64,000 nt of DNA from the NCBI GenBank assembly GCA_930633495.1, contig CAKNFJ010000001.1, positions 3,495,001-3,559,000 on the forward strand, given 5' to 3'. Positions 1 to 64,000 of this stretch are shown piece by piece. Within the stretch, counting starts at the first letter, position 1; each line of letters begins with the position of its first letter. A program made the position numbers and the translations under genes. Source of the DNA: Hyphomicrobiales bacterium (GTDB lineage Bacteria; Pseudomonadota; Alphaproteobacteria; Rhizobiales; Beijerinckiaceae). The notes beneath the pieces are model-generated. The model saw nothing but the letters and a program-made list of their open reading frames with translations. It was not told the origin of the DNA and did no database searches.

Positions 1-1
1 C

Positions 2-700
2 GCCACGCATCGCGTGCTCTCCAGCCTCGTCGACCATGGCTATGTCCGGCAGGAGCGCCATCACGGCACCTATGAGCTGACCGCGAAGATCGCATCGCTC
101 GCCTTCGCCTTCCTGGCGGGGACGGGCATCACCGATCTCGCTCAGCCGATCCTGGACCATCTGGCGCGTGAATCGGGGGAGCTGGTGCGCCTCGCCCTGA
201 TCGACGGGCGCGAACTCGTCTGGGTGGCGAAGTCGCAAGGCTCGCCCTTCGGGTTGCGCTACGATCCCGATATGGGGCAGGCGGGGCGGCTTTCCTGCTC
301 GGCCAGCGGGCATGCCTGGTTGTCCTGTCTGTCGGACGAGGAGGCGATCGCGCTCATCGAGCGGCAGGGCTACGGCTCGCGCGAGGAATTCGGTCCGCGC
401 GCGCCGCAGACGCAGGCCGCTGTGCTGAAGTATCTGCGTCAGGCGCGCAAGCGCGGCTTCAGCATCGTCATCCAGACCTATTCGCCCTGGATGAATGCGA
501 TCGCCGCTCCGATCCGCAATCCGCAGACGAATGACGTCGTCGGCGCCGTCGTGATCGCGGGGCCGCATATCCGGTTGACGGAAGAGAAGATGCTGTCGCT
601 CTCGCCGATGCTATTGAGCACGGCGCGGGAATTGTCGCTGGCGATGGGAGCGAGCCCCAGCCTCGCCTCGCGGCAGTCGCGCGGTCCGTTCTTCGGCTGA
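2..700 (+). CDS. IclR-family transcriptional regulator, 5'-truncated
   Basis: The reading frame is open from the first bases of the window, so the gene starts upstream. The first visible residues (ATHRVLSSLVDHGYV) match the recognition helix and wing of the IclR winged helix. They are followed by the IclR effector domain: a long ligand-binding region with the RLALIDGRELVWVAKSQG stretch, a conserved LSCSASGHAWL segment and a C-terminal VVGAVVIAGP strand. Members of this family usually control nearby catabolic genes by binding a small-molecule substrate. The sugar-type epimerase and isomerase genes that follow on the same strand are the natural targets. Only the DNA-binding N-terminus is missing, and nothing suggests a pseudogene. 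Confidence 0.85.
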   Translation, partial: ATHRVLSSLVDHGYVRQERHHGTYELTAKIASLAFAFLAGTGITDLAQPILDHLARESGELVRLALIDGRELVWVAKSQGSPFGLRYDPDMGQAGRLSCSASGHAWLSCLSDEEAIALIERQGYGSREEFGPRAPQTQAAVLKYLRQARKRGFSIVIQTYSPWMNAIAAPIRNPQTNDVVGAVVIAGPHIRLTEEKMLSLSPMLLSTARELSLAMGASPSLASRQSRGPFFG

Positions 701-764
701 GCCGGCTTGTTACCCTGTCGAGGGGGAACCGCCCGCCGGCCCGGCAACATGACGGGAGGTTCGA

Positions 765-1664
765 TTGAAGGTTCTCATCACCGGCGGCGCCGGTTTTCTC
801 GGCGCCTGGATCTGCCGGCGCCTGTCGCGTCGCGGCGACGCTATCCGCATCTTCGACCGAGCCGAGAACAGGGCGACCATCGCGGCGATCGCGGGAGCTG
901 AAGCCGCGAACGCCTGCCAATGGGTGACCGGCGATATCGTAGACGGCGAGGGTGTCGTGGCGGCCGCGCGCGGCTGCGATGCGATCGTCCACCTCGCCGG
1001 TGTGCTGACACTGGCCTGCAAGGAGAGCCCGGTTCGCGGCGCCGAGATCAACCTGATCGGAACGCTCAACGTGTTCGAGGCGGCGCTGCGTCACGGCATC
1101 GGCAAGGTGGTCTACACCAGCAGTGCCGGTGCCTATGGGCCGCAGAGCGGCGAGCTTCCGGTTCCCACATCGCATTACGGGGCGTTCAAGCTCGCCTGCG
1201 AGGGCAGCGCGCGGGCCTATTTCGCCGATCACGGTCTCTCCAGCATCGGCTTCCGGCCTTATGTCGTCTACGGGCCGGGCCGCGAGAGCGGCCTCAGTGC
1301 CGGGCCTTCTCTCGCCTGTCGGGCCGCGGCGCGCGGCGAACCCTATGTCTTTCCCTATGAGGGCATGGCGGGGCTCGTCTATGCCGGCGATGTCGCGGCG
1401 GCCTATGACAGCGCGCTGCGCTATCAGGGCGCGGGAGCGCATGTCTTCAACATGATCGGCGAACAGGCCGCGCCCGAAGACGTAATCGCCGAGCTTCGCA
1501 AGCTGGCGCCGGATTGCGATATCCGCCGCGGCGGCAAGCCGATGCCCTCGGCGCCGGAGATCGCGGAAGGCCCGCTGCGGGAGGTTCTCGCCGACGTGCC
1601 CTTCACCCCGCTTCGGGAAGGCATCGCGCGCACCTTCGCCTTCTATCGCGACGGGAGTCTCTAG
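765..1664 (+). CDS. NAD-dependent epimerase/dehydratase (extended SDR)
   Basis: A 299-residue Rossmann-fold protein of the extended short-chain dehydrogenase family. GGAGFLG at residues 7-13 is the NAD-binding glycine motif, VYTSSAGAYG holds the catalytic Ser, and SHYGAFK supplies the YxxxK pair. Relatives act on nucleotide sugars or uronic acids, for example epimerases and uronate dehydrogenases. The start is TTG at 765, chosen because GGGAGGT lies four bases upstream. The gene ends three bases before the next ATG, so it is probably cotranscribed with the isomerase-like gene. The substrate cannot be read from the sequence. Confidence 0.82.
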   Translation: MKVLITGGAGFLGAWICRRLSRRGDAIRIFDRAENRATIAAIAGAEAANACQWVTGDIVDGEGVVAAARGCDAIVHLAGVLTLACKESPVRGAEINLIGTLNVFEAALRHGIGKVVYTSSAGAYGPQSGELPVPTSHYGAFKLACEGSARAYFADHGLSSIGFRPYVVYGPGRESGLSAGPSLACRAAARGEPYVFPYEGMAGLVYAGDVAAAYDSALRYQGAGAHVFNMIGEQAAPEDVIAELRKLAPDCDIRRGGKPMPSAPEIAEGPLREVLADVPFTPLREGIARTFAFYRDGSL

Positions 1665-1667
1665 CCC

Positions 1668-2498
1668 ATGCAGCTTGCTGCCCACACCTTCGGTTTCGTC
1701 TGGCAGGAGGAGGCCGAGCCCGCGCTGGAGGCCATCGCTTCGGCCGGGTTCCGTCAGGTCCAGCTCATGGCCGCGCCGCCGCATTTCGATCCCTGGCGCA
1801 GCGATGCTGCACGCACGGCGCGGTTGCGGGAGCTGATCGCGCGATATGGCCTCGAATTGCTGGCGGGCGACCTCGCAAGCAGCGACATCAATCTGGCGAG
1901 TGCTTCCGCCGAGGTGACGAGCTTTTCGGTCGATGCCTATAAGCGGCTGATCGCGCGTTGCGCCGAGCTTGGGGCTGCCGCGGTCTGTGTCGGCTCGGGG
2001 CGGCGGCATGCCCTGCTCGCCAAGGCGAACGACCGGTTGATGGAAAGTTTTCGCCCGGCCTTCCGTGAGATCGTCGCCGAAGCCAGGCGTCATGGCTTGT
2101 CTGTCGGGCTCGAAAACCATCCGCAGGGCCTGCTCGCCGATGCCGGCACCATTCGCCGCTTCATCGAGGAGGAGGGCTATGGCGACGTCACGGTGATCTA
2201 TGACGTCGCCAATGCCGTGGCGATCGGCGAGGATCCTGTCGAGGGACTTGCGACGCTGGCCTCCCATCTCAGCATCGTGCATCTCTCCGACAGCCCGGCC
2301 GGACAATGGCGGCATGACCCGATCGGCAGCGGCGCCATCGACTTCGGCGCGATCGGGCGGGAACTGGGGCGGCAGGACTATAACGGGCCGGTCGCGCTCG
2401 AAATCCTCTCGGAGACGCCCATGCAAGGCCTCCTTGACGGCGCGCGCAAGCTGATCGCGGGCGGCTGGCGCTTCGAAGGGCCGCTGCCCCGGCTGTGA
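1668..2498 (+). CDS. Sugar phosphate isomerase/epimerase, xylose-isomerase-like TIM barrel
   Basis: A 276-residue protein of the AP endonuclease 2/xylose isomerase-like TIM-barrel family. The strand-end motifs GLENHPQG, VIYDVANAV, IVHLSDSP and VALEILSE carry the Glu, Asp and His residues that bind the divalent metal in this family. Relatives isomerise or epimerise ketoses, inosose or keto-acid sugars. It follows the epimerase gene with a 3-base gap, and the two probably act on the same carbohydrate-like compound under the IclR regulator. It converges on the minus-strand SDR gene, with only 15 bases between the ends. Confidence 0.82.
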   Translation: MQLAAHTFGFVWQEEAEPALEAIASAGFRQVQLMAAPPHFDPWRSDAARTARLRELIARYGLELLAGDLASSDINLASASAEVTSFSVDAYKRLIARCAELGAAAVCVGSGRRHALLAKANDRLMESFRPAFREIVAEARRHGLSVGLENHPQGLLADAGTIRRFIEEEGYGDVTVIYDVANAVAIGEDPVEGLATLASHLSIVHLSDSPAGQWRHDPIGSGAIDFGAIGRELGRQDYNGPVALEILSETPMQGLLDGARKLIAGGWRFEGPLPRL

Positions 2499-2513
2499 AA
2501 TCCCGGAAGCGCT

Positions 2514-3341
2514 TCAGCTGGACGATGCGCCAGCGGGCGTATGGCCGGGCCGCGGGATCAGGCTCATCAATCCGCGCGTGAATCCGCCGTCGACCGTGAT
2601 CTCCTCGCCATTGACGTAGGCTGCCCGGTCGCTCGCCAGGAACAGGACCGCATCGGCGATATCCTCGGGGCGTCCGATCCGCCCCTGCGGCACGGCCGCT
2701 TCGCGCCGACGCTTCAAGGCTGGGTCGGTGTAGAAGCTCTGGCTCATCGGCGTCAGCACGAGACCGGGGCTGACGACATTGCTGCGGATGCCCTGCGGGC
2801 CCCATTCGAGCGCGATCTGTCGCGACAGCATGACGATGCCGGCCTTGCTGACGCTGTAGGCGCCGCTGAAGCCTTGCGCATGCGCGCCCGCGACCGAGGC
2901 GATGTGGACCATGGCACCGCCGCCATTCGGACGCATCTGCCGTGCGAAGGCCTGCGCGCAGAGAAAGTAGCCGGTCAGGTTGACCGCGAGCACGGCATTC
3001 CACTCCGCCAGACTCAGCGTTTCCAGCGCGCCGGGCCGCAGCAATGCGGCATTGTTGACCAGCATCCGGCAGGGGCCGAATTGCGCCAGGCAGGCTTCGG
3101 CCGCCGATCCGATGCTCGCAGGGTCCGAGACGTCGCAGGCGAAGACGGCGGCCTCCGCTCCGATCCGGCGGATGGCCGCAAGCGTCGCTTCGGCCGCAGC
3201 CGGAGAGCGGTCCAGCATCGCGATCCGCGCGCCAGCTCCGGCAAGGGCAAGCGCGATCGCGCGGCCAAGACCGCCGCCGGCACCGGTGACGACGCAAACG
3301 GAATTCTTCAGGCCCGACATCGCTGTGACGTCATTGTCCAT
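2514..3341 (-). CDS. SDR-family oxidoreductase
   Basis: A classical short-chain dehydrogenase of about 275 residues. TGAGGGLG is the cofactor glycine motif, NNAA the structural motif, and YSVSKAG holds the catalytic Tyr and Lys after a conserved Ser region. The C-terminus has the usual VNGEEITVDGG segment. I chose ATG at 3341. A GTG at 3359 that overlaps the flavoprotein stop codon (GTGA) is an alternative start and would mean translational coupling. The gene lies directly downstream of the flavoprotein gene on the same strand, so the pair probably oxidise and reduce the same alicyclic or steroid-like substrate. That substrate link is inferred. Confidence 0.85.
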   Translation of the reverse strand: MDNDVTAMSGLKNSVCVVTGAGGGLGRAIALALAGAGARIAMLDRSPAAAEATLAAIRRIGAEAAVFACDVSDPASIGSAAEACLAQFGPCRMLVNNAALLRPGALETLSLAEWNAVLAVNLTGYFLCAQAFARQMRPNGGGAMVHIASVAGAHAQGFSGAYSVSKAGIVMLSRQIALEWGPQGIRSNVVSPGLVLTPMSQSFYTDPALKRRREAAVPQGRIGRPEDIADAVLFLASDRAAYVNGEEITVDGGFTRGLMSLIPRPGHTPAGASSS

Positions 3342-3355
3342 CGTCTTCACCCCGC

Positions 3356-5056
3356 TCACGGTTCGCGGCCGGCGAGGTGGCAGCCGGCCAGGTAGCCGAA
3401 GGTCATGATCGGGCCGAGCGTGATGCCGGCGCCGGGATAGCTGCCGCCCATCATGCTCGCCCTGTCGTTGCCGACTGCGTAAAGCCCCTCGACAGGCTCG
3501 CCGCCGGCTGACAGCACACGCCCGACAACATCGGTGGCGAGCCCGTCGAAGGTGCCGAGATCACCCATCACCAGCTTCAGCGCGTAGAAGGGAGCTTTCC
3601 GGATCGGCGCCACGGTCGGATTCGGCTTGTGGTCGGGGTCGCCGAGGAAGCGGTTGAATGCGCTGCGGCCGCGGCCGAAAGCGGGATCCTCGCCGTGTTC
3701 GGCATCGCGGTTGAAGCGTTCGACAGTCGCCTCGAGCCCCGCCGCATCGATGCCGGCCGCCGTCGCGAGTTCGCTCAGCGAGCCGCCGCGCTTAAGGTAG
3801 CCGCTGCGGACATAGCGACCGGCGGGCACCGGCGCCGGTTTGGCGAAGCCGAGGCCGTATTTGCGCATCGCGACATGGTCGCAGATCAGCCAGGCCTCAG
3901 TCGGCCCGCCCTGCGCATTGTCGGCGATCATGGCGGCGCCCACGTCATGGTAGGATTCCGACTCGTTGGTAAAGCGTCGCCCGGCGCGGTTCACGGCGAT
4001 CACGCCTGGTTTGTAGCGATCGACGAGATGCGGAAAGACGCCGACGCGTCCCTGGGCCAGCGGCACTTCCGATACGGGCATCCAGGCGGCGGCGTTGGGA
4101 TGCCGGATCTCGCAGCGTCCGCCCGCGGTCTCCGCCAGCCGGATGCCGTCCCCGGTATTGCCGGACGGCGTGGGCGAGACATGCCGGCCGCCGCGGGCGA
4201 CGTGGGGATAGGCCACGGCCAGCCGCGCCGCGTCGTGCGGAAAGCCGCCGCAGGCGAGCACGACCGCCCGGTGCGCGCGGATCTCCTTCGTCTCCCCATC
4301 CGAAGAGAAGCGAGCGCCGACCACACGCCCGCCCTCGATGATGAGTTCCTGCGCAGGCATCTCGGTCAGGATCGGAATGTCGAGATCGAAGGCCGTCCTG
4401 GCCAAGCGCGCCGCCAGCGCGTTGCCGCTGGTCACCTGCACGCCGCGCCGATAGAGCGCGAGATCCTTGATATGCGAGGCGAGGCGGCGTGCGACGTAAA
4501 GGGCGGAGGTCAGCGAGCGCGTCGCCCGGAAGAAGTGCTTCAAATCCTCGTTGGAGGAGTTGAACATCATCCCGATGAAGGTGATCGTTTCCAGCGGCGG
4601 CCGCAGCCGCTGCAACTCCCTGCCGAGACAGCGCGCATCATAGGGCATGGCCGTCAGCGAGCGCCCCTTTGGCACGCCGCCCGGCGCGTCCGGGTGGTAG
4701 TCCGGGTAGTTCGACAGCAGGAAGCGGACTTCGGTTTCGCGCTCGAAGAAGTCGATCATCCGCGGGCCCGCTGCAAGGAAGGCCTCGACCGCATCCTCCG
4801 CGTAGTAGTTTCCGGTCTCCTGCCGCAGATAGGTGCGCGCCGCCTCGCGGGAGTCGGACAGGCCGGCCTTCACCGCGTGCGCGTTCCCAGGAATCCAGAG
4901 AACGCCGCCGGAATAGGCCATGGTGCCGCCGAAAAATTTGTCCTTTTCCGCAACGATGACGTCAAGGCCATGCTTGCGCACCGTGATTGCCGTGGAGAGG
5001 CCGCCGGCGCCGGAGCCGATCACCAGCACATCGCATTCCGTCGTTCGACCGCTCAT
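3356..5056 (-). CDS. FAD-dependent oxidoreductase, fumarate reductase/3-ketosteroid dehydrogenase type
   Basis: A 566-residue flavoprotein. DVLVIGSGAGGLSTAI near the N-terminus is the dinucleotide-binding motif, FFGGTMAYSGG follows the FAD-binding region, and the C-terminal GGSYPGAGITLGPIMTFGYLAG is the second FAD segment typical of 3-oxosteroid 1-dehydrogenase and soluble fumarate reductase relatives. The start at 5056 has AGGAGG nine bases upstream. A second ATG at 5065 sits directly against that site and is less likely. The family desaturates cyclic ketones or reduces enoates. The stop overlaps or nearly abuts the downstream SDR start, so the two genes form an operon that diverges from an AraC regulator. 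Confidence 0.87.
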   Translation of the reverse strand: MSGRTTECDVLVIGSGAGGLSTAITVRKHGLDVIVAEKDKFFGGTMAYSGGVLWIPGNAHAVKAGLSDSREAARTYLRQETGNYYAEDAVEAFLAAGPRMIDFFERETEVRFLLSNYPDYHPDAPGGVPKGRSLTAMPYDARCLGRELQRLRPPLETITFIGMMFNSSNEDLKHFFRATRSLTSALYVARRLASHIKDLALYRRGVQVTSGNALAARLARTAFDLDIPILTEMPAQELIIEGGRVVGARFSSDGETKEIRAHRAVVLACGGFPHDAARLAVAYPHVARGGRHVSPTPSGNTGDGIRLAETAGGRCEIRHPNAAAWMPVSEVPLAQGRVGVFPHLVDRYKPGVIAVNRAGRRFTNESESYHDVGAAMIADNAQGGPTEAWLICDHVAMRKYGLGFAKPAPVPAGRYVRSGYLKRGGSLSELATAAGIDAAGLEATVERFNRDAEHGEDPAFGRGRSAFNRFLGDPDHKPNPTVAPIRKAPFYALKLVMGDLGTFDGLATDVVGRVLSAGGEPVEGLYAVGNDRASMMGGSYPGAGITLGPIMTFGYLAGCHLAGREP

Positions 5057-5257
5057 GTTCCGCATCCTCCTGAGATCGCCGTTGCGGGCGGCGCCGATTG
5101 GCGCGGCCATCGGCCGATGGAGCGTTTCCTGCTCCGCTTCTCCGCGGAATCTTCCCCAATAGCGTAGAGCGGCTGCGGGTTCGGGCAATGGATGGAGCAC
5201 GGGGATATTTGCACTTTTCCCGCAATGTGGAATGCTGTGCGACGTGGTGGGGGCGTC

Positions 5258-6148
5258 ATGGCCGGGCCGATTGAGCACTACAGGCTGTATGGCGAGCCGA
5301 TCAGGCATGTCGAGCCGCGCTTCATCCATGTCGAGCCGATCCGGGAGCGCAGCGGCTTCCATCACTGGCGGATCGCCCCGCACACCCATCGCGAGCTGCA
5401 TCAGCTGTTGCTGGTGTCGAGAGGTGGCGGTGCCATGAATTGCGAGGCTTCGTCCTCCGTCATCACAGTGCCGGCAATCCTGGTCATCCCGGCCGGGACG
5501 GTGCACGGCTTCGCATTCGAGCCAGGGAGCGACGGGTGGGTAATCTCGATTGCGCGCACCGCGATGCCCGGCGCGGCCACGGGTGACGGGCTGATCGCGA
5601 CACTGTTCGATCGCGCGCGCTGCGTCGGGCCGATCGACCGGGAGGCGGCGCGCCAGATCGGCCAGAGCTTCCTGTCGCTATCCAGTGAACTCGCCTGGGA
5701 TGGTGCGGGCCGCAATCTGGCGATCGAGGGCGACGTGCTGAAGCTGTTCGTGGCGTTCGCGCGCGCCGGCTTGGCCCATGAGCGGATGACGGCGTCCCTC
5801 ACCGACGCCGAATCCGTGCTCCTCTCCCGTTTTCGGGCGTTGGTGGAAGCCCATTTCGCCGAGCATCTCGGCGTCGCCGTCTATGCGCGCCGACTCGGTG
5901 TCTCGGAAGATCGGCTGCTGGCGGTCTGCCGGAAGCGTTTCGGCGCGCCGCCAATCCAGATCATCCACCAGCGCCTCATGGTCGAGGCCCAGCGCTGGCT
6001 GCTTTATACCTCGGCGCCTGTCGGCTTGATCGCAGATGCGCTCGGCTTCAAGGACATCAGCTATTTTTCTCGCTTCTTCGCGCAGCGGCTGGGGCAGAGT
6101 CCGCGTGTCTTCCGATCAGCACAGACGTCCGGTTCCGGCGAGCTGTGA
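5258..6148 (+). CDS. AraC-family transcriptional regulator
   Basis: About 296 residues. The N-terminal half is a cupin-like ligand domain (HTHRELHQLLLVSRGGG followed by VPAILVIPAGTVHGFAFEPG). The C-terminal half carries two helix-turn-helix units with the AraC signature region (GLIADALGFKDISYFSRFFAQRLGQSPRVFR). It is divergent from the flavoprotein/SDR operon across about 200 bases, the usual place for the operon it controls. The start at 5258 is preceded by a G-rich stretch. An in-frame ATG at 5192 would add 22 residues that do not look like the family. It converges on the thiolase gene. Confidence 0.87.
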   Translation: MAGPIEHYRLYGEPIRHVEPRFIHVEPIRERSGFHHWRIAPHTHRELHQLLLVSRGGGAMNCEASSSVITVPAILVIPAGTVHGFAFEPGSDGWVISIARTAMPGAATGDGLIATLFDRARCVGPIDREAARQIGQSFLSLSSELAWDGAGRNLAIEGDVLKLFVAFARAGLAHERMTASLTDAESVLLSRFRALVEAHFAEHLGVAVYARRLGVSEDRLLAVCRKRFGAPPIQIIHQRLMVEAQRWLLYTSAPVGLIADALGFKDISYFSRFFAQRLGQSPRVFRSAQTSGSGEL

Positions 6149-6256
6149 TGCTTCATGCGTTGTCGCGACAGCATCGCGAGCAGGGCCAGTGATGCGTGGG
6201 GACCTCACCGGGAGCGGTGTGGCGATCTCTTCGGGCGTGAAGCGCAGGTCCATGAC

Positions 6257-7441
6257 TTATCCGTTGATCTCGAACAGTCCGGCGCAACCCATGCCGCCGG
6301 CGACACACATCGTCACCACGGCGTAGCGCGCCTTGCGCCGGCGGCCTTCCAGCAGCGCGTGGCCGACGAGGCGTGCCCCGCTCATGCCGAAGGGGTGGCC
6401 TATCGAAATGGCTCCGCCATTGACGTTGACCTTGTCGGGGTCGATGCCGAGCCTGTCGCGGCAGTAGAGCGACTGCGAGGCAAAGGCCTCATTGAGTTCC
6501 CAGAGATCGATGTCGGCGACGGTCAGCCCGTTGCGCTCCAGCAGGCGCGGCACGGCAAAGACCGGGCCGATACCCATCTCGTCCGGCTCGCAGCCGGCCG
6601 AAGCGAAGCCCCGGAAGATGCCGAGCGGCTCCAGCCCGCGCCGCTTCGCCTCTTCCGCCGACATCACCACGCTGGCCGAGGCGCCGTCCGAGAGCTGGCT
6701 GGCATTGCCGGCGGTGACGAACTTGCCCTCGCCGCGCACCGGCTTGAGCTTGAGAAGCCCTTCGAGCGTGGTGTCCGGCCGGTTGCCCTCGTCCTTGGCG
6801 AGCGTGACCTCCTCCCGCCGGACCTCGCCGGTCGCCTTGTCGGTCACGGCCATCACCGCGCTCATCGGCACGATCTCGTCGTCGAAGAGCCGCCGCTGCT
6901 GGGCGCTGGCGGTGCGGCGCTGGCTTTCCAGCGAGAACTCATCCTGACGCTCGCGCGAAATGCCATAACGTTCGGCGACGATGTCGGCGGTCTCGATCAT
7001 CGAGGTGTAGATCGCGGGCTTGTTGGTTTTGAGCCAGGCGTTTTCGATGAGATCGCGCCGCACCACCGGCTGAACCAGCGAGATCGATTCGACCCCGCCG
7101 CCCACCGCAATGGGCACGCCGTCCATGACCACGCGCCGCGCCGCATGGGCGATGGCCTCCAGCCCCGACGCGCAAAAGCGGCTGACCGTGACGCCGGCCG
7201 ACTGCACTGGGATGCCGGCCACCAGTGCAGCGTGCCGCGCCACGTTCCCGCCGGTGGCTGCCTCCGGATAGCCGCAGCCCACCACCACCTCCTCGACGGC
7301 CTCGGGCTCCAGCTTCGCGCGTTCGAGCGCGTGCCTGATCACATGCGCGGCCATGTCGGCACCGCCCAGCTGGTTGAAAGCGCCGCGATGGGCCTTGCCG
7401 ATCGGTGTGCGGGCGGTGGAGACGATGACGGCTTCGCTCAT
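6257..7441 (-). CDS. Acetyl-CoA acyltransferase (thiolase)
   Basis: A 394-residue thiolase [14 protein letters not shown] contains the acyl-accepting Cys, [17 protein letters not shown] the active-site His, and [17 protein letters not shown] the C-terminal catalytic Cys. It performs the last cleavage step of beta-oxidation or condensation of acyl-CoAs in the cytoplasm. It is the last gene of a minus-strand operon that begins with an ABC importer and continues with an acyl-CoA ligase and an enoyl-CoA hydratase. That order implies an imported acid is activated, hydrated and cleaved. The start at 7441 gives the typical [14 protein letters not shown]-terminus. A hydroxyacyl-CoA dehydrogenase is not present in the operon. 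Confidence 0.9.
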
Positions 7442-7531
7442 GGCGCTTTCGATTTCACTGCGGACTTCGGGGCGGGATATGGCGGGCAACCCGGACCGCA
7501 GCCCTCGGCCGCGATCCAGCTCCCGAGAGTC

Positions 7532-8329
7532 TCAGCCTGTCCTGTACAGGAAACGATCGGCCGGGACCGGATCGTCGCGCAGTCCCATGCGCTGAACCCG
7601 ATAGAGATGCTTGGTGAAAGCGAGTGCGTCCGCCTTGGACAATTCGCGGCCCCGGTAATAGGCCTCCATCTCGACGCGCACCGCCTCCGGCGGGTGGCGC
7701 GCGATCTTGCTCGCGACCTCGCGGGCCGTCGCCATCAAGGCATCCGGCGCCACGACCTTGTTGACGAGCCGATGCGACAGCGCCTCCTCGGCATCCATCG
7801 CCTCGCCGGTCAGCAGCATCCACATTGCGACCGTGTGCGGCAGCTGCAGGGCAAGCCGTGAGGTGCCGCCGGCGCCGCCCATGCCATAGGCGATCTCGGG
7901 AAAGCCGAATTTCGCCTTGGTCGAGGCGATGCGGATATCGGTCAGCGAAAGCAGGTAGATCATGCCCTGCCCGAGGCACCAGCCATTGACCGCGCCTATG
8001 ATCGGCTTGAAACGCTCCAGGCCGAGCACGTCGCGCGACCAGGCGAAGTCATGCGGGGTCTCGCCCTCGCCATTATGCGGCCAGAGATGATCGGCGAGCT
8101 CGTCGCGCGAGGTGGTGCCACGCTTGTAGCTGGTCTTGATGTCGTCTCCGGCGCAGAAGCCGCGCTCGCCCGCGCCGGTCAGGATGCCGCAGCGGATCGA
8201 GGTGTCCGCCAGGAAATCCTTGAGCGCGAGGAAAAGCTCCTTGTGGATGGCCGGTGTGGTCGGATTCACCGACCCGTTCTCGATGGTGAAGACGGCGATG
8301 TCGCCATCCTTCTCGTAACGAAGAGGCAA
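7532..8329 (-). CDS. Enoyl-CoA hydratase/isomerase family protein
   Basis: A 265-residue crotonase-fold protein. The oxyanion-hole segment GAGERGFCAGDDIK and the second GAVNGWCLGQGMIYLLSLTDIRIA segment are present. The first catalytic Glu position sits in FPEIAYGMGGAGG. It should hydrate or isomerise the enoyl-CoA made from the product of the upstream CoA ligase. The start is TTG at 8329, supported by AAGGAG seven bases upstream. It is separated by about 40 bases from the CoA ligase and 90 bases from the thiolase gene in the same operon. Confidence 0.88.
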   Translation of the reverse strand: MPLRYEKDGDIAVFTIENGSVNPTTPAIHKELFLALKDFLADTSIRCGILTGAGERGFCAGDDIKTSYKRGTTSRDELADHLWPHNGEGETPHDFAWSRDVLGLERFKPIIGAVNGWCLGQGMIYLLSLTDIRIASTKAKFGFPEIAYGMGGAGGTSRLALQLPHTVAMWMLLTGEAMDAEEALSHRLVNKVVAPDALMATAREVASKIARHPPEAVRVEMEAYYRGRELSKADALAFTKHLYRVQRMGLRDDPVPADRFLYRTG

Positions 8330-8370
8330 GGCGGTTCTCCTTCGGCGCGAAAACTTGAAACGGAAGCGGT

Positions 8371-9987
8371 TCAGCCGTGTTGCCAGCCGCGGGACAGGCG
8401 GTCATAGGCGCCGGCGCGCAGATCCTCGCGCTCGGCGACGATGACGTGCTTGGCGACCTTCTCGGACGGGGTTTTGGGCAGGCTCGCGCGGAACTCGAGG
8501 AAGCGCGGCACCTTGAAGGGTGCGAGATGCGCGCTGCAATGCGCGAAGAAACCATCGACATCGAATTGCTCAGCCGCGACGCCTGGCTTGAGCACGATGC
8601 AGGCCTTCACCTCCTGCCCTCGGTCGATATCGGGGACGGGGATCGCGGCGGCCTCCAAAATATCCTGCCAGCCGAGCATCACCGCCTCGACCTCGCGCGC
8701 CGCGATGTTCTCGCCGGAGCGGCGGATCATGTCCTTGATCCGCCCGACGATATAGTGGAAGCCGCGCTCGTCGCGCCGGAACAGGTCGCCGGTGCGGAAC
8801 CAGCCGCCCTCGCGGAAACTGTCGGCATTGGCCTCGGGCTTGTTCCAGTAGCCTTGCAGGATGCCGGGGCCACGGATCCACAATTCGCCGATCTCGCCGG
8901 CGGGAACCTCGTTGCCCTCCTCGTCACGGATCGTCGCCTCGCGGAAGGGCGAGGCGATGCCGCAGGTGCCGGAGCCGACCATCGAAGTCGCGCCATAGGG
9001 GGTGAACAGGGCCGAGCCGACCTCGGTCATGCCGAAGCTCTCGCGCGCCACCACGTTGAAGCGCGCTTCCAGCTCGGCATGCATGTTCTTCCGCAGGCCG
9101 AAGACCGAGACCATCTTCAGCGGTATGTCGCGATCATCCGGCCGCGGCGCCTGCTTCAGGACGATCTGCGGGAAGATGCAGTATTCGATGCCGTAGCGCC
9201 GGACCCAGTCGAGGAAATTGGTGCCGGATGCCTTGGCCGCGATGAAAAGCGTGCCCTTGAGCCGCATCGCCATCAGCAGCAGCCATTGCGGGTCCATGTA
9301 GTAGAAGGGCTGGGCCGCGATGACATGCTTGACGATGCCGTTGGCGCGCATCGCCGCGACCCGGCCCAGCGTCAGCCAGTAACGGTGGCTGAGCATGCAG
9401 CCCTTGGGAAAGCCGGTCGTGCCCGAGGTGTACTGGATGTTGATGAGGTCATCGAGCTCCGGCTCCCGTGTCGGCACGAACTCCGACGCCGGAGTCGCGG
9501 CCAGCGCCTCCCAGTCGCCCGCACCACCGACGACGATCGGCCTGGCGAAAGCCGCGAGGCCCCTGACCTCGGGCGCCTCCGCGATCTCGGCGAGCACGCC
9601 GGCCTCGATCACGACCGTCCCGGCGCCGCTATCGGTCAGCACATAGGCGACCTCACGCGGGGTGTAGCGGACATTGACCGGCACCATGATCGCGCCGAGC
9701 CGCGCCAGCGCCAGCCAGGTCAGCGGAAAGGCCGGGATATTCGGCAGCATCACGCCGACGCGGTCGCCGAAGCCGATGCCGCGCGCCGCAAGCCCCGCCG
9801 CGAGCGAGCGCGTCTTCTCGGCAAGCTCGCGATAGCTGAGGACGATGCCGGCCTCGAAGAAATTCGCCGCCGGAGCGTCACCCATTTCGTCCGCACAGCC
9901 GTCGATGAAGGCCGCGAGATTGCGCGGGAACGGCTCGGCCTCGATCAGAGCCCGCAGCTCGGCGGCTTCCTGCAGTTCCCTATCCAT
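8371..9987 (-). CDS. AMP-dependent acyl-CoA synthetase/ligase
   Basis: A 538-residue adenylate-forming enzyme. YTSGTTGFPKGC is the P-loop motif A3, FGMTEVG is A5, GWFRTGDLFRRDERGF is A7, and GRIKDMIRRSGENIAAREVE is the hinge and A8 region. The C-terminal Lys expected for adenylation lies in KTPSEKVAKH. It makes acyl-CoA from a carboxylic acid using ATP. The gene overlaps the permease gene stop by eight bases, tying uptake to activation. It is clearly paralogous to the ligase at 16974-18686: both share GCMLxHRYWL, FYMDPQWLLL and FGMTEVG. Confidence 0.9.
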   Translation of the reverse strand: MDRELQEAAELRALIEAEPFPRNLAAFIDGCADEMGDAPAANFFEAGIVLSYRELAEKTRSLAAGLAARGIGFGDRVGVMLPNIPAFPLTWLALARLGAIMVPVNVRYTPREVAYVLTDSGAGTVVIEAGVLAEIAEAPEVRGLAAFARPIVVGGAGDWEALAATPASEFVPTREPELDDLINIQYTSGTTGFPKGCMLSHRYWLTLGRVAAMRANGIVKHVIAAQPFYYMDPQWLLLMAMRLKGTLFIAAKASGTNFLDWVRRYGIEYCIFPQIVLKQAPRPDDRDIPLKMVSVFGLRKNMHAELEARFNVVARESFGMTEVGSALFTPYGATSMVGSGTCGIASPFREATIRDEEGNEVPAGEIGELWIRGPGILQGYWNKPEANADSFREGGWFRTGDLFRRDERGFHYIVGRIKDMIRRSGENIAAREVEAVMLGWQDILEAAAIPVPDIDRGQEVKACIVLKPGVAAEQFDVDGFFAHCSAHLAPFKVPRFLEFRASLPKTPSEKVAKHVIVAEREDLRAGAYDRLSRGWQHG

Positions 9988-10789
9988 CGGCCTGTTCCGT
10001 CCTGAGCCGGCGTAAGCCGGCGCTGCGTGCGATTTCCGCGATGCCGAGCCCGACCATCGACATCGCCACCATCACGCAGGCGGCGGCGGCGACGGTCGGG
10101 TCGAGCCTGAGATTGAGGTCGTTCCAGATCCGGAGCGGCAGGGTCTCGATCGCCCCGGAGACGAAGAGCGTGATGATCAGGTCGTCGAAAGAAGCGAAGA
10201 AGGAGAACATCGCCCCGGCGAGGATCGCGGGCCTGAGCGCCGGCAGCGTCACCAGCAGGAAGCTCCGCCAGGGACCGGCGCCAAGCACGCGCGCCGCACG
10301 CTCGATCGTCTCGTCGAGGTTGCGGAGCGCCGCGCTGACCACGACGATCACATAGGGCACGGCCACGACCGTATGGGCGAGGACCAGCGTGGTCAGGCTC
10401 TCCAGCCATTTCAGCCGCGCGAACAGCATGAACATGCCGAGCGCGATGACGATGCCGGGCACGATCAATGGCGCGATCGCGAGCCCGTAGAGCAGCCCGG
10501 CTCCCGGCAGACGATGACGCGCGATCGCCAGCGCGCTCGCCGTGCCGATGGCGACGGAGAGGATCGTCACGAGCACGCCGATCTTGACGCTGAGCCAGAG
10601 CGCTCCGCTCCAGGACGCATCGGTGAAGAGCACACGATACCAGCGCAATGACCAGGCGCTCGGCGGGAAGCTCAGGATCTCCGACTCGTTGAAGGAGAGC
10701 GGGATCAGGAAGACCAGCGGGAACAGCAGGAAGAAGACGACCGCGCAGAACCAGAGAGCGAGCGCGATGCGGACGAGGCGTGGGCTCAT
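9980..10789 (-). CDS. ABC transporter permease (PotC-like)
   Basis: A 269-residue integral membrane permease with six predicted membrane segments, including the N-terminal LALWFCAVVFFLLFPLVFLIPLS helix. The EAA loop is present around RAARVLGAGPWRSFLLVTLPALRPAI. It resembles PotC/PotI-type permeases of polyamine and related type-I importers. ATG at 10789 has GGAGGT ten bases upstream and overlaps the stop of the preceding permease gene (ATGA). It forms the second half of the heterodimeric channel with the 10786-11622 product. Confidence 0.88.
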   Translation of the reverse strand: MSPRLVRIALALWFCAVVFFLLFPLVFLIPLSFNESEILSFPPSAWSLRWYRVLFTDASWSGALWLSVKIGVLVTILSVAIGTASALAIARHRLPGAGLLYGLAIAPLIVPGIVIALGMFMLFARLKWLESLTTLVLAHTVVAVPYVIVVVSAALRNLDETIERAARVLGAGPWRSFLLVTLPALRPAILAGAMFSFFASFDDLIITLFVSGAIETLPLRIWNDLNLRLDPTVAAAACVMVAMSMVGLGIAEIARSAGLRRLRTEQADG

Positions 10790-11622
10790 CGCGCACCTCC
10801 GTAGAGATTGCGCTCCGGCACCAGCCAGCGCAGCAGCGCGACCGCGGCGATCGTCGTCGCCAGCAGCACGAGCGCCATGGCCGAGGCTGCCGTCCAGTCG
10901 TTCATCTGGTGGACCTGCAGGTCGATCAGATTGGCGATGGTGCGATGGCGCGGTCCGCCGAGCAGCGCCGGCGTGATGTAGAAGCCGAGCGAAAGGATGA
11001 AGAGCAACATCGCGGCGGCGACGATGCCGGGCTTCGTCATCGGCAGGTAGACATGCCAGAAGGCGCGCCAGGGCGAGGCGCCGAGCACGCGCGCCGCCCG
11101 GACCAGTCCGGAGTCGAGTTCGGTCATCACGCCGACCAGGGTGAGGATCGCGACCGGCAGCAGGATCTGGACCATGCCGAGATGCACGGCAAGCGGCGTG
11201 AACATGAAGCGCTGCGGCTCGTCGGCGAGGCCCAACCAGATCAGCGAGGCGTTGAGCAGGCCCTCGCGCCCGAGCACCAGCGACCATGTGTAGGTGCGCA
11301 CGAGCACGCTGGTCCAGAACGGCAGCAGTACCAGCGCGAGATAGATGCCGCGCCGCGAGGCCGGCTGGCCGGCGATGAAGCAGGCGGCGGGATAGCCGAG
11401 GACGAGGCAGATCAGCGTCACGCTGAGCGCGAGCTTCAGCGTGTTCAGGAAGACCACCGCGAAGACCGGCGAGGACATCAGCCAGCTTACGCCGGCCCAT
11501 GCCCCGCCCTTGCCTGAAAACGAGATCCGCATGATCTCGACGAACGGGACCACGAAGAAGATCGCGAAGAGCAGCAGGAGCGGCGCGGCCAGAAGCGGCG
11601 CCACCATCGACTTCCTGAGCAC
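10786..11622 (-). CDS. ABC transporter permease (PotB-like)
   Basis: A 278-residue permease beginning with a strong membrane helix (LLAAPLLLLFAIFFVVPFVEIM). The cytoplasmic EAA motif falls at RAARVLGASPWRAFWHVYLPMTKPGI. About six membrane segments are visible. It belongs to the PotB/PotH-type family. The start is GTG at 11622, with AGGT just upstream. It lies 24 bases after the binding-protein gene and overlaps the next permease by four bases, so stoichiometric coexpression is expected. Confidence 0.88.
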   Translation of the reverse strand: MLRKSMVAPLLAAPLLLLFAIFFVVPFVEIMRISFSGKGGAWAGVSWLMSSPVFAVVFLNTLKLALSVTLICLVLGYPAACFIAGQPASRRGIYLALVLLPFWTSVLVRTYTWSLVLGREGLLNASLIWLGLADEPQRFMFTPLAVHLGMVQILLPVAILTLVGVMTELDSGLVRAARVLGASPWRAFWHVYLPMTKPGIVAAAMLLFILSLGFYITPALLGGPRHRTIANLIDLQVHQMNDWTAASAMALVLLATTIAAVALLRWLVPERNLYGGAR

Positions 11623-11646
11623 GTTACCTGTCCCCGGCCCTTGCCC

Positions 11647-12693
11647 TCAGCTCAGCAGCCAGGCGGCCCAGCGCTCGGTCAGTTTCGGCCGGTGCTCGCT
11701 CCAGTATTCCGGATTGAACGAGTACTGCACCGCGACATTGTCCGGATGGATCGGCAGGATCTTGGCGAGCGCCGGATCGACCTTCTCGATCAGGCCGGGC
11801 GCAAAGCCGGGATAGGGCGAATCCTGCAGGAGCTGCACGCCCTTGTCGGGGTCGAGGCGCGTCTTCATGTAGCGCATCGCCTCCTTCGGGTGCTTGGCGC
11901 CCTTCGGCACTGCCCAGTAGGAGAGCTGGAGCGCCCCGCCGTTCCAGATGATGTCGACCGGCTTGCCTTCCTTCTTGAGCGGCGGCACGCGCCCGTTCCA
12001 GACCGTGCCCATCACCGCCTCGCCATCGACGAGGAGCTGGACTTGCTGGGCGCCGGTTGTCCACCAGGCCGCGACATGGCGCTTGATCTGGTCGAGCTTC
12101 TTGAAGGCGCGCTCGACATCGAGCGGATAGAGCTTGTCGGCCGGCACGCCGTCGGCCAGCAGCGCGAATTCGAGGTTCTGCACCGGCGAATCCTGCAGGG
12201 CGCGCGGCCCCGGGAAGTTCTTCACATCCCAGAAATCGGCCCAGGATTTCGGCGCCTTGCCGGCGAACTTGTCGGTGCGATAGGCGATCACGGTCGAGAA
12301 GGTCGAGGTGACCATGCCGTATTTCTGGCGGGCGATCGCCGGCAGCTTGTTGTCGGGGTCGATGATCGACCAGTCGATTTCGGTCAGCCAGCCATTCTTC
12401 ACGGCCTCGATCATGTCGGCCCCGCCCATCTCGGTCAGGTCCCATTCCATGTTGCCGGTCTCGACCATCGCCTTGAGCTTGGCGAGGGAGACGGGCGCCG
12501 TGGCGCGGACACCGATGCCGGTCTCGGCCGTGAAGGGCTTTTCGTAGATCCGCTCCAGCGACTTGGCGAGGCTGCCGCCCGAGCCGTTGACGGTGATCGT
12601 CACGGCCTGCGCGCGGGCGCTCGTGCCCAATGCGGCAAGCGCCGCGCCGCCCAGCGCCAGGCGGCCCATGTCACGTCTCGTTACTGCCGTCAT
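11647..12693 (-). CDS. ABC transporter substrate-binding protein (PotD-like), Tat/Sec exported
   Basis: A 348-residue periplasmic binding protein. The N-terminus (TRRDMGRLALGGAALAALG, ending in SARAQA) has an Arg pair before a hydrophobic stretch and looks like a Tat-type signal with an AxA cleavage site. The mature part resembles spermidine/putrescine-type solute-binding proteins (VNGSGGSLAKSLERIYEKPFTAETG, LDVERAFKKLD). GGAGG lies about nine bases before ATG 12693. It is the recognition subunit of the importer encoded at 9980-13833. Because the operon continues into CoA ligase and beta-oxidation genes, the ligand may be a carboxylate rather than a polyamine. This is inferred. Confidence 0.88.
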   Translation of the reverse strand: MTAVTRRDMGRLALGGAALAALGTSARAQAVTITVNGSGGSLAKSLERIYEKPFTAETGIGVRATAPVSLAKLKAMVETGNMEWDLTEMGGADMIEAVKNGWLTEIDWSIIDPDNKLPAIARQKYGMVTSTFSTVIAYRTDKFAGKAPKSWADFWDVKNFPGPRALQDSPVQNLEFALLADGVPADKLYPLDVERAFKKLDQIKRHVAAWWTTGAQQVQLLVDGEAVMGTVWNGRVPPLKKEGKPVDIIWNGGALQLSYWAVPKGAKHPKEAMRYMKTRLDPDKGVQLLQDSPYPGFAPGLIEKVDPALAKILPIHPDNVAVQYSFNPEYWSEHRPKLTERWAAWLLS

Positions 12694-12732
12694 CGTTCGT
12701 TCCCTCCCCTTGTTGTGTCGTGGAATCGATCG

Positions 12733-13833
12733 TCAGCCGTCGAGGAACGCTGCCCTTTCCAGGCTGAATCCGAGCGTCACCGTCGCGCCGGCAACGGGGC
12801 CGTCGCCGCCGTGCCGGCGCTGCTCCTGCACGATCACGCGCCCGGCCTTCTCCGTCTCGACGACATAGCGGTAGCTGCCGCCATGGAAGGCGACATCGCC
12901 GATCCGTCCGGCCAGCGCAGGCGCGCCGCCAGTCTCCGGAACCCTTGTGAAATGCTCCGGCCGCAACGCTACGCGCCCGCGCCAGCCTTCCGGCAGACGG
13001 GCTGGCGCCGGCGCATCCGCTCCCGCGAAGGCGAGACGTCCCCCGGCCAGCTCGGCCGGCAGGAAATTGGTCTCGCCGACGAATTGCGCGACGAAGGCGT
13101 TGCTGGGGCTGTCATAGACGGCGGCCGGCGAGCCGATCTGCTCGATCCGCCCCTCGCTCATCACCACGATCCGGTCGGACATGGCGAGCGCCTCGCCCTG
13201 GTCATGCGTGACATAGATCACCGTGCAGCCGATGCGGCGCTGCACCTCCTTGATCTCGTCCTGCATCGCCTCGCGCAGCTTGAGGTCGAGCGCGCCGAGC
13301 GGCTCGTCCATCAGCAGCACGCGCGGCTCGAACACGATGGCGCGGGCGCAGGCGACGCGCTGACGCTGGCCGCCGGAGAGCTCGTGCGGCTTACGCCCGC
13401 CATAGCCGGCGAGCCGGACCATCGCCAGCGCCTGCTCGGCCCGCGCATGGCGCTCGGCCTTCGGCACCCCCCGCATCCGCAGCGGGAAGGCGACATTGTC
13501 GCGGACATCCATATGCGGGAACAACGAATAGCTCTGGAAGACCATGCCGACATTGCGCTTCTCAGTCGGCAGGCGGGTGATCGAGACACCGTCGATCAGT
13601 ACGTCCCCGGCGCTGGGCTCGATGAAGCCAGCGAGGATGTTGAGCGCCGTCGTCTTGCCGGAGCCCGACGGGCCGAGGAAGGTGACGAACTCGCCGCCCG
13701 CGATATCCAGCGAGAATTCCCGGAGCGCCTCGACCGGTCCATAGCGCTTCGTGATCCCGGAAAACGAGATCGGTGCCCCGCCCGAAGAGGCCTGCAACCC
13801 TTTCGCGTCGCGGTGTGCTAAAGCTGGGTGCAT
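12733..13833 (-). CDS. ABC transporter ATP-binding protein (PotA-like)
   Basis: A 366-residue ATPase. GPSGSGKTT is Walker A, LSGGQRQRVACARA is the signature motif, VLLMDEPLGALD is Walker B, and VTHDQGEAL contains the switch His. The C-terminal TOBE-type region (VALRPEHFTRV) is typical of PotA/MalK-like subunits. I place the start at ATG 13833, because the upstream extension in the same frame overlaps the operator region of the divergent TetR gene. It is the first gene of the seven-gene minus-strand operon. Confidence 0.9.
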   Translation of the reverse strand: MHPALAHRDAKGLQASSGGAPISFSGITKRYGPVEALREFSLDIAGGEFVTFLGPSGSGKTTALNILAGFIEPSAGDVLIDGVSITRLPTEKRNVGMVFQSYSLFPHMDVRDNVAFPLRMRGVPKAERHARAEQALAMVRLAGYGGRKPHELSGGQRQRVACARAIVFEPRVLLMDEPLGALDLKLREAMQDEIKEVQRRIGCTVIYVTHDQGEALAMSDRIVVMSEGRIEQIGSPAAVYDSPSNAFVAQFVGETNFLPAELAGGRLAFAGADAPAPARLPEGWRGRVALRPEHFTRVPETGGAPALAGRIGDVAFHGGSYRYVVETEKAGRVIVQEQRRHGGDGPVAGATVTLGFSLERAAFLDG

Positions 13834-13846
13834 CACAATCCTGAAA

Positions 13847-13862
13847 CTGATATCAATGTCAG
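13847..13862. promoter_or_regulatory. Candidate operator between the ABC/beta-oxidation operon and the TetR gene
   Basis: An imperfect palindrome of the form CTGAyATnnATrTCAG. Twelve of sixteen positions are self-complementary, and one flanking A/T pair extends it to 14 of 18. It lies in the 50-base gap between the divergent ATPase gene (ATG 13833) and the TetR-type regulator (GTG 13884). Position and symmetry suit a TetR dimer that represses both transcripts. Binding is inferred, not shown. Confidence 0.5.
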
Positions 13863-13883
13863 TATGTGAATCGGAGACGAGAC

Positions 13884-14669
13884 GTGTCAAGCGGTTATCC
13901 ATCCGCGAAACAGGCGCCCAGCGCCATGAGCCCGGCCAGGACGATGGGCGATGCGGCTGCGGATTCCGACCCGGCGCTGCCGACCGTAGCCGGCTTCAGC
14001 CTGCCAGAAGCCATGCGCGCGGAGCTCGAAGCCGCGCCCAAACTCTCCCGTTCGGAAATGACCCGGCGGCGCCTGATGATCGCGGCGGCCGAGCTGATCC
14101 AGGATGCCGGTTTCGGAGGTCTCAAGGTCGCCGATATCTGCAAGCGCGCCGATTTCGCCCACGGCACCTTCTATCTGCACTGGAAGGACCGGCGCGGCGT
14201 GGCGCATGACGTGCTGACCGCCTTCATGGAGGCGATCCGCACCCACAGGCCGCAGCGCAGGCCAATGCAGAGTTTCTACCAGCGGCTGATGGCCGGCCAG
14301 CTCTACTACATCGATGTCTATCGCCGGAATGTCGGCCTGATGCGCTGCCAGGGCCAGCTAGCCGATGAGCTGGACAGCTTTGCAGAGCTTGGTCTCAAGG
14401 CCAATCTGGGGCTGGCCCATCGTATCGTGCGGGCAGCGGCGCGCGAAGAACCCGCACTCGAAGCCCAACCGATCGAGCGCCGCCTCGGAACGGCCCTGGC
14501 CTGCATTGCGATGGTAGACAAGCTCCTGCATGAGGTGTTCGCGCGCGGCCTTGATCTCGGCCTCGACGATGTGGCGCTTGCGGAGATGCTGTCCTTGAGC
14601 TGGCATCGCACGCTGCTCGGCCGCGATCCTTCTGCTGATATCGCGCCTGTCGTTTCGCCCGGAGGATGA
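13884..14669 (+). CDS. TetR/AcrR-family transcriptional regulator
   Basis: About 261 residues. After an unusual N-terminal extension of roughly 50 residues, the TetR helix-turn-helix is clear: TRRRLMIAAAELIQDAGFGGLKVADICKRADFAHGTFYLHWKDRRG. The C-terminal helical domain should bind a ligand. GTG at 13884 has GGAGA six bases upstream. GTG 13866 or ATG 13926 are alternatives. It is divergent from the ABC transporter and beta-oxidation operon, with a palindrome in the gap, so it is the likely repressor of that operon. An acyl-CoA or the imported acid would be a sensible inducer. Confidence 0.87.
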   Translation: MSSGYPSAKQAPSAMSPARTMGDAAADSDPALPTVAGFSLPEAMRAELEAAPKLSRSEMTRRRLMIAAAELIQDAGFGGLKVADICKRADFAHGTFYLHWKDRRGVAHDVLTAFMEAIRTHRPQRRPMQSFYQRLMAGQLYYIDVYRRNVGLMRCQGQLADELDSFAELGLKANLGLAHRIVRAAAREEPALEAQPIERRLGTALACIAMVDKLLHEVFARGLDLGLDDVALAEMLSLSWHRTLLGRDPSADIAPVVSPGG

Positions 14670-14707
14670 GCAACCGGAGCGGAAGACGCCTCTCATAACC
14701 GGTGCCG

Positions 14708-15532
14708 TTACAGGCGCAGGAAACGCTTGGCATTGTCGTGGAGCCAGAGCTTCTCCACCTCCTCGCCGATCGGGAGCGCCCTGATCTCGGCGATGGTGCG
14801 CGCGATCGGGCCGAGCGGATAGGCGCTGCCGAAGATGATGCGGTCCTTCAGGACGGTGCGGCCATATTGCAGCAGCGGCTCGTAGCCGGAGCCCGCGACC
14901 TGGAGGTATTTCGGCCGGACGGCGACGAGGCCGATGCTGACATTGGGGTGGCGCCAGGCGACGCCGATCAGCTCGTGCACCCAGGGAAAGCCCGGCGGCG
15001 AGGCGCAGACCCGCAATTCGGGAAAATCGACCATCACCTCGTCGAGCAGGGACGGGTGGCCGTAGCGCATCAAGGTCGAGGTCGCGAAATTGATCGAGCA
15101 ATGAATGTTCACGGGAATGTCGAGCTCGATGCATTTGGCATAGAGCGGGTACATCCGCCGGTCGTTGATCGCGAGATGGTGCTCGAAGCATTGCAGGTTG
15201 AGTCCGCGCAGGCCGAGCACGCGCACGGCGGTCATGCCCTTGTTCGGGTCGACGCCGGCGAAGCCAATGAAGCGCGGCCCCTGCTCGCGGCAGAATTCGG
15301 CGACATCCTCGTTGCGGACGCGCCAGCCATAGGTCGTCTCGAGGTCGCGTGCCTTGACGCAGACATGGCTGACGCCGGCCTTGTCGTATTCTGCGAGATA
15401 GCCGGCGAGATCCTGCTGCGGTTCGGCCGCGGTTTCGCTGGCGGCATAGACCTGCCGGTAGCGCTTCAGATGCTCGGCGCCCTTCGGTCCGAAGGCGGGG
15501 AGCGGTGGGCGGCTGCCATAGTCGATGATCAC
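14708..15532 (-). CDS. Amidohydrolase family protein (amidohydrolase-2, TIM barrel)
   Basis: About 274 residues. It has the layout of amidohydrolase-2 proteins: an N-terminal IIDYGSRPPLP strand, the internal IPVNIHCSINFATS segment with a metal-binding His, a middle region around FPELRVCASPPGFPWVHELIGVAWRHPNV, and the late IIFGSAYPLGPI segment in the position of the catalytic Asp strand. In the last segment the usual GSD is replaced by GSAY, so the metal or catalytic set may be altered. GTG at 15532 overlaps the amidase stop (GTGA) and has GGAG upstream. Hydrolysis of an amide, lactone or related C-N bond is likely. Confidence 0.78.
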   Translation of the reverse strand: MIIDYGSRPPLPAFGPKGAEHLKRYRQVYAASETAAEPQQDLAGYLAEYDKAGVSHVCVKARDLETTYGWRVRNEDVAEFCREQGPRFIGFAGVDPNKGMTAVRVLGLRGLNLQCFEHHLAINDRRMYPLYAKCIELDIPVNIHCSINFATSTLMRYGHPSLLDEVMVDFPELRVCASPPGFPWVHELIGVAWRHPNVSIGLVAVRPKYLQVAGSGYEPLLQYGRTVLKDRIIFGSAYPLGPIARTIAEIRALPIGEEVEKLWLHDNAKRFLRL

Positions 15533-16977
15533 GAATGCTGCTCCTTGCCGGAGAGGGCGGGCCAGGTTGCAGCCCATGGTTTCAGGGCTTCGATCGCGGC
15601 GGCGACCGCCAGAAGCTGCGCTTCCGAGTGCCAGCGGCCGACGATCTGGAGGCCGATGGGCAGGCCGTCGGGGCTCATGCCGCAGGGCACGGACAGCGCG
15701 GGATGTCCGCTGGCGTTGTAGGGGATGGTGTAGGGATACCAGGCATCGCGCAGCGGGCCGTGGTCGATGCCGTCGACGACGAGCGGGCCGTCGGATTGCT
15801 GGTCGATGGGCAGGGCCGGCGTTGCGACGGTCGGCGTGATGAAGACATCCGCGTCGTCGAAGAGACGTTCCACCTGCCGATAGATCTCGGAGCGGGCGCG
15901 CTGGGCATGGGCGAGGCGCGTATAGGTCTGCGCTTCCGGCTGCATCGTCAGGCCGAGGCGGGCGGTGCGGTCCATGCGCGCGCCGTGCTCCTCCAGCAAG
16001 GAACCGAAGCGGGCATGCTGGTAGGCGCGCATCAGCACGAGGGCCGAGGGCGTGCCGAAGACGATGTCGTCCAGCATCGCCACGCGCTCGGCGCCGGCTG
16101 CCAGCAGGCGCTCGACCGTCTCGCCGGCGGCGGCCTCCACCGCCGGGGCGACCCAGCGGTTGAGGGTTCGGGGCGCGTAGCGGAAGCGCAGGCCCTTCAG
16201 CGCCGCGACGGGATCATCGGGGAGCCGGGCAGGCTCGGCCGAGCCGCCGAAGGAGAGCGGATCGCGCCGGTCGGGGCCTTTCATCGCGTTGAACATCAGC
16301 GCGACATCCGCGACCGTGCGGCCCATCTGGCCGAGGCAGGTCAGCGAGCCGAACAGGTCCGTCGTGGTCTCGTGCGGCACCGCCCCCCAGCTCGGCTTCA
16401 GGCCGACGACGCCGCAGCAGGAGGCCGGGATGCGGCCGGAACCGGCCCCGTCCGAGGTGAGATGCAGGGGGCCGAAGCCCATCGCCGCCGCGATCGCCGC
16501 GCCGCCGCTGGAGCCGCCGCAGCTATAATCGGTGTTCCAGGGATTGCGGCTGACGCCCTGGCGCGGGGAATCGGTCAGCACCTTGTGGCCGAATTCCGGG
16601 GTGGTCGATTTTGCGAAGGGAATGGCGCCGGCCCGACGCAGGCGAGAGACCGCCTCGGCATCCGTATCGGCGACCTGTCCGGCGAAGGCATGCGAAGCGT
16701 ATTCGAGCGGCATGCCGGCGACGGCGACCAAGTCCTTGACGCTGAAGGGCAAGCCGTGGAGCGGGCCGGGCGCGGCGCCTTTAGCGAGCTTGCGGTCGGC
16801 CTCGCGGGCGGCTTCGAGCGCGCTGTCGGTCGCGATATGGGAGAAGGCGTTGACCGGCTGGTTGCGTGCCTCGATCTGGCCGAGCACGGACTGCATCAGT
16901 GTCTCGGCCTTGAGCGCGCCGGAGCGCAATTCGGGCAGGAGTTTGGCCGCGCTGCGGCTCCAGAGGGGCATGCTCAT
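15529..16977 (-). CDS. Amidase (amidase-signature family)
   Basis: A 482-residue amidase-signature enzyme. The catalytic triad is visible: Lys in LPFSVKDLVAVAGMP, the cis-Ser in CGGSSGGAAIA, and the nucleophile Ser in DGAGSGRIPASCCGVVGLKPS. The C-terminus has the usual LPIGLQIVGRWHSEAQLLAVA segment. It hydrolyses an amide to a carboxylic acid and an amine or ammonia. ATG at 16977 overlaps the CoA-ligase stop (ATGA) and the gene's own stop overlaps the amidohydrolase start. Three coupled genes therefore suggest an amide is opened and the acid is then turned into a CoA thioester. Confidence 0.9.
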   Translation of the reverse strand: MSMPLWSRSAAKLLPELRSGALKAETLMQSVLGQIEARNQPVNAFSHIATDSALEAAREADRKLAKGAAPGPLHGLPFSVKDLVAVAGMPLEYASHAFAGQVADTDAEAVSRLRRAGAIPFAKSTTPEFGHKVLTDSPRQGVSRNPWNTDYSCGGSSGGAAIAAAMGFGPLHLTSDGAGSGRIPASCCGVVGLKPSWGAVPHETTTDLFGSLTCLGQMGRTVADVALMFNAMKGPDRRDPLSFGGSAEPARLPDDPVAALKGLRFRYAPRTLNRWVAPAVEAAAGETVERLLAAGAERVAMLDDIVFGTPSALVLMRAYQHARFGSLLEEHGARMDRTARLGLTMQPEAQTYTRLAHAQRARSEIYRQVERLFDDADVFITPTVATPALPIDQQSDGPLVVDGIDHGPLRDAWYPYTIPYNASGHPALSVPCGMSPDGLPIGLQIVGRWHSEAQLLAVAAAIEALKPWAATWPALSGKEQHS

Positions 16978-18686
16978 CGCCAGATTCCTTCCACCCTGTC
17001 GAAGGCGCCGAGACGCAGGTCGGCGATGCCGGCCGTCAAGGCCGTCTTCGCCACTTTCTGCGAGGCGGTGCGCGGGATGTCGTCGACGAAGGCGATGTAG
17101 CGGGGGATCTTGAAAGCGGCGAGATTGGCCTCGCAATGCCTGCTGATCCGGCTGATCAGCTCGTCGCTGCCGCTGAGGCCGGCGGCGGGCAGGACATAGG
17201 CCTTGACCTCCTCGCCGCGCAGATCGTCCGGCACGGGAACGACCGCGACCTCCTCGATCTCGTCCATGTTGCGCAGCACGGTCTCGACCTCGCGGGCCGC
17301 GATGTTCTCGCCGGCGCGCCGCACCATGTCCTTGAGCCGGCCGACGATGTAGAAATAGCCTTCTGCGTCCTGCCGGAAGAGATCGCCGGTGCGGAACCAT
17401 TCGCCGAAGAAGCTGTCGCGATTGGCCTCCGGCCGGTTGTAATAGCCGAGCATCAGGCCGGTGCCCTTCAGCACGAGCTCGCCGATCTCGCCGCGCGGGA
17501 CGTCCTTGCCTTCCTCATCGACGACGCGCGCCTGCCGGAACGGCGCGGGGATGCCGCAGGAGCCGGAGCCGACCATGTGCAGCGCATCGAGCGGCATGTA
17601 GAGGCCGGGGCCGACCTCGGTCATGCCGAAGGCCTCCATTGCCGGGGCATTGAAGCGCTTGCGCAAGGCCGCGTTGATCTGCTTGCGGTGGCCATAGATG
17701 TTGGCGCGCATCAACTCGGTCTTGCCGTCCTCGGGCGTCTCCGGCTGCTTGAAGACGACCTCCGGGAACAGGCAGAAATGGATGCGGTGCTCGCGCAGCC
17801 AGGCGGCGAAGCGGCTGGCGCTCTGGCGCTTCGCGACGAAAAGCGTGCCGCGCTGGTAGAAGCACAGCAGCAATAACCATTGCGGGTCCATGTAGAAGAA
17901 CGGCGTCGAGGCGAGCACGCGCCGGAAGCGGCGGGCATCGCGGAAGCCGTTCACGAAGCCGGCGCCGAGCCAATAGCGATGCGTCAGCATGCAGCCCTTG
18001 GGGAAGCCGGTCGTGCCCGAGGTGTACTGGATGTTCATGAGGTCGTCATGAGCGGGCTCAGGCCCGTCATGCCGCGCGCCTTCCGGCACCGAAGCGACGA
18101 GAGCCTCAAGCGTCATGGCGCACGGCGGCAACAGGCTCTCCTGTGCCTCCTCGGCGGCCATGCGCAGGATGCGGTGGGGCTGCGGGAACTTCCCGGCCTC
18201 GGCGACCTCGGCCGCCTCGCGATACTGCGGACCGCATTCGTCATGGATGACCAACGCTTCGGCGCCGGCATCGCCGAGCACATAGGCGAGCTCGCGGCCG
18301 GTATAGCGCAGGTTGACCGGCACCATCACCGCGCCGATCCGCGCCAGCCCAAGCCAGACGATCGGCATCTGCGGGCAGTTCGGCAGCATCACGCCGACCT
18401 TCATGCCGCGCGTCACGCCGAAGGAGGCGAGCGCCACCGCCATCCGGTCGACAGCCTTGTCGAGCGCCGCATAGGTGATCGTCTCGCCGGTCTCGAAGAA
18501 ATTCCAGGCAAGCGCCTCCGGCGTCTCGGTGGCCGCCTCGCGCAGCAAGGTGCCGATATTGCGGGGGAAGCTGAAGCGCTCCATCTCGCGATGCCGCGCC
18601 TCGACATCGAGCGCGGCCAGGCGCGCCACATAGGCATCGGCCCAGACGGGCATTTCGGTCTCGGCGGGCAGGGGCGGCATTGGCAT
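16974..18686 (-). CDS. AMP-dependent acyl-CoA synthetase/ligase
   Basis: A 570-residue adenylate-forming enzyme. YTSGTTGFPKGC, FGMTEVG, EWFRTGDLFRQDAEGYF and GRLKDMVRRAGENIAAREVE are the A3, A5, A7 and hinge regions. The adenylation Lys is expected in RTASQKVAKTA. It is the first gene of an operon with the amidase and amidohydrolase. The paralogue at 8371-9987 shares long conserved stretches, which points to a duplication within this region. A putative LysR site (GGAA-N8-TTCC) lies about 32 bases before the start. Confidence 0.9.
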   Translation of the reverse strand: MPMPPLPAETEMPVWADAYVARLAALDVEARHREMERFSFPRNIGTLLREAATETPEALAWNFFETGETITYAALDKAVDRMAVALASFGVTRGMKVGVMLPNCPQMPIVWLGLARIGAVMVPVNLRYTGRELAYVLGDAGAEALVIHDECGPQYREAAEVAEAGKFPQPHRILRMAAEEAQESLLPPCAMTLEALVASVPEGARHDGPEPAHDDLMNIQYTSGTTGFPKGCMLTHRYWLGAGFVNGFRDARRFRRVLASTPFFYMDPQWLLLLCFYQRGTLFVAKRQSASRFAAWLREHRIHFCLFPEVVFKQPETPEDGKTELMRANIYGHRKQINAALRKRFNAPAMEAFGMTEVGPGLYMPLDALHMVGSGSCGIPAPFRQARVVDEEGKDVPRGEIGELVLKGTGLMLGYYNRPEANRDSFFGEWFRTGDLFRQDAEGYFYIVGRLKDMVRRAGENIAAREVETVLRNMDEIEEVAVVPVPDDLRGEEVKAYVLPAAGLSGSDELISRISRHCEANLAAFKIPRYIAFVDDIPRTASQKVAKTALTAGIADLRLGAFDRVEGIWR

Positions 18687-18717
18687 CTCGAAAGGCGTGT
18701 TCGCGTCGAACAGGTCT

Positions 18718-18733
18718 GGAAGTTATGTTTTCC
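18718..18733. promoter_or_regulatory. Candidate LysR-type site before the CoA ligase/amidase operon
   Basis: An inverted repeat, GGAA-N8-TTCC, whose core AAGTTATGTTTTC is identical over 13 bases to a site before the second ABC importer operon at 23911-23923. It lies about 32 bases upstream of the ligase ATG (18686), in the 236-base gap facing the divergent LysR gene. A third partial match, GAAAACAT (the reverse complement of the core), occurs at 18871-18878 nearer the LysR start. The repeated occurrence supports a shared operator of the LysR protein encoded between the two operons. Confidence 0.5.
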
Positions 18734-18922
18734 GTCGGTGATCGATTGCGATTGAGAGCGTGGTGGGATTGCGAGGCTTTTTCGGTCTCTGGCGTGTTTT
18801 CCAGTTTTCCGTCTGGCCCGGCTCGCACTATTCCGCTGCGGCAAGGGCGCCGCAAATTTCTTTTTGACTAGAAAACATGCCTGCTGGTTATATTCGGTCC
18901 GAAGCCAGCGGCGGAGCCCTGC

Positions 18923-19975
18923 ATGCGGATCACCCATCGACAGCTCGAAGCCTATATCCAGTTCATGGAGACCGGCAGCGTCACGGCCGCGGCCGAGCGG
19001 ATGCGGCTGTCGCAGCCGGCGATGAGCAAGATCCTGGCGGGACTCGAAATCGACCTCGCGCTCACCCTGTTCGAGCGCAAGCGCAAGCGCCTGATCCCGA
19101 CGCATCAGGCGCAACTGCTGTACAAGGAGGTGCGCCGGCTCTTCGCCTCGCTGAGCGATGTCGAGCGCTTCGCCAGGGATCTGCGCGACCTGCGGTCAGG
19201 GGAACTCAGGATCGTCTCGGCGGCCTCGATCGGCCATACGCTGGTGGCGGATGCGCTCGTCGCCTTTGCCGAGGCCAATCCGGCAATCTCGGTGACGCTC
19301 GACGTCTCCAGCGTCGTCGGCAGCGACGTGCTCGGCCAGAATGTCGATATCGGCTTCTCGGTCAGCCATTTCCATCACCCGGACCTGCTGACCGAGCCGC
19401 TCTTCCATGCCGATGCGGTCTGCGTGATGCGGCGGGACCATCCGCTGGCGTCGCGTGAAGTGATCGTGCCGCGCGATCTCGAAGGGGCGGAGTTCATCTC
19501 CTTCACCCGCAACAGCCGGATGCGGCACCTGACCGATGCGGTGTTCGAGCAGCAGCGCATCTCGCGTAAGATGCGGGCGGAGGTGTTCTCCTCGGTCGAG
19601 GCGAACGCGCTGGTCTCGCGCGGTTTCGGCATTGCCATCGTCGAGCCGATGACCGTGCATCAGGGTTTTTGGCCGGATCTGGTGGCGCGCCGCTTCGAGC
19701 CGACCATCGCCTTCACCTTCAACGCCATCGTCTCGCGCAACCGGCCGGTCTCGCCTCTGACCAAGGCGTTCCTGGCCGAACTCAGGAGCCGGATCGCAGC
19801 GCTCGCGAATGGCGACGATCCGCGCGCCGCCGAGAGCCTGATCGTGCGCCCGCCGCAGCGGCGCACGCGCGACGGCGCGGGTTCAGGCGCCGTCGTGGCG
19901 GACAAAGAAGGTGAGGCCGGCGACGCGATCGAGGATGATCACGGCGAGGAAAGTGATCAGCACGCTGATCGTTGA
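18923..19975 (+). CDS. LysR-family transcriptional regulator
   Basis: A 350-residue regulator. The winged helix is clear (RQLEAYIQFMETGSVTAAAERMRLSQPAMSKILAGLE), followed by the periplasmic-binding-like effector domain. The family is usually about 300 residues. Here the last 31 codons or so run antisense through the 3' end of the ABC permease gene, a 93-base tail-to-tail overlap with no earlier stop codon. The tail is polar and unlikely to be structured. The gene lies between the CoA-ligase/amidase operon and the second ABC importer operon, and probably controls both. Confidence 0.88.
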   Translation: MRITHRQLEAYIQFMETGSVTAAAERMRLSQPAMSKILAGLEIDLALTLFERKRKRLIPTHQAQLLYKEVRRLFASLSDVERFARDLRDLRSGELRIVSAASIGHTLVADALVAFAEANPAISVTLDVSSVVGSDVLGQNVDIGFSVSHFHHPDLLTEPLFHADAVCVMRRDHPLASREVIVPRDLEGAEFISFTRNSRMRHLTDAVFEQQRISRKMRAEVFSSVEANALVSRGFGIAIVEPMTVHQGFWPDLVARRFEPTIAFTFNAIVSRNRPVSPLTKAFLAELRSRIAALANGDDPRAAESLIVRPPQRRTRDGAGSGAVVADKEGEAGDAIEDDHGEESDQHADR

Positions 19976-20680
19976 GATCGCGGCCAGCACCGGCGTCGCC
20001 GAATCCTGGACGAAGGAGAAGATCTGGACCGGCAGGGTCGAGATGTTCGGCCCGATCAGGAACATCGTCACCGTGACCTCGTCGAAGGAGATGATTCCGG
20101 CGAAGAGCAGCGAGGTCAGGATACCGGACCGGCACATCGGGATGACGATGTCCTTGAGCGCGCGCCATTCGCTCGCGCCCATCACATTGGCGGCGCGCAC
20201 CAGGTCGGGGTCGAGGCTGCGCAAGGCGATATGGATCGGCCGGTAGGAGAAGGGCAGCGTCACGATGAGATGAGCGAGCACGATGCCCGGCGCCGTTCCA
20301 ATCAAACCGAACTGGGCGACGAGCGCGACCATGGCGACGCCCATCGCGGCATGCGGGAAGAACAGTGGCGAGAAGATCGCCAGTTCCAGCCAGATTGCGA
20401 GCTTCGGTGCATGGCGCTGCGTGTAATAGGCGGCCATGAAGTTGACGATGGTGACGATCACCGCCGTCGCCGCCGCGATGCCGACGCTGATCGCGAAGGC
20501 GCGCGGCCAGCGCGGATCGAACAGCGCATCGCGATACCAGCGCAGGCTCAAGCCCTCCGGCGGGAACTGGATATAACTGGTGTCGCTGAAGGAGGCGCCG
20601 ATGATGATCAGGATCGGTGCCGGCAGAGAGATCAGCAGCAGGATGCCGGCCCAGGTCGAGAGTTTGGGATTTGCCGACAT
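19883..20680 (-). CDS. ABC transporter permease (PotC-like)
   Basis: A 265-residue permease with about six membrane helices (WAGILLLISLPAPILIIIGASF near the start). The EAA loop lies at RAANVMGASEWRALKDIVIPMCRSGI. I chose ATG 20680, which has GGAG eight bases upstream. ATG 20686 and GTG 20689 overlap the preceding stop and are also possible. It is the last gene of the second importer operon. Its 3' end overlaps the LysR gene tail by 93 bases on the opposite strand. Confidence 0.88.
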   Translation of the reverse strand: MSANPKLSTWAGILLLISLPAPILIIIGASFSDTSYIQFPPEGLSLRWYRDALFDPRWPRAFAISVGIAAATAVIVTIVNFMAAYYTQRHAPKLAIWLELAIFSPLFFPHAAMGVAMVALVAQFGLIGTAPGIVLAHLIVTLPFSYRPIHIALRSLDPDLVRAANVMGASEWRALKDIVIPMCRSGILTSLLFAGIISFDEVTVTMFLIGPNISTLPVQIFSFVQDSATPVLAAISTISVLITFLAVIILDRVAGLTFFVRHDGA

Positions 20681-20685
20681 CACCA

Positions 20686-21522
20686 TCACTCCATGGTTCC
20701 GATCAGCCGGCGCTCGATGGCTTTCAGCAGGAGCAGCGACAGGAAGCTGATGGCGAGCAGGCAGATCGACCAGGCGGCGGCCTTGTTCAGATTGAAGGTG
20801 TACATGACCTCCTGGTAAATCTGCGATCCGACGAACTGATGCGACATGCCGCCGAGCACGATCGGCGTGACGATCGCGCCGATGCTCGCCAGGAAGATCA
20901 CGATCAGCGCCGTGAAGGCGCCCGGCAGCGACAGCGGCAGCACGATGCGCCGGAAGGTCTGGAAGCGGCTCGCGCCAAGCACGCCGGAAGCCTCCTCCAG
21001 ATTGCTCTCGATCGCCAGCAGCGAGGACAGGATCGAGATCACCGCGAAGGGGATCAGCACATGGGTCAGGCCGATGACGATGCCGAGATCGTTGAACATC
21101 AGCGCTAAGGGCTGCTGGATGATGCCGGTCCAGGCCAGCATGCCGTTGATCACGCCCTTGGGGCCGAGCAGCACGAGCCAGCCATAGGTGCGCACGACCA
21201 GGCTGACGAGCCAGGGCACGAGGACCACGATCAGGAGCGTGTTGCGCCAGCGTTCGAGCCGCCAGAGCAGGAGCGCGATCGGATAGGACAGGGCGACCGA
21301 AAGCAGGGCGACGGTCAGCGACGACAGGATCGTCCGCGCGAAGATGACCTGATAGTCGCTGCGGTTGAGGATCTGGCGGAAATAGCGCAGCGACCAGCCA
21401 TCGGCATCAGCGAAGCCGTTCGAGAAGAGCTGGAAGACCGAGGCGAAGAACAGGCCGAGCAGGACGAGGACCGGCAGGAGCAGCAGCGCCTTGGCCGGCG
21501 AGGCAGGCTGCGTTTCCGTCAT
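20686..21522 (-). CDS. ABC transporter permease (PotB-like)
   Basis: A 278-residue permease with an N-terminal membrane helix (ALLLLPVLVLLGLFFASVFQLF) and an EAA loop around EASGVLGASRFQTFRRIVLPLSLPG. It pairs with the 19883-20680 product to form the channel of a type-I importer. ATG 21522 overlaps the ATPase stop by four bases (ATGA). Gene order in this operon is binding protein, ATPase, permease, permease, which differs from the first importer (ATPase, binding protein, permease, permease). The two systems are therefore related but not a simple tandem copy. Confidence 0.88.
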   Translation of the reverse strand: MTETQPASPAKALLLLPVLVLLGLFFASVFQLFSNGFADADGWSLRYFRQILNRSDYQVIFARTILSSLTVALLSVALSYPIALLLWRLERWRNTLLIVVLVPWLVSLVVRTYGWLVLLGPKGVINGMLAWTGIIQQPLALMFNDLGIVIGLTHVLIPFAVISILSSLLAIESNLEEASGVLGASRFQTFRRIVLPLSLPGAFTALIVIFLASIGAIVTPIVLGGMSHQFVGSQIYQEVMYTFNLNKAAAWSICLLAISFLSLLLLKAIERRLIGTME

Positions 21523-22697
21523 GGCTTCTCTCCGAAGCTCGCGGCGGCCGGCGCTGCCAGCGGTTCGAAGATTTGCGCGTCGGCGGGGTCGAAGGCGATG
21601 CGGCAGGGCGAGCCGGCTTCCGGAAGAGTCGCGCCATCGCTGGCCAGGCGCACGGCGACGAGGCGCTGTTCGCCGCAGCGCAGGATGAAGCGCAGGACCG
21701 GACCGAGCGCGATGCGCTCGACGACGGTTCCGGGCAGCGCGATGCGCCCGCCCACATCGGCATCCGGCGGCAGGATCGCGATCCGTTCCGGGCGCAGGCC
21801 GATCACGCAGTTGGTGCCTGCGGCAGGAGAGAAACCGCGCAAGCCGCTCGCCGGCAGGGCATGGCGGCCGCCCAGGCCGTCGATCTCGACGGTGCCGGCC
21901 GTCGCGGAGGCGATGCGGCCGGGGATCTCGTTGAGTTCGCCGATGAATTTGGCGACGAAGAGATTGGCGGGCTGCGAGTAGATCGCGGGTGGCGTGTCGT
22001 ATTGCTGGATCGCACCCGCGCTCATCACCACGATGCGATCCGACATCAGGGTCGCTTCTTCCTGGTCGTGGGTGACGAAGACGAAGGTGGTGCCGAGCTC
22101 GCGCTGGATTTCCTTGAGGGCGACCTGCAACTGCTTGCGGAGCTGCAGGTCGAGCGCCGAGAGCGGCTCGTCGAGCAGCAGGATCGAGGGTTCGAGCACG
22201 AGCGAGCGGGCCAGCGCCACGCGCTGCTTCTGGCCGCCGGAGAGCTGCGAGATGCGGCGGCTGCCGAGATGGCCGAGGCCGACGAGATCGAGGAAGGTGC
22301 CGACCTTCCGGCGCAGCTCCGCCTCCGGCACGTTGCGCAGGCGCAGGCCGTAGGCGACGTTCTCTTCCACCGAGAAATGCGGGAACAAGGCCAGGTTCTG
22401 GAAGACCATGCCGATCGGCCGGCGCTGTGGCGGCAGGCCCGCCATGTCGCGCCCGTCGATCGCGATTTTGCCGGCGCTGGGCTGGATGAAGCCGGCGATC
22501 AGGCGCAGCAAGGTGGTCTTGCCGCAGCCGGAAGGGCCGAGCAGCGTGACGAAGGTTCCGGCCTCGACCGCGAGATCGATGCCGGAGAGCACGGTCGTCG
22601 CGCCATAGGCCTTGGTAACGCCGGCGACATGGATGGAACCGCGGGCCGCGCGGGAGGGCGCGGCCTGCGCGAGGGCTTGGGACAAGGCAGGGGACAT
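21519..22697 (-). CDS. ABC transporter ATP-binding protein (PotA-like)
   Basis: A 392-residue ATPase. GPSGCGKTT is Walker A, LSGGQKQRVALARS the signature, ILLLDEPLSALD Walker B, and VTHDQEEA the switch region. A TOBE-like C-terminal domain (VIGLRPERIAIL) follows. It powers the importer encoded at 19883-23799. The start at 22697 gives a 20-residue Ala-rich extension before the ATPase fold begins at IHVAGVTKAYG. A later start is possible but no alternative is better supported. Confidence 0.9.
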   Translation of the reverse strand: MSPALSQALAQAAPSRAARGSIHVAGVTKAYGATTVLSGIDLAVEAGTFVTLLGPSGCGKTTLLRLIAGFIQPSAGKIAIDGRDMAGLPPQRRPIGMVFQNLALFPHFSVEENVAYGLRLRNVPEAELRRKVGTFLDLVGLGHLGSRRISQLSGGQKQRVALARSLVLEPSILLLDEPLSALDLQLRKQLQVALKEIQRELGTTFVFVTHDQEEATLMSDRIVVMSAGAIQQYDTPPAIYSQPANLFVAKFIGELNEIPGRIASATAGTVEIDGLGGRHALPASGLRGFSPAAGTNCVIGLRPERIAILPPDADVGGRIALPGTVVERIALGPVLRFILRCGEQRLVAVRLASDGATLPEAGSPCRIAFDPADAQIFEPLAAPAAASFGEKP

Positions 22698-22764
22698 CGA
22701 TCGAATCCGCCGGGTAGCGAGTGGGGGAGAACGTGTTCGGCGGATCGCGGCTCAGGCGCTGTGA

Positions 22765-23799
22765 TCAGCGCTTGCCGGCGGCGATCTGCTCGACCCGGTT
22801 GAGCCGATCCTCGTAGTCGCTGACGATGACATTCCAATCCGGAATATACATCTTCTTCATCAGCGCCTCGCGGGTCATGCCGAGATCCTGCTCATATTCG
22901 GGCGGCAGCACGGCCTTGTTGTTGGTCGGGATCGAACCGTTCTGGCCGGAGATGCGGGTCTGCGCGGCGGCATCCAGGAGTTCGTTGAGATAGGTGATGG
23001 TCTGCACCCGTTCGGCGGAACCCTTCGGCACCACGACGACATAGGGCAGCATCAGTGCGCCCTCCTTGGGAATCGCCAGCTCGATGGTCTTCTGGCCGTC
23101 GCGGCGCAGGCTCCAGACGCGCGTCGAGTAGAACGGAGCGGCGGTGACCTCGCCCCGCGTCAGCAGCGTGTTCATATGGGCGAGCGAGGTGTAGGTCGTC
23201 AGCGAATTGGCGAAGATCGCCTTCAATGGCTCGATGCCGGGCTCGATCTTGGCGCAGCTGCCGCCATTGGCGTGGGCGAGGATGGTGAGGTCGTAGGAGG
23301 TGGCGTAGACTGGGCGCGTCACCGCGAGCTTGCCCTTCCAGCGGGCATCCGTGAGGTCGTTCCAGGACTGGAAATCCGAGGCCTTGGCCAGCGTGTTGTT
23401 GAAGGCGATGCCGTAATAGCCGAAATGGGTGGCGAGGCCGACGATCTTGCCCTCGCGGTTCCGAACGACCAGCTCCTTTGGCAGGTTGGCGATCGCGGGG
23501 ATCTCCTTGTCCTCGAAGGCTTCGAGCAGGTTCGACTTGGCGAGCCCGATCGCCTCGAAATAGGTGACCTCGACGACATTGTACTGCGAGGCGGAGGGGG
23601 AGCGGACGGCGCCGGCCGTGTTCGGCACCTCGGCCATGCGCGCGGCGATGCCGGTCTTCTGGGTGAACTGAACCTGGAAATAGTCGCGCAGCACGGCCGC
23701 GCCGCCGCCGCCCCAGGTCGCGTGAATGACCTCCGCGGCGCCTGGGCTCACACTGGCTGCCATCATCGACAGGGCGAGGACCCATCGTTTCGTCTTCAT
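22765..23799 (-). CDS. ABC transporter substrate-binding protein (PotD-like)
   Basis: A 344-residue exported binding protein. The N-terminus MKTKRWVLALSMMAASVSPGAAE is a standard Sec signal peptide with cleavage after GAA or AAE. The mature domain resembles spermidine/putrescine-type solute-binding proteins (VIHATWGGGGAAVLRDYFQVQFTQ and the mid-region LAHANGGSCAKIEPGIEPLK). ATG 23799 has GGAG upstream. It is the first gene of the second importer operon. A 13-base motif shared with the ligase/amidase operon lies about 110 bases upstream of its start. Confidence 0.88.
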   Translation of the reverse strand: MKTKRWVLALSMMAASVSPGAAEVIHATWGGGGAAVLRDYFQVQFTQKTGIAARMAEVPNTAGAVRSPSASQYNVVEVTYFEAIGLAKSNLLEAFEDKEIPAIANLPKELVVRNREGKIVGLATHFGYYGIAFNNTLAKASDFQSWNDLTDARWKGKLAVTRPVYATSYDLTILAHANGGSCAKIEPGIEPLKAIFANSLTTYTSLAHMNTLLTRGEVTAAPFYSTRVWSLRRDGQKTIELAIPKEGALMLPYVVVVPKGSAERVQTITYLNELLDAAAQTRISGQNGSIPTNNKAVLPPEYEQDLGMTREALMKKMYIPDWNVIVSDYEDRLNRVEQIAAGKR

Positions 23800-23908
23800 A
23801 TCGCTTCTCCCGGCTGTATCGCGGGCCATTCTGTGCAGCCTTCGATAACCGGAGACTCCTTTGCACTGGCCGTCATTGCAAATTCAAAGGACGCCAAACT
23901 TCATTCCA

Positions 23909-23923
23909 GAAAGTTATGTTTTC
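23909..23923. promoter_or_regulatory. Candidate LysR-type site before the second ABC importer operon
   Basis: GAAA-N7-TTTC, with the core AAGTTATGTTTTC identical over 13 bases to the site at 18720-18732. It lies about 110 bases upstream of the binding-protein ATG. Two identical cores in front of two operons that flank a LysR gene suggest one regulon. Confidence 0.48.
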
Positions 23924-23996
23924 GCGGGGCGGGCCAACGCATGGGGGCGCCTGCCGGAGATCTACAGGCTGGCGATGCAGCGTGATACAGCGGGCC

Positions 23997-24593
23997 ATGG
24001 TCGCGCGCCTTACCCTCACCGAGCCTGCAACTGCCCGACAGGAGATCAAGAAGAGCCGCTTCATCGCGGTTGCCGGCCCCGTTGCCGATGAGGCAGCCGC
24101 CAGGGAATTCATTGCGGCGCAGTCCGATCCTGCCGCCAATCACAATTGCTGGGCCTGGCGTTTGGGGCAAAGTTATCGTTTCAACGATGACGGGGAACCG
24201 AGTGGAACCGCCGGCAAGCCGATTCTTGCCGCGATCGACGGGCAAGGCGTCGATGGGATAGCCGTCGTCGTGACGCGCTGGTTTGGCGGCGTCCTGCTGG
24301 GCAGCGGCGGATTGATCCGTGCCTATGGCGGCACGGCTGCGCTGTGCCTGCGCGGTGCCGAGAAGGTGGCGCTGATCGAGACCGTCTCGGTGACGGTCAC
24401 ATGCGGTTTCAGCGATTTGACGCTTGTCCAGGCCCGGCTGGGCGCATTCCCCGGTGTAGAGGTGCGTGATCAGGTTTTCACGGATACCGGAGCAATCTTG
24501 TCGGTGTCGACTCCCAAGGCCGAGGCCGAAGCCGTGATTCGGCTGCTGACGGATCTGACCAGCGGACGCGCGGCGGTCAGGAGGATCGAATAG
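23997..24593 (+). CDS. YigZ/IMPACT-family protein (UPF0029)
   Basis: About 198 residues. The conserved YigZ core is present: SRFIAVAGPV, HNCWAWRLG, FNDDGEPSGTAGKPIL, VVVTRWFGGVLLGSGGLIRAYG. The C-terminal ferredoxin-like UPF0029 domain follows. The E. coli and eukaryotic relatives are linked to translation stress control, but the biochemical activity is not firmly established. The start at 23997 gives the usual N-terminus. GTG 23982 in the same frame is an alternative. It stands alone and diverges from the binding-protein gene. Confidence 0.83.
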   Translation: MVARLTLTEPATARQEIKKSRFIAVAGPVADEAAAREFIAAQSDPAANHNCWAWRLGQSYRFNDDGEPSGTAGKPILAAIDGQGVDGIAVVVTRWFGGVLLGSGGLIRAYGGTAALCLRGAEKVALIETVSVTVTCGFSDLTLVQARLGAFPGVEVRDQVFTDTGAILSVSTPKAEAEAVIRLLTDLTSGRAAVRRIE

Positions 24594-24786
24594 CCGGACG
24601 CACTGTGGGGCCGCGCCGCCGGCAGGCCTTCCAAGCGCGAGTGCCCATGGCGAGCGCCGGCAAGAACGTCAGCGCATATGGGCGCCCCGACTCGGTCGCA
24701 ACAGCCAGGAGCGCCGCAGGACGGAGTAGGCAGCTTGCTGTCGAAGTGCAGTTGAAGAGGGAAGATCCGCTGCGGATCGAAGAGAA

Positions 24787-24821
24787 CCCCCCGTTCTGAA
24801 AAGATCTGACAGAACAGGGGG
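24787..24821 (-). terminator. Hairpin terminator downstream of tRNA-Val
   Basis: Two 12-base arms (24787-24798 and 24810-24821) pair with one mismatch around an 11-base loop. Read on the minus strand it begins six bases after the encoded CCA end of the tRNA and is followed by a short T-containing stretch. It is therefore the probable terminator of the tRNA transcript. The 235 bases between the YigZ gene and the tRNA hold nothing else I can recognise. Confidence 0.65.
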
Positions 24822-24827
24822 TTAAAA

Positions 24828-24902
<75 letters not shown>

Positions 24903-25023
24903 GTCTGCCGCCGAAGCGACTTCTGGAAGCGTGTCCGGGCCGTGTTGGCCGCGACCACGCTGCGAGGTGAGGGGGCTATAGCGGCTCGCTTCGCAGCTTG
25001 CAAGGCGTTCGCCGCATAAATTC

Positions 25024-25383
25024 TCAGGCGGCCAACAGCTTCTCGACTTCGTTGACGAGCTCGCGCAGATGGAAGGGCTTCGACAGCACCTTGGCATCCT
25101 TCGGCGTCTGCGAATCGGGGTTGAGCGCCACGGCGGCGAAGCCGGTGATGAACATCACCTTGATGTCGGGATCGAGCTCGGTGGCGCGCCGCGCCAGCTC
25201 GATGCCGTCCATCTCCGGCATGACGATATCGGTCAGCAGGAGCTCGAACGGCTCCTCGCGGAGACGATTATAGGCCGACAGGCCGTTGTCGAAGGAAGCG
25301 ACGTCGTAGCCCGCATTCTGCAGGGCCTTGACCAGGAAGCGACGCATGTCGTTGTCGTCTTCCGCGAGCAGTATCTTCGTCAT
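25024..25383 (-). CDS. cpdR: CpdR-type single-domain response regulator
   Basis: A 119-residue stand-alone receiver domain. The acidic pair is in LLAEDDNDMRRFL, the phosphoacceptor Asp in LLLTDIVMPEMDG, the Thr in VMFITGFAAVAL and the Lys in VLSKPFHLREL. Length and these blocks match alphaproteobacterial CpdR. In Caulobacter, unphosphorylated CpdR acts as an adaptor that primes the ClpXP protease to degrade cell-cycle proteins. The start at 25383 gives MTKILLAEDDNDM; the longer frame upstream is not conserved-looking. It diverges from the N-formylglutamate amidohydrolase gene, an arrangement I remember from other Rhizobiales. Confidence 0.88.
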   Translation of the reverse strand: MTKILLAEDDNDMRRFLVKALQNAGYDVASFDNGLSAYNRLREEPFELLLTDIVMPEMDGIELARRATELDPDIKVMFITGFAAVALNPDSQTPKDAKVLSKPFHLRELVNEVEKLLAA

Positions 25384-25586
25384 GGGCCTGTTCTGTCCGT
25401 CCCTAAGGCCTGTGTTTCGATGCGTCTGGCGCCCGGATGGCCGCCGGGCCTGGAACGGCTGGGTACTCACCCGTCCACGCAGTTGGAACCATGTCGGCCT
25501 ATAAGGCGCCATCGTAGTAAACAACGGGTGAATCCGAAGCAGGATTTTCACGGCTTCACGACATCGCTTCAACCGGCCGGGTTTGT

Positions 25587-26525
25587 ATGCTTCAGTCGGG
25601 CACGATGAGTTCTTCTTCCGCCCCCCTTCGCACGGGCTCCGACGTCGTCGTCGCCGAGATCGAGCGCCCCTTCAGCGTCTACCAGCCGGCGCTTCAGGTG
25701 GTGCCGGTGGTGGTCGACGTGCCGCATGCCGGACGTTGCTATCCGCGCAGCTTCGTCGAGGCCGCGCGGCTGCCGCTGCGAAGCCTCAGGCGCTCGGAGG
25801 ATGCATTCGTCGACAAGCTGTTCGGGCAGAGCGTGGCGCTGGGTGCCCCGCTGCTGGCGGCCGAGTTCCCGCGGGCCTTTCTCGACGTGAACCGGGAGCC
25901 CTACGAGCTCGATCCGCGCATGTTCGACGGGCGGCTGCCGCCCTTCGCCAATACGCGTTCGATGCGCGTCGCGGGCGGGCTCGGCACGATTCCGCGCATC
26001 GTCGGCGATGCGCAGGAAATCTATCTCGGGCGCATTCCGATCGCGGAGGGGCTGGCCCGAATCGACGGGCTCTACCGTCCTTACCACGCCGCGCTGCGCG
26101 CGCTCGTCCAGCGGACGCAGGCGGTGTTCGGCACCTGCATCCTGGTCGATGCTCATTCGATGCCCTCCGCCGGGCTCGACCGCGACGGGTTGGCGAAATC
26201 GGACATCATCCTGGGCGATCGCTTCGGCACCAGCGCCGCAGGCTACATCATCGATATCGCGGAGCAGGCCTTCATGCGCCTCGGCTTCAGCGTGACCCGC
26301 AACCGGCCCTATGCCGGCGGCTTCATTACTGAGCATTATGGCGCGCCGGCTGCGGGCGTCCATGCGCTGCAGATCGAGGTCAACCGGGCGCTTTACATGA
26401 ACGAGGCGACGCTGGAGCCGCATGCGGGCTTCGATGCGATCGAGCAGGCCATTGCGGGCGCGATGGCCGATTGCTTCGCGCGCTGGAGCGGATGGCTCGA
26501 CGAATGGCGTTCGGCTGCGGAATAG
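25587..26525 (+). CDS. N-formylglutamate amidohydrolase
   Basis: A 312-residue member of the N-formylglutamate amidohydrolase (HutG/FGase) family. Conserved blocks are VVVDVPHAGRCYP, FLDVNREPYELDPRMF, ILVDAHSMPS, TRNRPYAGGFITEHYG and ALQIEVNRALYMNE. The enzyme releases formate and glutamate in histidine breakdown, but many family members lie outside hut operons, as here, and their substrate is uncertain. The ATG at 25587 and the ATG at 25605 are both possible starts, and neither has a strong ribosome binding site. It faces cpdR across about 200 bases. Confidence 0.86.
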   Translation: MLQSGTMSSSSAPLRTGSDVVVAEIERPFSVYQPALQVVPVVVDVPHAGRCYPRSFVEAARLPLRSLRRSEDAFVDKLFGQSVALGAPLLAAEFPRAFLDVNREPYELDPRMFDGRLPPFANTRSMRVAGGLGTIPRIVGDAQEIYLGRIPIAEGLARIDGLYRPYHAALRALVQRTQAVFGTCILVDAHSMPSAGLDRDGLAKSDIILGDRFGTSAAGYIIDIAEQAFMRLGFSVTRNRPYAGGFITEHYGAPAAGVHALQIEVNRALYMNEATLEPHAGFDAIEQAIAGAMADCFARWSGWLDEWRSAAE

Positions 26526-26570
26526 CTGCCGGAAGATCGAAGGGACTGTGCCCCGCCACCTTGCGGGACG

Positions 26571-26662
26571 AAAAAAAAGGGCCGCACACTGGCGTGGCGG
26601 CCCAAGTCTAGGGAGGAAACGCCCAAGGAGGGCAATGAAGGTTTGAGATCATCTCCCCTTCG
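26571..26662 (-). ncRNA. Small RNA with two anti-Shine-Dalgarno hairpin loops (alpha-r14/suhB-like)
   Basis: Read on the minus strand there are three hairpins in a row. The first (26633-26621) has a GCCC/GGGC stem with TCCTT in the loop, so CCTCC spans stem and loop. The second (26620-26606) has a GTTT/AGAC stem with CCTCCCT in the loop. The third (26603-26579) is a strong GGGCCGC/GCGGCCC stem followed by eight T residues, an intrinsic terminator. A weak promoter, TTGCGT-N17-TATTGT, places the 5' end near 26662. No protein gene uses this strand here. The layout matches, from memory, the alphaproteobacterial sRNA family with CCUCC loops often found beside suhB-like genes, and the next gene is of that family. 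Confidence 0.72.
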
Positions 26663-26850
26663 CAGTGCACAATATGAGGGTGCGCTGCAAAACGCAATGA
26701 AAATCGTTCGGAATCACAGGCGTCATGCACTCGTTGCATGGCGTGCCCTGGGTTTAGTAGGCTTTTTGTGAGTTTTTGACCGTTACCTGTGTGCGCGGCA
26801 CGGTATTCCTCGATGCTGATGCTGCAAAGCAGCAAATTGGAGAGCATTTT

Positions 26851-27633
26851 ATGAGCGCAGTCGATTTCGGCGCTTTCGTCGCTGATCTGGCCACCCAGTC
26901 GGGACGAGCGATCCTGCCGTTCTTCCGCGCTCACCACGCGACCGAGGACAAGTCGCAGGGCGGCGTGTTCGATCCGGTGACCGAGGCCGACCGCGCGGGC
27001 GAAGCGGTGATGCGCCATATGATCAAGCGTCAGTTCCCCGCCCATGGCGTGCTCGGAGAGGAGTACGGCGCCGAGAACACCGAGGCCGAATATGTCTGGG
27101 TTCTCGATCCGATCGATGGAACGCGCGCCTTCATTTCCGGCATTCCGGTCTGGGGCACGTTGATCGGGCTGACCCGCGAGGGGCAGCCGGTCTACGGCAT
27201 GATGCACCAGCCCTTCTCGGGCGAGCGTTACTCCGGCGACGGGCGGGAGGCGCGCTATGAGGGGCCGGGCGGGCCGAAGAAGCTGCGCACCCGGCCGGTG
27301 ACGGAACTCGGATCGGCCACGCTGATGACGACCTCGCCGGCCATGTTCAAGGACGAGGAGGCGGCCGCCTTCGCGCGGGTCGAGAACGCGGTCAGGCTCT
27401 CGCGCTATGGCTGCGACTGCTATGCCTATTGCATGCTGGCCTCTGGCCATATCGATCTGGTGATCGAGAGCGGGCTCAAGCCCTACGACATCGTCGCGTT
27501 GATTCCGATCATCGAAGGCGCCGGCGGTATCGTGACCTCATGGGACGGTGGCAGTGCCGCCGGCGGGGGACGCATCCTCGCCGCCGGCAACAAGGCGCTG
27601 CATGAGGCTGCCCTGGCCCGGCTCGCCGGCTGA
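26851..27633 (+). CDS. hisN: Histidinol-phosphatase/inositol monophosphatase family protein (HisN type)
   Basis: A 260-residue phosphatase of the inositol monophosphatase superfamily. The metal-binding Glu is in LGEEYG and the signature is WVLDPIDGTRAFISG. The late motif GLKPYDIVALIPIIEGAGG carries the third Asp. The extended FISGIPVWGTLIGL region fits the HisN histidinol-phosphatase subgroup better than SuhB. ATG 26851 has GGAGAG seven bases upstream. Its last 96 bases overlap the 3' end of the convergent hydrolase gene. Histidinol phosphate is the likely substrate. Confidence 0.83.
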   Translation: MSAVDFGAFVADLATQSGRAILPFFRAHHATEDKSQGGVFDPVTEADRAGEAVMRHMIKRQFPAHGVLGEEYGAENTEAEYVWVLDPIDGTRAFISGIPVWGTLIGLTREGQPVYGMMHQPFSGERYSGDGREARYEGPGGPKKLRTRPVTELGSATLMTTSPAMFKDEEAAAFARVENAVRLSRYGCDCYAYCMLASGHIDLVIESGLKPYDIVALIPIIEGAGGIVTSWDGGSAAGGGRILAAGNKALHEAALARLAG

Positions 27634-28593
27634 GGCGGGCGCGGCCTGATCCTCGCCGGGGATGAAGGCGTCGAAGGCGGCCCAGAACTGGGCGCGGATC
27701 GCGTCGTTCTCCATCAGGATCTCGTGCCGCGCGGTCGGCAGAACCAGCGCGGAGCCGGTCTTGAGGCGGGCCGCGAAACGCTCGATCGCGGGTGTCGAGA
27801 CGACCGGGTCGCGCCCCGCGGCGATGATCAGCGTCGGCACCTTGACCTCCAGCGCGGCTGAGGGCGCGCCGAGCCGGGCCATCAGGCGAAAGGCGGTCCT
27901 GATCCAGGCGATGGTCGGGTCGCCGATGCTGAGATGGCGGGCCTGCGCCGAGAGCGCGCTGTTGCGGGCATAGCGGGCGGCATCGCTGGTCAGCCGGTTG
28001 CCTTCGAAGGGTTTCGTCGCGATCGCGGTATCGCCGCCGCCGGGGATGAAGGCACGGCCGAAGCCGAGCCAGTAGAGCAGGCTGGCCAGATGGCCAGCGC
28101 GCGCCGGATTACCGATCAGGGAGAGGCCCAGCATCGGGGCGAGCGCCACCATGCGCGAAACCGGGAGGGCGCCGACGCGGGCCGCGTCCAGGCACAAGGC
28201 CGCGCCCATCGAGTGGGAAAGCACGAAATAGGGCGGCGGAAGCTTTGCCTGCATCTCGGCCATCGCCAGTGCGAGATCGGCTTCGTAATGGCGCAGGCGG
28301 CCGACATGCCCCTTGCGCTCGCGCCGCACGAAGCGCTGCGAACCGCCCTGGCCGCGCCAGTCGAAGCTCAGAACATGGAAGCCGCGGCGGCGCAGCTCCG
28401 CGATCGTCTCGCTGTAGCGCTCGATGAATTCGGCGCGGCCCTGCACGACGACGACGCTGCCGCGCACCCGCTTCACCGTCGGGCGCCAGCTGGCGAAGCG
28501 CAGCGAGGCGCCGTCGCGGGTCCTGGCGAGCCAGACCTTGCCATGGCCCGGTACGGGATAGCCGGGATCGGCGAAAAGAACGGCCTCGGCCAT
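27538..28593 (-). CDS. Alpha/beta hydrolase, lysophospholipase (monoglyceride lipase) type
   Basis: A 351-residue hydrolase of the serine aminopeptidase/Hydrolase_4 family. [15 protein letters not shown] is the N-terminal strand and oxyanion region, FDWRGQGGS follows, and [12 protein letters not shown] contains the nucleophile Ser in HSMG. The Asp in AAGRDPVVS and the His in [13 protein letters not shown] complete the triad. It should act on lysophospholipids or monoglycerides at the inner membrane. ATG 28593 is the best start ([13 protein letters not shown]). The C-terminal extension of about 30 residues runs antisense through the end of hisN. Confidence 0.86.
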
Positions 28594-28673
28594 CGCAGAC
28601 TCCGCATCGCGACCAGGCTTCACGCCGGTCGCCGTACTGCTCACGGGCTTCGTTATGCCCGCTGGGGAGGGCT

Positions 28674-28701
28674 CTTGAAAAGCCGGAAAGCCATCCCAGA
28701 T
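28674..28701 (+). promoter_or_regulatory. Candidate RpoH (sigma-32) promoter of hsp20
   Basis: A perfect CTTGAAA -35 element (28674-28680) is followed after 13 bases by TCCCAGAT (28694-28701), close to the heat-shock CCCCATnT -10 consensus. The transcript would start near 28708 and have a leader of about 90 bases ending in the thermometer-like hairpin before hsp20. Match quality at -35 is high and at -10 moderate. Confidence 0.6.
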
Positions 28702-28743
28702 CATGGATGCGCAGGCCGGAACCGGGTGCGCAAACCGAAACCA

Positions 28744-28800
28744 GGCCCGCGCTCAGGCGAGGCGGGCCGACCAGATTGTCGCTTCTTCGGAGGACATACC
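28744..28800 (+). promoter_or_regulatory. ROSE-type RNA thermometer in the hsp20 leader
   Basis: An upstream seven-base-pair hairpin (28744-28750 with 28762-28768) is followed by an 18-base hairpin at 28778-28795. The latter pairs TCGCT with the Shine-Dalgarno GGAGGA and leaves a bulged G, the hallmark of ROSE elements, whose conserved U(U/C)GCU motif is present at 28779-28783. At normal temperature the ribosome site would be hidden, and heat would melt it. Such leaders are typical of small heat-shock genes in Rhizobiales. Confidence 0.72.
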
Positions 28801-29271
28801 ATGCGTCAGTTCGATCTTTCCCCCCTCTATCGCTCGACCGTCGGCTTCGACCGCCTGTTCAATCTCCTCGACCAGGCGACGAGCAACGATGCCGCGCCGG
28901 GCTACCCGCCCTACAATATCGAGCGGACCGCCGAGAACGCCTACCGCATCACCATCGCGGTTGCGGGCTTCAGCGAGAACGACCTCTCCATCGAGAGCAA
29001 GGAGAACGGGCTCACCGTCAAGGGTGAGAAGCAGCCGGCCGGCGCCGAGAAGCGCGAGGTCCTGCATCAGGGCATCGCCGCCCGCGCCTTCGAGCGTCGC
29101 TTCCAGCTTGCCGACTATGTGCAGGTGACCGGAGCCAGCCTCGAGAACGGCCTGCTCCATATCGACCTCGTGCGCGAGATTCCCGAGGCCAAGAAGCCCC
29201 GCCAGATTCCGATCGGCGCCGGCTCGGCCAAGGTTCTCGAAGCCAAGGTCGAGACCGCCAAGGCTGCGTAA
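28801..29271 (+). CDS. Small heat-shock protein, Hsp20/IbpA family
   Basis: A 156-residue alpha-crystallin-domain chaperone. The N-terminal arm ([19 protein letters not shown]) is the class A type found in Rhizobiales. The crystallin fold runs from [23 protein letters not shown] to [15 protein letters not shown], and the C-terminal RQIPIG is the I-x-I-like anchor that docks on a neighbouring subunit. It holds unfolding proteins in the cytoplasm during heat stress. GGAGG precedes ATG 28801 but lies inside the thermometer hairpin, so translation as well as transcription should respond to heat. Confidence 0.93.
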
Positions 29272-29360
29272 TCCGTTTCGGCCCGACGGGCTGAAGAGGG
29301 AAAGGCTCCCGACGTCGACCTGTCCAAGGCTATCGCTGGTGCGTCGGGGGGCAAATGGCT

Positions 29361-29399
29361 GGAGCAATTCCGCAATTCTCCGAAGCGCGGAATTGTTCC
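29361..29399. repeat. Long inverted repeat downstream of hsp20
   Basis: Thirteen-base arms GGAGCAATTCCGC (29361-29373) and GCGGAATTGTTCC (29387-29399) pair with a single G-T wobble around 13 bases. The neighbouring sequence to about 29465 resembles, from memory, intergenic palindromic elements scattered through Rhizobiales genomes. There is only one copy in this window, so its repeat nature is not shown here. The 476-base gap 29272-29747 otherwise holds a terminator-like hairpin and no gene I can support. Confidence 0.45.
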
Positions 29400-29511
29400 A
29401 AGCCTGTTTCTACCGCGTTTTCTTCGCGCAAACCGATGTCCGTTTCGCTTGAAGACGCTCCAATTGTGCCAGTGCGTTGAGCGCAATTGCGATGATTGCA
29501 TCGTTCGAGAA

Positions 29512-29545
29512 AATGGCTGCGGCTTGTTCGCAGCCATTCTTGTTT
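29512..29545 (+). terminator. Intrinsic terminator-like hairpin
   Basis: Perfect ten-base arms AATGGCTGCG and CGCAGCCATT (29512-29521 and 29529-29538) close a seven-base loop and are followed by TCTTGTTT. Read the other way the stem is followed by TTTTCTCG. It could therefore end hsp20 transcription from the left or YHS-operon transcription from the right. Confidence 0.55.
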
Positions 29546-29747
29546 CCCGTGATTTTCCGCGCCGATGATTTTGCGGATGGCCGCGGCGAATCGGCTCTCC
29601 GACGGACCGATTTCGCAGCGAGAGGCGTTTCGTATCCTCGCATGTGTCTTCCGCACGGCCCGCGCTGTTGCTCGGTGCAGATGCACCGTTCGGTGCCAAG
29701 CTGCCGGGGCAGTCTGTCGAACCTCTGCCCACCCATCGCGGCGCATT

Positions 29748-30218
29748 CTACCGGATGTCCTTCGCCGTGAGACGCGGCCAGTTGCCGTCGGCGCGCGCGA
29801 TGTAGGTCTTGGTCCGACCAAGCCAGGTCCGCCTCACGCTCACATCATAGTTGAGATAGAGCCGGCCATCGATGATCGACCAGGCTTCCGGCTCGATCTT
29901 CACGAGATAGCCGCGCGAGGTGCCGTAGGCGCAGAAGCCGCCATAGGCCGGCAAATAGCGCTCCGGATCGCTCTCGAACAAGGCCTTGTGCTCGGCGCTG
30001 GCGAAGCGCCAGGTGGCGCCGCCATGGCGGACCGAGAATTCCGGCTTGCCCGGTCTGGGCTCCCCTTCCCGAAAATACGCGACGGGGTCGTAGCCCCGGA
30101 TCGCGAGCCCATCGCGGGAGTCGAGCGTGTTGACGGGGCGTGGTGTCGCCGTTCCGGCCTCGCCCCGGGCAGCCATCGCCATGGCGGCGAAGCCGATGAG
30201 GGTGCGTCTGTCGAGCAT
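29748..30218 (-). CDS. YHS-domain protein, exported
   Basis: A 156-residue protein. The N-terminus LDRRTLIGFAAMAMAARGEAG is an Arg-pair signal peptide, suggesting export, possibly by Tat. The mature part contains a YHS-type fold: GYDPVAYFREGEPRPGKPEFSVRHGGATWRFASAEHKALFESDPERYLPAYGGFCAYG. YHS domains in exported proteins are linked to metal or tellurite handling, but the function is not established. It is the last gene of an operon with the TPR protein and a small membrane protein, 16 bases after the latter. Confidence 0.82.
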   Translation of the reverse strand: MLDRRTLIGFAAMAMAARGEAGTATPRPVNTLDSRDGLAIRGYDPVAYFREGEPRPGKPEFSVRHGGATWRFASAEHKALFESDPERYLPAYGGFCAYGTSRGYLVKIEPEAWSIIDGRLYLNYDVSVRRTWLGRTKTYIARADGNWPRLTAKDIR

Positions 30219-30234
30219 GACGTTTCCCCTGTTC

Positions 30235-30720
30235 TCAGGCATTGCGCGCTTCGAGCACCTCGAAGACATAGGCCGCGAGATAGCCGTAGACCGCGTGGCC
30301 GACGAGGCTCATGAAGGACAGGCGCGGCACGTCGCTGAGCAGGAAATGCTGCCCCGCGAGCGGCGCGAAGAAGGCGAGCGCGATGAAATAGGTGATCACG
30401 CCCCAGATCCAGCCATCCGCCGGCATGCCGAAGCTCTTCACCCAGCGCGTCAGCGCCCAATAGCCGAGCGGGTAGAACAGGAAGCCGGTGACGAAGTGCA
30501 GCAGCTTGGCGGTCGGCGTCGAGATCGTCAGGCCGAGTTGGTGGAAGAAGAGCGACTTCACCAGCTCCGGCGGCTCCAGCGGATATTCGGCAAACCACGC
30601 GGTCGGCACGGCCGAGAACAATTCCCAGAAGCCGAGGCCCGCGAAGCCGCCGAGGGCGAGGTTGAGCACGGTGCGGGTCGAGGGCAGCGCGAAGCTTCGG
30701 GTCATGGTCGCGGTGGTCAT
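30235..30720 (-). CDS. Small four-helix membrane protein, paralogue of the 45159-45665 gene
   Basis: A 161-residue protein with about four hydrophobic segments and the motifs YPLEPPELVKSLFFHQLG, FVTGFLFYPLGYW, PADGWIWGVITYFIAL and FMSLVGHAVYGY. I do not recognise a characterised family. By eye about half of the residues match the protein at 45159-45665, with the PLEPP and FYPLGYW blocks shared. It sits between a TPR protein and a YHS protein, with gaps of 21 and 16 bases, so the three are one operon. The role is unknown; the membrane location is clear. Confidence 0.75.
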   Translation of the reverse strand: MTTATMTRSFALPSTRTVLNLALGGFAGLGFWELFSAVPTAWFAEYPLEPPELVKSLFFHQLGLTISTPTAKLLHFVTGFLFYPLGYWALTRWVKSFGMPADGWIWGVITYFIALAFFAPLAGQHFLLSDVPRLSFMSLVGHAVYGYLAAYVFEVLEARNA

Positions 30721-30741
30721 GGCAAGCGTCCTTTCCAGATG

Positions 30742-32139
30742 TCAGTGAGCGATGGCGAGCGGGGTGGAGGCCACAGCGAGTGCGGCGAGCCGGCCGGCGC
30801 CGCGGGCGCGCAATTGCGTCAGCCGGCGGAGGGCGAAGAGATTGGTGCCGCCGCGACGCCTCAGACGTTCGCCAAGGATTTCGGCGGCGCGCTCATGCTC
30901 GCCGGCGCGGATCAGGCTCTCGGCATAGGCCTGCTCGAACAGGTCGCGCTGGGCATGGCTGCCACCGATGGCGAGCAATCCGCAGCGGGCGGTGCCGAGC
31001 AGACGGGCGGCCTCGTCATAGTCGCCTTCGTGGAAGGCAATCAACCCGAAGGCTGCGAACGCGCCGTTGCGGGCGGCGTCGCGGCGCTCGCCGCTGGGAT
31101 GAGCCTCGGCATCCTCGATCAGGCTGCGGGCGATGGCTTCGGCCCCGTCGGTCTGGCCGGCGCCGAGCAACGAGAGCGCATAGTGCAGGTCGGCGAAGAC
31201 GAGGCGGCCGTCATGGATACGCCCTTCGGCCTTGGCTGCGAGTTCCTCCCAGCGATCGCCGACATCGATGCCGGCATAATCGAGCCGGGCGAGCAGCGAG
31301 GCGCCATTGGCGATGTCGCGGTAATCGTCGGTCGGCTCGGCCCGGATCTCCTCGTCGTAGAGCCGCAGCGCCTCGCCGGCCTCGCCGCGTTCCAGCCGGA
31401 ACAGGGCGAGATGCCAGAAGATGTGGAAGCGCAGGTTGTTGGCGTGGGCGAGATGGCGTCCGTCGCCGAGCCAGGCGATGCCCTCTTCAGCGCGGCCGGT
31501 CATCTCCAGCACATGGGCGACGGCATGGCGGCCCCAGGCGTCGCGCGGGCTCAAGGTCACGGCGCGGCGACCGGCATGCTCGGCCTGCGTATAGAAGCCG
31601 CGCTCCTCCAGCGCGAAGGCATGGCAGCCATGGACGAAGCCGGCGAGCGGATGGCTTTCGCCGAAGCCCGGCGCGAAGCGATTCAGGGTCGCGAGCATCT
31701 GCGCCTGATCGCCGAGCATGAAGCGAATGCCGTGCGAGAGCTTCAGCGCCAGCACGTCGAAAGGATGGGCGAGGAGGATCGTCTCCAGCCGCTCGGCCGC
31801 CCGGCGCGGCGCATCGTCGAGCCAGAGCGCCAGCGCTTCGATCACCATCATCTCGCGGTGCGTTACCGGTCGCAGAAGTGCCGAAGCCCTTGCCTTGACC
31901 AAGCAATCGCGAGCCGGAGCGACGAACTCCGCACGGGCCAGCGACAGCAGCATCAGCCCCTTGGCGGAAAGGGCGAGCGCGAAATCGGGATCTGCGGCAA
32001 GCGTCCGGGCGAGATGCTCGGGCGTCGCGGCGGCATGGGCCATGAGCGCTTCAAGCATGTCGTTCCAGGCGAGGCGCGCGGCATCGTTGGAGACGGTGAT
32101 GCGATCGCCGGAGAGATCGTGATGCGTGGCGTAAGACAT
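30742..32139 (-). CDS. TPR protein of the TTC38-like family
   Basis: A 465-residue helical-repeat protein without signal peptide. Repeated helix pairs such as DPDFALALSAKGLMLLSLARA, HPFDVLALKLSHGIRFMLGD, WGRHAVAHVLEMTGRAEEGIAWL and FHIFWHLALFRLERGEAGEALRLYDEEI fit the tetratricopeptide family that includes human TTC38. Bacterial members have no assigned activity. ATG 32139 is chosen because GGAG lies nine bases upstream; ATG 32151 has none. It heads the operon with the small membrane protein and the YHS protein. Confidence 0.83.
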   Translation of the reverse strand: MSYATHHDLSGDRITVSNDAARLAWNDMLEALMAHAAATPEHLARTLAADPDFALALSAKGLMLLSLARAEFVAPARDCLVKARASALLRPVTHREMMVIEALALWLDDAPRRAAERLETILLAHPFDVLALKLSHGIRFMLGDQAQMLATLNRFAPGFGESHPLAGFVHGCHAFALEERGFYTQAEHAGRRAVTLSPRDAWGRHAVAHVLEMTGRAEEGIAWLGDGRHLAHANNLRFHIFWHLALFRLERGEAGEALRLYDEEIRAEPTDDYRDIANGASLLARLDYAGIDVGDRWEELAAKAEGRIHDGRLVFADLHYALSLLGAGQTDGAEAIARSLIEDAEAHPSGERRDAARNGAFAAFGLIAFHEGDYDEAARLLGTARCGLLAIGGSHAQRDLFEQAYAESLIRAGEHERAAEILGERLRRRGGTNLFALRRLTQLRARGAGRLAALAVASTPLAIAH

Positions 32140-32208
32140 GGGTTGCTCCATTGCCGCGCCGCGAGGGGCGCTCTTCAGGGAGTTCGCAACGGCTCGATCA
32201 AGCGGGGT

Positions 32209-33405
32209 TCAACTCGCTTCACGGACCCGTGTTGTCAGCGGGGTGGCCGCGGCCTGCTCGTGCTGCGGCTCGGCCTGGGGCTTGTGCCCCGGCCCGGCCC
32301 AGGGCGTGCTCTTGAACCAGCCGACCGTGATCGCAGTGGCGAGGATCAGTGCGAAGCCAGCGAGATTCAGCAGAGCGACGATGAACTCGCCGCGTCCGGC
32401 GATATCGGCAACCGTACCCAACAGCCGCGCGAGCACCACACTGGCGAGGAAGGCCGCCAGCGACTGCCGGCCAATCACGATGAGGAGATGGCCCGCGCCA
32501 CGATCAAGTCGGTCTCGCCAGGGATCGATCAGGCTCAGCACGAGATAGGCGAGCGCCAGGAAATGCAGCACGCGCAGGATATGCAGGTCGGTCTTCTCGT
32601 TGACGGGGACGACGAGGTCGCGGGTCGCCTGTGTGAGCGGGCAGTGCTCCAGGATGCCCCAGAAGGACAGCGGCACCGATAGCAGGAGGAGGAGCGCGGC
32701 CGCCGCCATCAACCGCCGATCTCCGAGCTCGGGCACCGGCAGCCATTTCATGGCCATGAAGAAGCCGATGAAGAAGATTAGCTGCCAGGCGACGGGATTG
32801 AGGAACCAGCCGGCGCCGTTCCACGGATTGCCGGACAGGTTGAAGCCGACCGTCCAAACTGCCGCATAAAGAGTCGCCGCGATCAGGAAGGGCAAGGCGG
32901 CATTGCAGCGATGCGCCAGCATCATCACCGGCACGAGCGCGAGGATGACGAGATACATCGGCAGGATGTCGAGATAGTCCGGCTGCCAGGTGAGCGTGGC
33001 AAGGCCGAGCAATGCGTTCTCGGGATCGGCCAGCAGCGGCTGGAATTGCTGCGCGAGCACGGCGAGGCCGAAGACTCGGTCCAGTGCGGCAGCAATCGCG
33101 ATCAGCGCCAGGACAAGGCCGATCTGCGCCCAGTAGACCTGCCAGATCCGGTGGGCGATGCGGGCGGTCCCCAGCCGGAGGCCGCGCCGGGTGAAGACGC
33201 TGCCGAAGGCGAGCGCGCTGGCGATGCCAGAGCAGAAGACGAAGAGCTCGGCGCCCGAGGAAAAGCCGAAGCGCGCAGGAATCCAGGCGTTCCAGCTGTT
33301 CTCCGGCAGATGCGCGACGAAGATGATCAGCATGGTCAGGCCGCGAAAGAAATCGAGCCGCTCGTCGCGAGGCCGCTTCGCCGGGGCGACAGGGAGCGCG
33401 GCCAT
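32209..33405 (-). CDS. opgC: OpgC-type membrane acyltransferase
   Basis: A 398-residue membrane protein with about ten helices. The N-terminal block RDERLDFFRGLTMLIIFVAHLPENSWNAW and the following FGFSSGAELFVFCSGIASALAFG are the OpgC signature. In enterobacteria OpgC adds succinyl groups to periplasmic glucans. Alphaproteobacterial homologues act on cyclic or linear glucans, but no glucan synthase gene lies nearby. The ATG overlaps the TPP-enzyme stop (TGATG), so its translation is coupled to that unrelated-looking enzyme. The C-terminal 40 residues are polar and end in the cytoplasm. Confidence 0.8.
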   Translation of the reverse strand: MAALPVAPAKRPRDERLDFFRGLTMLIIFVAHLPENSWNAWIPARFGFSSGAELFVFCSGIASALAFGSVFTRRGLRLGTARIAHRIWQVYWAQIGLVLALIAIAAALDRVFGLAVLAQQFQPLLADPENALLGLATLTWQPDYLDILPMYLVILALVPVMMLAHRCNAALPFLIAATLYAAVWTVGFNLSGNPWNGAGWFLNPVAWQLIFFIGFFMAMKWLPVPELGDRRLMAAAALLLLLSVPLSFWGILEHCPLTQATRDLVVPVNEKTDLHILRVLHFLALAYLVLSLIDPWRDRLDRGAGHLLIVIGRQSLAAFLASVVLARLLGTVADIAGRGEFIVALLNLAGFALILATAITVGWFKSTPWAGPGHKPQAEPQHEQAAATPLTTRVREAS

Positions 33406-35057
33406 CAGAACGCTCCCTCGTAGCTGGATGCATCGATGCGGCAGGCCAGCAAAGTGAAGCCGTCGCGCCGGAAGGCCGCCTCCGCTTCGCGAGCGAGCGT
33501 TGCGCGATCGTCGATCGTAGCGCCATGCCCGCCCATTGCACGGGCGACGGCGGCAAAATCGGTTTCGCCGATATCGACGCCGGCACGGGCCAAGCCGAGC
33601 TGGCGTTGCTTCAATGCGATCAGCCCAAGCTCCGTGTCGACCAGTACGACGACGATCACCGGCAGACCGAGATCGCGCAGGGTCGCCAGCTCGCCCAGCA
33701 CCATTTCGAGGCCGGCATCGCCGACGAAGCACAGCGTCGGCCGGCCGGAACCGAGTGCCGCCCCCGTCGCCAACGGCAGTGAGCAACCCATGGTGCAGAG
33801 CCCGCTCGACTGCAGCAGGCGGCGCGGTCCATCGCAATTCCACATCTGGCTGAGCAGGATGCGATGCGCCCCGGAATCGGCAGTGGCGACCGTTCCTGTC
33901 GGCGCGACACGGCGCAGCGTCTCGAAAACGGCATGCGGCCCCCAGTCTCCCGGGGCGGCAAAGGCAGCACGGAAGGCCTTGCGGATCGCGGCCGGCTCGC
34001 CGCCCAGCCAGGTCGCCTTCCCCGCCAGCCCTTCCGTCAAGCTCGTCAGCGTCATGCCGACATCGCCTTCCAGCAGCAGGCAGGAATGATGCATGCCGTG
34101 CTGGATCGCCTCTGCGACGATTTCGATGACGCGCTTGCCGGCAGGCCAGGGGTTGCGCCAACCCTGACGCATCTCGATGGGGTCGTACCCGGCCAGCACG
34201 ATCAGGTCGGCGGTCTCGATCAGCGGGCGGACGAGTGCGTCGGCCTTGGGCGAAAGGCCCACCGCCCCGATCACGCGCGGATCGTCTTCCGGCACCAGCC
34301 CCTTGGCCTTGTAGGTGGTGAGCAGCGGCGCGCCTGTACGGCTCAGGAATTCGTCGAGCGCAGCCGCCCCGCCCTCCTGGCCGACAAGGTCGAGGCCGGC
34401 GATCACCAGAGGTCGCTCGGCGGCAGCGATCAGTGCTTGCGCGGACCGTAGATCGGCCGGGATGGAAGGAGCGGCAGAGGATATGGCAGGCGCCGCGCGC
34501 CGAGCCACATGCGCTTCCCCGACCGAGATCGGCAGGTCGATATGGACCGGCCCCGGCCGACCGCGCCGGGCGAGCGCGACCGCCTTGGCCACGACGAGAT
34601 CCTCGGTGCCGGTTTCCGCGCGGAAGCTCGCCTTGACCAGCGGGCGCAGCACGGCCTGATGATCGAAGACCTGATGCGTGTAGCTTTCGGCCAGAGCCTG
34701 ATCGACGCAGCCGGTCACGACGATCAGCGGCACCCTGTCCTGCTGGGCATTGGCAACGACATTGACCGCATTGGCGACGCCGGGCCCCAGCGTCGCGACC
34801 AGCACGGGCAGCGCTCCGGTCGCATGCCAGAGTCCTTCCGCCATGAAACCGGCCGCGTTCTCGTGCCGCGCGAGCTGGAAGCGGATACCAACGCGTTCGA
34901 GCGCATCGACCAGCGCCAACACCTCGCCGCCGGGGATGCCGAAGGCATGGGTCGCGCCGGCCGCCGAGAGCTGGGCCGCCAGAAGATCGGCGCCCGTCAC
35001 GCGTTTTTCCGGATCGGCTCCAGCCGGTTCCGCTGCCGCTATCCGTTCGTGGCGCAT
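33405..35057 (-). CDS. Thiamine pyrophosphate enzyme, acetolactate synthase-like
   Basis: A 550-residue TPP-dependent enzyme with the three-domain layout of acetolactate synthase and relatives. The N-terminal Pyr domain includes THAFGIPGGEVLALVDAL and the catalytic Glu in LARHENAAGFMAEG. A middle domain follows, then the PP domain with GDAGLEMVLGELATL as the Mg-TPP motif. The closest match by memory is the 5-guanidino-2-oxopentanoate decarboxylase/ALS-like group rather than biosynthetic IlvB. ATG 35057 has GGAGACAGG upstream. A promoter-like GTAACC-N16-CGAT precedes it, similar to two others near the ECF sigma gene. The substrate is unknown. Confidence 0.82.
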   Translation of the reverse strand: MRHERIAAAEPAGADPEKRVTGADLLAAQLSAAGATHAFGIPGGEVLALVDALERVGIRFQLARHENAAGFMAEGLWHATGALPVLVATLGPGVANAVNVVANAQQDRVPLIVVTGCVDQALAESYTHQVFDHQAVLRPLVKASFRAETGTEDLVVAKAVALARRGRPGPVHIDLPISVGEAHVARRAAPAISSAAPSIPADLRSAQALIAAAERPLVIAGLDLVGQEGGAAALDEFLSRTGAPLLTTYKAKGLVPEDDPRVIGAVGLSPKADALVRPLIETADLIVLAGYDPIEMRQGWRNPWPAGKRVIEIVAEAIQHGMHHSCLLLEGDVGMTLTSLTEGLAGKATWLGGEPAAIRKAFRAAFAAPGDWGPHAVFETLRRVAPTGTVATADSGAHRILLSQMWNCDGPRRLLQSSGLCTMGCSLPLATGAALGSGRPTLCFVGDAGLEMVLGELATLRDLGLPVIVVVLVDTELGLIALKQRQLGLARAGVDIGETDFAAVARAMGGHGATIDDRATLAREAEAAFRRDGFTLLACRIDASSYEGAF

Positions 35058-35099
35058 CGCCTGTCTCCGCTTCGCCGCTGCAGCGGCCATGCGGGAGAG

Positions 35100-35125
35100 A
35101 TCGCGCGGGATGCCGGTTTGGTTAC
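35100..35125 (-). promoter_or_regulatory. Candidate ECF-sigma promoter of the TPP enzyme-opgC operon
   Basis: On the minus strand GTAACC (35125-35120) is followed by exactly 16 bases and then CGAT (35103-35100). Transcription would begin about 30-40 bases before ATG 35057. The same -35 box, spacing and CGA core occur before nrsF (36758) and before a LysR gene (40012), so this fits the promoter type of the sigma factor encoded 1 kb away. Confidence 0.55.
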
Positions 35126-35129
35126 ACGA

Positions 35130-36017
35130 TCACGGAGACGTGAGCTTTGCTGCCGGGGCAGGCGGCAGTGCCGGCATCATCAGATGCCAGGCCCGTTCCA
35201 CCCAAGCCGCGTCGGCGATATGGCCGCCGCCATGCAGGCAGAGCTCCAGCCGCGCTTGACCGCCACAGCCGGTCGCCTGCCGGCAGGCCAGCCCTTCCGG
35301 CGCGGAGGTGGCGCGAGCAATCTCCGCCCAGCCGGCGGTACAGCCGCCCGGCGCGAAGATCGCGAGGCTCCTGAAGACATCGCCCTGCCGGGCGCCGGAG
35401 CGCAAGGTGCGGCCGGCGAGCGGCACGGTCGTATCGCTTGTGCCATGGACATGGATCAGCGGCGGGCGCGGGCCTTCGCAGCTTTCGGGCAGCGGCTCCC
35501 AGAAGGCGCCGGCAATCGGCGCGAAGGCGGCGAAGCGCCGCGGCATCCGGCAGGCGAGATACCAGACCATCGAGCCGCCCTGCGAGAAGCCGCTCGCGAG
35601 GACGCGGCCGGGATCGACGGGAAAGCGCGCAACGACATCGTCCAGCACCTGCCCGACGAAGGCGAACTCGTCGCGATGGTGAGCGGGCGAGCCGGGATAG
35701 GACCAGGAACGACCTGCCCCGTCGGGAGCGATCAGCGCGACGCCGATGCGCCGGGCGACGGCCGCGAGGCCGGGATCGCCGATCACCTCCTCCGCCGACC
35801 CTTGATAGCCATGGAAGTAGACGATGGCGCCGACCGGCCTTTCCTTGGCGGCTTGCGGGGGCAAGACGATGCGGTAGCTGCCGCTCACCACCTTGCAGCC
35901 CGAAGGGGCGGAGCAGGCGTTATCGGACTTGGGAAGCGCCGGCTCCTGGGCGACGACCGCAGTGGCCGTCATGGCGAAGCCCGCCAGAGCGCTTGCAAGA
36001 CGTAGCCTTGAGGCCAT
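35130..36017 (-). CDS. Secreted esterase, PHB depolymerase/feruloyl esterase-like
   Basis: A 295-residue alpha/beta hydrolase with a signal peptide (RLRLASALAGFAMTATAVVAQE). VGAIVYFHGYQGSAEEV is the oxyanion strand. The nucleophile Ser lies in LASGFSQGGSMVWYLAC (GFSQGG), and the Asp/His pair is expected in HVHGTSDTTVP and LCLHGGGHIAD. It resembles LpqC and polyhydroxybutyrate depolymerase-like esterases. It should cleave esters in the periplasm or outside the cell. ATG 36017 has GGGAG upstream. It diverges from the ECF sigma gene. Confidence 0.84.
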   Translation of the reverse strand: MASRLRLASALAGFAMTATAVVAQEPALPKSDNACSAPSGCKVVSGSYRIVLPPQAAKERPVGAIVYFHGYQGSAEEVIGDPGLAAVARRIGVALIAPDGAGRSWSYPGSPAHHRDEFAFVGQVLDDVVARFPVDPGRVLASGFSQGGSMVWYLACRMPRRFAAFAPIAGAFWEPLPESCEGPRPPLIHVHGTSDTTVPLAGRTLRSGARQGDVFRSLAIFAPGGCTAGWAEIARATSAPEGLACRQATGCGGQARLELCLHGGGHIADAAWVERAWHLMMPALPPAPAAKLTSP

Positions 36018-36170
36018 CTGCGATCTCCCTGGCGCATCGATGAAGCCTCGCGCTCCCGCACGAGCGTAGCCAGCGATGGCCCTCACTTCACCGCCGCATC
36101 GCGGGCTTGTGAGCCCACGCGCGCCATGCGACGGAAATATTGCGAATCCACCAGGCGAAAAGCGCAAGAC

Positions 36171-36746
36171 GTGTCGCTGCAAGAGCTCGAAACCCAGCTC
36201 CGACCGATCTTCCTCGCGGCTCTTGCCGGCGATGCCGCCGCTTATCGCCTGTTCCTCGATACGATCAGCCAACGACTGCGCGGCTATCTGCGTCAGATGC
36301 TGGCGCGCGCTGGCCGGACCGAGGCGAGCGAGACGGAGGACGTGCTGCAGGAAACCCTGCTGGCGCTACACCTGTCGCGTCACACCTACGATGCCGCGAG
36401 CCCGGTGACGGCCTGGGCGCATGCGATCGCGCGCTACAAGCTCGTCGATCACCTGCGCCGCACCGGCCGCCATGCCGACGCCCTGCCGCTCGATGACGAG
36501 GCGCACCAGCTCGCCGCCGCGACCGACAGTGTCGCGTCGGATGCGCGGCTCGATCTGACACGCGCCATGGCCGCCCTGCCGGAGCGGACGCGCAGCCTGA
36601 TCGACCAGGTCAAGCTCCAGGGCGCGACGGTGGCCGAGGCCGCGCACGCCACGGGCATGACCGAGACGGCCGCCAAGGTCGCGATCCATCGCGGCCTGCA
36701 GGCCATGGCCAGGTTCCTCTCCCGGCGCGGTGCACGCTCGGCGTGA
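36171..36746 (+). CDS. sigF: ECF RNA polymerase sigma factor (SigF/ECF16-like)
   Basis: About 191 residues. The sigma-2 region is RLRGYLRQMLARAG through ETEDVLQETLLALHLSRHTYDAASPVTAWAHAIARYKLVDHLRR, and sigma-4 is LPERTRSLIDQVKLQGATVAEAAHATGMTETAAKVAIHRGLQAM. The downstream NrsF-type anti-sigma gene fits the ECF16 group known from Caulobacter SigF, which answers to heavy metal and oxidative signals. I place the start at GTG 36171 (MSLQELETQL). ATG 36126 would add 15 residues of doubtful fit. No GTAACC promoter precedes the gene itself. Confidence 0.82.
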   Translation: MSLQELETQLRPIFLAALAGDAAAYRLFLDTISQRLRGYLRQMLARAGRTEASETEDVLQETLLALHLSRHTYDAASPVTAWAHAIARYKLVDHLRRTGRHADALPLDDEAHQLAAATDSVASDARLDLTRAMAALPERTRSLIDQVKLQGATVAEAAHATGMTETAAKVAIHRGLQAMARFLSRRGARSA

Positions 36747-36757
36747 GGACGAAAACT

Positions 36758-36783
36758 GTAACCTTTTGCCCTTTTGCCGCGAA
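36758..36783 (+). promoter_or_regulatory. Candidate SigF-type promoter of nrsF
   Basis: GTAACC (36758-36763), 16 bases, then CGAA (36780-36783). This is the exact spacing and sequence I recall for Caulobacter SigF promoters. It lies in the 67-base gap between the sigma gene and nrsF, so the anti-sigma factor would be made on demand while the sigma gene would not be autoactivated from it. Confidence 0.68.
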
Positions 36784-36813
36784 TGAGGCTGACAGGAGCC
36801 CGGATCACCCACC

Positions 36814-37455
36814 ATGCGAACCGACGACCTGATTTCCCTGATGAGCGCAAGCAACCAGCCGGTGGATACCGGCTGGCTGCGCCGCGGTACATGGCTGACC
36901 GCGCTCGCCGCCCTGGTGGTGACGGTGGCGCTGCTGGTGTTCACCATCGGCGTCCGGCGCAATCTCGCAGGCGCGCTCGCCACCACGCCGGTCATCGCCA
37001 AGATCCTCTTCGGTGCGAGCATCGCTGCCATCGCACTCATTCTGTTCCAGCGTAGCCTGCGCCCGGGTCTGAAGCCGAAGCGCCTGCTGCCGCTCGTCGC
37101 GATCCCCGTCGGGCTGGTCGCCGCCTGGGCCTTGCTGACGCTGGCGCAGGCGCCGGCGGAACAGTGGCAGGCACTGATCTTCGGGCGCTATTGGCGCAGC
37201 TGTCTGTTCAATGTGCCGCTCTACGCCTTGGGCCCACTCGTCGCGCTGCTCTGGCTGGCGCGCCGCGGCGCGCCGGTCGATCGCACGTTGACGGGTCTCT
37301 GCGCCGGCCTCGCCTCGGCCGGGCTGTCCGTTGTGGCCTATGCACTGCATTGCCCGGACGATACCATCCCGTTCCTTGCAACCTGGTACACGCTGGCCGT
37401 GGCGATGGTGACCGTTTTCGCCGCCCTGGTTTTTCCGCGCCTCCTGCGCTGGTGA
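36814..37455 (+). CDS. nrsF: NrsF/DUF1109 membrane anti-sigma factor
   Basis: A 213-residue integral membrane protein with six hydrophobic segments, starting at TWLTALAALVVTVALLVFTIGV. Two Cys residues, in YWRSCLFNVP and YALHCPDDT, lie where the pair required for signal sensing sits in Caulobacter NrsF. The N-terminal cytoplasmic stretch (MRTDDLISLMSAS) is typical and should hold the sigma factor. Six-helix NrsF proteins release their sigma factor upon metal or oxidative stress. It is downstream of the sigma gene and preceded by a SigF-type promoter. Confidence 0.83.
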   Translation: MRTDDLISLMSASNQPVDTGWLRRGTWLTALAALVVTVALLVFTIGVRRNLAGALATTPVIAKILFGASIAAIALILFQRSLRPGLKPKRLLPLVAIPVGLVAAWALLTLAQAPAEQWQALIFGRYWRSCLFNVPLYALGPLVALLWLARRGAPVDRTLTGLCAGLASAGLSVVAYALHCPDDTIPFLATWYTLAVAMVTVFAALVFPRLLRW

Positions 37456-37570
37456 TTTCGCCCCCGTCGAGTTGACTCGAAGCTTTCAGGCCTTTCGAAC
37501 CCATTCCGCCGCATCACGAAAATGACGGGCCGGCTTCCGCGACGATCGTTCGTTGCGGGCCGCGGGTGAA

Positions 37571-37585
37571 ATAGCTTTCGGCTAT
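37571..37585. promoter_or_regulatory. Candidate LysR operator (ATAGC-N5-GCTAT)
   Basis: ATAGCTTTCGGCTAT, five-base arms around five bases, followed by CG. The identical arms, the CG before the right arm and the following CG recur at 41763-41777 before a divergent gene pair. It is about 97 bases upstream of the cupin start. A LysR gene lies at 40106-41005, between the two sites. The two sites and that LysR gene suggest one small regulon. Confidence 0.45.
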
Positions 37586-37681
37586 CGAAACCAGAGAAAG
37601 CGGATATTTCCGCCGAACGGGCCACTCCGGGATGCTGCCTTCCGGTCGCGAGATTGCGCGACGCTCAGGAAGGACACAGCC

Positions 37682-38173
37682 ATGTCGATACGATACGCAT
37701 CTGCGATCCGCGGCCTGCTGGCGGGCGCTGCCTGCGCCGCCGCCCTCATCCACGGCGCCGGTACCGCGCAGGCCGGTACCTGTCCCGCCGACAAGCAGCT
37801 GAAGCAGCCGCGGACGATCGAGAACGCACCGGATGTCGGGATCCGGCGTGAAACGCTCGCCGTCGTGAACGTCACCGGCTGGCGCAATCTCGGCGATCTG
37901 CGCCTGCGCACGCGTCGCCTGACCGTCGCGGTCAACGGCATCGTGCCGTTCCATCGCCATGACGACCGCCCCTCGATCGTCTATGTCGCCTCCGGCGAAA
38001 TCATCGAGCACAGCGCCTTCTGCACCATCCCGATCGTTCATCGGGCCGGCGAGTGGACGCCCGAATTCGGCCCCGGCCACGCCCATTGGTGGGAGAACAA
38101 GTCGGGCAAGGAGGTCGTCCTGCTCTCCTCCGACATCGTTCCGCCGGACATGCTCGACGATCCCGACATGTAA
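37682..38173 (+). CDS. Exported cupin-domain protein
   Basis: A 163-residue protein with a signal peptide (IRGLLAGAACAAALIHGAGTAQA). The cupin core shows VPFHRHDDRPSIVYVASGEIIEH, where the His pair and a Glu could bind a metal, and FGPGHAHWWENKSG carries the second His motif. The enzyme or binding activity is unknown. AGGA precedes ATG 37682. It is followed closely by an NTF2-like exported protein and an MFS transporter on the same strand, which may form one transcript. Confidence 0.8.
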   Translation: MSIRYASAIRGLLAGAACAAALIHGAGTAQAGTCPADKQLKQPRTIENAPDVGIRRETLAVVNVTGWRNLGDLRLRTRRLTVAVNGIVPFHRHDDRPSIVYVASGEIIEHSAFCTIPIVHRAGEWTPEFGPGHAHWWENKSGKEVVLLSSDIVPPDMLDDPDM

Positions 38174-38256
38174 CCCGGAGCACGCCGATGCGGGCTGGCG
38201 TTTCGCCGCCCGCCTTCCGGCGACGTGGCCTAGTCACCCCCTTATCGGAGACCGTC

Positions 38257-38718
38257 ATGATGACGAAGATCTTCGTTGCCCTGGTTGCCTTGTCCCTCGC
38301 CGCGCCCGCTGCGGCCGAGACCGAGACCGAGACGGAGCGTGCGGTGAAGACGCTCTACGAGCATTTCGTCGCCGCCCAGAATGCCCGCGACGCCAAGGCG
38401 GTGCGCGCGCTGATGTGGGATTCGCCGAATTTTGTCTGGATCAGCGACGGAAAGGCTTTCTGGGGCGCCGATCGGATGATCGAGCGCATGAGCGCCTTCC
38501 AGCGTTCCGATGTCTGGGAGGTGATGCCCGACCGTGGCCGGGCGCGTGTCGTCGAAGTCAGCCCGGTCAGCGCCGTGTTGTTCCAGCCGCTGAGCCTCAC
38601 ATTGGGGCCCAGGGCCGATCCGCGGAGAATAGCGTTCCTCGTCAACGTGCTGTGCGTGCGCACTCCGGACGGCTGGCGTGTCGGGGCTCTGCACACCACC
38701 GAGGAAAATCCGAACTGA
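38257..38718 (+). CDS. Exported NTF2/SnoaL-like (DUF4440-type) protein
   Basis: A 153-residue protein with a short signal peptide (TKIFVALVALSLAAPAAAE). The fold is the cone-shaped NTF2 type: TLYEHFVAAQNARDAKAVRALMWDSPNFVWISDGKAFWGADRMIERM followed by strands ending in TPDGWRVGALHTTEE. Such proteins bind small ligands or act as isomerase-like enzymes; the role here is unknown. GGAG lies six bases before ATG 38257. It sits between the cupin gene and the MFS gene. Confidence 0.8.
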   Translation: MMTKIFVALVALSLAAPAAAETETETERAVKTLYEHFVAAQNARDAKAVRALMWDSPNFVWISDGKAFWGADRMIERMSAFQRSDVWEVMPDRGRARVVEVSPVSAVLFQPLSLTLGPRADPRRIAFLVNVLCVRTPDGWRVGALHTTEENPN

Positions 38719-38757
38719 GCCGGCACCGGGTGACGCCGCCCCCGAAGGACGGAAACA

Positions 38758-39981
38758 ATGCGAACCGAACCCGCTCCGACCGCCAGCATGGCGATGCCGT
38801 TCGCGAGCCCGCGCCCATGGCTGCAAACCGTCGTGATTGCGCTGACCGCCTTTCTGACACTGGTCGACCTGTTCGCCATGCAGGCGATCCTGCCCGCGCT
38901 GGTCCGGCACTACGGCGCGAGTCCCGGCGCGATGGGCGTCGCGGTCAATGCGAGCACCATCGGCATGGCGTTTTCGAGCCTTGCCACATCCTATCTGAGC
39001 CCCTCGATCGATCGTCGTCGGGGCATTACGACAAGCCTCGTTCTTCTCGCGATACCGACCGCGGCACTGGCCTATGCGCCGGATCTGGCGGTCTTCACCG
39101 GCCTGCGCGTGCTGCAGGGCGTGTTCATGGCCGCTGCCTTCACGCTGATGCTGGCTTATCTCGGCGAGCATTATTCGGCGGCCGACGGCGCAGCGGCCTT
39201 CGCGGCCTATATCGCCGGCAATGTCGCCAGCAACTTCTTTGGACGGCTGCTGTCGGCTTCGGTCGCCGACCAGTTCGGACTGGCTACGACCTTCTTTGTT
39301 TTCGCCGCGCTCAATCTGGCTGGCGCCGCGCTGGTACATGCCACCGTCCGGCGTGCGCCGCCGATGGCGGCAGCCACGGCACCGGCGGGCTCCGTTGCAG
39401 GAGCGCTGCGGCTGCATCTGGCCGACCCGCAGCTGCGTGCCAGCTTCGCGATCGGCTTCCTGATCCTCTTCGCCTTCATCGGGCTGTTCACCTATGTGAA
39501 CCTCGTGCTGGCGGCACCGCCCCTGGCACTCGGGATGATGGAGATCGGCTTCGTCTACTTCGTCTTCGCGCCGTCGGTCGCGACCACGCTCCTGGCGGGC
39601 GGTCTGGCGCCGCGCCTCGGGGCGCGATGGAGCCTCCTGTTGAGCCTGGGTACCGCGCTCGCGGGCCTGCCGCTGCTGCTGCTGCCTTCTCTGGCGGCCG
39701 TGCTTGCCGGGTTGGTCCTCTTCGCCGTCGGCACTTTCGCCGCGCAGGCGGTCGCAACCGGCCATGTCGGCCGGACGGCGCAGCGCGAGCGCGGCGCGGC
39801 AAGCGGGCTCTATCTCGCGAGCTATTTCTTCGGAGGCCTCGTCGGCAGCATCGCCCTGGGCCAGGTCTTCCAGCGCTTCGGCTGGGGAGCGACCGTGCTG
39901 GTGATCGGCCTGGCGCTGCTCGCGGCGGCGGGGCTTGCCGGGACGCTCAGCGAGCGAGCCGGCAAGCCCCGCCGCAAATAG
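38758..39981 (+). CDS. MFS transporter
   Basis: A 407-residue major-facilitator protein with twelve predicted helices. The loop 2-3 motif is SLATSYLSPSIDRRRGITTS and the helix-4 region LRVLQGVFMAAAFTLMLAYLGEHYS resembles YnfM/arabinose-efflux-type exporters. It is probably a drug or metabolite exporter. GGACGGAAACA precedes ATG 38758. It ends just before a LysR gene that is read in the same direction and has its own promoter-like sequence. The substrate cannot be read from the sequence. Confidence 0.87.
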   Translation: MRTEPAPTASMAMPFASPRPWLQTVVIALTAFLTLVDLFAMQAILPALVRHYGASPGAMGVAVNASTIGMAFSSLATSYLSPSIDRRRGITTSLVLLAIPTAALAYAPDLAVFTGLRVLQGVFMAAAFTLMLAYLGEHYSAADGAAAFAAYIAGNVASNFFGRLLSASVADQFGLATTFFVFAALNLAGAALVHATVRRAPPMAAATAPAGSVAGALRLHLADPQLRASFAIGFLILFAFIGLFTYVNLVLAAPPLALGMMEIGFVYFVFAPSVATTLLAGGLAPRLGARWSLLLSLGTALAGLPLLLLPSLAAVLAGLVLFAVGTFAAQAVATGHVGRTAQRERGAASGLYLASYFFGGLVGSIALGQVFQRFGWGATVLVIGLALLAAAGLAGTLSERAGKPRRK

Positions 39982-40011
39982 TCTTGCGGCACGATTTCTG
40001 TGACCCGTCCT

Positions 40012-40037
40012 GTAACCAAACGGCCTACCCCTGCGAA
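40012..40037 (+). promoter_or_regulatory. Candidate SigF-type promoter before a LysR gene
   Basis: GTAACC (40012-40017), 16 bases, then CGAA (40034-40037), the same elements and spacing as at 36758-36783. It lies about 70-95 bases before the LysR start at 40106, just after the MFS gene stop. The repeat of an exact 10-base bipartite match in this short region makes chance unlikely. Confidence 0.65.
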
Positions 40038-40105
40038 CATCTGTCCGATGGCATCCTGTCGCCCGCCCACCGCGCCACCCGGTTGCCATGAGCGAGGGCA
40101 TCGGC

Positions 40106-41005
40106 ATGGAAATGCACCAGATCCGCTATTTCCTCGCGGTCGCACGCAGCCTGAACTTCACCCGCGCAGCGGAGCAATGCCATGTCGCGCAACCCTCGTT
40201 GACGCGCGCCATCCAGAAGTTGGAGGACGAGCTCGGCGGGCTGCTCCTGCATCGCGAGCGGCAGAACACGCATCTGACCGAGCTTGGCCGGCTCATGCTG
40301 CCACATCTGGAGCGCACCTATGTCGCGGCGCAGGCGGCGAAGGACCTGGCGCGCGGCGTCAGCAAGGGCGACATGGCTCATCTGCGCCTCGGCGTCCTGG
40401 AGACGGTCTCCTCTGCGGTGCTGACGGGCCTGCTTGAAAGCCTCAACACCTGTTTGAACGGCTTTGAGCTGACGCTTGTCAAACTGCCGCACAGGGAGCT
40501 TGTCGCCCGGGCGCTGGAGGGTGATTTCGACCTGGTCTTCCTGAGCGATGCGGTGGAGCTTCCCGAGCGGATGCGCAGCTGGTCCCTGTTCAAGGAAGGC
40601 AGCCGGCTCGTCGTTCCGCAGAGCCATCCGCTCGCCCGCAAGACCAGCATCGCGCTCGACGATCTCGCCGGCATGGAGATGATCGAGCAGCTCGACTGCG
40701 CCGATCACGAGCGTTTCAAATTCGTCTGCGCCAGCAAGGATATCGCCGTGCGCTTCCGCCATCATGTGCAGGGCACGGACGAATTGCAGCGGCTGGTCCG
40801 GTCCGGCTTCGGCCTCGGCGTGCTGCCGGCGAGCATTCCGCTGATCGACGGGCTGGTGATGCGCGCCTTCGACGAGGCCGTCCCGGCGCGCAGCGTCGCC
40901 GTGGCGGTGGTCGCCGGCCGTCCGTTCCAGACCGCGACGGAAGCCTGCCTGCGCCTCGCCCGCGCCCGCGACTGGGATCCCGCGATCAGGCTGGCGCCGC
41001 TTTAG
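40106..41005 (+). CDS. LysR-family transcriptional regulator
   Basis: A 299-residue LysR protein. The helix-turn-helix is HQIRYFLAVARSLNFTRAAEQCHVAQPSLTRAIQKLEDELG and the effector domain follows (LRLGVLETVSSAVLTGLLES, LGVLPASIPLIDG). I chose ATG 40106 (MEMHQIRYF), which has GAGGG eight bases upstream. ATG 40088 would add six residues. Candidate ATAGC-N5-GCTAT sites before the cupin gene and between the redoxin and SDR genes may be its targets. A SigF-type promoter precedes the gene, which would place this regulator under the ECF sigma factor. Confidence 0.87.
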   Translation: MEMHQIRYFLAVARSLNFTRAAEQCHVAQPSLTRAIQKLEDELGGLLLHRERQNTHLTELGRLMLPHLERTYVAAQAAKDLARGVSKGDMAHLRLGVLETVSSAVLTGLLESLNTCLNGFELTLVKLPHRELVARALEGDFDLVFLSDAVELPERMRSWSLFKEGSRLVVPQSHPLARKTSIALDDLAGMEMIEQLDCADHERFKFVCASKDIAVRFRHHVQGTDELQRLVRSGFGLGVLPASIPLIDGLVMRAFDEAVPARSVAVAVVAGRPFQTATEACLRLARARDWDPAIRLAPL

Positions 41006-41055
41006 GGCTTCGGCTCGAAAAGCTGAGTGCGGTCTTCTAAAAAATCGGTTTTAAA

Positions 41056-41715
41056 TCATGATGATCTAAGCCGCGCGAGCGTCGCCAGGATCTCGGCGGG
41101 GTCCATGCGGAAGCGGAAATCCGGCTCGACGAAGGCCGAGGCGATGCTGCCGTCACGCGCCACCACATAGGTCGCCGGTATCGGCAGGAACCAGGACGGG
41201 TTGCCGTTGATGCGCGCCAGATCGTAGCCGAGATGCTCGTAGATCTCGCGCACCTCGCCAGGCACCAAGACGACGAGGCCAAACGCCAGGGCCAGGCCGA
41301 GATCGACATCGCTCAGAACGTCGAAGGGCAGGCTGTGCTCACGCGCCGCGGCGATGCCGCGGCCGCCCATCTCACCGGAGACGACGGCGACGCGTCCGCC
41401 CAGCGCACGGATTGCGTCATGATTGTCGCGCAGCGCCGTCAGCTCCGTCTGGCAATAGGAGCACCAGGCGCCGCGGTAGAAGCTGAGCACGAGCGGCCCG
41501 GTGGCAAGAAGCTCCCCCGAGGTGACGAAGCGGCCGTCGGCCGCGGTCAGGCCGAAGGCCGGCATCAGGTCACCGGCACGCAAGGCTCCTGCTCCCGCGC
41601 CGCTCTGCGCGAGATGCTCGACCATCCGGTCATAGGCCTGCGCGATCTGCGGACGTTCGCGCGCGAGCCATCGGCGCAGCGCGGCGAGGCGTTCGGCAAG
41701 GGAGCTGTCGTTCAT
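41056..41715 (-). CDS. Peroxiredoxin-like (AhpC/TSA, redoxin) protein
   Basis: A 219-residue thioredoxin-fold protein. The active site is LVLSFYRGAWCSYCQTELTAL, with a CxxC pair, and the downstream strands VAVVSGEMGG and FDVLSDVDLGLALAFGL follow the AhpC/TSA pattern. An N-terminal helical segment of 60 residues precedes the fold. It probably reduces peroxides or protein disulfides. ATG 41715 lacks a clear ribosome binding site. It is divergent from the SDR gene, with a LysR-type palindrome between the two, and converges on the LysR gene. Confidence 0.84.
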   Translation of the reverse strand: MNDSSLAERLAALRRWLARERPQIAQAYDRMVEHLAQSGAGAGALRAGDLMPAFGLTAADGRFVTSGELLATGPLVLSFYRGAWCSYCQTELTALRDNHDAIRALGGRVAVVSGEMGGRGIAAAREHSLPFDVLSDVDLGLALAFGLVVLVPGEVREIYEHLGYDLARINGNPSWFLPIPATYVVARDGSIASAFVEPDFRFRMDPAEILATLARLRSS

Positions 41716-41762
41716 GCGGTGGAGGCTGCATGCGCTGTCCGGCCTCGGCAACAACAATCGCC

Positions 41763-41777
41763 ATAGCCGACGGCTAT
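41763..41777. promoter_or_regulatory. Candidate LysR operator between the redoxin and SDR genes
   Basis: ATAGCCGACGGCTAT is a perfect palindrome with seven-base arms around one base. The outer ATAGC and GCTAT halves and the following CG match the site at 37571-37585. It lies in the 137-base gap between the divergent redoxin and 3-hydroxybutyrate dehydrogenase genes. It probably serves the LysR protein encoded at 40106-41005 or a related regulator. Confidence 0.5.
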
Positions 41778-41852
41778 CGTCACGACAGCGCATCGGCATT
41801 TCCCGAGGCCTACCGCCATCCGCATTCTCTTCCGCAACCCAGGAGAGATGCG

Positions 41853-42683
41853 ATGAACATCCACGCCACAGCCGTTTCCGCTACCGCCGGCTATCCCCGT
41901 CCTCTCGCAGGCCGCACCGCCGTCGTCACCGGCTCCACCAGCGGCATCGGCCTTGGTATCGCGAAGGCGCTGGCCGGCGCCGGAGCCAATCTCGTGATCA
42001 ACGGCCTCGGCGATCCGCGCAGCATCGAGCAGACGCGCCTGAGCCTGGAGGCGGCCGGCGACGTCGCCGTGCGCTTCGACGGCAGCAATCTCGCCGAACC
42101 GGCCGGCGTGGCAGCGCTGATCGACGGTGCGGCCACGGCCTTCGGCCAGGTCGACATCCTCGTCAACAATGCCGGCATCCAGCATGTCGCGCCCGTCGAG
42201 ACCTTTCCGGTCGAACGCTGGGACGCGATCATCGCCCTTAACCTCTCGGCTGCCTTCCACGCCACGCGCGCCGTCTTCGCCGGGATGAAGGAGCGCAGCT
42301 TCGGCCGAATCGTGAATGTCGCCTCCGCGCACGGCCTCGTCGGCTCGCCGTTCAAATCGGCCTATGTCGCGGCCAAGCACGGCATCGTCGGCTTCACCAA
42401 GGCGGTCGCGCTGGAAGGCGCCGAATACGGCGTCACCGTCAATGCGATCTGCCCCGGCTATGTCTGGACCCCGCTCGTCGAGAAGCAGATCGAGGAACAG
42501 GCCAAGGCCCACGGCATCCCGCGCGATCGCGTGGTCAAGGAGATCCTCCTGGCCGCTCAGCCCAACAAGCGCTTCGCGACCGTCGAGGAGATCGGTGCCC
42601 TCGCCGTTTTTCTGGCCTCCGAAGCCGGAGCCTCGATCACCGGCTCGGCCATCCCAATCGACGGCGCCTGGACGGCCCACTGA
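41853..42683 (+). CDS. 3-hydroxybutyrate dehydrogenase-type SDR
   Basis: A 276-residue classical SDR. TGSTSGIGLGIAKALA is the cofactor motif, NNAGIQHVAPVE the structural motif, and SAYVAAKHGIVGFTK the catalytic Tyr and Lys. The blocks GIQHVAPVE and KSAYVAAKHG are typical of D-3-hydroxybutyrate dehydrogenase. It interconverts 3-hydroxybutyrate and acetoacetate. AGGAG precedes ATG 41853. It is the first of a run of same-strand genes: NDH-2, patatin, a small membrane protein, cyclase. Confidence 0.88.
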   Translation: MNIHATAVSATAGYPRPLAGRTAVVTGSTSGIGLGIAKALAGAGANLVINGLGDPRSIEQTRLSLEAAGDVAVRFDGSNLAEPAGVAALIDGAATAFGQVDILVNNAGIQHVAPVETFPVERWDAIIALNLSAAFHATRAVFAGMKERSFGRIVNVASAHGLVGSPFKSAYVAAKHGIVGFTKAVALEGAEYGVTVNAICPGYVWTPLVEKQIEEQAKAHGIPRDRVVKEILLAAQPNKRFATVEEIGALAVFLASEAGASITGSAIPIDGAWTAH

Positions 42684-42705
42684 TCAGGAAAGCGGAGAAG
42701 TTCCC

Positions 42706-44025
42706 ATGGCCACGGTAGCGACGACAACGGCCAATCCACGGGTTGTGATCATCGGCGCCGGCTTTGGTGGCCTTGCGGCGGCGCGGGCGCTGAAACACGC
42801 CCCGGTCGAGCTCACGATCATCGACCGGCGCAACTTTCATCTGTTCCAGCCGCTGCTCTATCAGGTCGCGACCGCCAGCCTGTCGCCAGCCGACATCGCC
42901 GCGCCGATTCGCTCCGTGCTGCGCGACCAGGCCAATGCGCGTGTCGTCCTGGACAAGGTCGTCGATGTCGACCGCCATGCCCGCCGCGTGGTGACGGAGA
43001 ACGGCCGCAATGTCCCCTTCGACTACCTCGTCGTCGCGACCGGCGCCCGGCACAGCTATTTCGGCCGCGACGATTGGGCGTCCGCCGCACCCGGAATCAA
43101 GACGGTCGACGATGCGACCCGCGTCCGCGCCAAGGTTCTCAAGGCCCTGGAGGAAGCCGAGCTCGAAGACGACGACGTGCTCCGCAAGGCGTTGTTGACC
43201 TTCGTCATCGTCGGCGGCGGCCCGACCGGGGTGGAGATGGCCGGGGCCATCGCCGAGCTGGTCCGCCATGCCGCGGATCGCGACTTCCGCCGCATCACGC
43301 CCGAGAGCACGAGCATCGTGCTGGTCGAGGCGGGCGCGCGCATCCTGCCGGGTTTCCGCGAGGAGCTGAGCCGCGCAGCCCATGCTGCGCTCGAGGCCAT
43401 GGGTGTCGCCATCGCGACCGGAAGCGCGGTGACGGACGTCTCGGAAGATGGGGTGAGGCTGGGCGCGACCCGCCTCGCGGCACGGACCGTGATCTGGGCC
43501 GCGGGAGTCAAGGCTTCGCCTGCCGGCCGCTGGCTCGATGCCCGCGTCGATCGTGCCGGCCGCGTCGCGGTTGAGGCGGATTTCTCGTTACCCGACGACG
43601 ACGCGATCTTCGTCATCGGCGACACCGCAGCCCATGCCGGGTCCGACGGGGCGATGCTGCCGGGCACCGCCCCTGCCGCGAAGCAGGCCGGGCGCTGGGT
43701 CGGCGGCCTGATCGAGGCCCGCGTTCTTGCGGCACCCGACCCGGCGCCGTTCCGCTATCGCGACGCCGGCTCGATGGCCACGATCGGCCGGAAGTTCGCG
43801 ATCGTCGATCTGGGCTGGCTGCGGCTGACGGGCTTTTCGGCCTGGCTGTTCTGGTCTGCCGTACATGTCTGGTCCCTGATCGGCTTCCGCAGCCGGCTCT
43901 CTGTCGCGACGAGCTGGCTCTGGTCCTACCTGACCTATGAACGCGGTGCCCGGCTGATCACGGGCCGCGAGATCGCGCTGGTCAGACCCGCGACAGAAGC
44001 TCCCGAGCAGAAGGACGCCGCCTGA
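42706..44025 (+). CDS. Type II NADH dehydrogenase (NDH-2)-like flavoprotein
   Basis: A 439-residue FAD/NAD oxidoreductase. VVIIGAGFGGLAAARAL is the FAD motif, VIVGGGPTGVEMAGAIAEL the NAD motif, and IFVIGDTAAH the second FAD segment. The C-terminus has hydrophobic and amphipathic stretches (WLFWSAVHVWSLIGFRSR) that anchor NDH-2 to the membrane. It passes electrons from NADH to quinone without pumping protons. GGAGAAG precedes ATG 42706. The patatin gene overlaps its stop (TGATG), so translation is coupled. Confidence 0.88.
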   Translation: MATVATTTANPRVVIIGAGFGGLAAARALKHAPVELTIIDRRNFHLFQPLLYQVATASLSPADIAAPIRSVLRDQANARVVLDKVVDVDRHARRVVTENGRNVPFDYLVVATGARHSYFGRDDWASAAPGIKTVDDATRVRAKVLKALEEAELEDDDVLRKALLTFVIVGGGPTGVEMAGAIAELVRHAADRDFRRITPESTSIVLVEAGARILPGFREELSRAAHAALEAMGVAIATGSAVTDVSEDGVRLGATRLAARTVIWAAGVKASPAGRWLDARVDRAGRVAVEADFSLPDDDAIFVIGDTAAHAGSDGAMLPGTAPAAKQAGRWVGGLIEARVLAAPDPAPFRYRDAGSMATIGRKFAIVDLGWLRLTGFSAWLFWSAVHVWSLIGFRSRLSVATSWLWSYLTYERGARLITGREIALVRPATEAPEQKDAA

Positions 44026-45119
44026 TGTCCGTATCGACCGTTCTCGACCGCGAAGCTGCTCCGCACCCGAAAGGCAAGGCGGATGCTCCACGCGCCAATG
44101 CGCCGACCATCAATCTCGCCCTTCAGGGCGGCGGCGCCCATGGCGCCTTCGGCTGGGGTGTGCTCGACATGTTGCTTGAGGATGGGCGCATCGAGATCGA
44201 CGGCCTGTCCGCGACCAGCGCCGGCGCGATGAACGCGGTCGTCTACGCCTATGGCAAGATGATCGGCGGCAAGGCGCATGCCCGCGAATTGCTCGAACTC
44301 TTCTGGCATCGGATCAGCCGCGCGGGCCGAACCGCGAGCCCCTACCAGCAGACCCCCCTCGATCTCTGGCTGGAGGGGTTCGGTCTCAAGGAGCCGGTGA
44401 GCTATCGCTTCTTCGAGGCCCTGACGCGGACCTTCTCGCCGCATCAGCTCAATCCGCTCGGCTTCAACCCCTTGCGCGACGTGCTGACGAGCGTCGTGGA
44501 CTTCGATGCGCTGCGGGCCTGCCGCTGCACCCGGCTGCGGCTCTGCGCGACCAATGTGAAGACGGGCAAGCCGCAGATCTTCACCAACGAGATGATGTCT
44601 CCGGAGGTCGTCCAGGCTTCGGCCTGCCTGCCCATGCTGTTCCAGGCCGTGCAGGTCGAGGGGCAGCACTATTGGGACGGCGGCTATGTCGGCAATCCGG
44701 CGATCTATCCGCTGATCTACGATGCGCAGGCGCGCGACATCCTCGTCGTGCACATCAATCCGATCGTGCGCCCGGACGTGCCGCGAGACCCTTCCGAGAT
44801 CTTCAACCGGATCAACGAGATCAGCTTCAATTCCTCGCTGATCCGCGAGATGCGGGCCATCGCCTTCGCCACGAAGCTGATCGACGAGGATTGGATCCGC
44901 CCCGAGCATCGCCACAAGCTGCGGCGCGTCTTCGTTCACGCTATCCGCTCCGACGATGCGATGGCCGAGTTCTCGGTCGCCTCGAAATTCAACACGAGCT
45001 GGCCGTTCCTGACGCGGCTGCGCGATCTCGGCCGCGCCGCCGCTGCGGAATGGATCGCCGCGCATTTCGACGACATCGGCCAGCGCTCCACCGTCGACCT
45101 CCACCAGGAATACCTCTGA
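44025..45119 (+). CDS. Patatin-like phospholipase
   Basis: A 364-residue patatin. LALQGGGAHGAFGWGVLDML is the oxyanion-hole block, SATSAGAMNAVVYAYG contains the nucleophile Ser, and YWDGGYVGNPAIYPLI carries the catalytic Asp of the DGG motif. The residue two before the Ser is Ala rather than Gly, a known variant in alphaproteobacteria. It hydrolyses lipid acyl esters and, in some relatives, polyhydroxyalkanoate. The neighbouring 3-hydroxybutyrate dehydrogenase makes storage-polymer use a reasonable guess, but no phasin or depolymerase gene is here. Confidence 0.86.
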   Translation: MSVSTVLDREAAPHPKGKADAPRANAPTINLALQGGGAHGAFGWGVLDMLLEDGRIEIDGLSATSAGAMNAVVYAYGKMIGGKAHARELLELFWHRISRAGRTASPYQQTPLDLWLEGFGLKEPVSYRFFEALTRTFSPHQLNPLGFNPLRDVLTSVVDFDALRACRCTRLRLCATNVKTGKPQIFTNEMMSPEVVQASACLPMLFQAVQVEGQHYWDGGYVGNPAIYPLIYDAQARDILVVHINPIVRPDVPRDPSEIFNRINEISFNSSLIREMRAIAFATKLIDEDWIRPEHRHKLRRVFVHAIRSDDAMAEFSVASKFNTSWPFLTRLRDLGRAAAAEWIAAHFDDIGQRSTVDLHQEYL

Positions 45120-45158
45120 GCCACCGCTTCCGCGGCGGCCGATCCAGGGAGACCCCAA

Positions 45159-45665
45159 ATGAGCATGACAACCACCGCCAGCGCGGCAGGGCCGATCGCC
45201 CGCCTGATCCCCACTGTCCGCCAGAGCTGGCATCTGGTGCTCGGCGGTTTCGCCGCCACCGGATTCTACGAGATCTGGGCCAATTGGCCGACGCAGCTTT
45301 TCGCGGGCTTTCCGCTCGAGCCGCCGGCGCTGGTCAAGCTGCTGTTCCAGCGCCAGCTCGGCGTCGCCCTTCCGGATGTCTGGGCCAAGGCGTTGCACTA
45401 CGTCACCGGCTTCGTCTTCTATCCGCTCGGCTACTGGCTGACGACCCGGCTGGTCCGGCTCGGCCATCCGGCGGATGGCTGGCTCTGGGGCGTCGTCACC
45501 TATTTCATCGCGCTCGGCCTGTGGGCGCCACTCGCCGGCCTGCCCTTCCTGCTCATCGGCGACAACGGGCAGTTGTCCCTGATGAGCCTGATCGGCCACG
45601 CCATCTTCGGCTATGTGCTGGCGACGGTGTTCCAGGCTTTCGAAGCCGCCCATCCTTCCGGCTAA
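45159..45665 (+). CDS. Small four-helix membrane protein, paralogue of the 30235-30720 gene
   Basis: A 168-residue protein with the same blocks as the paralogue: FPLEPPALVKLLFQRQLG, YVTGFVFYPLGYW, PADGWLWGVVTYFIAL and LMSLIGHAIFGY. The N-terminal 20 residues are polar. GGGAG precedes ATG 45159. It lies between the patatin and the cyclase genes. I cannot assign a function. Two copies 15 kb apart with different neighbours suggest a reused membrane module. Confidence 0.75.
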   Translation: MSMTTTASAAGPIARLIPTVRQSWHLVLGGFAATGFYEIWANWPTQLFAGFPLEPPALVKLLFQRQLGVALPDVWAKALHYVTGFVFYPLGYWLTTRLVRLGHPADGWLWGVVTYFIALGLWAPLAGLPFLLIGDNGQLSLMSLIGHAIFGYVLATVFQAFEAAHPSG

Positions 45666-45687
45666 CGACCGGCCGCGGGAGGCGACG

Positions 45688-47583
45688 ATGCGGACGGGCC
45701 TGCAGACCATCATGACGACCTTGGCCCTTGGCGGCGTGCTGATCGTGGCCGGTAGCGTGCATGTCGCCTGGTGGCGCACCGCGACGCGCAACAGCACGGC
45801 GTTGGCCGCCGAGATCGAGCGACAGGTAACGGCCTCCGTGCGCCATGAATGGTGGTCCCAGGTCACCGGCGCGGAGGCCGCCTATCGAGCCGCCGCCAGA
45901 TTGATCGAACGTGACGGTTCGCCTGCCTCGCGCGACGCGGCCCTGACGCAACCGCTTGGGAGCATGTCGCTCGTCACGGCTCTGGCACACGAGGGCGCGC
46001 AGGGCGCGGTCGTGGCGATCGAACCCGGCGCACGGGGCGGCGAGGCCCGGCTGCAGACCGCAACCGGGCTCTGGCCGGCGGTTGCAACGACCGAGCCGGG
46101 CTGGGTTTCCGCAACCGATCCCACGGATGCAGGACCGGCGGTCGCCTATATCGGCCGGCTGTCCGACGGCAGCCGCCTTGGCGCCTTCGTCGCGCTGTCC
46201 CAGGTCACCAGGCTGCTCGGACAGATCGCCGTCGGCCGGACCGGAGGCGCGGTGGTCATCGACCCGGCGGGCCGGCTCGTGGTCGAGCCGGTTGGCCGCG
46301 AGATGGATCGCACGCGGCTGACCAAGGTCAGCCGCCGCGTCGGCGACGCGCTTGCGCAAAGGATCGAGCGGGGCGAGCCGGTGCCCGAACGCATCTCCGT
46401 GGACCTCAAGGGCGAGCGTTTCGCCGTCGGGCTCTCGCCTCTGCATTTCCAGGGCTGGCAATTCGTGGTCATCGTGCCGGAGCGCGATTTCCTGGGCGAG
46501 ATCGATGCGGCTACCCGCCGCGTCGGCATCGGTCTTGCTGTGGCCATTGCGCTGGCGGGGCTGATCGCCGCTGCCGTGGCGCGGCTGGTGCTCGTTCGGC
46601 CGATCCGTGCAGTCGCCGCCGATCTCGGCCATCTGGAACGCTTCGAGTTCGACGCGCTGGTGCACCGTCGCTCGCGCCTGACCGAGATCGACCAGCTTTC
46701 GGCCGCGCTTGCCCGCATGGCGGCCGGGCTCGCCAATTTCGGGCGCTTCATCCCGATCGATCTTGTGCGCGAACTGGTTGCTCATGGCGGGCGGGCCGAG
46801 CCGGGCGGCAAATCTGCCCATCTCACCATTCTTTTCGCCGACCTCGCCGGCTTCACGCATCTGGCCGAGCGTCTGGGGCCGGCGGTACTGCCCATAGCAA
46901 GCCGGTTTCTCGAACTCGCTTCGGAAGTTGTGGAGCAGCGCGCCGGTACGGTCGACAAGTTCATAGGCGACGCCGTCATGGCGTTCTGGGGCGCACCGCG
47001 GCCGACGCCGCACGCGGCCTTGCAGGCCTGCCGTGCCGCGCTCGCGATCGTTGCTGAGACGGCCGCGGCCGGGTTGATGGACGCCGACGGGCGGCCGCTC
47101 AAAGTGAGGGTCGGCCTGCATTCGGATGAGGCCATTGTCGGCAATATCGGCTCGCGGACCCGGCTGAACTACACCGCGATCGGCGACGGCGTGAACCTCG
47201 CCAGCCGGCTGGAAGGCGCCAACAAGGTGTACGGCACCGCGATCCTGATCAGCGAGGAGACGCGGCGTGAAGCCGGCGACGCCATCCTCGTGCGCGAGGT
47301 CGACCGCATCGTCGTTTATGGCCGCGACCTTGGTGTGACCGTCTATGAACTTCTTGGCCTGTCCGTGACGATGACCTGCCCGGCCTGGGTCGAGAGCTAC
47401 GAACGGGCGCTGGCGGCTTATCGACAGCGCCGATTCCGCGATGCGCTGAGCCTGATCGACGCTTGCCTCACGCAGAAGCCGGGCGACGGTCCGGCCAAGG
47501 TGCTGGCGGTGCGCTGCCGCGAAGCGATCGCCGCGGCACCTTCGCCGGACTGGCAATCCACTCACGCCTTGCAAACGAAGTGA
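45688..47583 (+). CDS. Membrane adenylate/guanylate cyclase (class III) with extracytoplasmic sensor and HAMP-like region
   Basis: A 631-residue protein. A first membrane helix spans about residues 8-25, a periplasmic sensor domain of about 250 residues follows (GGAVVIDPAGRLVVEP, FQGWQFVVIVPERDF), a second helix lies near 280-303 and a HAMP-like linker comes next. The cyclase domain starts near residue 378 with TILFADLAGFTHLAERLG, one metal-binding Asp in FAD and the second in VDKFIGDAVMAFWGAP. LNYTAIGDGVNLASRLEGAN carries later conserved residues. It probably makes cAMP in response to a periplasmic signal. GGAGG precedes ATG 45688. Confidence 0.87.
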   Translation: MRTGLQTIMTTLALGGVLIVAGSVHVAWWRTATRNSTALAAEIERQVTASVRHEWWSQVTGAEAAYRAAARLIERDGSPASRDAALTQPLGSMSLVTALAHEGAQGAVVAIEPGARGGEARLQTATGLWPAVATTEPGWVSATDPTDAGPAVAYIGRLSDGSRLGAFVALSQVTRLLGQIAVGRTGGAVVIDPAGRLVVEPVGREMDRTRLTKVSRRVGDALAQRIERGEPVPERISVDLKGERFAVGLSPLHFQGWQFVVIVPERDFLGEIDAATRRVGIGLAVAIALAGLIAAAVARLVLVRPIRAVAADLGHLERFEFDALVHRRSRLTEIDQLSAALARMAAGLANFGRFIPIDLVRELVAHGGRAEPGGKSAHLTILFADLAGFTHLAERLGPAVLPIASRFLELASEVVEQRAGTVDKFIGDAVMAFWGAPRPTPHAALQACRAALAIVAETAAAGLMDADGRPLKVRVGLHSDEAIVGNIGSRTRLNYTAIGDGVNLASRLEGANKVYGTAILISEETRREAGDAILVREVDRIVVYGRDLGVTVYELLGLSVTMTCPAWVESYERALAAYRQRRFRDALSLIDACLTQKPGDGPAKVLAVRCREAIAAAPSPDWQSTHALQTK

Positions 47584-47591
47584 GGCTCGAG

Positions 47592-48413
47592 GTGAGCGAC
47601 TTCAACGTCCGATTCTGGGGCACGCGCGGCTCGATGCCGGTCTCGGGCGAGCGTTTTCGCGCCTTCGGGGGCAACACGATTTGCATCGAGGTCGCCATCG
47701 GCGAGAGGCGCTTTGTCGTCGACTGCGGATCGGGGGCCACCGAATTGGGGCGAAGTCTGCTTGCCGAGAACCGGCGCTCCGCATGGCTGCTCCTGACCCA
47801 TTTCCATATCGACCACGTCATCGGACTGACCGGCTTCGCCCCGCTCTTCAGCCCGGGTTTCACGCTCGGTATCCGCGCCCCGCGCCGAAGCGATGTCAGC
47901 CTGCAACAGAGCTTGAGGCTTCTGTTCCAAGAGCCGCTGAGCTCGATCGGCCTCGCCTCGATTCCCGCCCGGTTCGACATAGCCAGTTTCGAGACAGGCC
48001 AGGACATTACGCTGAGCGGCACCGTCATCCGCACCATTGCTCTGAGGCATGGCACGGCCACTGCGGGCTATCGCTTCGAGCAGGACGGGCGCGCCTTCGT
48101 GGTCCTGACCGATCACGAGCATGAGGGGGAGGCGCCCGATCGCGACCTGGTCCGCTTTTGCCGCGATGCCGATCTGATCGCCTATGACGGGATGTGGTGT
48201 GCCGACGGTGATTATCCGGCTCATCGCGACTGGGGACACTCAACCTGGCAGGCGGGCCTCGCGCTGATGCGGGCGGCCGGTGCCCATCGGCTCGCCTGCC
48301 TCCACCACGCGCCCACCGCCGACGATGCAGTTCTGCGCGACCGCGAGGCGCGCCTGCGTGCGCAGGCCCCAGGCAGCTTCTTTGCTCGCGATGGCGATGT
48401 CTTCCCGATCTGA
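47592..48413 (+). CDS. MBL-fold metallo-hydrolase
   Basis: A 273-residue metallo-beta-lactamase-fold protein. WGTRGSMPV and FGGNTICIEV open the fold, LLLTHFHIDHVIGL is the HxHxDH motif, and the Asp in LTDHEHEG and the last His in CLHHAPT complete the metal site. GTG 47592 has GAGG upstream and starts eight bases after the cyclase stop. GTG 47580 overlaps that stop. Tight coupling to a cyclase invites the guess of a cyclic-nucleotide phosphodiesterase, but this subfamily's substrate is unknown. Confidence 0.82.
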   Translation: MSDFNVRFWGTRGSMPVSGERFRAFGGNTICIEVAIGERRFVVDCGSGATELGRSLLAENRRSAWLLLTHFHIDHVIGLTGFAPLFSPGFTLGIRAPRRSDVSLQQSLRLLFQEPLSSIGLASIPARFDIASFETGQDITLSGTVIRTIALRHGTATAGYRFEQDGRAFVVLTDHEHEGEAPDRDLVRFCRDADLIAYDGMWCADGDYPAHRDWGHSTWQAGLALMRAAGAHRLACLHHAPTADDAVLRDREARLRAQAPGSFFARDGDVFPI

Positions 48414-48579
48414 GCGCAAGACCTGTGCTCGCAGATCGGTCCGCGAAGGCAAGATCGTGCGGCCGGTTCGTTCAGAGGTCGCCGGATTCGCGGAGAATGC
48501 GATCGGCCTGCTCGACGAAGCGGATTCGGCCGGCAGGCCGGCGCGGGCGCGGCGGGCGCATCTTCGGGAGGGTGGCATC

Positions 48580-50592
48580 ATGTCCGAGAGATCGCAGACA
48601 CAAGGACGGCCGCCCGCGGGCATCAAACGGCATTTTCCTGCCACGTTCGGCGCGGTGGCCAGCGGCTGGACGAATGCGGCGTGGGCAGCCGCCGACGCCG
48701 CTTCCGGCGATACTCCCATGCAGCGAAGCCTCGTCAGCTATCTGGCGCAGGGCCTCACGGCGATCCGAGAGTTGTTCTGGCCGATCGTGGCTGCGGTCCC
48801 ACGCATTCCCGGTGAAGCTGGCGAGGCGGCCGTTCGCATCCTGGTGGCGGGCGATCCGGCCATTCTTTGGCGTGCTGCATGCATCGCGGCGCTTCTCTTG
48901 CTGCTTCCGCACGCCTTGCGCCTGGCAACCTCGCGCCTGAGAGCGCGAATGAGCGATTCAAGAACGACCCTGCTCTTGTCCGCCTTCGCATTCGATATCG
49001 GCGACCTGATCTTGACGATGCTCGCAGCGGTTATCCTGGCCGAACTCGCATTGGGCGACGACACTCTCATGGCGCGGCTGGGCATTGCCTTCGTGGACAC
49101 CGTACTCCGGTTCAGAATCGTCATGACGGCAGTTCGGATACTGCTTCGTCCGGGGGAGCCGGTGCTGCGCCTCATCACCGCTACCAATGACCAGGTTCGC
49201 GGTGCCATGCCCTTTCTGACCGTGTCGCTGTTTCTGGCCATCGGCTTTGTAACACTCATACCGATGCTGCTCGAAGCCGGAATGAGCTGGGCCGCCGGGC
49301 AGGCTTCCGGCCTAACGGTCGGAACCATCGTTGCCGCGTTGATGTGGACCGCGGGGCGTCGCTTCCATGAAGCGGTTCCGATGCCTCTGCCGGCGCGCAA
49401 GGTCGGTTTCGCTGTCGCTATCGGTGCCGCTTGGCTCGCCTGGATCTATGGCGTTCTGTCTCTCGATTTTCCGTTCTACTTCGCGGCGATCTCGCTCGGC
49501 GGGACCATCGTTGGAGCGTTCATGGTCGATCGACTCCTGCTGGCCTATTGCAATGCGCGGGGGGCCGACCGAACGAGCACATCCTTGCAATGGCACCTGG
49601 CGCGAACCTTTGTCGCGATTGTGCGTCTTGCAGCAACATTGGGAATGGTTCTGATCGTCGCGCGATTTCTCGCGATGGACTTTTCAGCCTGGCTCGGGGA
49701 GCCGCGCTGGAACGAGATCAATGAGAGCATCGTCCGAGCGGCGGCGGCAATATTCGTCGCTTATACCTTGGCGGCTTTGGTCAGCGCCTGGATTCGGGCA
49801 AAATTCGTGACCGTCACCCGCTATGTCCCTGGCGAGGACAACGAGTTCCAGCCCGGTTCTCGGCTCCTGACCATCATTCCGCTGCTCCAATGGGGGATCG
49901 CCTTCCTCGTCCTCGGGACGGGGATTCTGGTCGCGCTTGGGGAGCTCGGGGTCAATATCGCCCCACTCCTCGCGGGTGCCGGCATTTTTGGGCTTGCCCT
50001 CAGTTTCGGCGCTCAATCACTCGTGCGCGATATCATATCCGGCTTGTTCTACATGGCGGATGACGCCTTTCGCATCGGGGAATACATTCAGGCCGGGCAA
50101 CTCAAGGGGACGGTGGAGAGCATTTCGCTCCGCTCCGTCCGCCTCCGCCACCAGCACGGCCAGATGCATACGGTGCCGTTTGGTCAACTTGGCTCCGTAT
50201 CGAACAGCAGTCGCGACTGGCTGATCGTCAAATTCAATTTGCGGTTGGCACGCGATGTCGATCTCGAAGCGGTGCGCAAGACCGTCAAGAAGATCGGCGA
50301 GGAGTTGCTGGCCGATCCGGAGTTCGCGTCGGAGTTTCTGGAGCCGCTTAAGTTGCAGGGTGTGGCTGACATTCAGGAGGCGGCACTTGTGGTGCGTTTC
50401 AAATTTACGGTTCGCCCCGGAAAACCAACCGTGATCCAGCGGGAGGCATTGAAGAGAATCGTAAAAATCTTCGGCGAGCGAGGGATCGCCTTCGCGTCGC
50501 ACGCCGTGGTTGTGCACGGTATACCCGATAATCAGGATGCCGCCGCCGGAGCTGTTGCAGCGATGACGCGGGGCATCACCACCACCTCGTGA
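48580..50592 (+). CDS. Mechanosensitive ion channel, MscS family (large)
   Basis: A 670-residue membrane protein with about ten to eleven hydrophobic segments before the channel core. The pore-lining TM3 and following beta domain are GAGIFGLALSFGAQSLVRDIISGLFYMADDAFRIGEYI, near residue 465, then VRLRHQHGQMHTVPFGQLG. It opens under membrane tension to release solutes. The region 48414-48579 between the MBL gene and this start carries no gene I can support. GGGAGGG lies upstream of ATG 48580. Confidence 0.88.
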   Translation: MSERSQTQGRPPAGIKRHFPATFGAVASGWTNAAWAAADAASGDTPMQRSLVSYLAQGLTAIRELFWPIVAAVPRIPGEAGEAAVRILVAGDPAILWRAACIAALLLLLPHALRLATSRLRARMSDSRTTLLLSAFAFDIGDLILTMLAAVILAELALGDDTLMARLGIAFVDTVLRFRIVMTAVRILLRPGEPVLRLITATNDQVRGAMPFLTVSLFLAIGFVTLIPMLLEAGMSWAAGQASGLTVGTIVAALMWTAGRRFHEAVPMPLPARKVGFAVAIGAAWLAWIYGVLSLDFPFYFAAISLGGTIVGAFMVDRLLLAYCNARGADRTSTSLQWHLARTFVAIVRLAATLGMVLIVARFLAMDFSAWLGEPRWNEINESIVRAAAAIFVAYTLAALVSAWIRAKFVTVTRYVPGEDNEFQPGSRLLTIIPLLQWGIAFLVLGTGILVALGELGVNIAPLLAGAGIFGLALSFGAQSLVRDIISGLFYMADDAFRIGEYIQAGQLKGTVESISLRSVRLRHQHGQMHTVPFGQLGSVSNSSRDWLIVKFNLRLARDVDLEAVRKTVKKIGEELLADPEFASEFLEPLKLQGVADIQEAALVVRFKFTVRPGKPTVIQREALKRIVKIFGERGIAFASHAVVVHGIPDNQDAAAGAVAAMTRGITTTS

Positions 50593-50945
50593 TCCCTGCA
50601 TCGCATAACGGTCACCGGCCGCAGCCATCTTGATGCGGGCGATACTCGAACGAAGCTCGGCCCAGTCTCCCCGTCACAGGTTTTGCGTGCTCGAAATAGA
50701 CAACCGCCTACGGGTGAATGTCAGAGCGGCGAGGCGACCGCGGGACTGCGCAACCTTGCCTAGCCGCCCCGCGCAGCCAGGTGATGCAAGTATCTGCTCG
50801 CCAAATCGTTTCAGCATAAAAGGCCACCCGATGCAGGAACATGGCGTGAGCTCTACGCTCCATGGCATTCGGCACGCACCTCACCGAGGGGCCGCATCGA
50901 GGTCGAGGCAGGGTAGAACAGGGCAATGCGAGGTTGCTGCTGCGG
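50593..50945. other. Intergenic stretch with no recognised feature
   Basis: About 350 bases lie between the MscS stop and the end of the minus-strand proline-rich protein gene. Possible reading frames lack ribosome binding sites and family-like content. I see no strong hairpin followed by T residues and no repeat. Confidence 0.5.
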
Positions 50946-51743
50946 TCAGTCCAATGGAACGGCCGGTGCGATCGGCGTCTCCGGTCCAGCTTGCGCGGGT
51001 GCCGGTATCGCTGAAGGCTGCGGAGGCGGCTCCGCGACGGGAGCGGCGGCTTCTGCCGGGGGCTTCTCCGTGGGTTTCGCCGGTTCGGGAGCGGGCGGAG
51101 CGGCCGGCGATGGTGGCGCCGTGGTCGCGGGAGCGCTCGCTTCGACGGGCGGCTTTTCCACCGGCGCGGTCACCTCGGGAGCGGGAGCCGGAGGCGCGGC
51201 CGGGGCGGGCGGAACGGTGGTTGCCGGCGCGCTGGCCTGTGCCGGCGGCTTCAGCTCGGCGGGACGCTCGGGCGGCTGCGGCACGAGGCGGGGGCGCGGC
51301 GCGGCCTGTTCCTGATGCGGGTCGACGCGGACGACGTCGGAGCGAGGCTGGTCGCGCAGCGGGATGCGGCGGATCAGCTCGCCGGCATAGGCATCGAGAA
51401 CGAGGCGCAGGCGCTGGCCGCCGGCGGTGACGCCATCGACGATGTAGGTGTCGTCGCGGCGGATCGAGCGATCGATCCGGACGAGGCCGTAATGGCGGGC
51501 GGCGATGCGACTGACCGTGGCGGGCGAGACCGGTGCCGGAGCCGCGCGCGGCACTGCCGCCGGCGGGCGCGGTGCATAGCCGTAATCGTACCGATAGCCG
51601 TAGCCATAGGCCGGGTAGGGATCGTACCCGTCGTCATAATAGTAGTACTGGGCGCCGGCGGTTCCCGCCGTGCCGGCCAGAGCGCCGGCCACGACCAGGC
51701 CCATCAGCGCGATGCGCCCCGGTGCGGTCGAACGATTTGCCAT
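50946..51743 (-). CDS. Exported Tyr-rich/Pro-Ala-rich protein with a PepSY-like segment
   Basis: A 265-residue protein. A signal peptide (RIALMGLVVAGALAGTAGTAGAQ) is followed by a short YYYYDDGYDPYPAYGYGYRY run. A small folded segment comes next (VSRIAARHYGLVRIDRSIRRDDTYIVDGVTAGGQRLRLVLDAYAGELI), resembling a PepSY-type domain. The last 120 residues are low-complexity, with several PPAPAAPPAP-like repeats broken by ValThr or GluLys spacers. It is probably periplasmic or envelope-anchored. I do not recognise a named family. The Pro-rich tail could act as a spacer. Confidence 0.75.
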   Translation of the reverse strand: MANRSTAPGRIALMGLVVAGALAGTAGTAGAQYYYYDDGYDPYPAYGYGYRYDYGYAPRPPAAVPRAAPAPVSPATVSRIAARHYGLVRIDRSIRRDDTYIVDGVTAGGQRLRLVLDAYAGELIRRIPLRDQPRSDVVRVDPHQEQAAPRPRLVPQPPERPAELKPPAQASAPATTVPPAPAAPPAPAPEVTAPVEKPPVEASAPATTAPPSPAAPPAPEPAKPTEKPPAEAAAPVAEPPPQPSAIPAPAQAGPETPIAPAVPLD

Positions 51744-51837
51744 GCCATCTTCCCTTAACGACTGCTTTCGTGACGCGCAGTCTTGTTAGGGATTGCGGCA
51801 GGCATGGGGCTGGAAACGGGGCGCAAATGCGCCCGGT

Positions 51838-52893
51838 TCAGCCGGCGATGGCGGCGACGAGGCGCTCGACATGCTCCGGCTTCGTCGCGAAGGACATGAC
51901 GAATCGGCCGACGATCTCGCCGTCGCGCAGCGGCGCCTCCGGCGGCAGCGAACGCGCCGACCAGTCGTAATAGCCGACGCCGGCCGCCTTCAGGCGCTCC
52001 TGCACGGCGGGCGGCAGCACGATGAAGACCTCGTTCGCCTGGCAGGGCCAGGCCAGACGAGCCTCGCCGCCCCGCGCGACCGAATCCGCCAGCCGCTTCG
52101 CCTGGGCGTTGGCATGGCGAGCGAGGTCGAGCCAGTGGCCGTCGGCGAGCAGCCCCTCGAATTGGGCGCCGAGGACGCGGCCCTTGGACAGCGTCTGCCC
52201 GGCGCGCTTGCGGCGCCATTTCATCTCCTCGGCCTGGGCCGGGTCGAAGAAGATCACCGCTTCGGCGGCGAGCGCGCCGTTCTTCGTGCCGCCGAAGGAG
52301 AGCACGTCCACGCCCGCCTTCCAGGTGATGTCGGCCGGCGAGCAGCCGAGCGTGACCAGCGCATTGGCGAAGCGCGCCCCGTCCATATGCAGCTTGAGGC
52401 CGCGCGGCGCGACCACCTCCTTCAAGGCGCGCACCTCGGCGGGCGTGTAGATCGTGCCGCATTCGGTCGCCTGCGTGATCGTCAGCGCCTGGGCCTGCAC
52501 CTGATGAAAGTCCCCGGCGCGCAGATGCGAGAGCGCTTGCGTCACCGTCTCCGGCTTCAGTTTCCCGCCGACGCCGGGCAGGTCGACGAGCTTGGCGCCG
52601 TCGCTGAAGAATTCGGGGGCGCCGCATTCGTCCTCGACGACATGGGCTTCCTCATGGGTGAGGATCGCGCCCCAGGGCCGGACGATGCTGGCGAGCGCCA
52701 GAGCATTCGCCGCCGTGCCGGTGAGGACGAGGAAGACCGCGACCTCGCGTTCGAAGATCGCGGTGAAGCGTTCCTCGACGCGCTGCGTCCATTCATCCTT
52801 GCCATAGGGGGTGGCGTTGCCCTCGTTGGCGGCTGCGAGGGCGGCCATGACGCGAGGGCTGGCGGCGGCGGTGTTGTCGCTGAAAAAATGCAT
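51838..52893 (-). CDS. Low-specificity threonine aldolase (beta-eliminating lyase family)
   Basis: A 351-residue PLP enzyme. NEGNATPYGKDEWTQRVEERF is the N-terminal block. THEEAHVVEDECGAPEF lies near the cofactor, LHMDGARFANALV carries the Asp that binds PLP nitrogen, and VDVLSFGGTKNGALAAEAV contains the PLP Lys. It cleaves L-threonine or L-allo-threonine to glycine and acetaldehyde. ATG 52893 begins MHFFSDNTAAASP, typical for the family. It is transcribed away from gltB and does not share a promoter region with it. Confidence 0.9.
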   Translation of the reverse strand: MHFFSDNTAAASPRVMAALAAANEGNATPYGKDEWTQRVEERFTAIFEREVAVFLVLTGTAANALALASIVRPWGAILTHEEAHVVEDECGAPEFFSDGAKLVDLPGVGGKLKPETVTQALSHLRAGDFHQVQAQALTITQATECGTIYTPAEVRALKEVVAPRGLKLHMDGARFANALVTLGCSPADITWKAGVDVLSFGGTKNGALAAEAVIFFDPAQAEEMKWRRKRAGQTLSKGRVLGAQFEGLLADGHWLDLARHANAQAKRLADSVARGGEARLAWPCQANEVFIVLPPAVQERLKAAGVGYYDWSARSLPPEAPLRDGEIVGRFVMSFATKPEHVERLVAAIAG

Positions 52894-53083
52894 GGCCGAG
52901 GGTTAGGCGGATGGCGGCATTCTGCCAAGCGGCAAGGGTGCGGAGGGGGCTTGCGCGCCGCGCCGGGCAACCTGTCATGGCTTCGCTGCACTCGCGATGA
53001 CGCCAGGAGCGGTTCGGACCAAAAAACAAGAACCGGACTGCCGGAGTCGGGCTTTCATCCCGGAAATGTCTGGCGCGGATTCA

Positions 53084-53116
53084 ATTTTGCAATAAAATTT
53101 CGCCGCGGTGCAAAAT
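53084..53116 (+). promoter_or_regulatory. Inverted repeat and possible promoter in the gltB leader region
   Basis: Perfect eight-base arms ATTTTGCA (53084-53091) and TGCAAAAT (53109-53116) are separated by 17 bases. A weak sigma-70-like pair, TTGCAA (53087-53092) and CAAAAT (53111-53116) with 18 bases between, lies inside the repeat. A regulator bound here would overlap the promoter. It is about 430 bases before the gltB start. Confidence 0.45.
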
Positions 53117-53161
53117 CGACGCTTGTGCCTAGATTGGAATTCTGGCAAGTTCATCTCGATA

Positions 53162-53185
53162 GGACAGTGTTGCTGTCCCATTTTT
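53162..53185 (+). terminator. Intrinsic terminator-like hairpin between the candidate promoter and gltB
   Basis: GGACAG and CTGTCC (53162-53167 and 53173-53178) form a perfect six-base-pair stem with a five-base loop, followed by CATTTTT. It reads on the plus strand, yet the upstream gene is on the minus strand. It therefore ends either a short transcript starting near 53123 or part of the gltB leader. Confidence 0.5.
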
Positions 53186-53290
53186 CACCGCGCCGACCGA
53201 AAGCCTCTGCGGGCTGGAGGTCGCGCCGTCGCAATGGAGCGGAGCATGACGAGGGGCAGGGCCAATAACGCCAAAGCCAACCGTACATGC

Positions 53291-53351
53291 GCCGTCCGTA
53301 AAACGACGGCCTGAAGACAGGCGCGAGCGGGCGAGAGCCGCCCGAAGCGCC
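53291..53351 (+). other. Structured RNA region in the gltB leader
   Basis: Successive perfect hairpins lie at 53291-53310 (GCCGTC/GACGGC) and at 53320-53351. The latter is a long stem with GGCGC/GCGCC outside and CGGGCG/CGCCCG inside. No T run follows. The remaining leader to 53541 is GC-rich without a gene I can support. I do not recognise a known riboswitch class. The whole stretch 52894-53541 (648 bases) holds only these elements and the upstream repeat and terminator. Confidence 0.4.
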
Positions 53352-53541
53352 TGCGGAGGACGCGGGCGCGGTGGAAACAAAGCGCAAGCAAGCCTCTGAC
53401 GAGACGACGGCCGAACCGCCTTGGCCCCATCCTTGCTGCTGACGCGATGTCGGCACTGAGGGCCGGAGCGGCGAGGAGTGTGGACTGACGGTCTTACCTG
53501 CCGGCTCTAGGCCAGCGGGTTCTGGGAAGCGGGGTTTGACG

Positions 53542-58230
<4,689 letters not shown>

Positions 58231-58244
58231 GGCAAGCCAATCGG

Positions 58245-58266
58245 CCGGAGCCCTTCACGGCTCCGG
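58245..58266 (+). other. Perfect hairpin between gltB and gltD
   Basis: CCGGAGCC and GGCTCCGG (58245-58252 and 58259-58266) pair over eight bases with a six-base loop. No T run follows, so it is more likely an RNA-stabilising or ratio-setting element than a terminator in the 99-base gap between the two subunit genes. Confidence 0.5.
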
Positions 58267-58329
58267 CTTCGCGATCAGGTTAGGGCACGCGCACGGGGAC
58301 GCTCCCGCGCACACGGCGAGAGAAACGGC

Positions 58330-59754
58330 ATGGGCAAGGTCACGGGCTTTCTCGAATTCGACCGGCAGGAGCAGAAGTATCAGCTCGCCGGCGACCGCAT
58401 CCGGCATTTCCGCGAGTTCACGCTCCCGCTGGAGGAGCGCGACATCAAGAAGCAGGCGGCGCGCTGCATGGATTGCGGCATTCCGTTCTGCCACGGGCCG
58501 ACCGGCTGCCCGGTCCATAACCAGATCCCGGACTGGAACGAGCTGGTCTATTCCGGCGGCTGGGAGGATGCGCTGCGCAACCTCCATTCCACCAACAACT
58601 TCCCGGAATTCACCGGCCGCATCTGCCCGGCGCCTTGCGAGGAAGCCTGCACGCTCAACCTCGAGAACATGCCGGTGACGATCAAGACGATCGAGCAGGC
58701 GATCGCCGACAAGGGCTGGGAAGAGGGCTGGATCGCGCCGGAAATCCCGGCCAAGCGTACCGGCAAGCGCATCGCCATCGTCGGCTCGGGCCCGGCCGGC
58801 ATGGCGGCGGCTCAGCAGCTCGCCCGCGTCGGGCACGATGTCCATCTCTATGAGCGCGAGGCCAAGGCCGGCGGCCTGCTGCGCTATGGCATCCCCGACT
58901 TCAAGATGGAAAAGAAGCACATCGACCGCCGGGTGAGGCAGATGGAGGCGGAAGGCGTGACCTTCCACTACAACGCCAATGTCGGCGTGACCCTGCCCTT
59001 CGCCACGCTCGTCGCTGAACATGACGCCGTGCTGATGACGGGCGGCGCGGAAGCGCCGCGCGATCCCGGCCTGCCGGACACCAACCTTGCCGGCGTCCAT
59101 TACGCGATGCCGTACCTGACCCAGCAGAACAAGCGCGTCGGCGGCGAGGACGTTTCCGGCCTGGAGCCGATCCTCGCGGCGGGCAAGCATGTGGTGGTGG
59201 TCGGCGGCGGCGATACGGCGTCGGATTGCGTCGGTACCGCCTTCCGGCAGGGAGCGCTTTCGGTGACGCAGCTCGACATCCGGCCGATGGCGCCGGAGAT
59301 CGAGGACAAGCTCACCGTCTGGCCGTATTGGCCGACGAAGTTCCGCACCTCCTCCTCGCAGGCCGAGGGTGCGGAGCGAGAGTTCCAGGCGGCGACGCTC
59401 GGGCTCGAAGGCCGCAACGGCCGGCTCACCGGCGTCAAATGCGCCCGCGTCGACGAGAAGCGCAAGCCGATCCCCGGCACGGAATTCGTGCTGCAGGCCG
59501 ATCTCTGCTTCCTCGCCATCGGCTTCGCCGGCTCGGTGATCGAGGGCATGATCGCGCAAGCGGGCGTCGGTGTGGACAAGCGCGCCAACGTCGTCGCCAA
59601 TGATCGCGACTACAAGACCAGCGCCGACAAGGTCTTCGTCGCCGGCGACATGCGCCGTGGCCAGTCGCTGGTGGTCTGGGCGATCCGCGAGGGCCGTCAG
59701 GCGGCGCACGCCATCGACAAGGAGCTTATGGGCGCGACGATCCTGCCGGTGTGA
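58330..59754 (+). CDS. gltD: Glutamate synthase small subunit
   Basis: A 474-residue FAD/NADPH oxidoreductase. N-terminal Cys clusters (ARCMDCGIPFCHG, GCPV and CPAPCEEACTL) bind 4Fe-4S centres. IAIVGSGPAGMAAAQQLARVGH is the FAD motif, VVVVGGGDTASDCVGTA the NADPH motif, and VFVAGDMRRGQSLVVWAIREGRQAA the C-terminal FAD segment. It feeds electrons from NADPH to GltB in nitrogen assimilation. GAGAG precedes ATG 58330. It is 99 bases downstream of gltB and belongs to the same operon. Confidence 0.96.
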   Translation: MGKVTGFLEFDRQEQKYQLAGDRIRHFREFTLPLEERDIKKQAARCMDCGIPFCHGPTGCPVHNQIPDWNELVYSGGWEDALRNLHSTNNFPEFTGRICPAPCEEACTLNLENMPVTIKTIEQAIADKGWEEGWIAPEIPAKRTGKRIAIVGSGPAGMAAAQQLARVGHDVHLYEREAKAGGLLRYGIPDFKMEKKHIDRRVRQMEAEGVTFHYNANVGVTLPFATLVAEHDAVLMTGGAEAPRDPGLPDTNLAGVHYAMPYLTQQNKRVGGEDVSGLEPILAAGKHVVVVGGGDTASDCVGTAFRQGALSVTQLDIRPMAPEIEDKLTVWPYWPTKFRTSSSQAEGAEREFQAATLGLEGRNGRLTGVKCARVDEKRKPIPGTEFVLQADLCFLAIGFAGSVIEGMIAQAGVGVDKRANVVANDRDYKTSADKVFVAGDMRRGQSLVVWAIREGRQAAHAIDKELMGATILPV

Positions 59755-59922
59755 CGGCACCGTTCGTTCCATGGACAGGGGCAAGCGTCTTTCGTATCTG
59801 CCCGGCCATTGAGCTGTGCGTTGCCTCAAAGCTGAGCAGATTTCGAAGCGGCACGAATAAGGACTTGACGAAAGCAGCAGTGCGGGTGCAAGCGCCGGTA
59901 TCCATCCCTTTCGCTTGGTCAC

Positions 59923-60945
59923 ATGACGCCGGTTATCTTCACGACTGTCGGCCTTCCCAAAGCGAGGCAGCTCGATGCTTGGCGCGGATGGTTCGAGGGC
60001 TTGTTCGATGTCGAGATCGAGGACCCGCAGGGCGGCTTCGCCGCGACCAGCGAAACCTGGAATCTCGGCAGCTTCGGTCTGAGCCGGGTCCAGGCGCCGA
60101 GACTGCGCGCGCTCCGCACCCCGGCCCTCGTTCGGCGCAATCCCATCGACCACTGGGGGATCGCGATCGGCGGGCAGCGCACATTCGGTGAAACCGGACG
60201 GCAGCGTTCCATCGACGTGCCTGCGGGCATGCCGTTCGTCGCTTCGTTCGGGCGCGAACTGGTCAGCCTTCGCGAAAAGGACGATCGGCTGCAGCTCTAT
60301 CTGCCGCGCGACGGCTTTCCGGAGCTCGTGGCAGTCCTGGAGGGTGCCGAAGGAAGGCCGCTCAGCGGCGCCATGGGAAAACTGCTCGCGGAGTTCGTCT
60401 CCTTGCTGGCACGCAACGCCTCGGTGTTTTCAGACGCCGATCTGCCGGGCCTGCAGACCGCTGTCCGGAGCATGGTGCTTGCCTGTATCGCGCCGTCGCC
60501 CGATCACGACGATCTGGGTGCGACGCCGGTCGCGTTGACGCGCAAGGAAATCGTCAGGCGGATCATTGACCTCAACCTGCGTAGCCCTGCTCTGGGGCCG
60601 GATTTTCTGTGCCGTGAAGCCGGGATGTCGCGCTCGCAGCTCTATCGCCTGTTCGAAAGCGAAGGCGGCGTCAAAAACTACATTCAGCGCCGGCGCCTGA
60701 AGCAGTGCTTTGCCGAATTGTCGGATGGCGCCAACGCTCGCTCGGTCGCTTCCATCGCAGAAGGATTGGGTTTCCTGGACCCGTCCAGCTTCAGCCGATC
60801 CTTCAAGAAGGAGTTCGGCCTGACGCCGAAGGAAGCGATGCACGCAACCCTGTCAGGCATCCCGATGAACGTTGCCAGAGGCGGGGAGTCCGATTCGGAG
60901 GTGCTCAGGTTGCGCGATCTGCTCGGGCAAATCGCAAGCGGCTGA
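59923..60945 (+). CDS. AraC-family transcriptional regulator
   Basis: A 340-residue regulator. The N-terminal 200 residues form an AraC-binding-like domain (DAWRGWFEGLFDVEIEDP, WGIAIGGQRTFGE, MPFVASFGRELVSLREKDDRLQLYLP). The C-terminal helix-turn-helix pair is LGPDFLCREAGMSRSQLYRLFESEGGV and ARSVASIAEGLGFLDPSSFSRSFKKEFGLTPKEA. It stands alone downstream of gltD, with 168 bases between, and converges on the next minus-strand gene. The target is unknown. Confidence 0.87.
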   Translation: MTPVIFTTVGLPKARQLDAWRGWFEGLFDVEIEDPQGGFAATSETWNLGSFGLSRVQAPRLRALRTPALVRRNPIDHWGIAIGGQRTFGETGRQRSIDVPAGMPFVASFGRELVSLREKDDRLQLYLPRDGFPELVAVLEGAEGRPLSGAMGKLLAEFVSLLARNASVFSDADLPGLQTAVRSMVLACIAPSPDHDDLGATPVALTRKEIVRRIIDLNLRSPALGPDFLCREAGMSRSQLYRLFESEGGVKNYIQRRRLKQCFAELSDGANARSVASIAEGLGFLDPSSFSRSFKKEFGLTPKEAMHATLSGIPMNVARGGESDSEVLRLRDLLGQIASG

Positions 60946-60992
60946 GTCCGCGCCGCAGCGCCTTCTGGCGCCGCGGAGATGCGGCATGCCTC

Positions 60993-61538
60993 TTAGACCG
61001 CCTGGTCGAAGAACAGCGAGGATGATGCGCCGGTCGCCGAGGATGTGCCGCTGCCGGTATAGGACGCACCCGTTTCGCTGACCTTCTTCATCAGCTCCTG
61101 CAACAGGGCGGCGATATCCACGTTCCCCGTCGTGCCCGACGAAGCCGAGGCGACGCCGTCCTCATCGTCGTCATTCTTGGTTGCGCCGGGCGGAGGGCCG
61201 GGCGGGGGACCGCCTGCGCCTTGGGGAGGTGCGCTGAAAGTCGCGGAAAAGACACCCCGCAGCTCTTCGGCCTGATCGCTGGTCAAATTGCCTGCCGAGA
61301 CCTGCGCGTCGATCAGGGCATCGATCTTGGCCTTGGGGTCGCCGGACTCCCTAGCGCCCCGATTGCCGCGCGATGCGCCGATGCTGGCATCGATGCTGTC
61401 GAGCGCCGACGAGAGCGCGGATTCATCCTCGGAGGCGATGGCGCCGCTGCTGACCTGGGTCTCGAGCGTCTTCTTCAGCAGTTCGATGGGTGAGGAACGT
61501 TGATAGGCGGCTGACGAGCCTGAAATGGCACTGGTCAT
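60993..61538 (-). CDS. Low-complexity Ser/Gly/Pro-rich hypothetical protein
   Basis: A 181-residue protein without signal peptide. Helical blocks (PIELLKKTLETQVSSGAIASEDESALSSALDSIDASI and KAKIDALIDAQVSAGNLTSDQAEELRGVFSATF) have the look of paired EF-hand-like or DNA-free helical repeats. They are followed by GGPPPGPPPG and an acidic DDDEDG stretch. I have seen similar Ser-rich proteins in Rhizobiales but know no function. AGGGAG precedes ATG 61538. The gene is alone between the AraC and ABC-F genes. Confidence 0.7.
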   Translation of the reverse strand: MTSAISGSSAAYQRSSPIELLKKTLETQVSSGAIASEDESALSSALDSIDASIGASRGNRGARESGDPKAKIDALIDAQVSAGNLTSDQAEELRGVFSATFSAPPQGAGGPPPGPPPGATKNDDDEDGVASASSGTTGNVDIAALLQELMKKVSETGASYTGSGTSSATGASSSLFFDQAV

Positions 61539-61794
61539 GAGAAACTCCCTTGAGCCAAGGCCGTCCTTGGCCATTCCATGACCGCTTTTCCTTGTTAATC
61601 GGTCGTTACGGCCCAGGGGCGAAATCGTTTCAGCGGGATTTCCGAAGAAGCCTGGAAACATTGGAGAAACAAATCGGTCGCTCCGTGCTGCTCCAGCCGC
61701 CCGCGCAATTGCGTGGCCTGCTTCCCAGCCCGTATTCAAGCTTGCCGGCAGGAGGGCCCTGTTCAAACGAACCGGGCCGGCTATGGTGGTGACC

Positions 61795-61893
61795 ATGGAC
61801 ACGAAACAGAAGGGGAAGCGGGCGCCGCGCCGCCGCTTCCATTGCCGCACCCGCGGACCTGTCTGCGCCCCGCGCTTCATCTCGCGGGGCTGA
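61795..61893 (+). CDS. Putative leader peptide upstream of the ABC-F gene
   Basis: A 32-codon ORF, ATG 61795 to TGA 61891-61893, whose product begins MDTKQKGKRAP and ends PRFISRG. It is basic, with nine Arg and three Lys. An in-frame ATG at 61783 would add four residues. The ribosome binding site is weak (GGTGGTGACC). The stop codon lies inside the 5' arm of the terminator hairpin, and the last codons form the right arm of a competing hairpin. This is the geometry of a ribosome-sensed attenuator. It is 77 bases from the ABC-F start. Confidence 0.5.
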   Translation: MDTKQKGKRAPRRRFHCRTRGPVCAPRFISRG

Positions 61894-61930
61894 CCGGGAG
61901 CGCATCGCCGTCTCATCGTCAGCCCTTTTT
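61814..61930 (+). promoter_or_regulatory. Attenuator-like leader of the ABC-F gene
   Basis: Hairpin 0 is GGAAGCGG/CCGCTTCC (61814-61821 with 61833-61840). Hairpin A is GCCCCGCG/CGCGGGGC (61867-61874 with 61883-61890). Hairpin B is GGGCTGAC/GTCAGCCC (61887-61894 with 61918-61925) followed by TTTTT, an intrinsic terminator. A and B share bases 61887-61890, so they exclude each other. A fourth hairpin, GGCGCG/CGCGCC, lies at 61931-61948. A ribosome stalled early in the leader ORF would let A form and block the terminator. Confidence 0.58.
61887..61930 (+). terminator. Intrinsic terminator in the ABC-F leader
   Basis: Perfect eight-base arms (61887-61894 and 61918-61925), with a GAG/CTC helper pair inside, followed by five T residues at 61926-61930. 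It ends 40 bases before the ABC-F start, in the same direction, so it should act as a regulated terminator of that transcript. Confidence 0.6.
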
Positions 61931-61970
61931 GGCGCGCCTTTTCGCGCCGGCCTGACGTCATGAGATTCCG

Positions 61971-63485
61971 ATGTCCCTGATTGCCATCAAAGCCCTTTCC
62001 CTTGTCCGTACCGCACCGCTCTTCGCCGGGCTCGACCTTGCCATCGCCAAGGGAGACCGGCTCGGCCTCGTCGCCGCCAATGGCCGCGGCAAATCCTCGC
62101 TCCTGCGCATCATGGCCGGCATGGAAGAGGCGACCAGCGGAACGCTGACCCGGTCGCGCGGCCTCGTCACCGCCTTCGCGCCGCAAGATCCGCCCGCGCG
62201 CCTCCTATCGATGAGCCTCTACGATGCCGTATGCGACGCGCTTGATGCCGAGGCCGCGGAAACCGAGAGCTGGCGCGTCGACGTGCTGCTCGACGACCTC
62301 ATGGTCGACGAAAGCCTACGGCATCGTCCGGTTTGCAGTCTGTCGGGCGGCTGGCAGCGAACGATGCTGCTGGCCCGAGCCGCGGTGGTCGAGCCGGATC
62401 TGCTGTTGCTGGACGAGCCGACCAACCATCTCGACCTTGAGCGGATCGGTGTGCTGGAGCGTTTCCTTGCGGGGCTGGCGCGCGATTGCGCCGTGATCGC
62501 GGCGAGCCATGACCGGGCCTTCCTCGACGACGTCACGACGCGGACGCTGTTCCTGCGGCCGGTGGAGAGCGTGGATTTCGCCTTGCCCTATTCGCGTGCG
62601 ATCCAGGCTCTGGAGGAGCGCGACGCAGCGCGGGGCCGGCAGTTCGAGAACGACATGCGCAAGGTCAGAGCGTTGCGCCAGCAGGCGGCCAAGTTGAAGA
62701 ATATCGGCATCAATTCCGGTTCCGATCTGCTGGTGGTCAAGACCAGGCAATTATCCGAGCGGGCCGACAGGTTGGAGGAAAATGCCCGGCCGGCCCACAA
62801 GGAACGCTCGGCCGGCGCGATCCGGCTGACCAATGGCGGAACCCATGCCCGGGCGCTCGTCGCGCTCAGGGACACGGTGATCTCGACGCCGGATGAGCGG
62901 CCGCTGTTTCGCACCGGGCAACTCTGGATCGAGAATGGCGACCGGATCGCCCTTCTCGGCGCCAATGGCAGCGGCAAGACGCGGTTCGTCACGCGACTGC
63001 GGGAGGCGCTGCACGGGCAGGATCCCGATATCCGCGCGGCTGCGAGCCTGAAGGCGGGTTTCTCCGGCCAGACGCTTGCGCAGCTCGATATCTGGCCGAC
63101 ACCGTGGGAGGCGGTCAAAGGTACAAGCGACATCGGCGACCAGTGGGCCCGCACGCTGCTGGCTGGAGCGGGGATCGCCAGCGAGGCCCAGAATGCGCCG
63201 CTCAGCCGGCTCTCGGGTGGACAGAGGGCACGGCTCGCCATGTTGCTCCTGCGCCTCGCCCAGCCGAATTTCTATCTGCTGGACGAGCCGACCAACCATC
63301 TCGACATCGAGGGGCAGGACATGCTGGAGCGCGAGCTCGTCGAGCACGGTGCCGCCTGCCTGCTGGTCAGCCACGACCGGGCTTTCGTCCGCGCCGTGGC
63401 GACGCGGTTCTGGGTGATCCTCGGCAAGAAGCTGATCGAGGTCGACGATCCCGATCCGGTGTTCGACCGGCTGATGGCGGGTTGA
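61971..63485 (+). CDS. ABC-F family ATPase, probable ribosome-associated factor
   Basis: A 504-residue soluble protein with two ABC domains and no membrane segment. Walker A motifs are NGRGKSS near residue 36 and GANGSGKTR near 330. The signatures are LSGGWQR near 124 and LSGGQRAR near 415, and each domain has LLDEPTNHLD. The linker between domains (about 190-300) is helical and includes DLLVVKTRQLSERADRLEE, the place that reaches the P-site tRNA in ABC-F factors. At 504 residues it is shorter than Uup or EttA-type housekeeping members and close to antibiotic-resistance ABC-F proteins. The leader attenuator supports a resistance or stress role. Confidence 0.88.
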   Translation: MSLIAIKALSLVRTAPLFAGLDLAIAKGDRLGLVAANGRGKSSLLRIMAGMEEATSGTLTRSRGLVTAFAPQDPPARLLSMSLYDAVCDALDAEAAETESWRVDVLLDDLMVDESLRHRPVCSLSGGWQRTMLLARAAVVEPDLLLLDEPTNHLDLERIGVLERFLAGLARDCAVIAASHDRAFLDDVTTRTLFLRPVESVDFALPYSRAIQALEERDAARGRQFENDMRKVRALRQQAAKLKNIGINSGSDLLVVKTRQLSERADRLEENARPAHKERSAGAIRLTNGGTHARALVALRDTVISTPDERPLFRTGQLWIENGDRIALLGANGSGKTRFVTRLREALHGQDPDIRAAASLKAGFSGQTLAQLDIWPTPWEAVKGTSDIGDQWARTLLAGAGIASEAQNAPLSRLSGGQRARLAMLLLRLAQPNFYLLDEPTNHLDIEGQDMLERELVEHGAACLLVSHDRAFVRAVATRFWVILGKKLIEVDDPDPVFDRLMAG

Positions 63486-63547
63486 GCCGCCCGGCGGTGC
63501 GGGGCACTTCTGGAGCTTGATAACGCGTCGATCGTCAAAAGGCGGGT

Positions 63548-64000
63548 TCAGCGCGGCCAGCGATAGTCGTCGAGCCGGCCGGGAACCGGGTCGGGTGCGA
63601 TGCCCTGGCCGAAGACGCGTTCCAGCTGCATCGCCGCGTCGCCACGCCCTCGTGCTTCGGTGATCGAGGCCAGCAGCGGCTGTTCCGAGCCCGCAGCCTG
63701 TCCGGTCAGCGGCTGGATCGGCCCCGCCAGCGGCCGGACCTGCAGCGCCGGGGGCAGGCCGAGCGTCGGCACGCCGGCGACCATCTGGTCGATCAGGCGT
63801 TCGACGTCGCGAGCCTGCGGTGTCGCGGCAGCCGGCGCGCCGGGATCCGTGGGGACGGGCAGGGCGATGACGCTGTTCTGCGGCGCCGCCTCGATGATGC
63901 GGCGGATCACGAGATCGACGAAATGGGCGGCCTTGCGAGCACCGGCGGCGGTGAAATGGATGCCGTCGCCAAGGCGCAGCCGCATCGGCTGGCCCGAGAC
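63548..64000 (-). CDS. SGNH/DUF459-like hydrolase, 5'-truncated
   Basis: The gene begins beyond the right edge of the window and ends at 63548. The visible 150 or so C-terminal residues start with QPMRLRLGDGIHFTAAGARKAAHFVDLVIRR, where DGIH holds the catalytic Asp-His pair of SGNH/GDSL-type hydrolases, as in DUF459 proteins. A Pro/Ala-rich tail follows, ending in LDDYRWPR. Family members are exported and linked to cell-envelope polysaccharides. The substrate cannot be judged from this part. Confidence 0.72.
   Translation of the reverse strand, partial: VSGQPMRLRLGDGIHFTAAGARKAAHFVDLVIRRIIEAAPQNSVIALPVPTDPGAPAAATPQARDVERLIDQMVAGVPTLGLPPALQVRPLAGPIQPLTGQAAGSEQPLLASITEARGRGDAAMQLERVFGQGIAPDPVPGRLDDYRWPR

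Follow-up and report, generated by a model that had tools for sequence, protein, structure and literature searches.

An ABC-F gene in an alphaproteobacterium is preceded by a short leader open reading frame (ORF) and by RNA hairpins that recur before orthologs of the gene, and this arrangement is more than chance. The gene and its leader lie near the end of the window, by which we mean the whole 64,000-nucleotide stretch of DNA that was analysed. A leader-peptide attenuator had been proposed here in the preliminary description, and the recurrence of leader and hairpins supports the proposal; its alphaproteobacterial setting agrees with the named orthologs. With a probability of about three in four, the switch is a translational attenuator of the ErmC type, in which the helix formerly read as a terminator would serve as the ON helix. 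The proposed switch is supported in comparison by conservation of the peptide, by a first hairpin (segments 1:2) and by covariation of a pairing over the ABC-F start (segments 3:4), and more weakly by the alternative pairing 2:3.

The ABC-F gene and its leader in related genomes

The gene (61971..63485, forward strand) encodes an ABC-F ATPase of 504 aa, identified by Pfam ABC_tran in two stretches, by NCBIfam NF000355, by a structural model and by fold matches. ARE/ribosomal-protection cut-offs are unreached: the best NCBIfam model, NF000355 (ribosomal protection-like ABC-F), gives 275.8 bits against a cut-off of 380, and the protein falls still further below the cut-offs of the Vga, Sal, OptrA, Msr and Lsa models. 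The protein agrees with the definition of an ABC-F protein (two ABC domains, a helical linker and no membrane domain), and in the AlphaFold2 model, which has a mean pLDDT of 89.4, two long linker helices span residues 207-249 and 252-275. ABC-F structures lead the Foldseek matches, and among solved structures the family profile scores highest against 8buu, which the fold listing calls VmlR2. Since EttA, VmlR2, human ABCF1 and PoxtA lie close together in Foldseek, the fold cannot separate housekeeping from resistance proteins. Three more ORFs lie further upstream in the window and were named by eye: 53536-58230 (long and glutamate-synthase-like), 58330-59754 (small-subunit-like) and 59923-60945 (an AraC-like regulator).

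We searched for the ABC-F family in overlapping samples of 41 genomes, 397 genomes of the order, 385 of the class and 388 of the phylum. It occurs in 64 of the 397 order genomes (E<=1e-110), and there are 22 matches among the class genomes (E<=1e-90) and 22 among the phylum genomes (E<=1e-120), the latter all from the class of the window. Twelve plasmid records, from Gemmobacter, Ketogulonicigenium, Sinorhizobium and others, also carry copies. Within one genus (25 genomes, G000-G024), two versions of ABC-F that are about 60% identical are present in eight genomes each and nine genomes have neither, a distribution that suggests horizontal exchange; no genome of this set has both versions in the list of matches. 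Patchy presence, the two versions and the plasmid copies would perhaps suit an accessory, resistance-type gene.

Eighty-two upstream regions were read, 17 from the 41-genome set, six from a contig scan and 59 from the order set. The contig scan used very general patterns, and among the 80 loci that it listed only the first six belong to this ABC-F family. Of these 82 loci, order-level and named orthologs together, 79 have the leader: a search of short ORFs for the motif GP[VGILA].A[LP] detected 74, and five variants (GPDRAL, GPTRAL, GPRYAL, GPFSAL and GPRFAL) were spotted by eye. Outside the 79 are L120, in which the start is mis-set and whose genome (G409) provides the covariance-model match L170; L156, in which the leader and ABC-F are separated by an insertion that measures about 1.5 kb and contains a transposase-like ORF (by eye); and L169, in whose upstream region no leader was seen. 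No leader was seen in the 260 nt read at L232, or upstream of eight class matches of at most 40% identity (L242-L249).

A covariance model of the leader (75 columns) gave 62 matches that score 41 bits or more across the 397 order genomes. The next score is 29 bits, and the first two matches past this gap are the opposite strand of true leaders. All 62 strong matches fall in genomes that carry ABC-F, and cover 62 of the 64 genomes with this gene; 58 of them share the strand of the ABC-F match and precede it by 64-214 nt. In the remaining four, the ABC-F match is in two pieces (G160 and G329), on another contig (G138) or displaced by an insertion (G178). The two ABC-F genomes that have no strong match are G403 and G117, and the latter has a divergent leader (L165). 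In the class sample, 13 of 13 matches of at least 31 bits, the window included, precede the same ABC-F. Four sub-threshold matches of 27-30 bits that were read (L259, L260, L213 and L214) were taken as chance, as they lie within open coding frames or have no visible leader.

In the insertion case (L261, in G178), the leader occupies positions 496-570, the ABC-F match begins at 2119 and an opposite-strand transposase-like ORF (by eye) lies between them. Where ABC-F is in two pieces after a good leader (L183 in G160, L199 in G329), either a broken gene or a sequencing error may be responsible. In three public plasmid records the leader is absent as a listed gene, the PLSDB gene tables being incomplete.

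Reading frame, start signals and conserved core of the leader

The leader ORF, MDTKQKGKRAPRRRFHCRTRGPVCAPRFISRG* (61795..61893, forward strand), runs from an ATG at 61795 to a TGA at 61891-61893 in the sequence and the ORF list, and is kept in orthologs; an extra in-frame ATG lies at 61783. By comparison of codons and start signals, the leader looks like a translated ORF. A Shine-Dalgarno (SD)-like motif with a start codon is present in 71 of 79 leaders, in 65 of the 79 the motif GGAGG is found, and in the 71 SD-bearing loci the start lies 9-15 codons before the conserved Gly. The eight leaders that have no SD-like motif are L001-L006 and L008, all from the subclade of the window, and L145.

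In the window subclade, ATG 61795 is the closest start in frame and lies 20 codons upstream of Gly. A -10-like element, TATGGT (61782..61787, forward strand; TATGAT in L003-L008 and TATGCT in L002), ends 7 nt upstream of this ATG. Row comparison also points to a putative -35-like element, CTGTTC (61759..61764, forward strand); CTGTTC(A) is in the same place in L001 and L004-L008 and absent from L002 and L003. A consensus scan of 60500-64000 listed no promoter. Because the nearest in-frame start lies only 7 nt 3' of TATGGT/TATGAT, a leaderless mRNA is suggested for this subclade, and the leader mRNA of the window may start at ATG 61795, making the leader ORF itself leaderless. Between 61810 and 61824 on the forward strand, an SD-like AAGGGGAAG (61810-61818) followed by GCG (61822-61824) is a possible vestige of the ancestral leader start. 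When rows are set at a fixed distance from the Gly-Pro (GP) codons, this GCG aligns with the GTG of L114, L117 and L230; the GTG start position of relatives is GCG in the window subclade. The window lineage seems to have swapped an SD-led leader start for a leaderless one.

The GP codons (GGA CCT, 61855..61860, forward strand) belong to the core R-x-R-G-P-V-x-A and are the putative stall site according to the codon test and the position scan. Among 68 distinct rows, differing codon pairs are synonymous rather than nonsynonymous in 1311:0 cases for Gly and 1562:0 for Pro, with four synonyms used at each, although the invariance of GP in the 69-row alignment A2 is partly by construction, the rows having been chosen by motif. 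In the same 68 rows, the ratios for the Arg codons 6 and 8 are 1158:561 and 921:612, in contrast to 311:1242 and 98:1982 for codons 7 and 12. Where loci came from model or protein searches, 10 of 12 class loci have GP, L236 reading GS and L238 QP instead, as do 5 of 5 loci from plasmids or the phylum sample. A +x+ pattern stands directly upstream of GP in 57 of 79 leaders, and the N-terminus and the length of the peptide vary among loci.

Divergent leaders include L231 (LQHGPRHAL*), L254 (LQHGPRSALQIRL*) and L145 (LQYGPRYAL*); both L231 and L145 stop immediately after Ala-Leu. In L235-L238 and L250 the leader frame continues through hairpin 1:2 and stops past it (L238 by eye), so that the stop position is not conserved in these loci.

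RNA segments, folding and the proposed switch

Four RNA segments, all on the forward strand, can be delimited in the window. Segment 1 (61867..61874), recognized by fold and covariation, is the 5' arm of hairpin A. Segment 2 (61883..61894) holds the leader stop and contains both the 3' arm of A (61883-61890) and the 5' arm of hairpin B (61887-61894). Segment 3 (61911..61925), delimited by folds and swap tests, consists of an anti-SD part, UCUCAUC, and the 3' arm of B, GUCAGCCC (61918-61925). It is followed by five T (61926..61930), read earlier as a terminator tail, and by a hairpin GGCGCG/CGCGCC (61931..61948) that in the fold is nested within the 3:4 pairing. Segment 4 (61949..61966), which pairs with segment 3, adjoins the ABC-F start and includes a weak SD-like GAGA (61962-61965); a purine SD-like motif lies within segment 4 in 79 of 96 loci.

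Hairpin A, or 1:2, pairs 61867-61874 with 61883-61890 (8 bp) and is present in the minimum-energy fold. Hairpin B, or 2:3, pairs 61887-61894 with 61918-61925 (8 bp, a loop of 23 nt, then T at 61926-61930); it was read from the sequence and is absent from the minimum-energy fold. According to the pair list, segment 4 (61949-61966) pairs with 61910-61925, the 3' arm of B included. By sequence, ORF list and pair list, the leader ORF and both hairpins are placed as the preliminary description claimed, and so are the shared bases 61887-61890 and the leader stop inside the 5' arm of B. Of its scheme of mutually exclusive A and B with five T, the layout stands and the terminator role is not supported; segment 4 and the 3:4 pairing were absent from that reading. 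A fold of 61780-61975, which it had named as a check, reaches -92.7 kcal/mol (z -2.57), lower than most shuffles (3 of 200 as low).

Across loci, hairpin 1:2 is paired in 96.2% of cells versus 88.5% after shuffling, has 63 both-side cells versus 21.4 and a covariation of 0.297 versus 0.153, with 0 of 500 shuffles as good in each case. The pairs changed on both sides and the pair types are no higher than in shuffles (457 and 80 of 500, respectively). For 3:4, partner swaps were as good in 0 of 5000 with 79 loci, 0 of 20000 with 96 loci, and 0 of 20000 both with 36 loci (one per genus) and with 25 loci (about one per family). For 2:3, swaps were as good in 67 of 20000 (n=36) and 199 of 20000 (n=25); with all 79 loci the test is uninformative (4179 of 5000 as good), because both arms are nearly constant. 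The control pairing 2:4 gave no signal, with 3438 of 5000 (79 loci), 14233 of 20000 (n=36) and 11860 of 20000 (n=25). The 36- and 25-locus sets were hand-picked by genus or family labels plus named records, after per-locus energies had been seen, and some members may coincide, as labels of named records were unmatched to unnamed ones. In six very distant loci, chosen by global identity, swaps were as good in 1716 (3:4), 3688 (2:3) and 9263 (2:4) of 20000, and neither 3:4 nor 2:3 reached significance. When partners were shuffled locus by locus, 2:3 reached 5/100 or better in 38 of 79 loci and 3:4 in 40 of 79; at the window locus the pairings were reached by 1 of 100 and 0 of 100 shuffles, respectively. 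Of the pairings compared, the swap tests favour 3:4, at the start region of ABC-F, most strongly. The earlier expectation that ORF and hairpins would be conserved in relatives holds for the ORF, which is kept, and for A, which covaries, and for B it depends on the sample, as given above for 36 and for 79 loci.

In erm attenuators such as ermC, four segments pair as 1:2 and 3:4 in the OFF state, with the SD hidden, and a ribosome stalled on the short leader shifts the RNA to 2:3 and ON. Features of an ErmC-type attenuator found here by computation are a leader with its own start signal, hairpin 1:2 and a 3:4 pairing over the SD and start of the target gene. On this model, the leader peptide would be translated constantly. 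Unless the cell is stressed, either 1:2 would form or the ribosome would run to the stop, and 3:4 would hide the SD region of ABC-F. Under stress, which we infer to be caused by a ribosome-targeting drug, a ribosome would stall with the Gly-Pro-(Val) codons at the P site, covering segment 1 and leaving segment 2 exposed. Segment 2 would then capture segment 3 kinetically, before segment 4 is made, and with segment 4 free ABC-F would be translated. In its presumed protective role, ABC-F would clear stalled or drug-bound ribosomes, and the switch would shut again. The anti-SD part of segment 3 lies within the loop of 2:3, and from their positions 2:3 and 3:4 would need a pseudoknot to form together.

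Truncated transcripts ending after segment 3 were folded after the full-length equilibrium fold had shown no switch in the window. If no ribosome is placed on them, 1:2 prevails (above 0.8 in 61 of 79 loci); with a ribosome at the codon after Pro, 2:3 exceeds 0.5 in 79 of 79 and 0.8 in 74 of 79. In a scan of P-site positions (mean of 79 loci), 2:3 is 0.73-0.92 from Gly to five codons past it, 0.35 one codon before Gly and 0.00-0.13 elsewhere. GP is the 5' edge of this range, which moves by one codon when the assumed 3' edge of the ribosome is changed by 3 nt. In the window, before segment 4 is made and with no ribosome in place, 2:3 (0.66) exceeds 1:2 (0.25), and the scan is less clean, 2:3 also reaching 0.73-0.99 at codons -5 to -3 relative to Gly.

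At full-length equilibrium, a stall raises SD accessibility in 59 of the 79 loci (24 of them gain more than 0.2), and 2:3 exceeds 0.5 in 42, the window not being among them. In the window, 3:4 stays with or without the ribosome mask and SD accessibility is not raised. Since 3:4 is too stable at equilibrium, the switch of the window, if any, must be kinetic, with segment 3 captured before segment 4 is made.

Alternative explanations and related systems

The position scan also bears on the signal. In a classical macrolide stall, which on the pattern of ErmDL would set the P site of a +x+ motif such as R-x-R two codons before Gly, the mean of 2:3 is 0.03 (edge +17) or 0.36 (edge +20); on average, a ribosome there would be too far 5' for segment 1 to be opened. 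Together with a nearly invariant GP between variable flanks, this leaves room for the same switch to answer to another signal: GP may pause the ribosome alone, or when an amino acid or elongation factor runs short. ABC-F itself would then relieve the pause, and the switch would be an autoregulator and not a drug sensor. This reading is compatible with the proposed switch and possible, although rather unlikely, as the patchy presence (64/397), the plasmid copies and the two divergent versions within a genus better suit a resistance-type gene, and +x+ stands just before GP in 57 of 79 leaders.

Mixed control as in cplR or vmlR, in which translational attenuation is joined to premature termination, whether intrinsic or Rho-dependent, while the switch is OFF, is less likely again. 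CplR combines SD sequestration with a terminator (PMC10201436), and a T-rich stretch follows segment 3 in several loci of the window clade; however, no U-run is common to most loci between segments 2 and 4. The purely transcriptional attenuator that had been proposed at first, with B as an intrinsic terminator, A as antiterminator and the leader ribosome in control, fares much worse and is very improbable. Five T do follow B directly in the window, but the loop of B is 23 nt, GCC+TTTTT follows segment 3 in 4 of 96 loci, 11 of the 96 have any TTTTT at all around segment 3, and the covariation of 3:4 would be unexplained. The polarity is also wrong, as a stall at the conserved motif forms B and would stop transcription, turning the gene off. 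B was not listed in a terminator scan that covered loops of 3-8 nt, and the conserved short-loop, GC-rich hairpin with a U-run expected of an intrinsic attenuator was not found. That the leader works as a small protein, with merely incidental RNA structures, is hardly credible. In its favour, the core is conserved at the peptide level and a functional leader peptide, peTrpL, is known from Sinorhizobium (PMC10117765); against it, leaders differ in N-terminus and in length, hairpin 1:2 is encoded by the core and adjoins it, and both 1:2 and 3:4 covary.

Rfam gave no match close to a gathering score for window positions 61500-62200 and five ortholog loci. To our knowledge, the core R-x-R-G-P-V-x-A matches no known erm leader motif. 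Arrest peptides of the SecM type, which belong to longer secreted sensors, have an R-x-G-P-like core at the arrest site, and the present core resembles it as generally described. The system proposed here differs from the erm systems in that its target is an ABC-F gene, its hosts are Alphaproteobacteria and the loop of 2:3 contains the anti-SD part of segment 3; the four-segment layout is shared with ermC, a system that PMC10314930 cites.

The ABC-F leaders cplR, vmlR, vmlR2 and lsaA likewise combine an ABC-F gene with a short upstream ORF (uORF). According to PMC10201436, cplR also sequesters the SD in the OFF state and has an intrinsic terminator, and the uORF consensuses of the group are MR[I/M], MIN, MK[L/Q] and MAGN. 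In contrast, the leaders described here run for 9-20 codons up to a conserved internal motif, and no U-run is common to most loci. In the msrD system, an ABC-F gene is again placed under a drug-stalled leader peptide (MsrDL), with feedback by ABC-F, in that MsrD suppresses induction via its own leader; unlike the present case, it works by transcriptional attenuation, stalls at the stop codon of MYLIFM and is streptococcal (PMC10314930). The peTrpL/trpL system of Sinorhizobium is also alphaproteobacterial and combines a leaderless leader ORF with an attenuator, which in that case is a Trp attenuator of trpE (PMC10117765).

In the papers compared, drug-sensing ABC-F leaders are Gram-positive, and the word alphaproteobacteria is absent from PMC6723617. 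Among the matches listed from the open-licence literature, no alphaproteobacterial ABC-F leader was found, in keeping with the earlier remark that a comparable system in this class would be new. The kind of attenuator is known, and the leader family is apparently new. It is conceivable, at somewhat less than even odds, that these leaders are an undescribed, class-wide group of alphaproteobacterial arrest peptides with the core R-x-R-G-P-V-x-A, which would sense ribosome-targeting drugs, stall at GP and drive an accessory ABC-F, an unrecognised and partly plasmid-borne resistance factor. If this is true, the leaders would offer a ready assay for the role of the ABC-F family and for the inhibitors sensed by these bacteria, and structural studies would gain a candidate for a new arrest motif. 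The 79 leaders form an evolutionary series of a four-segment RNA switch that includes the window lineage with its apparent leaderless start.
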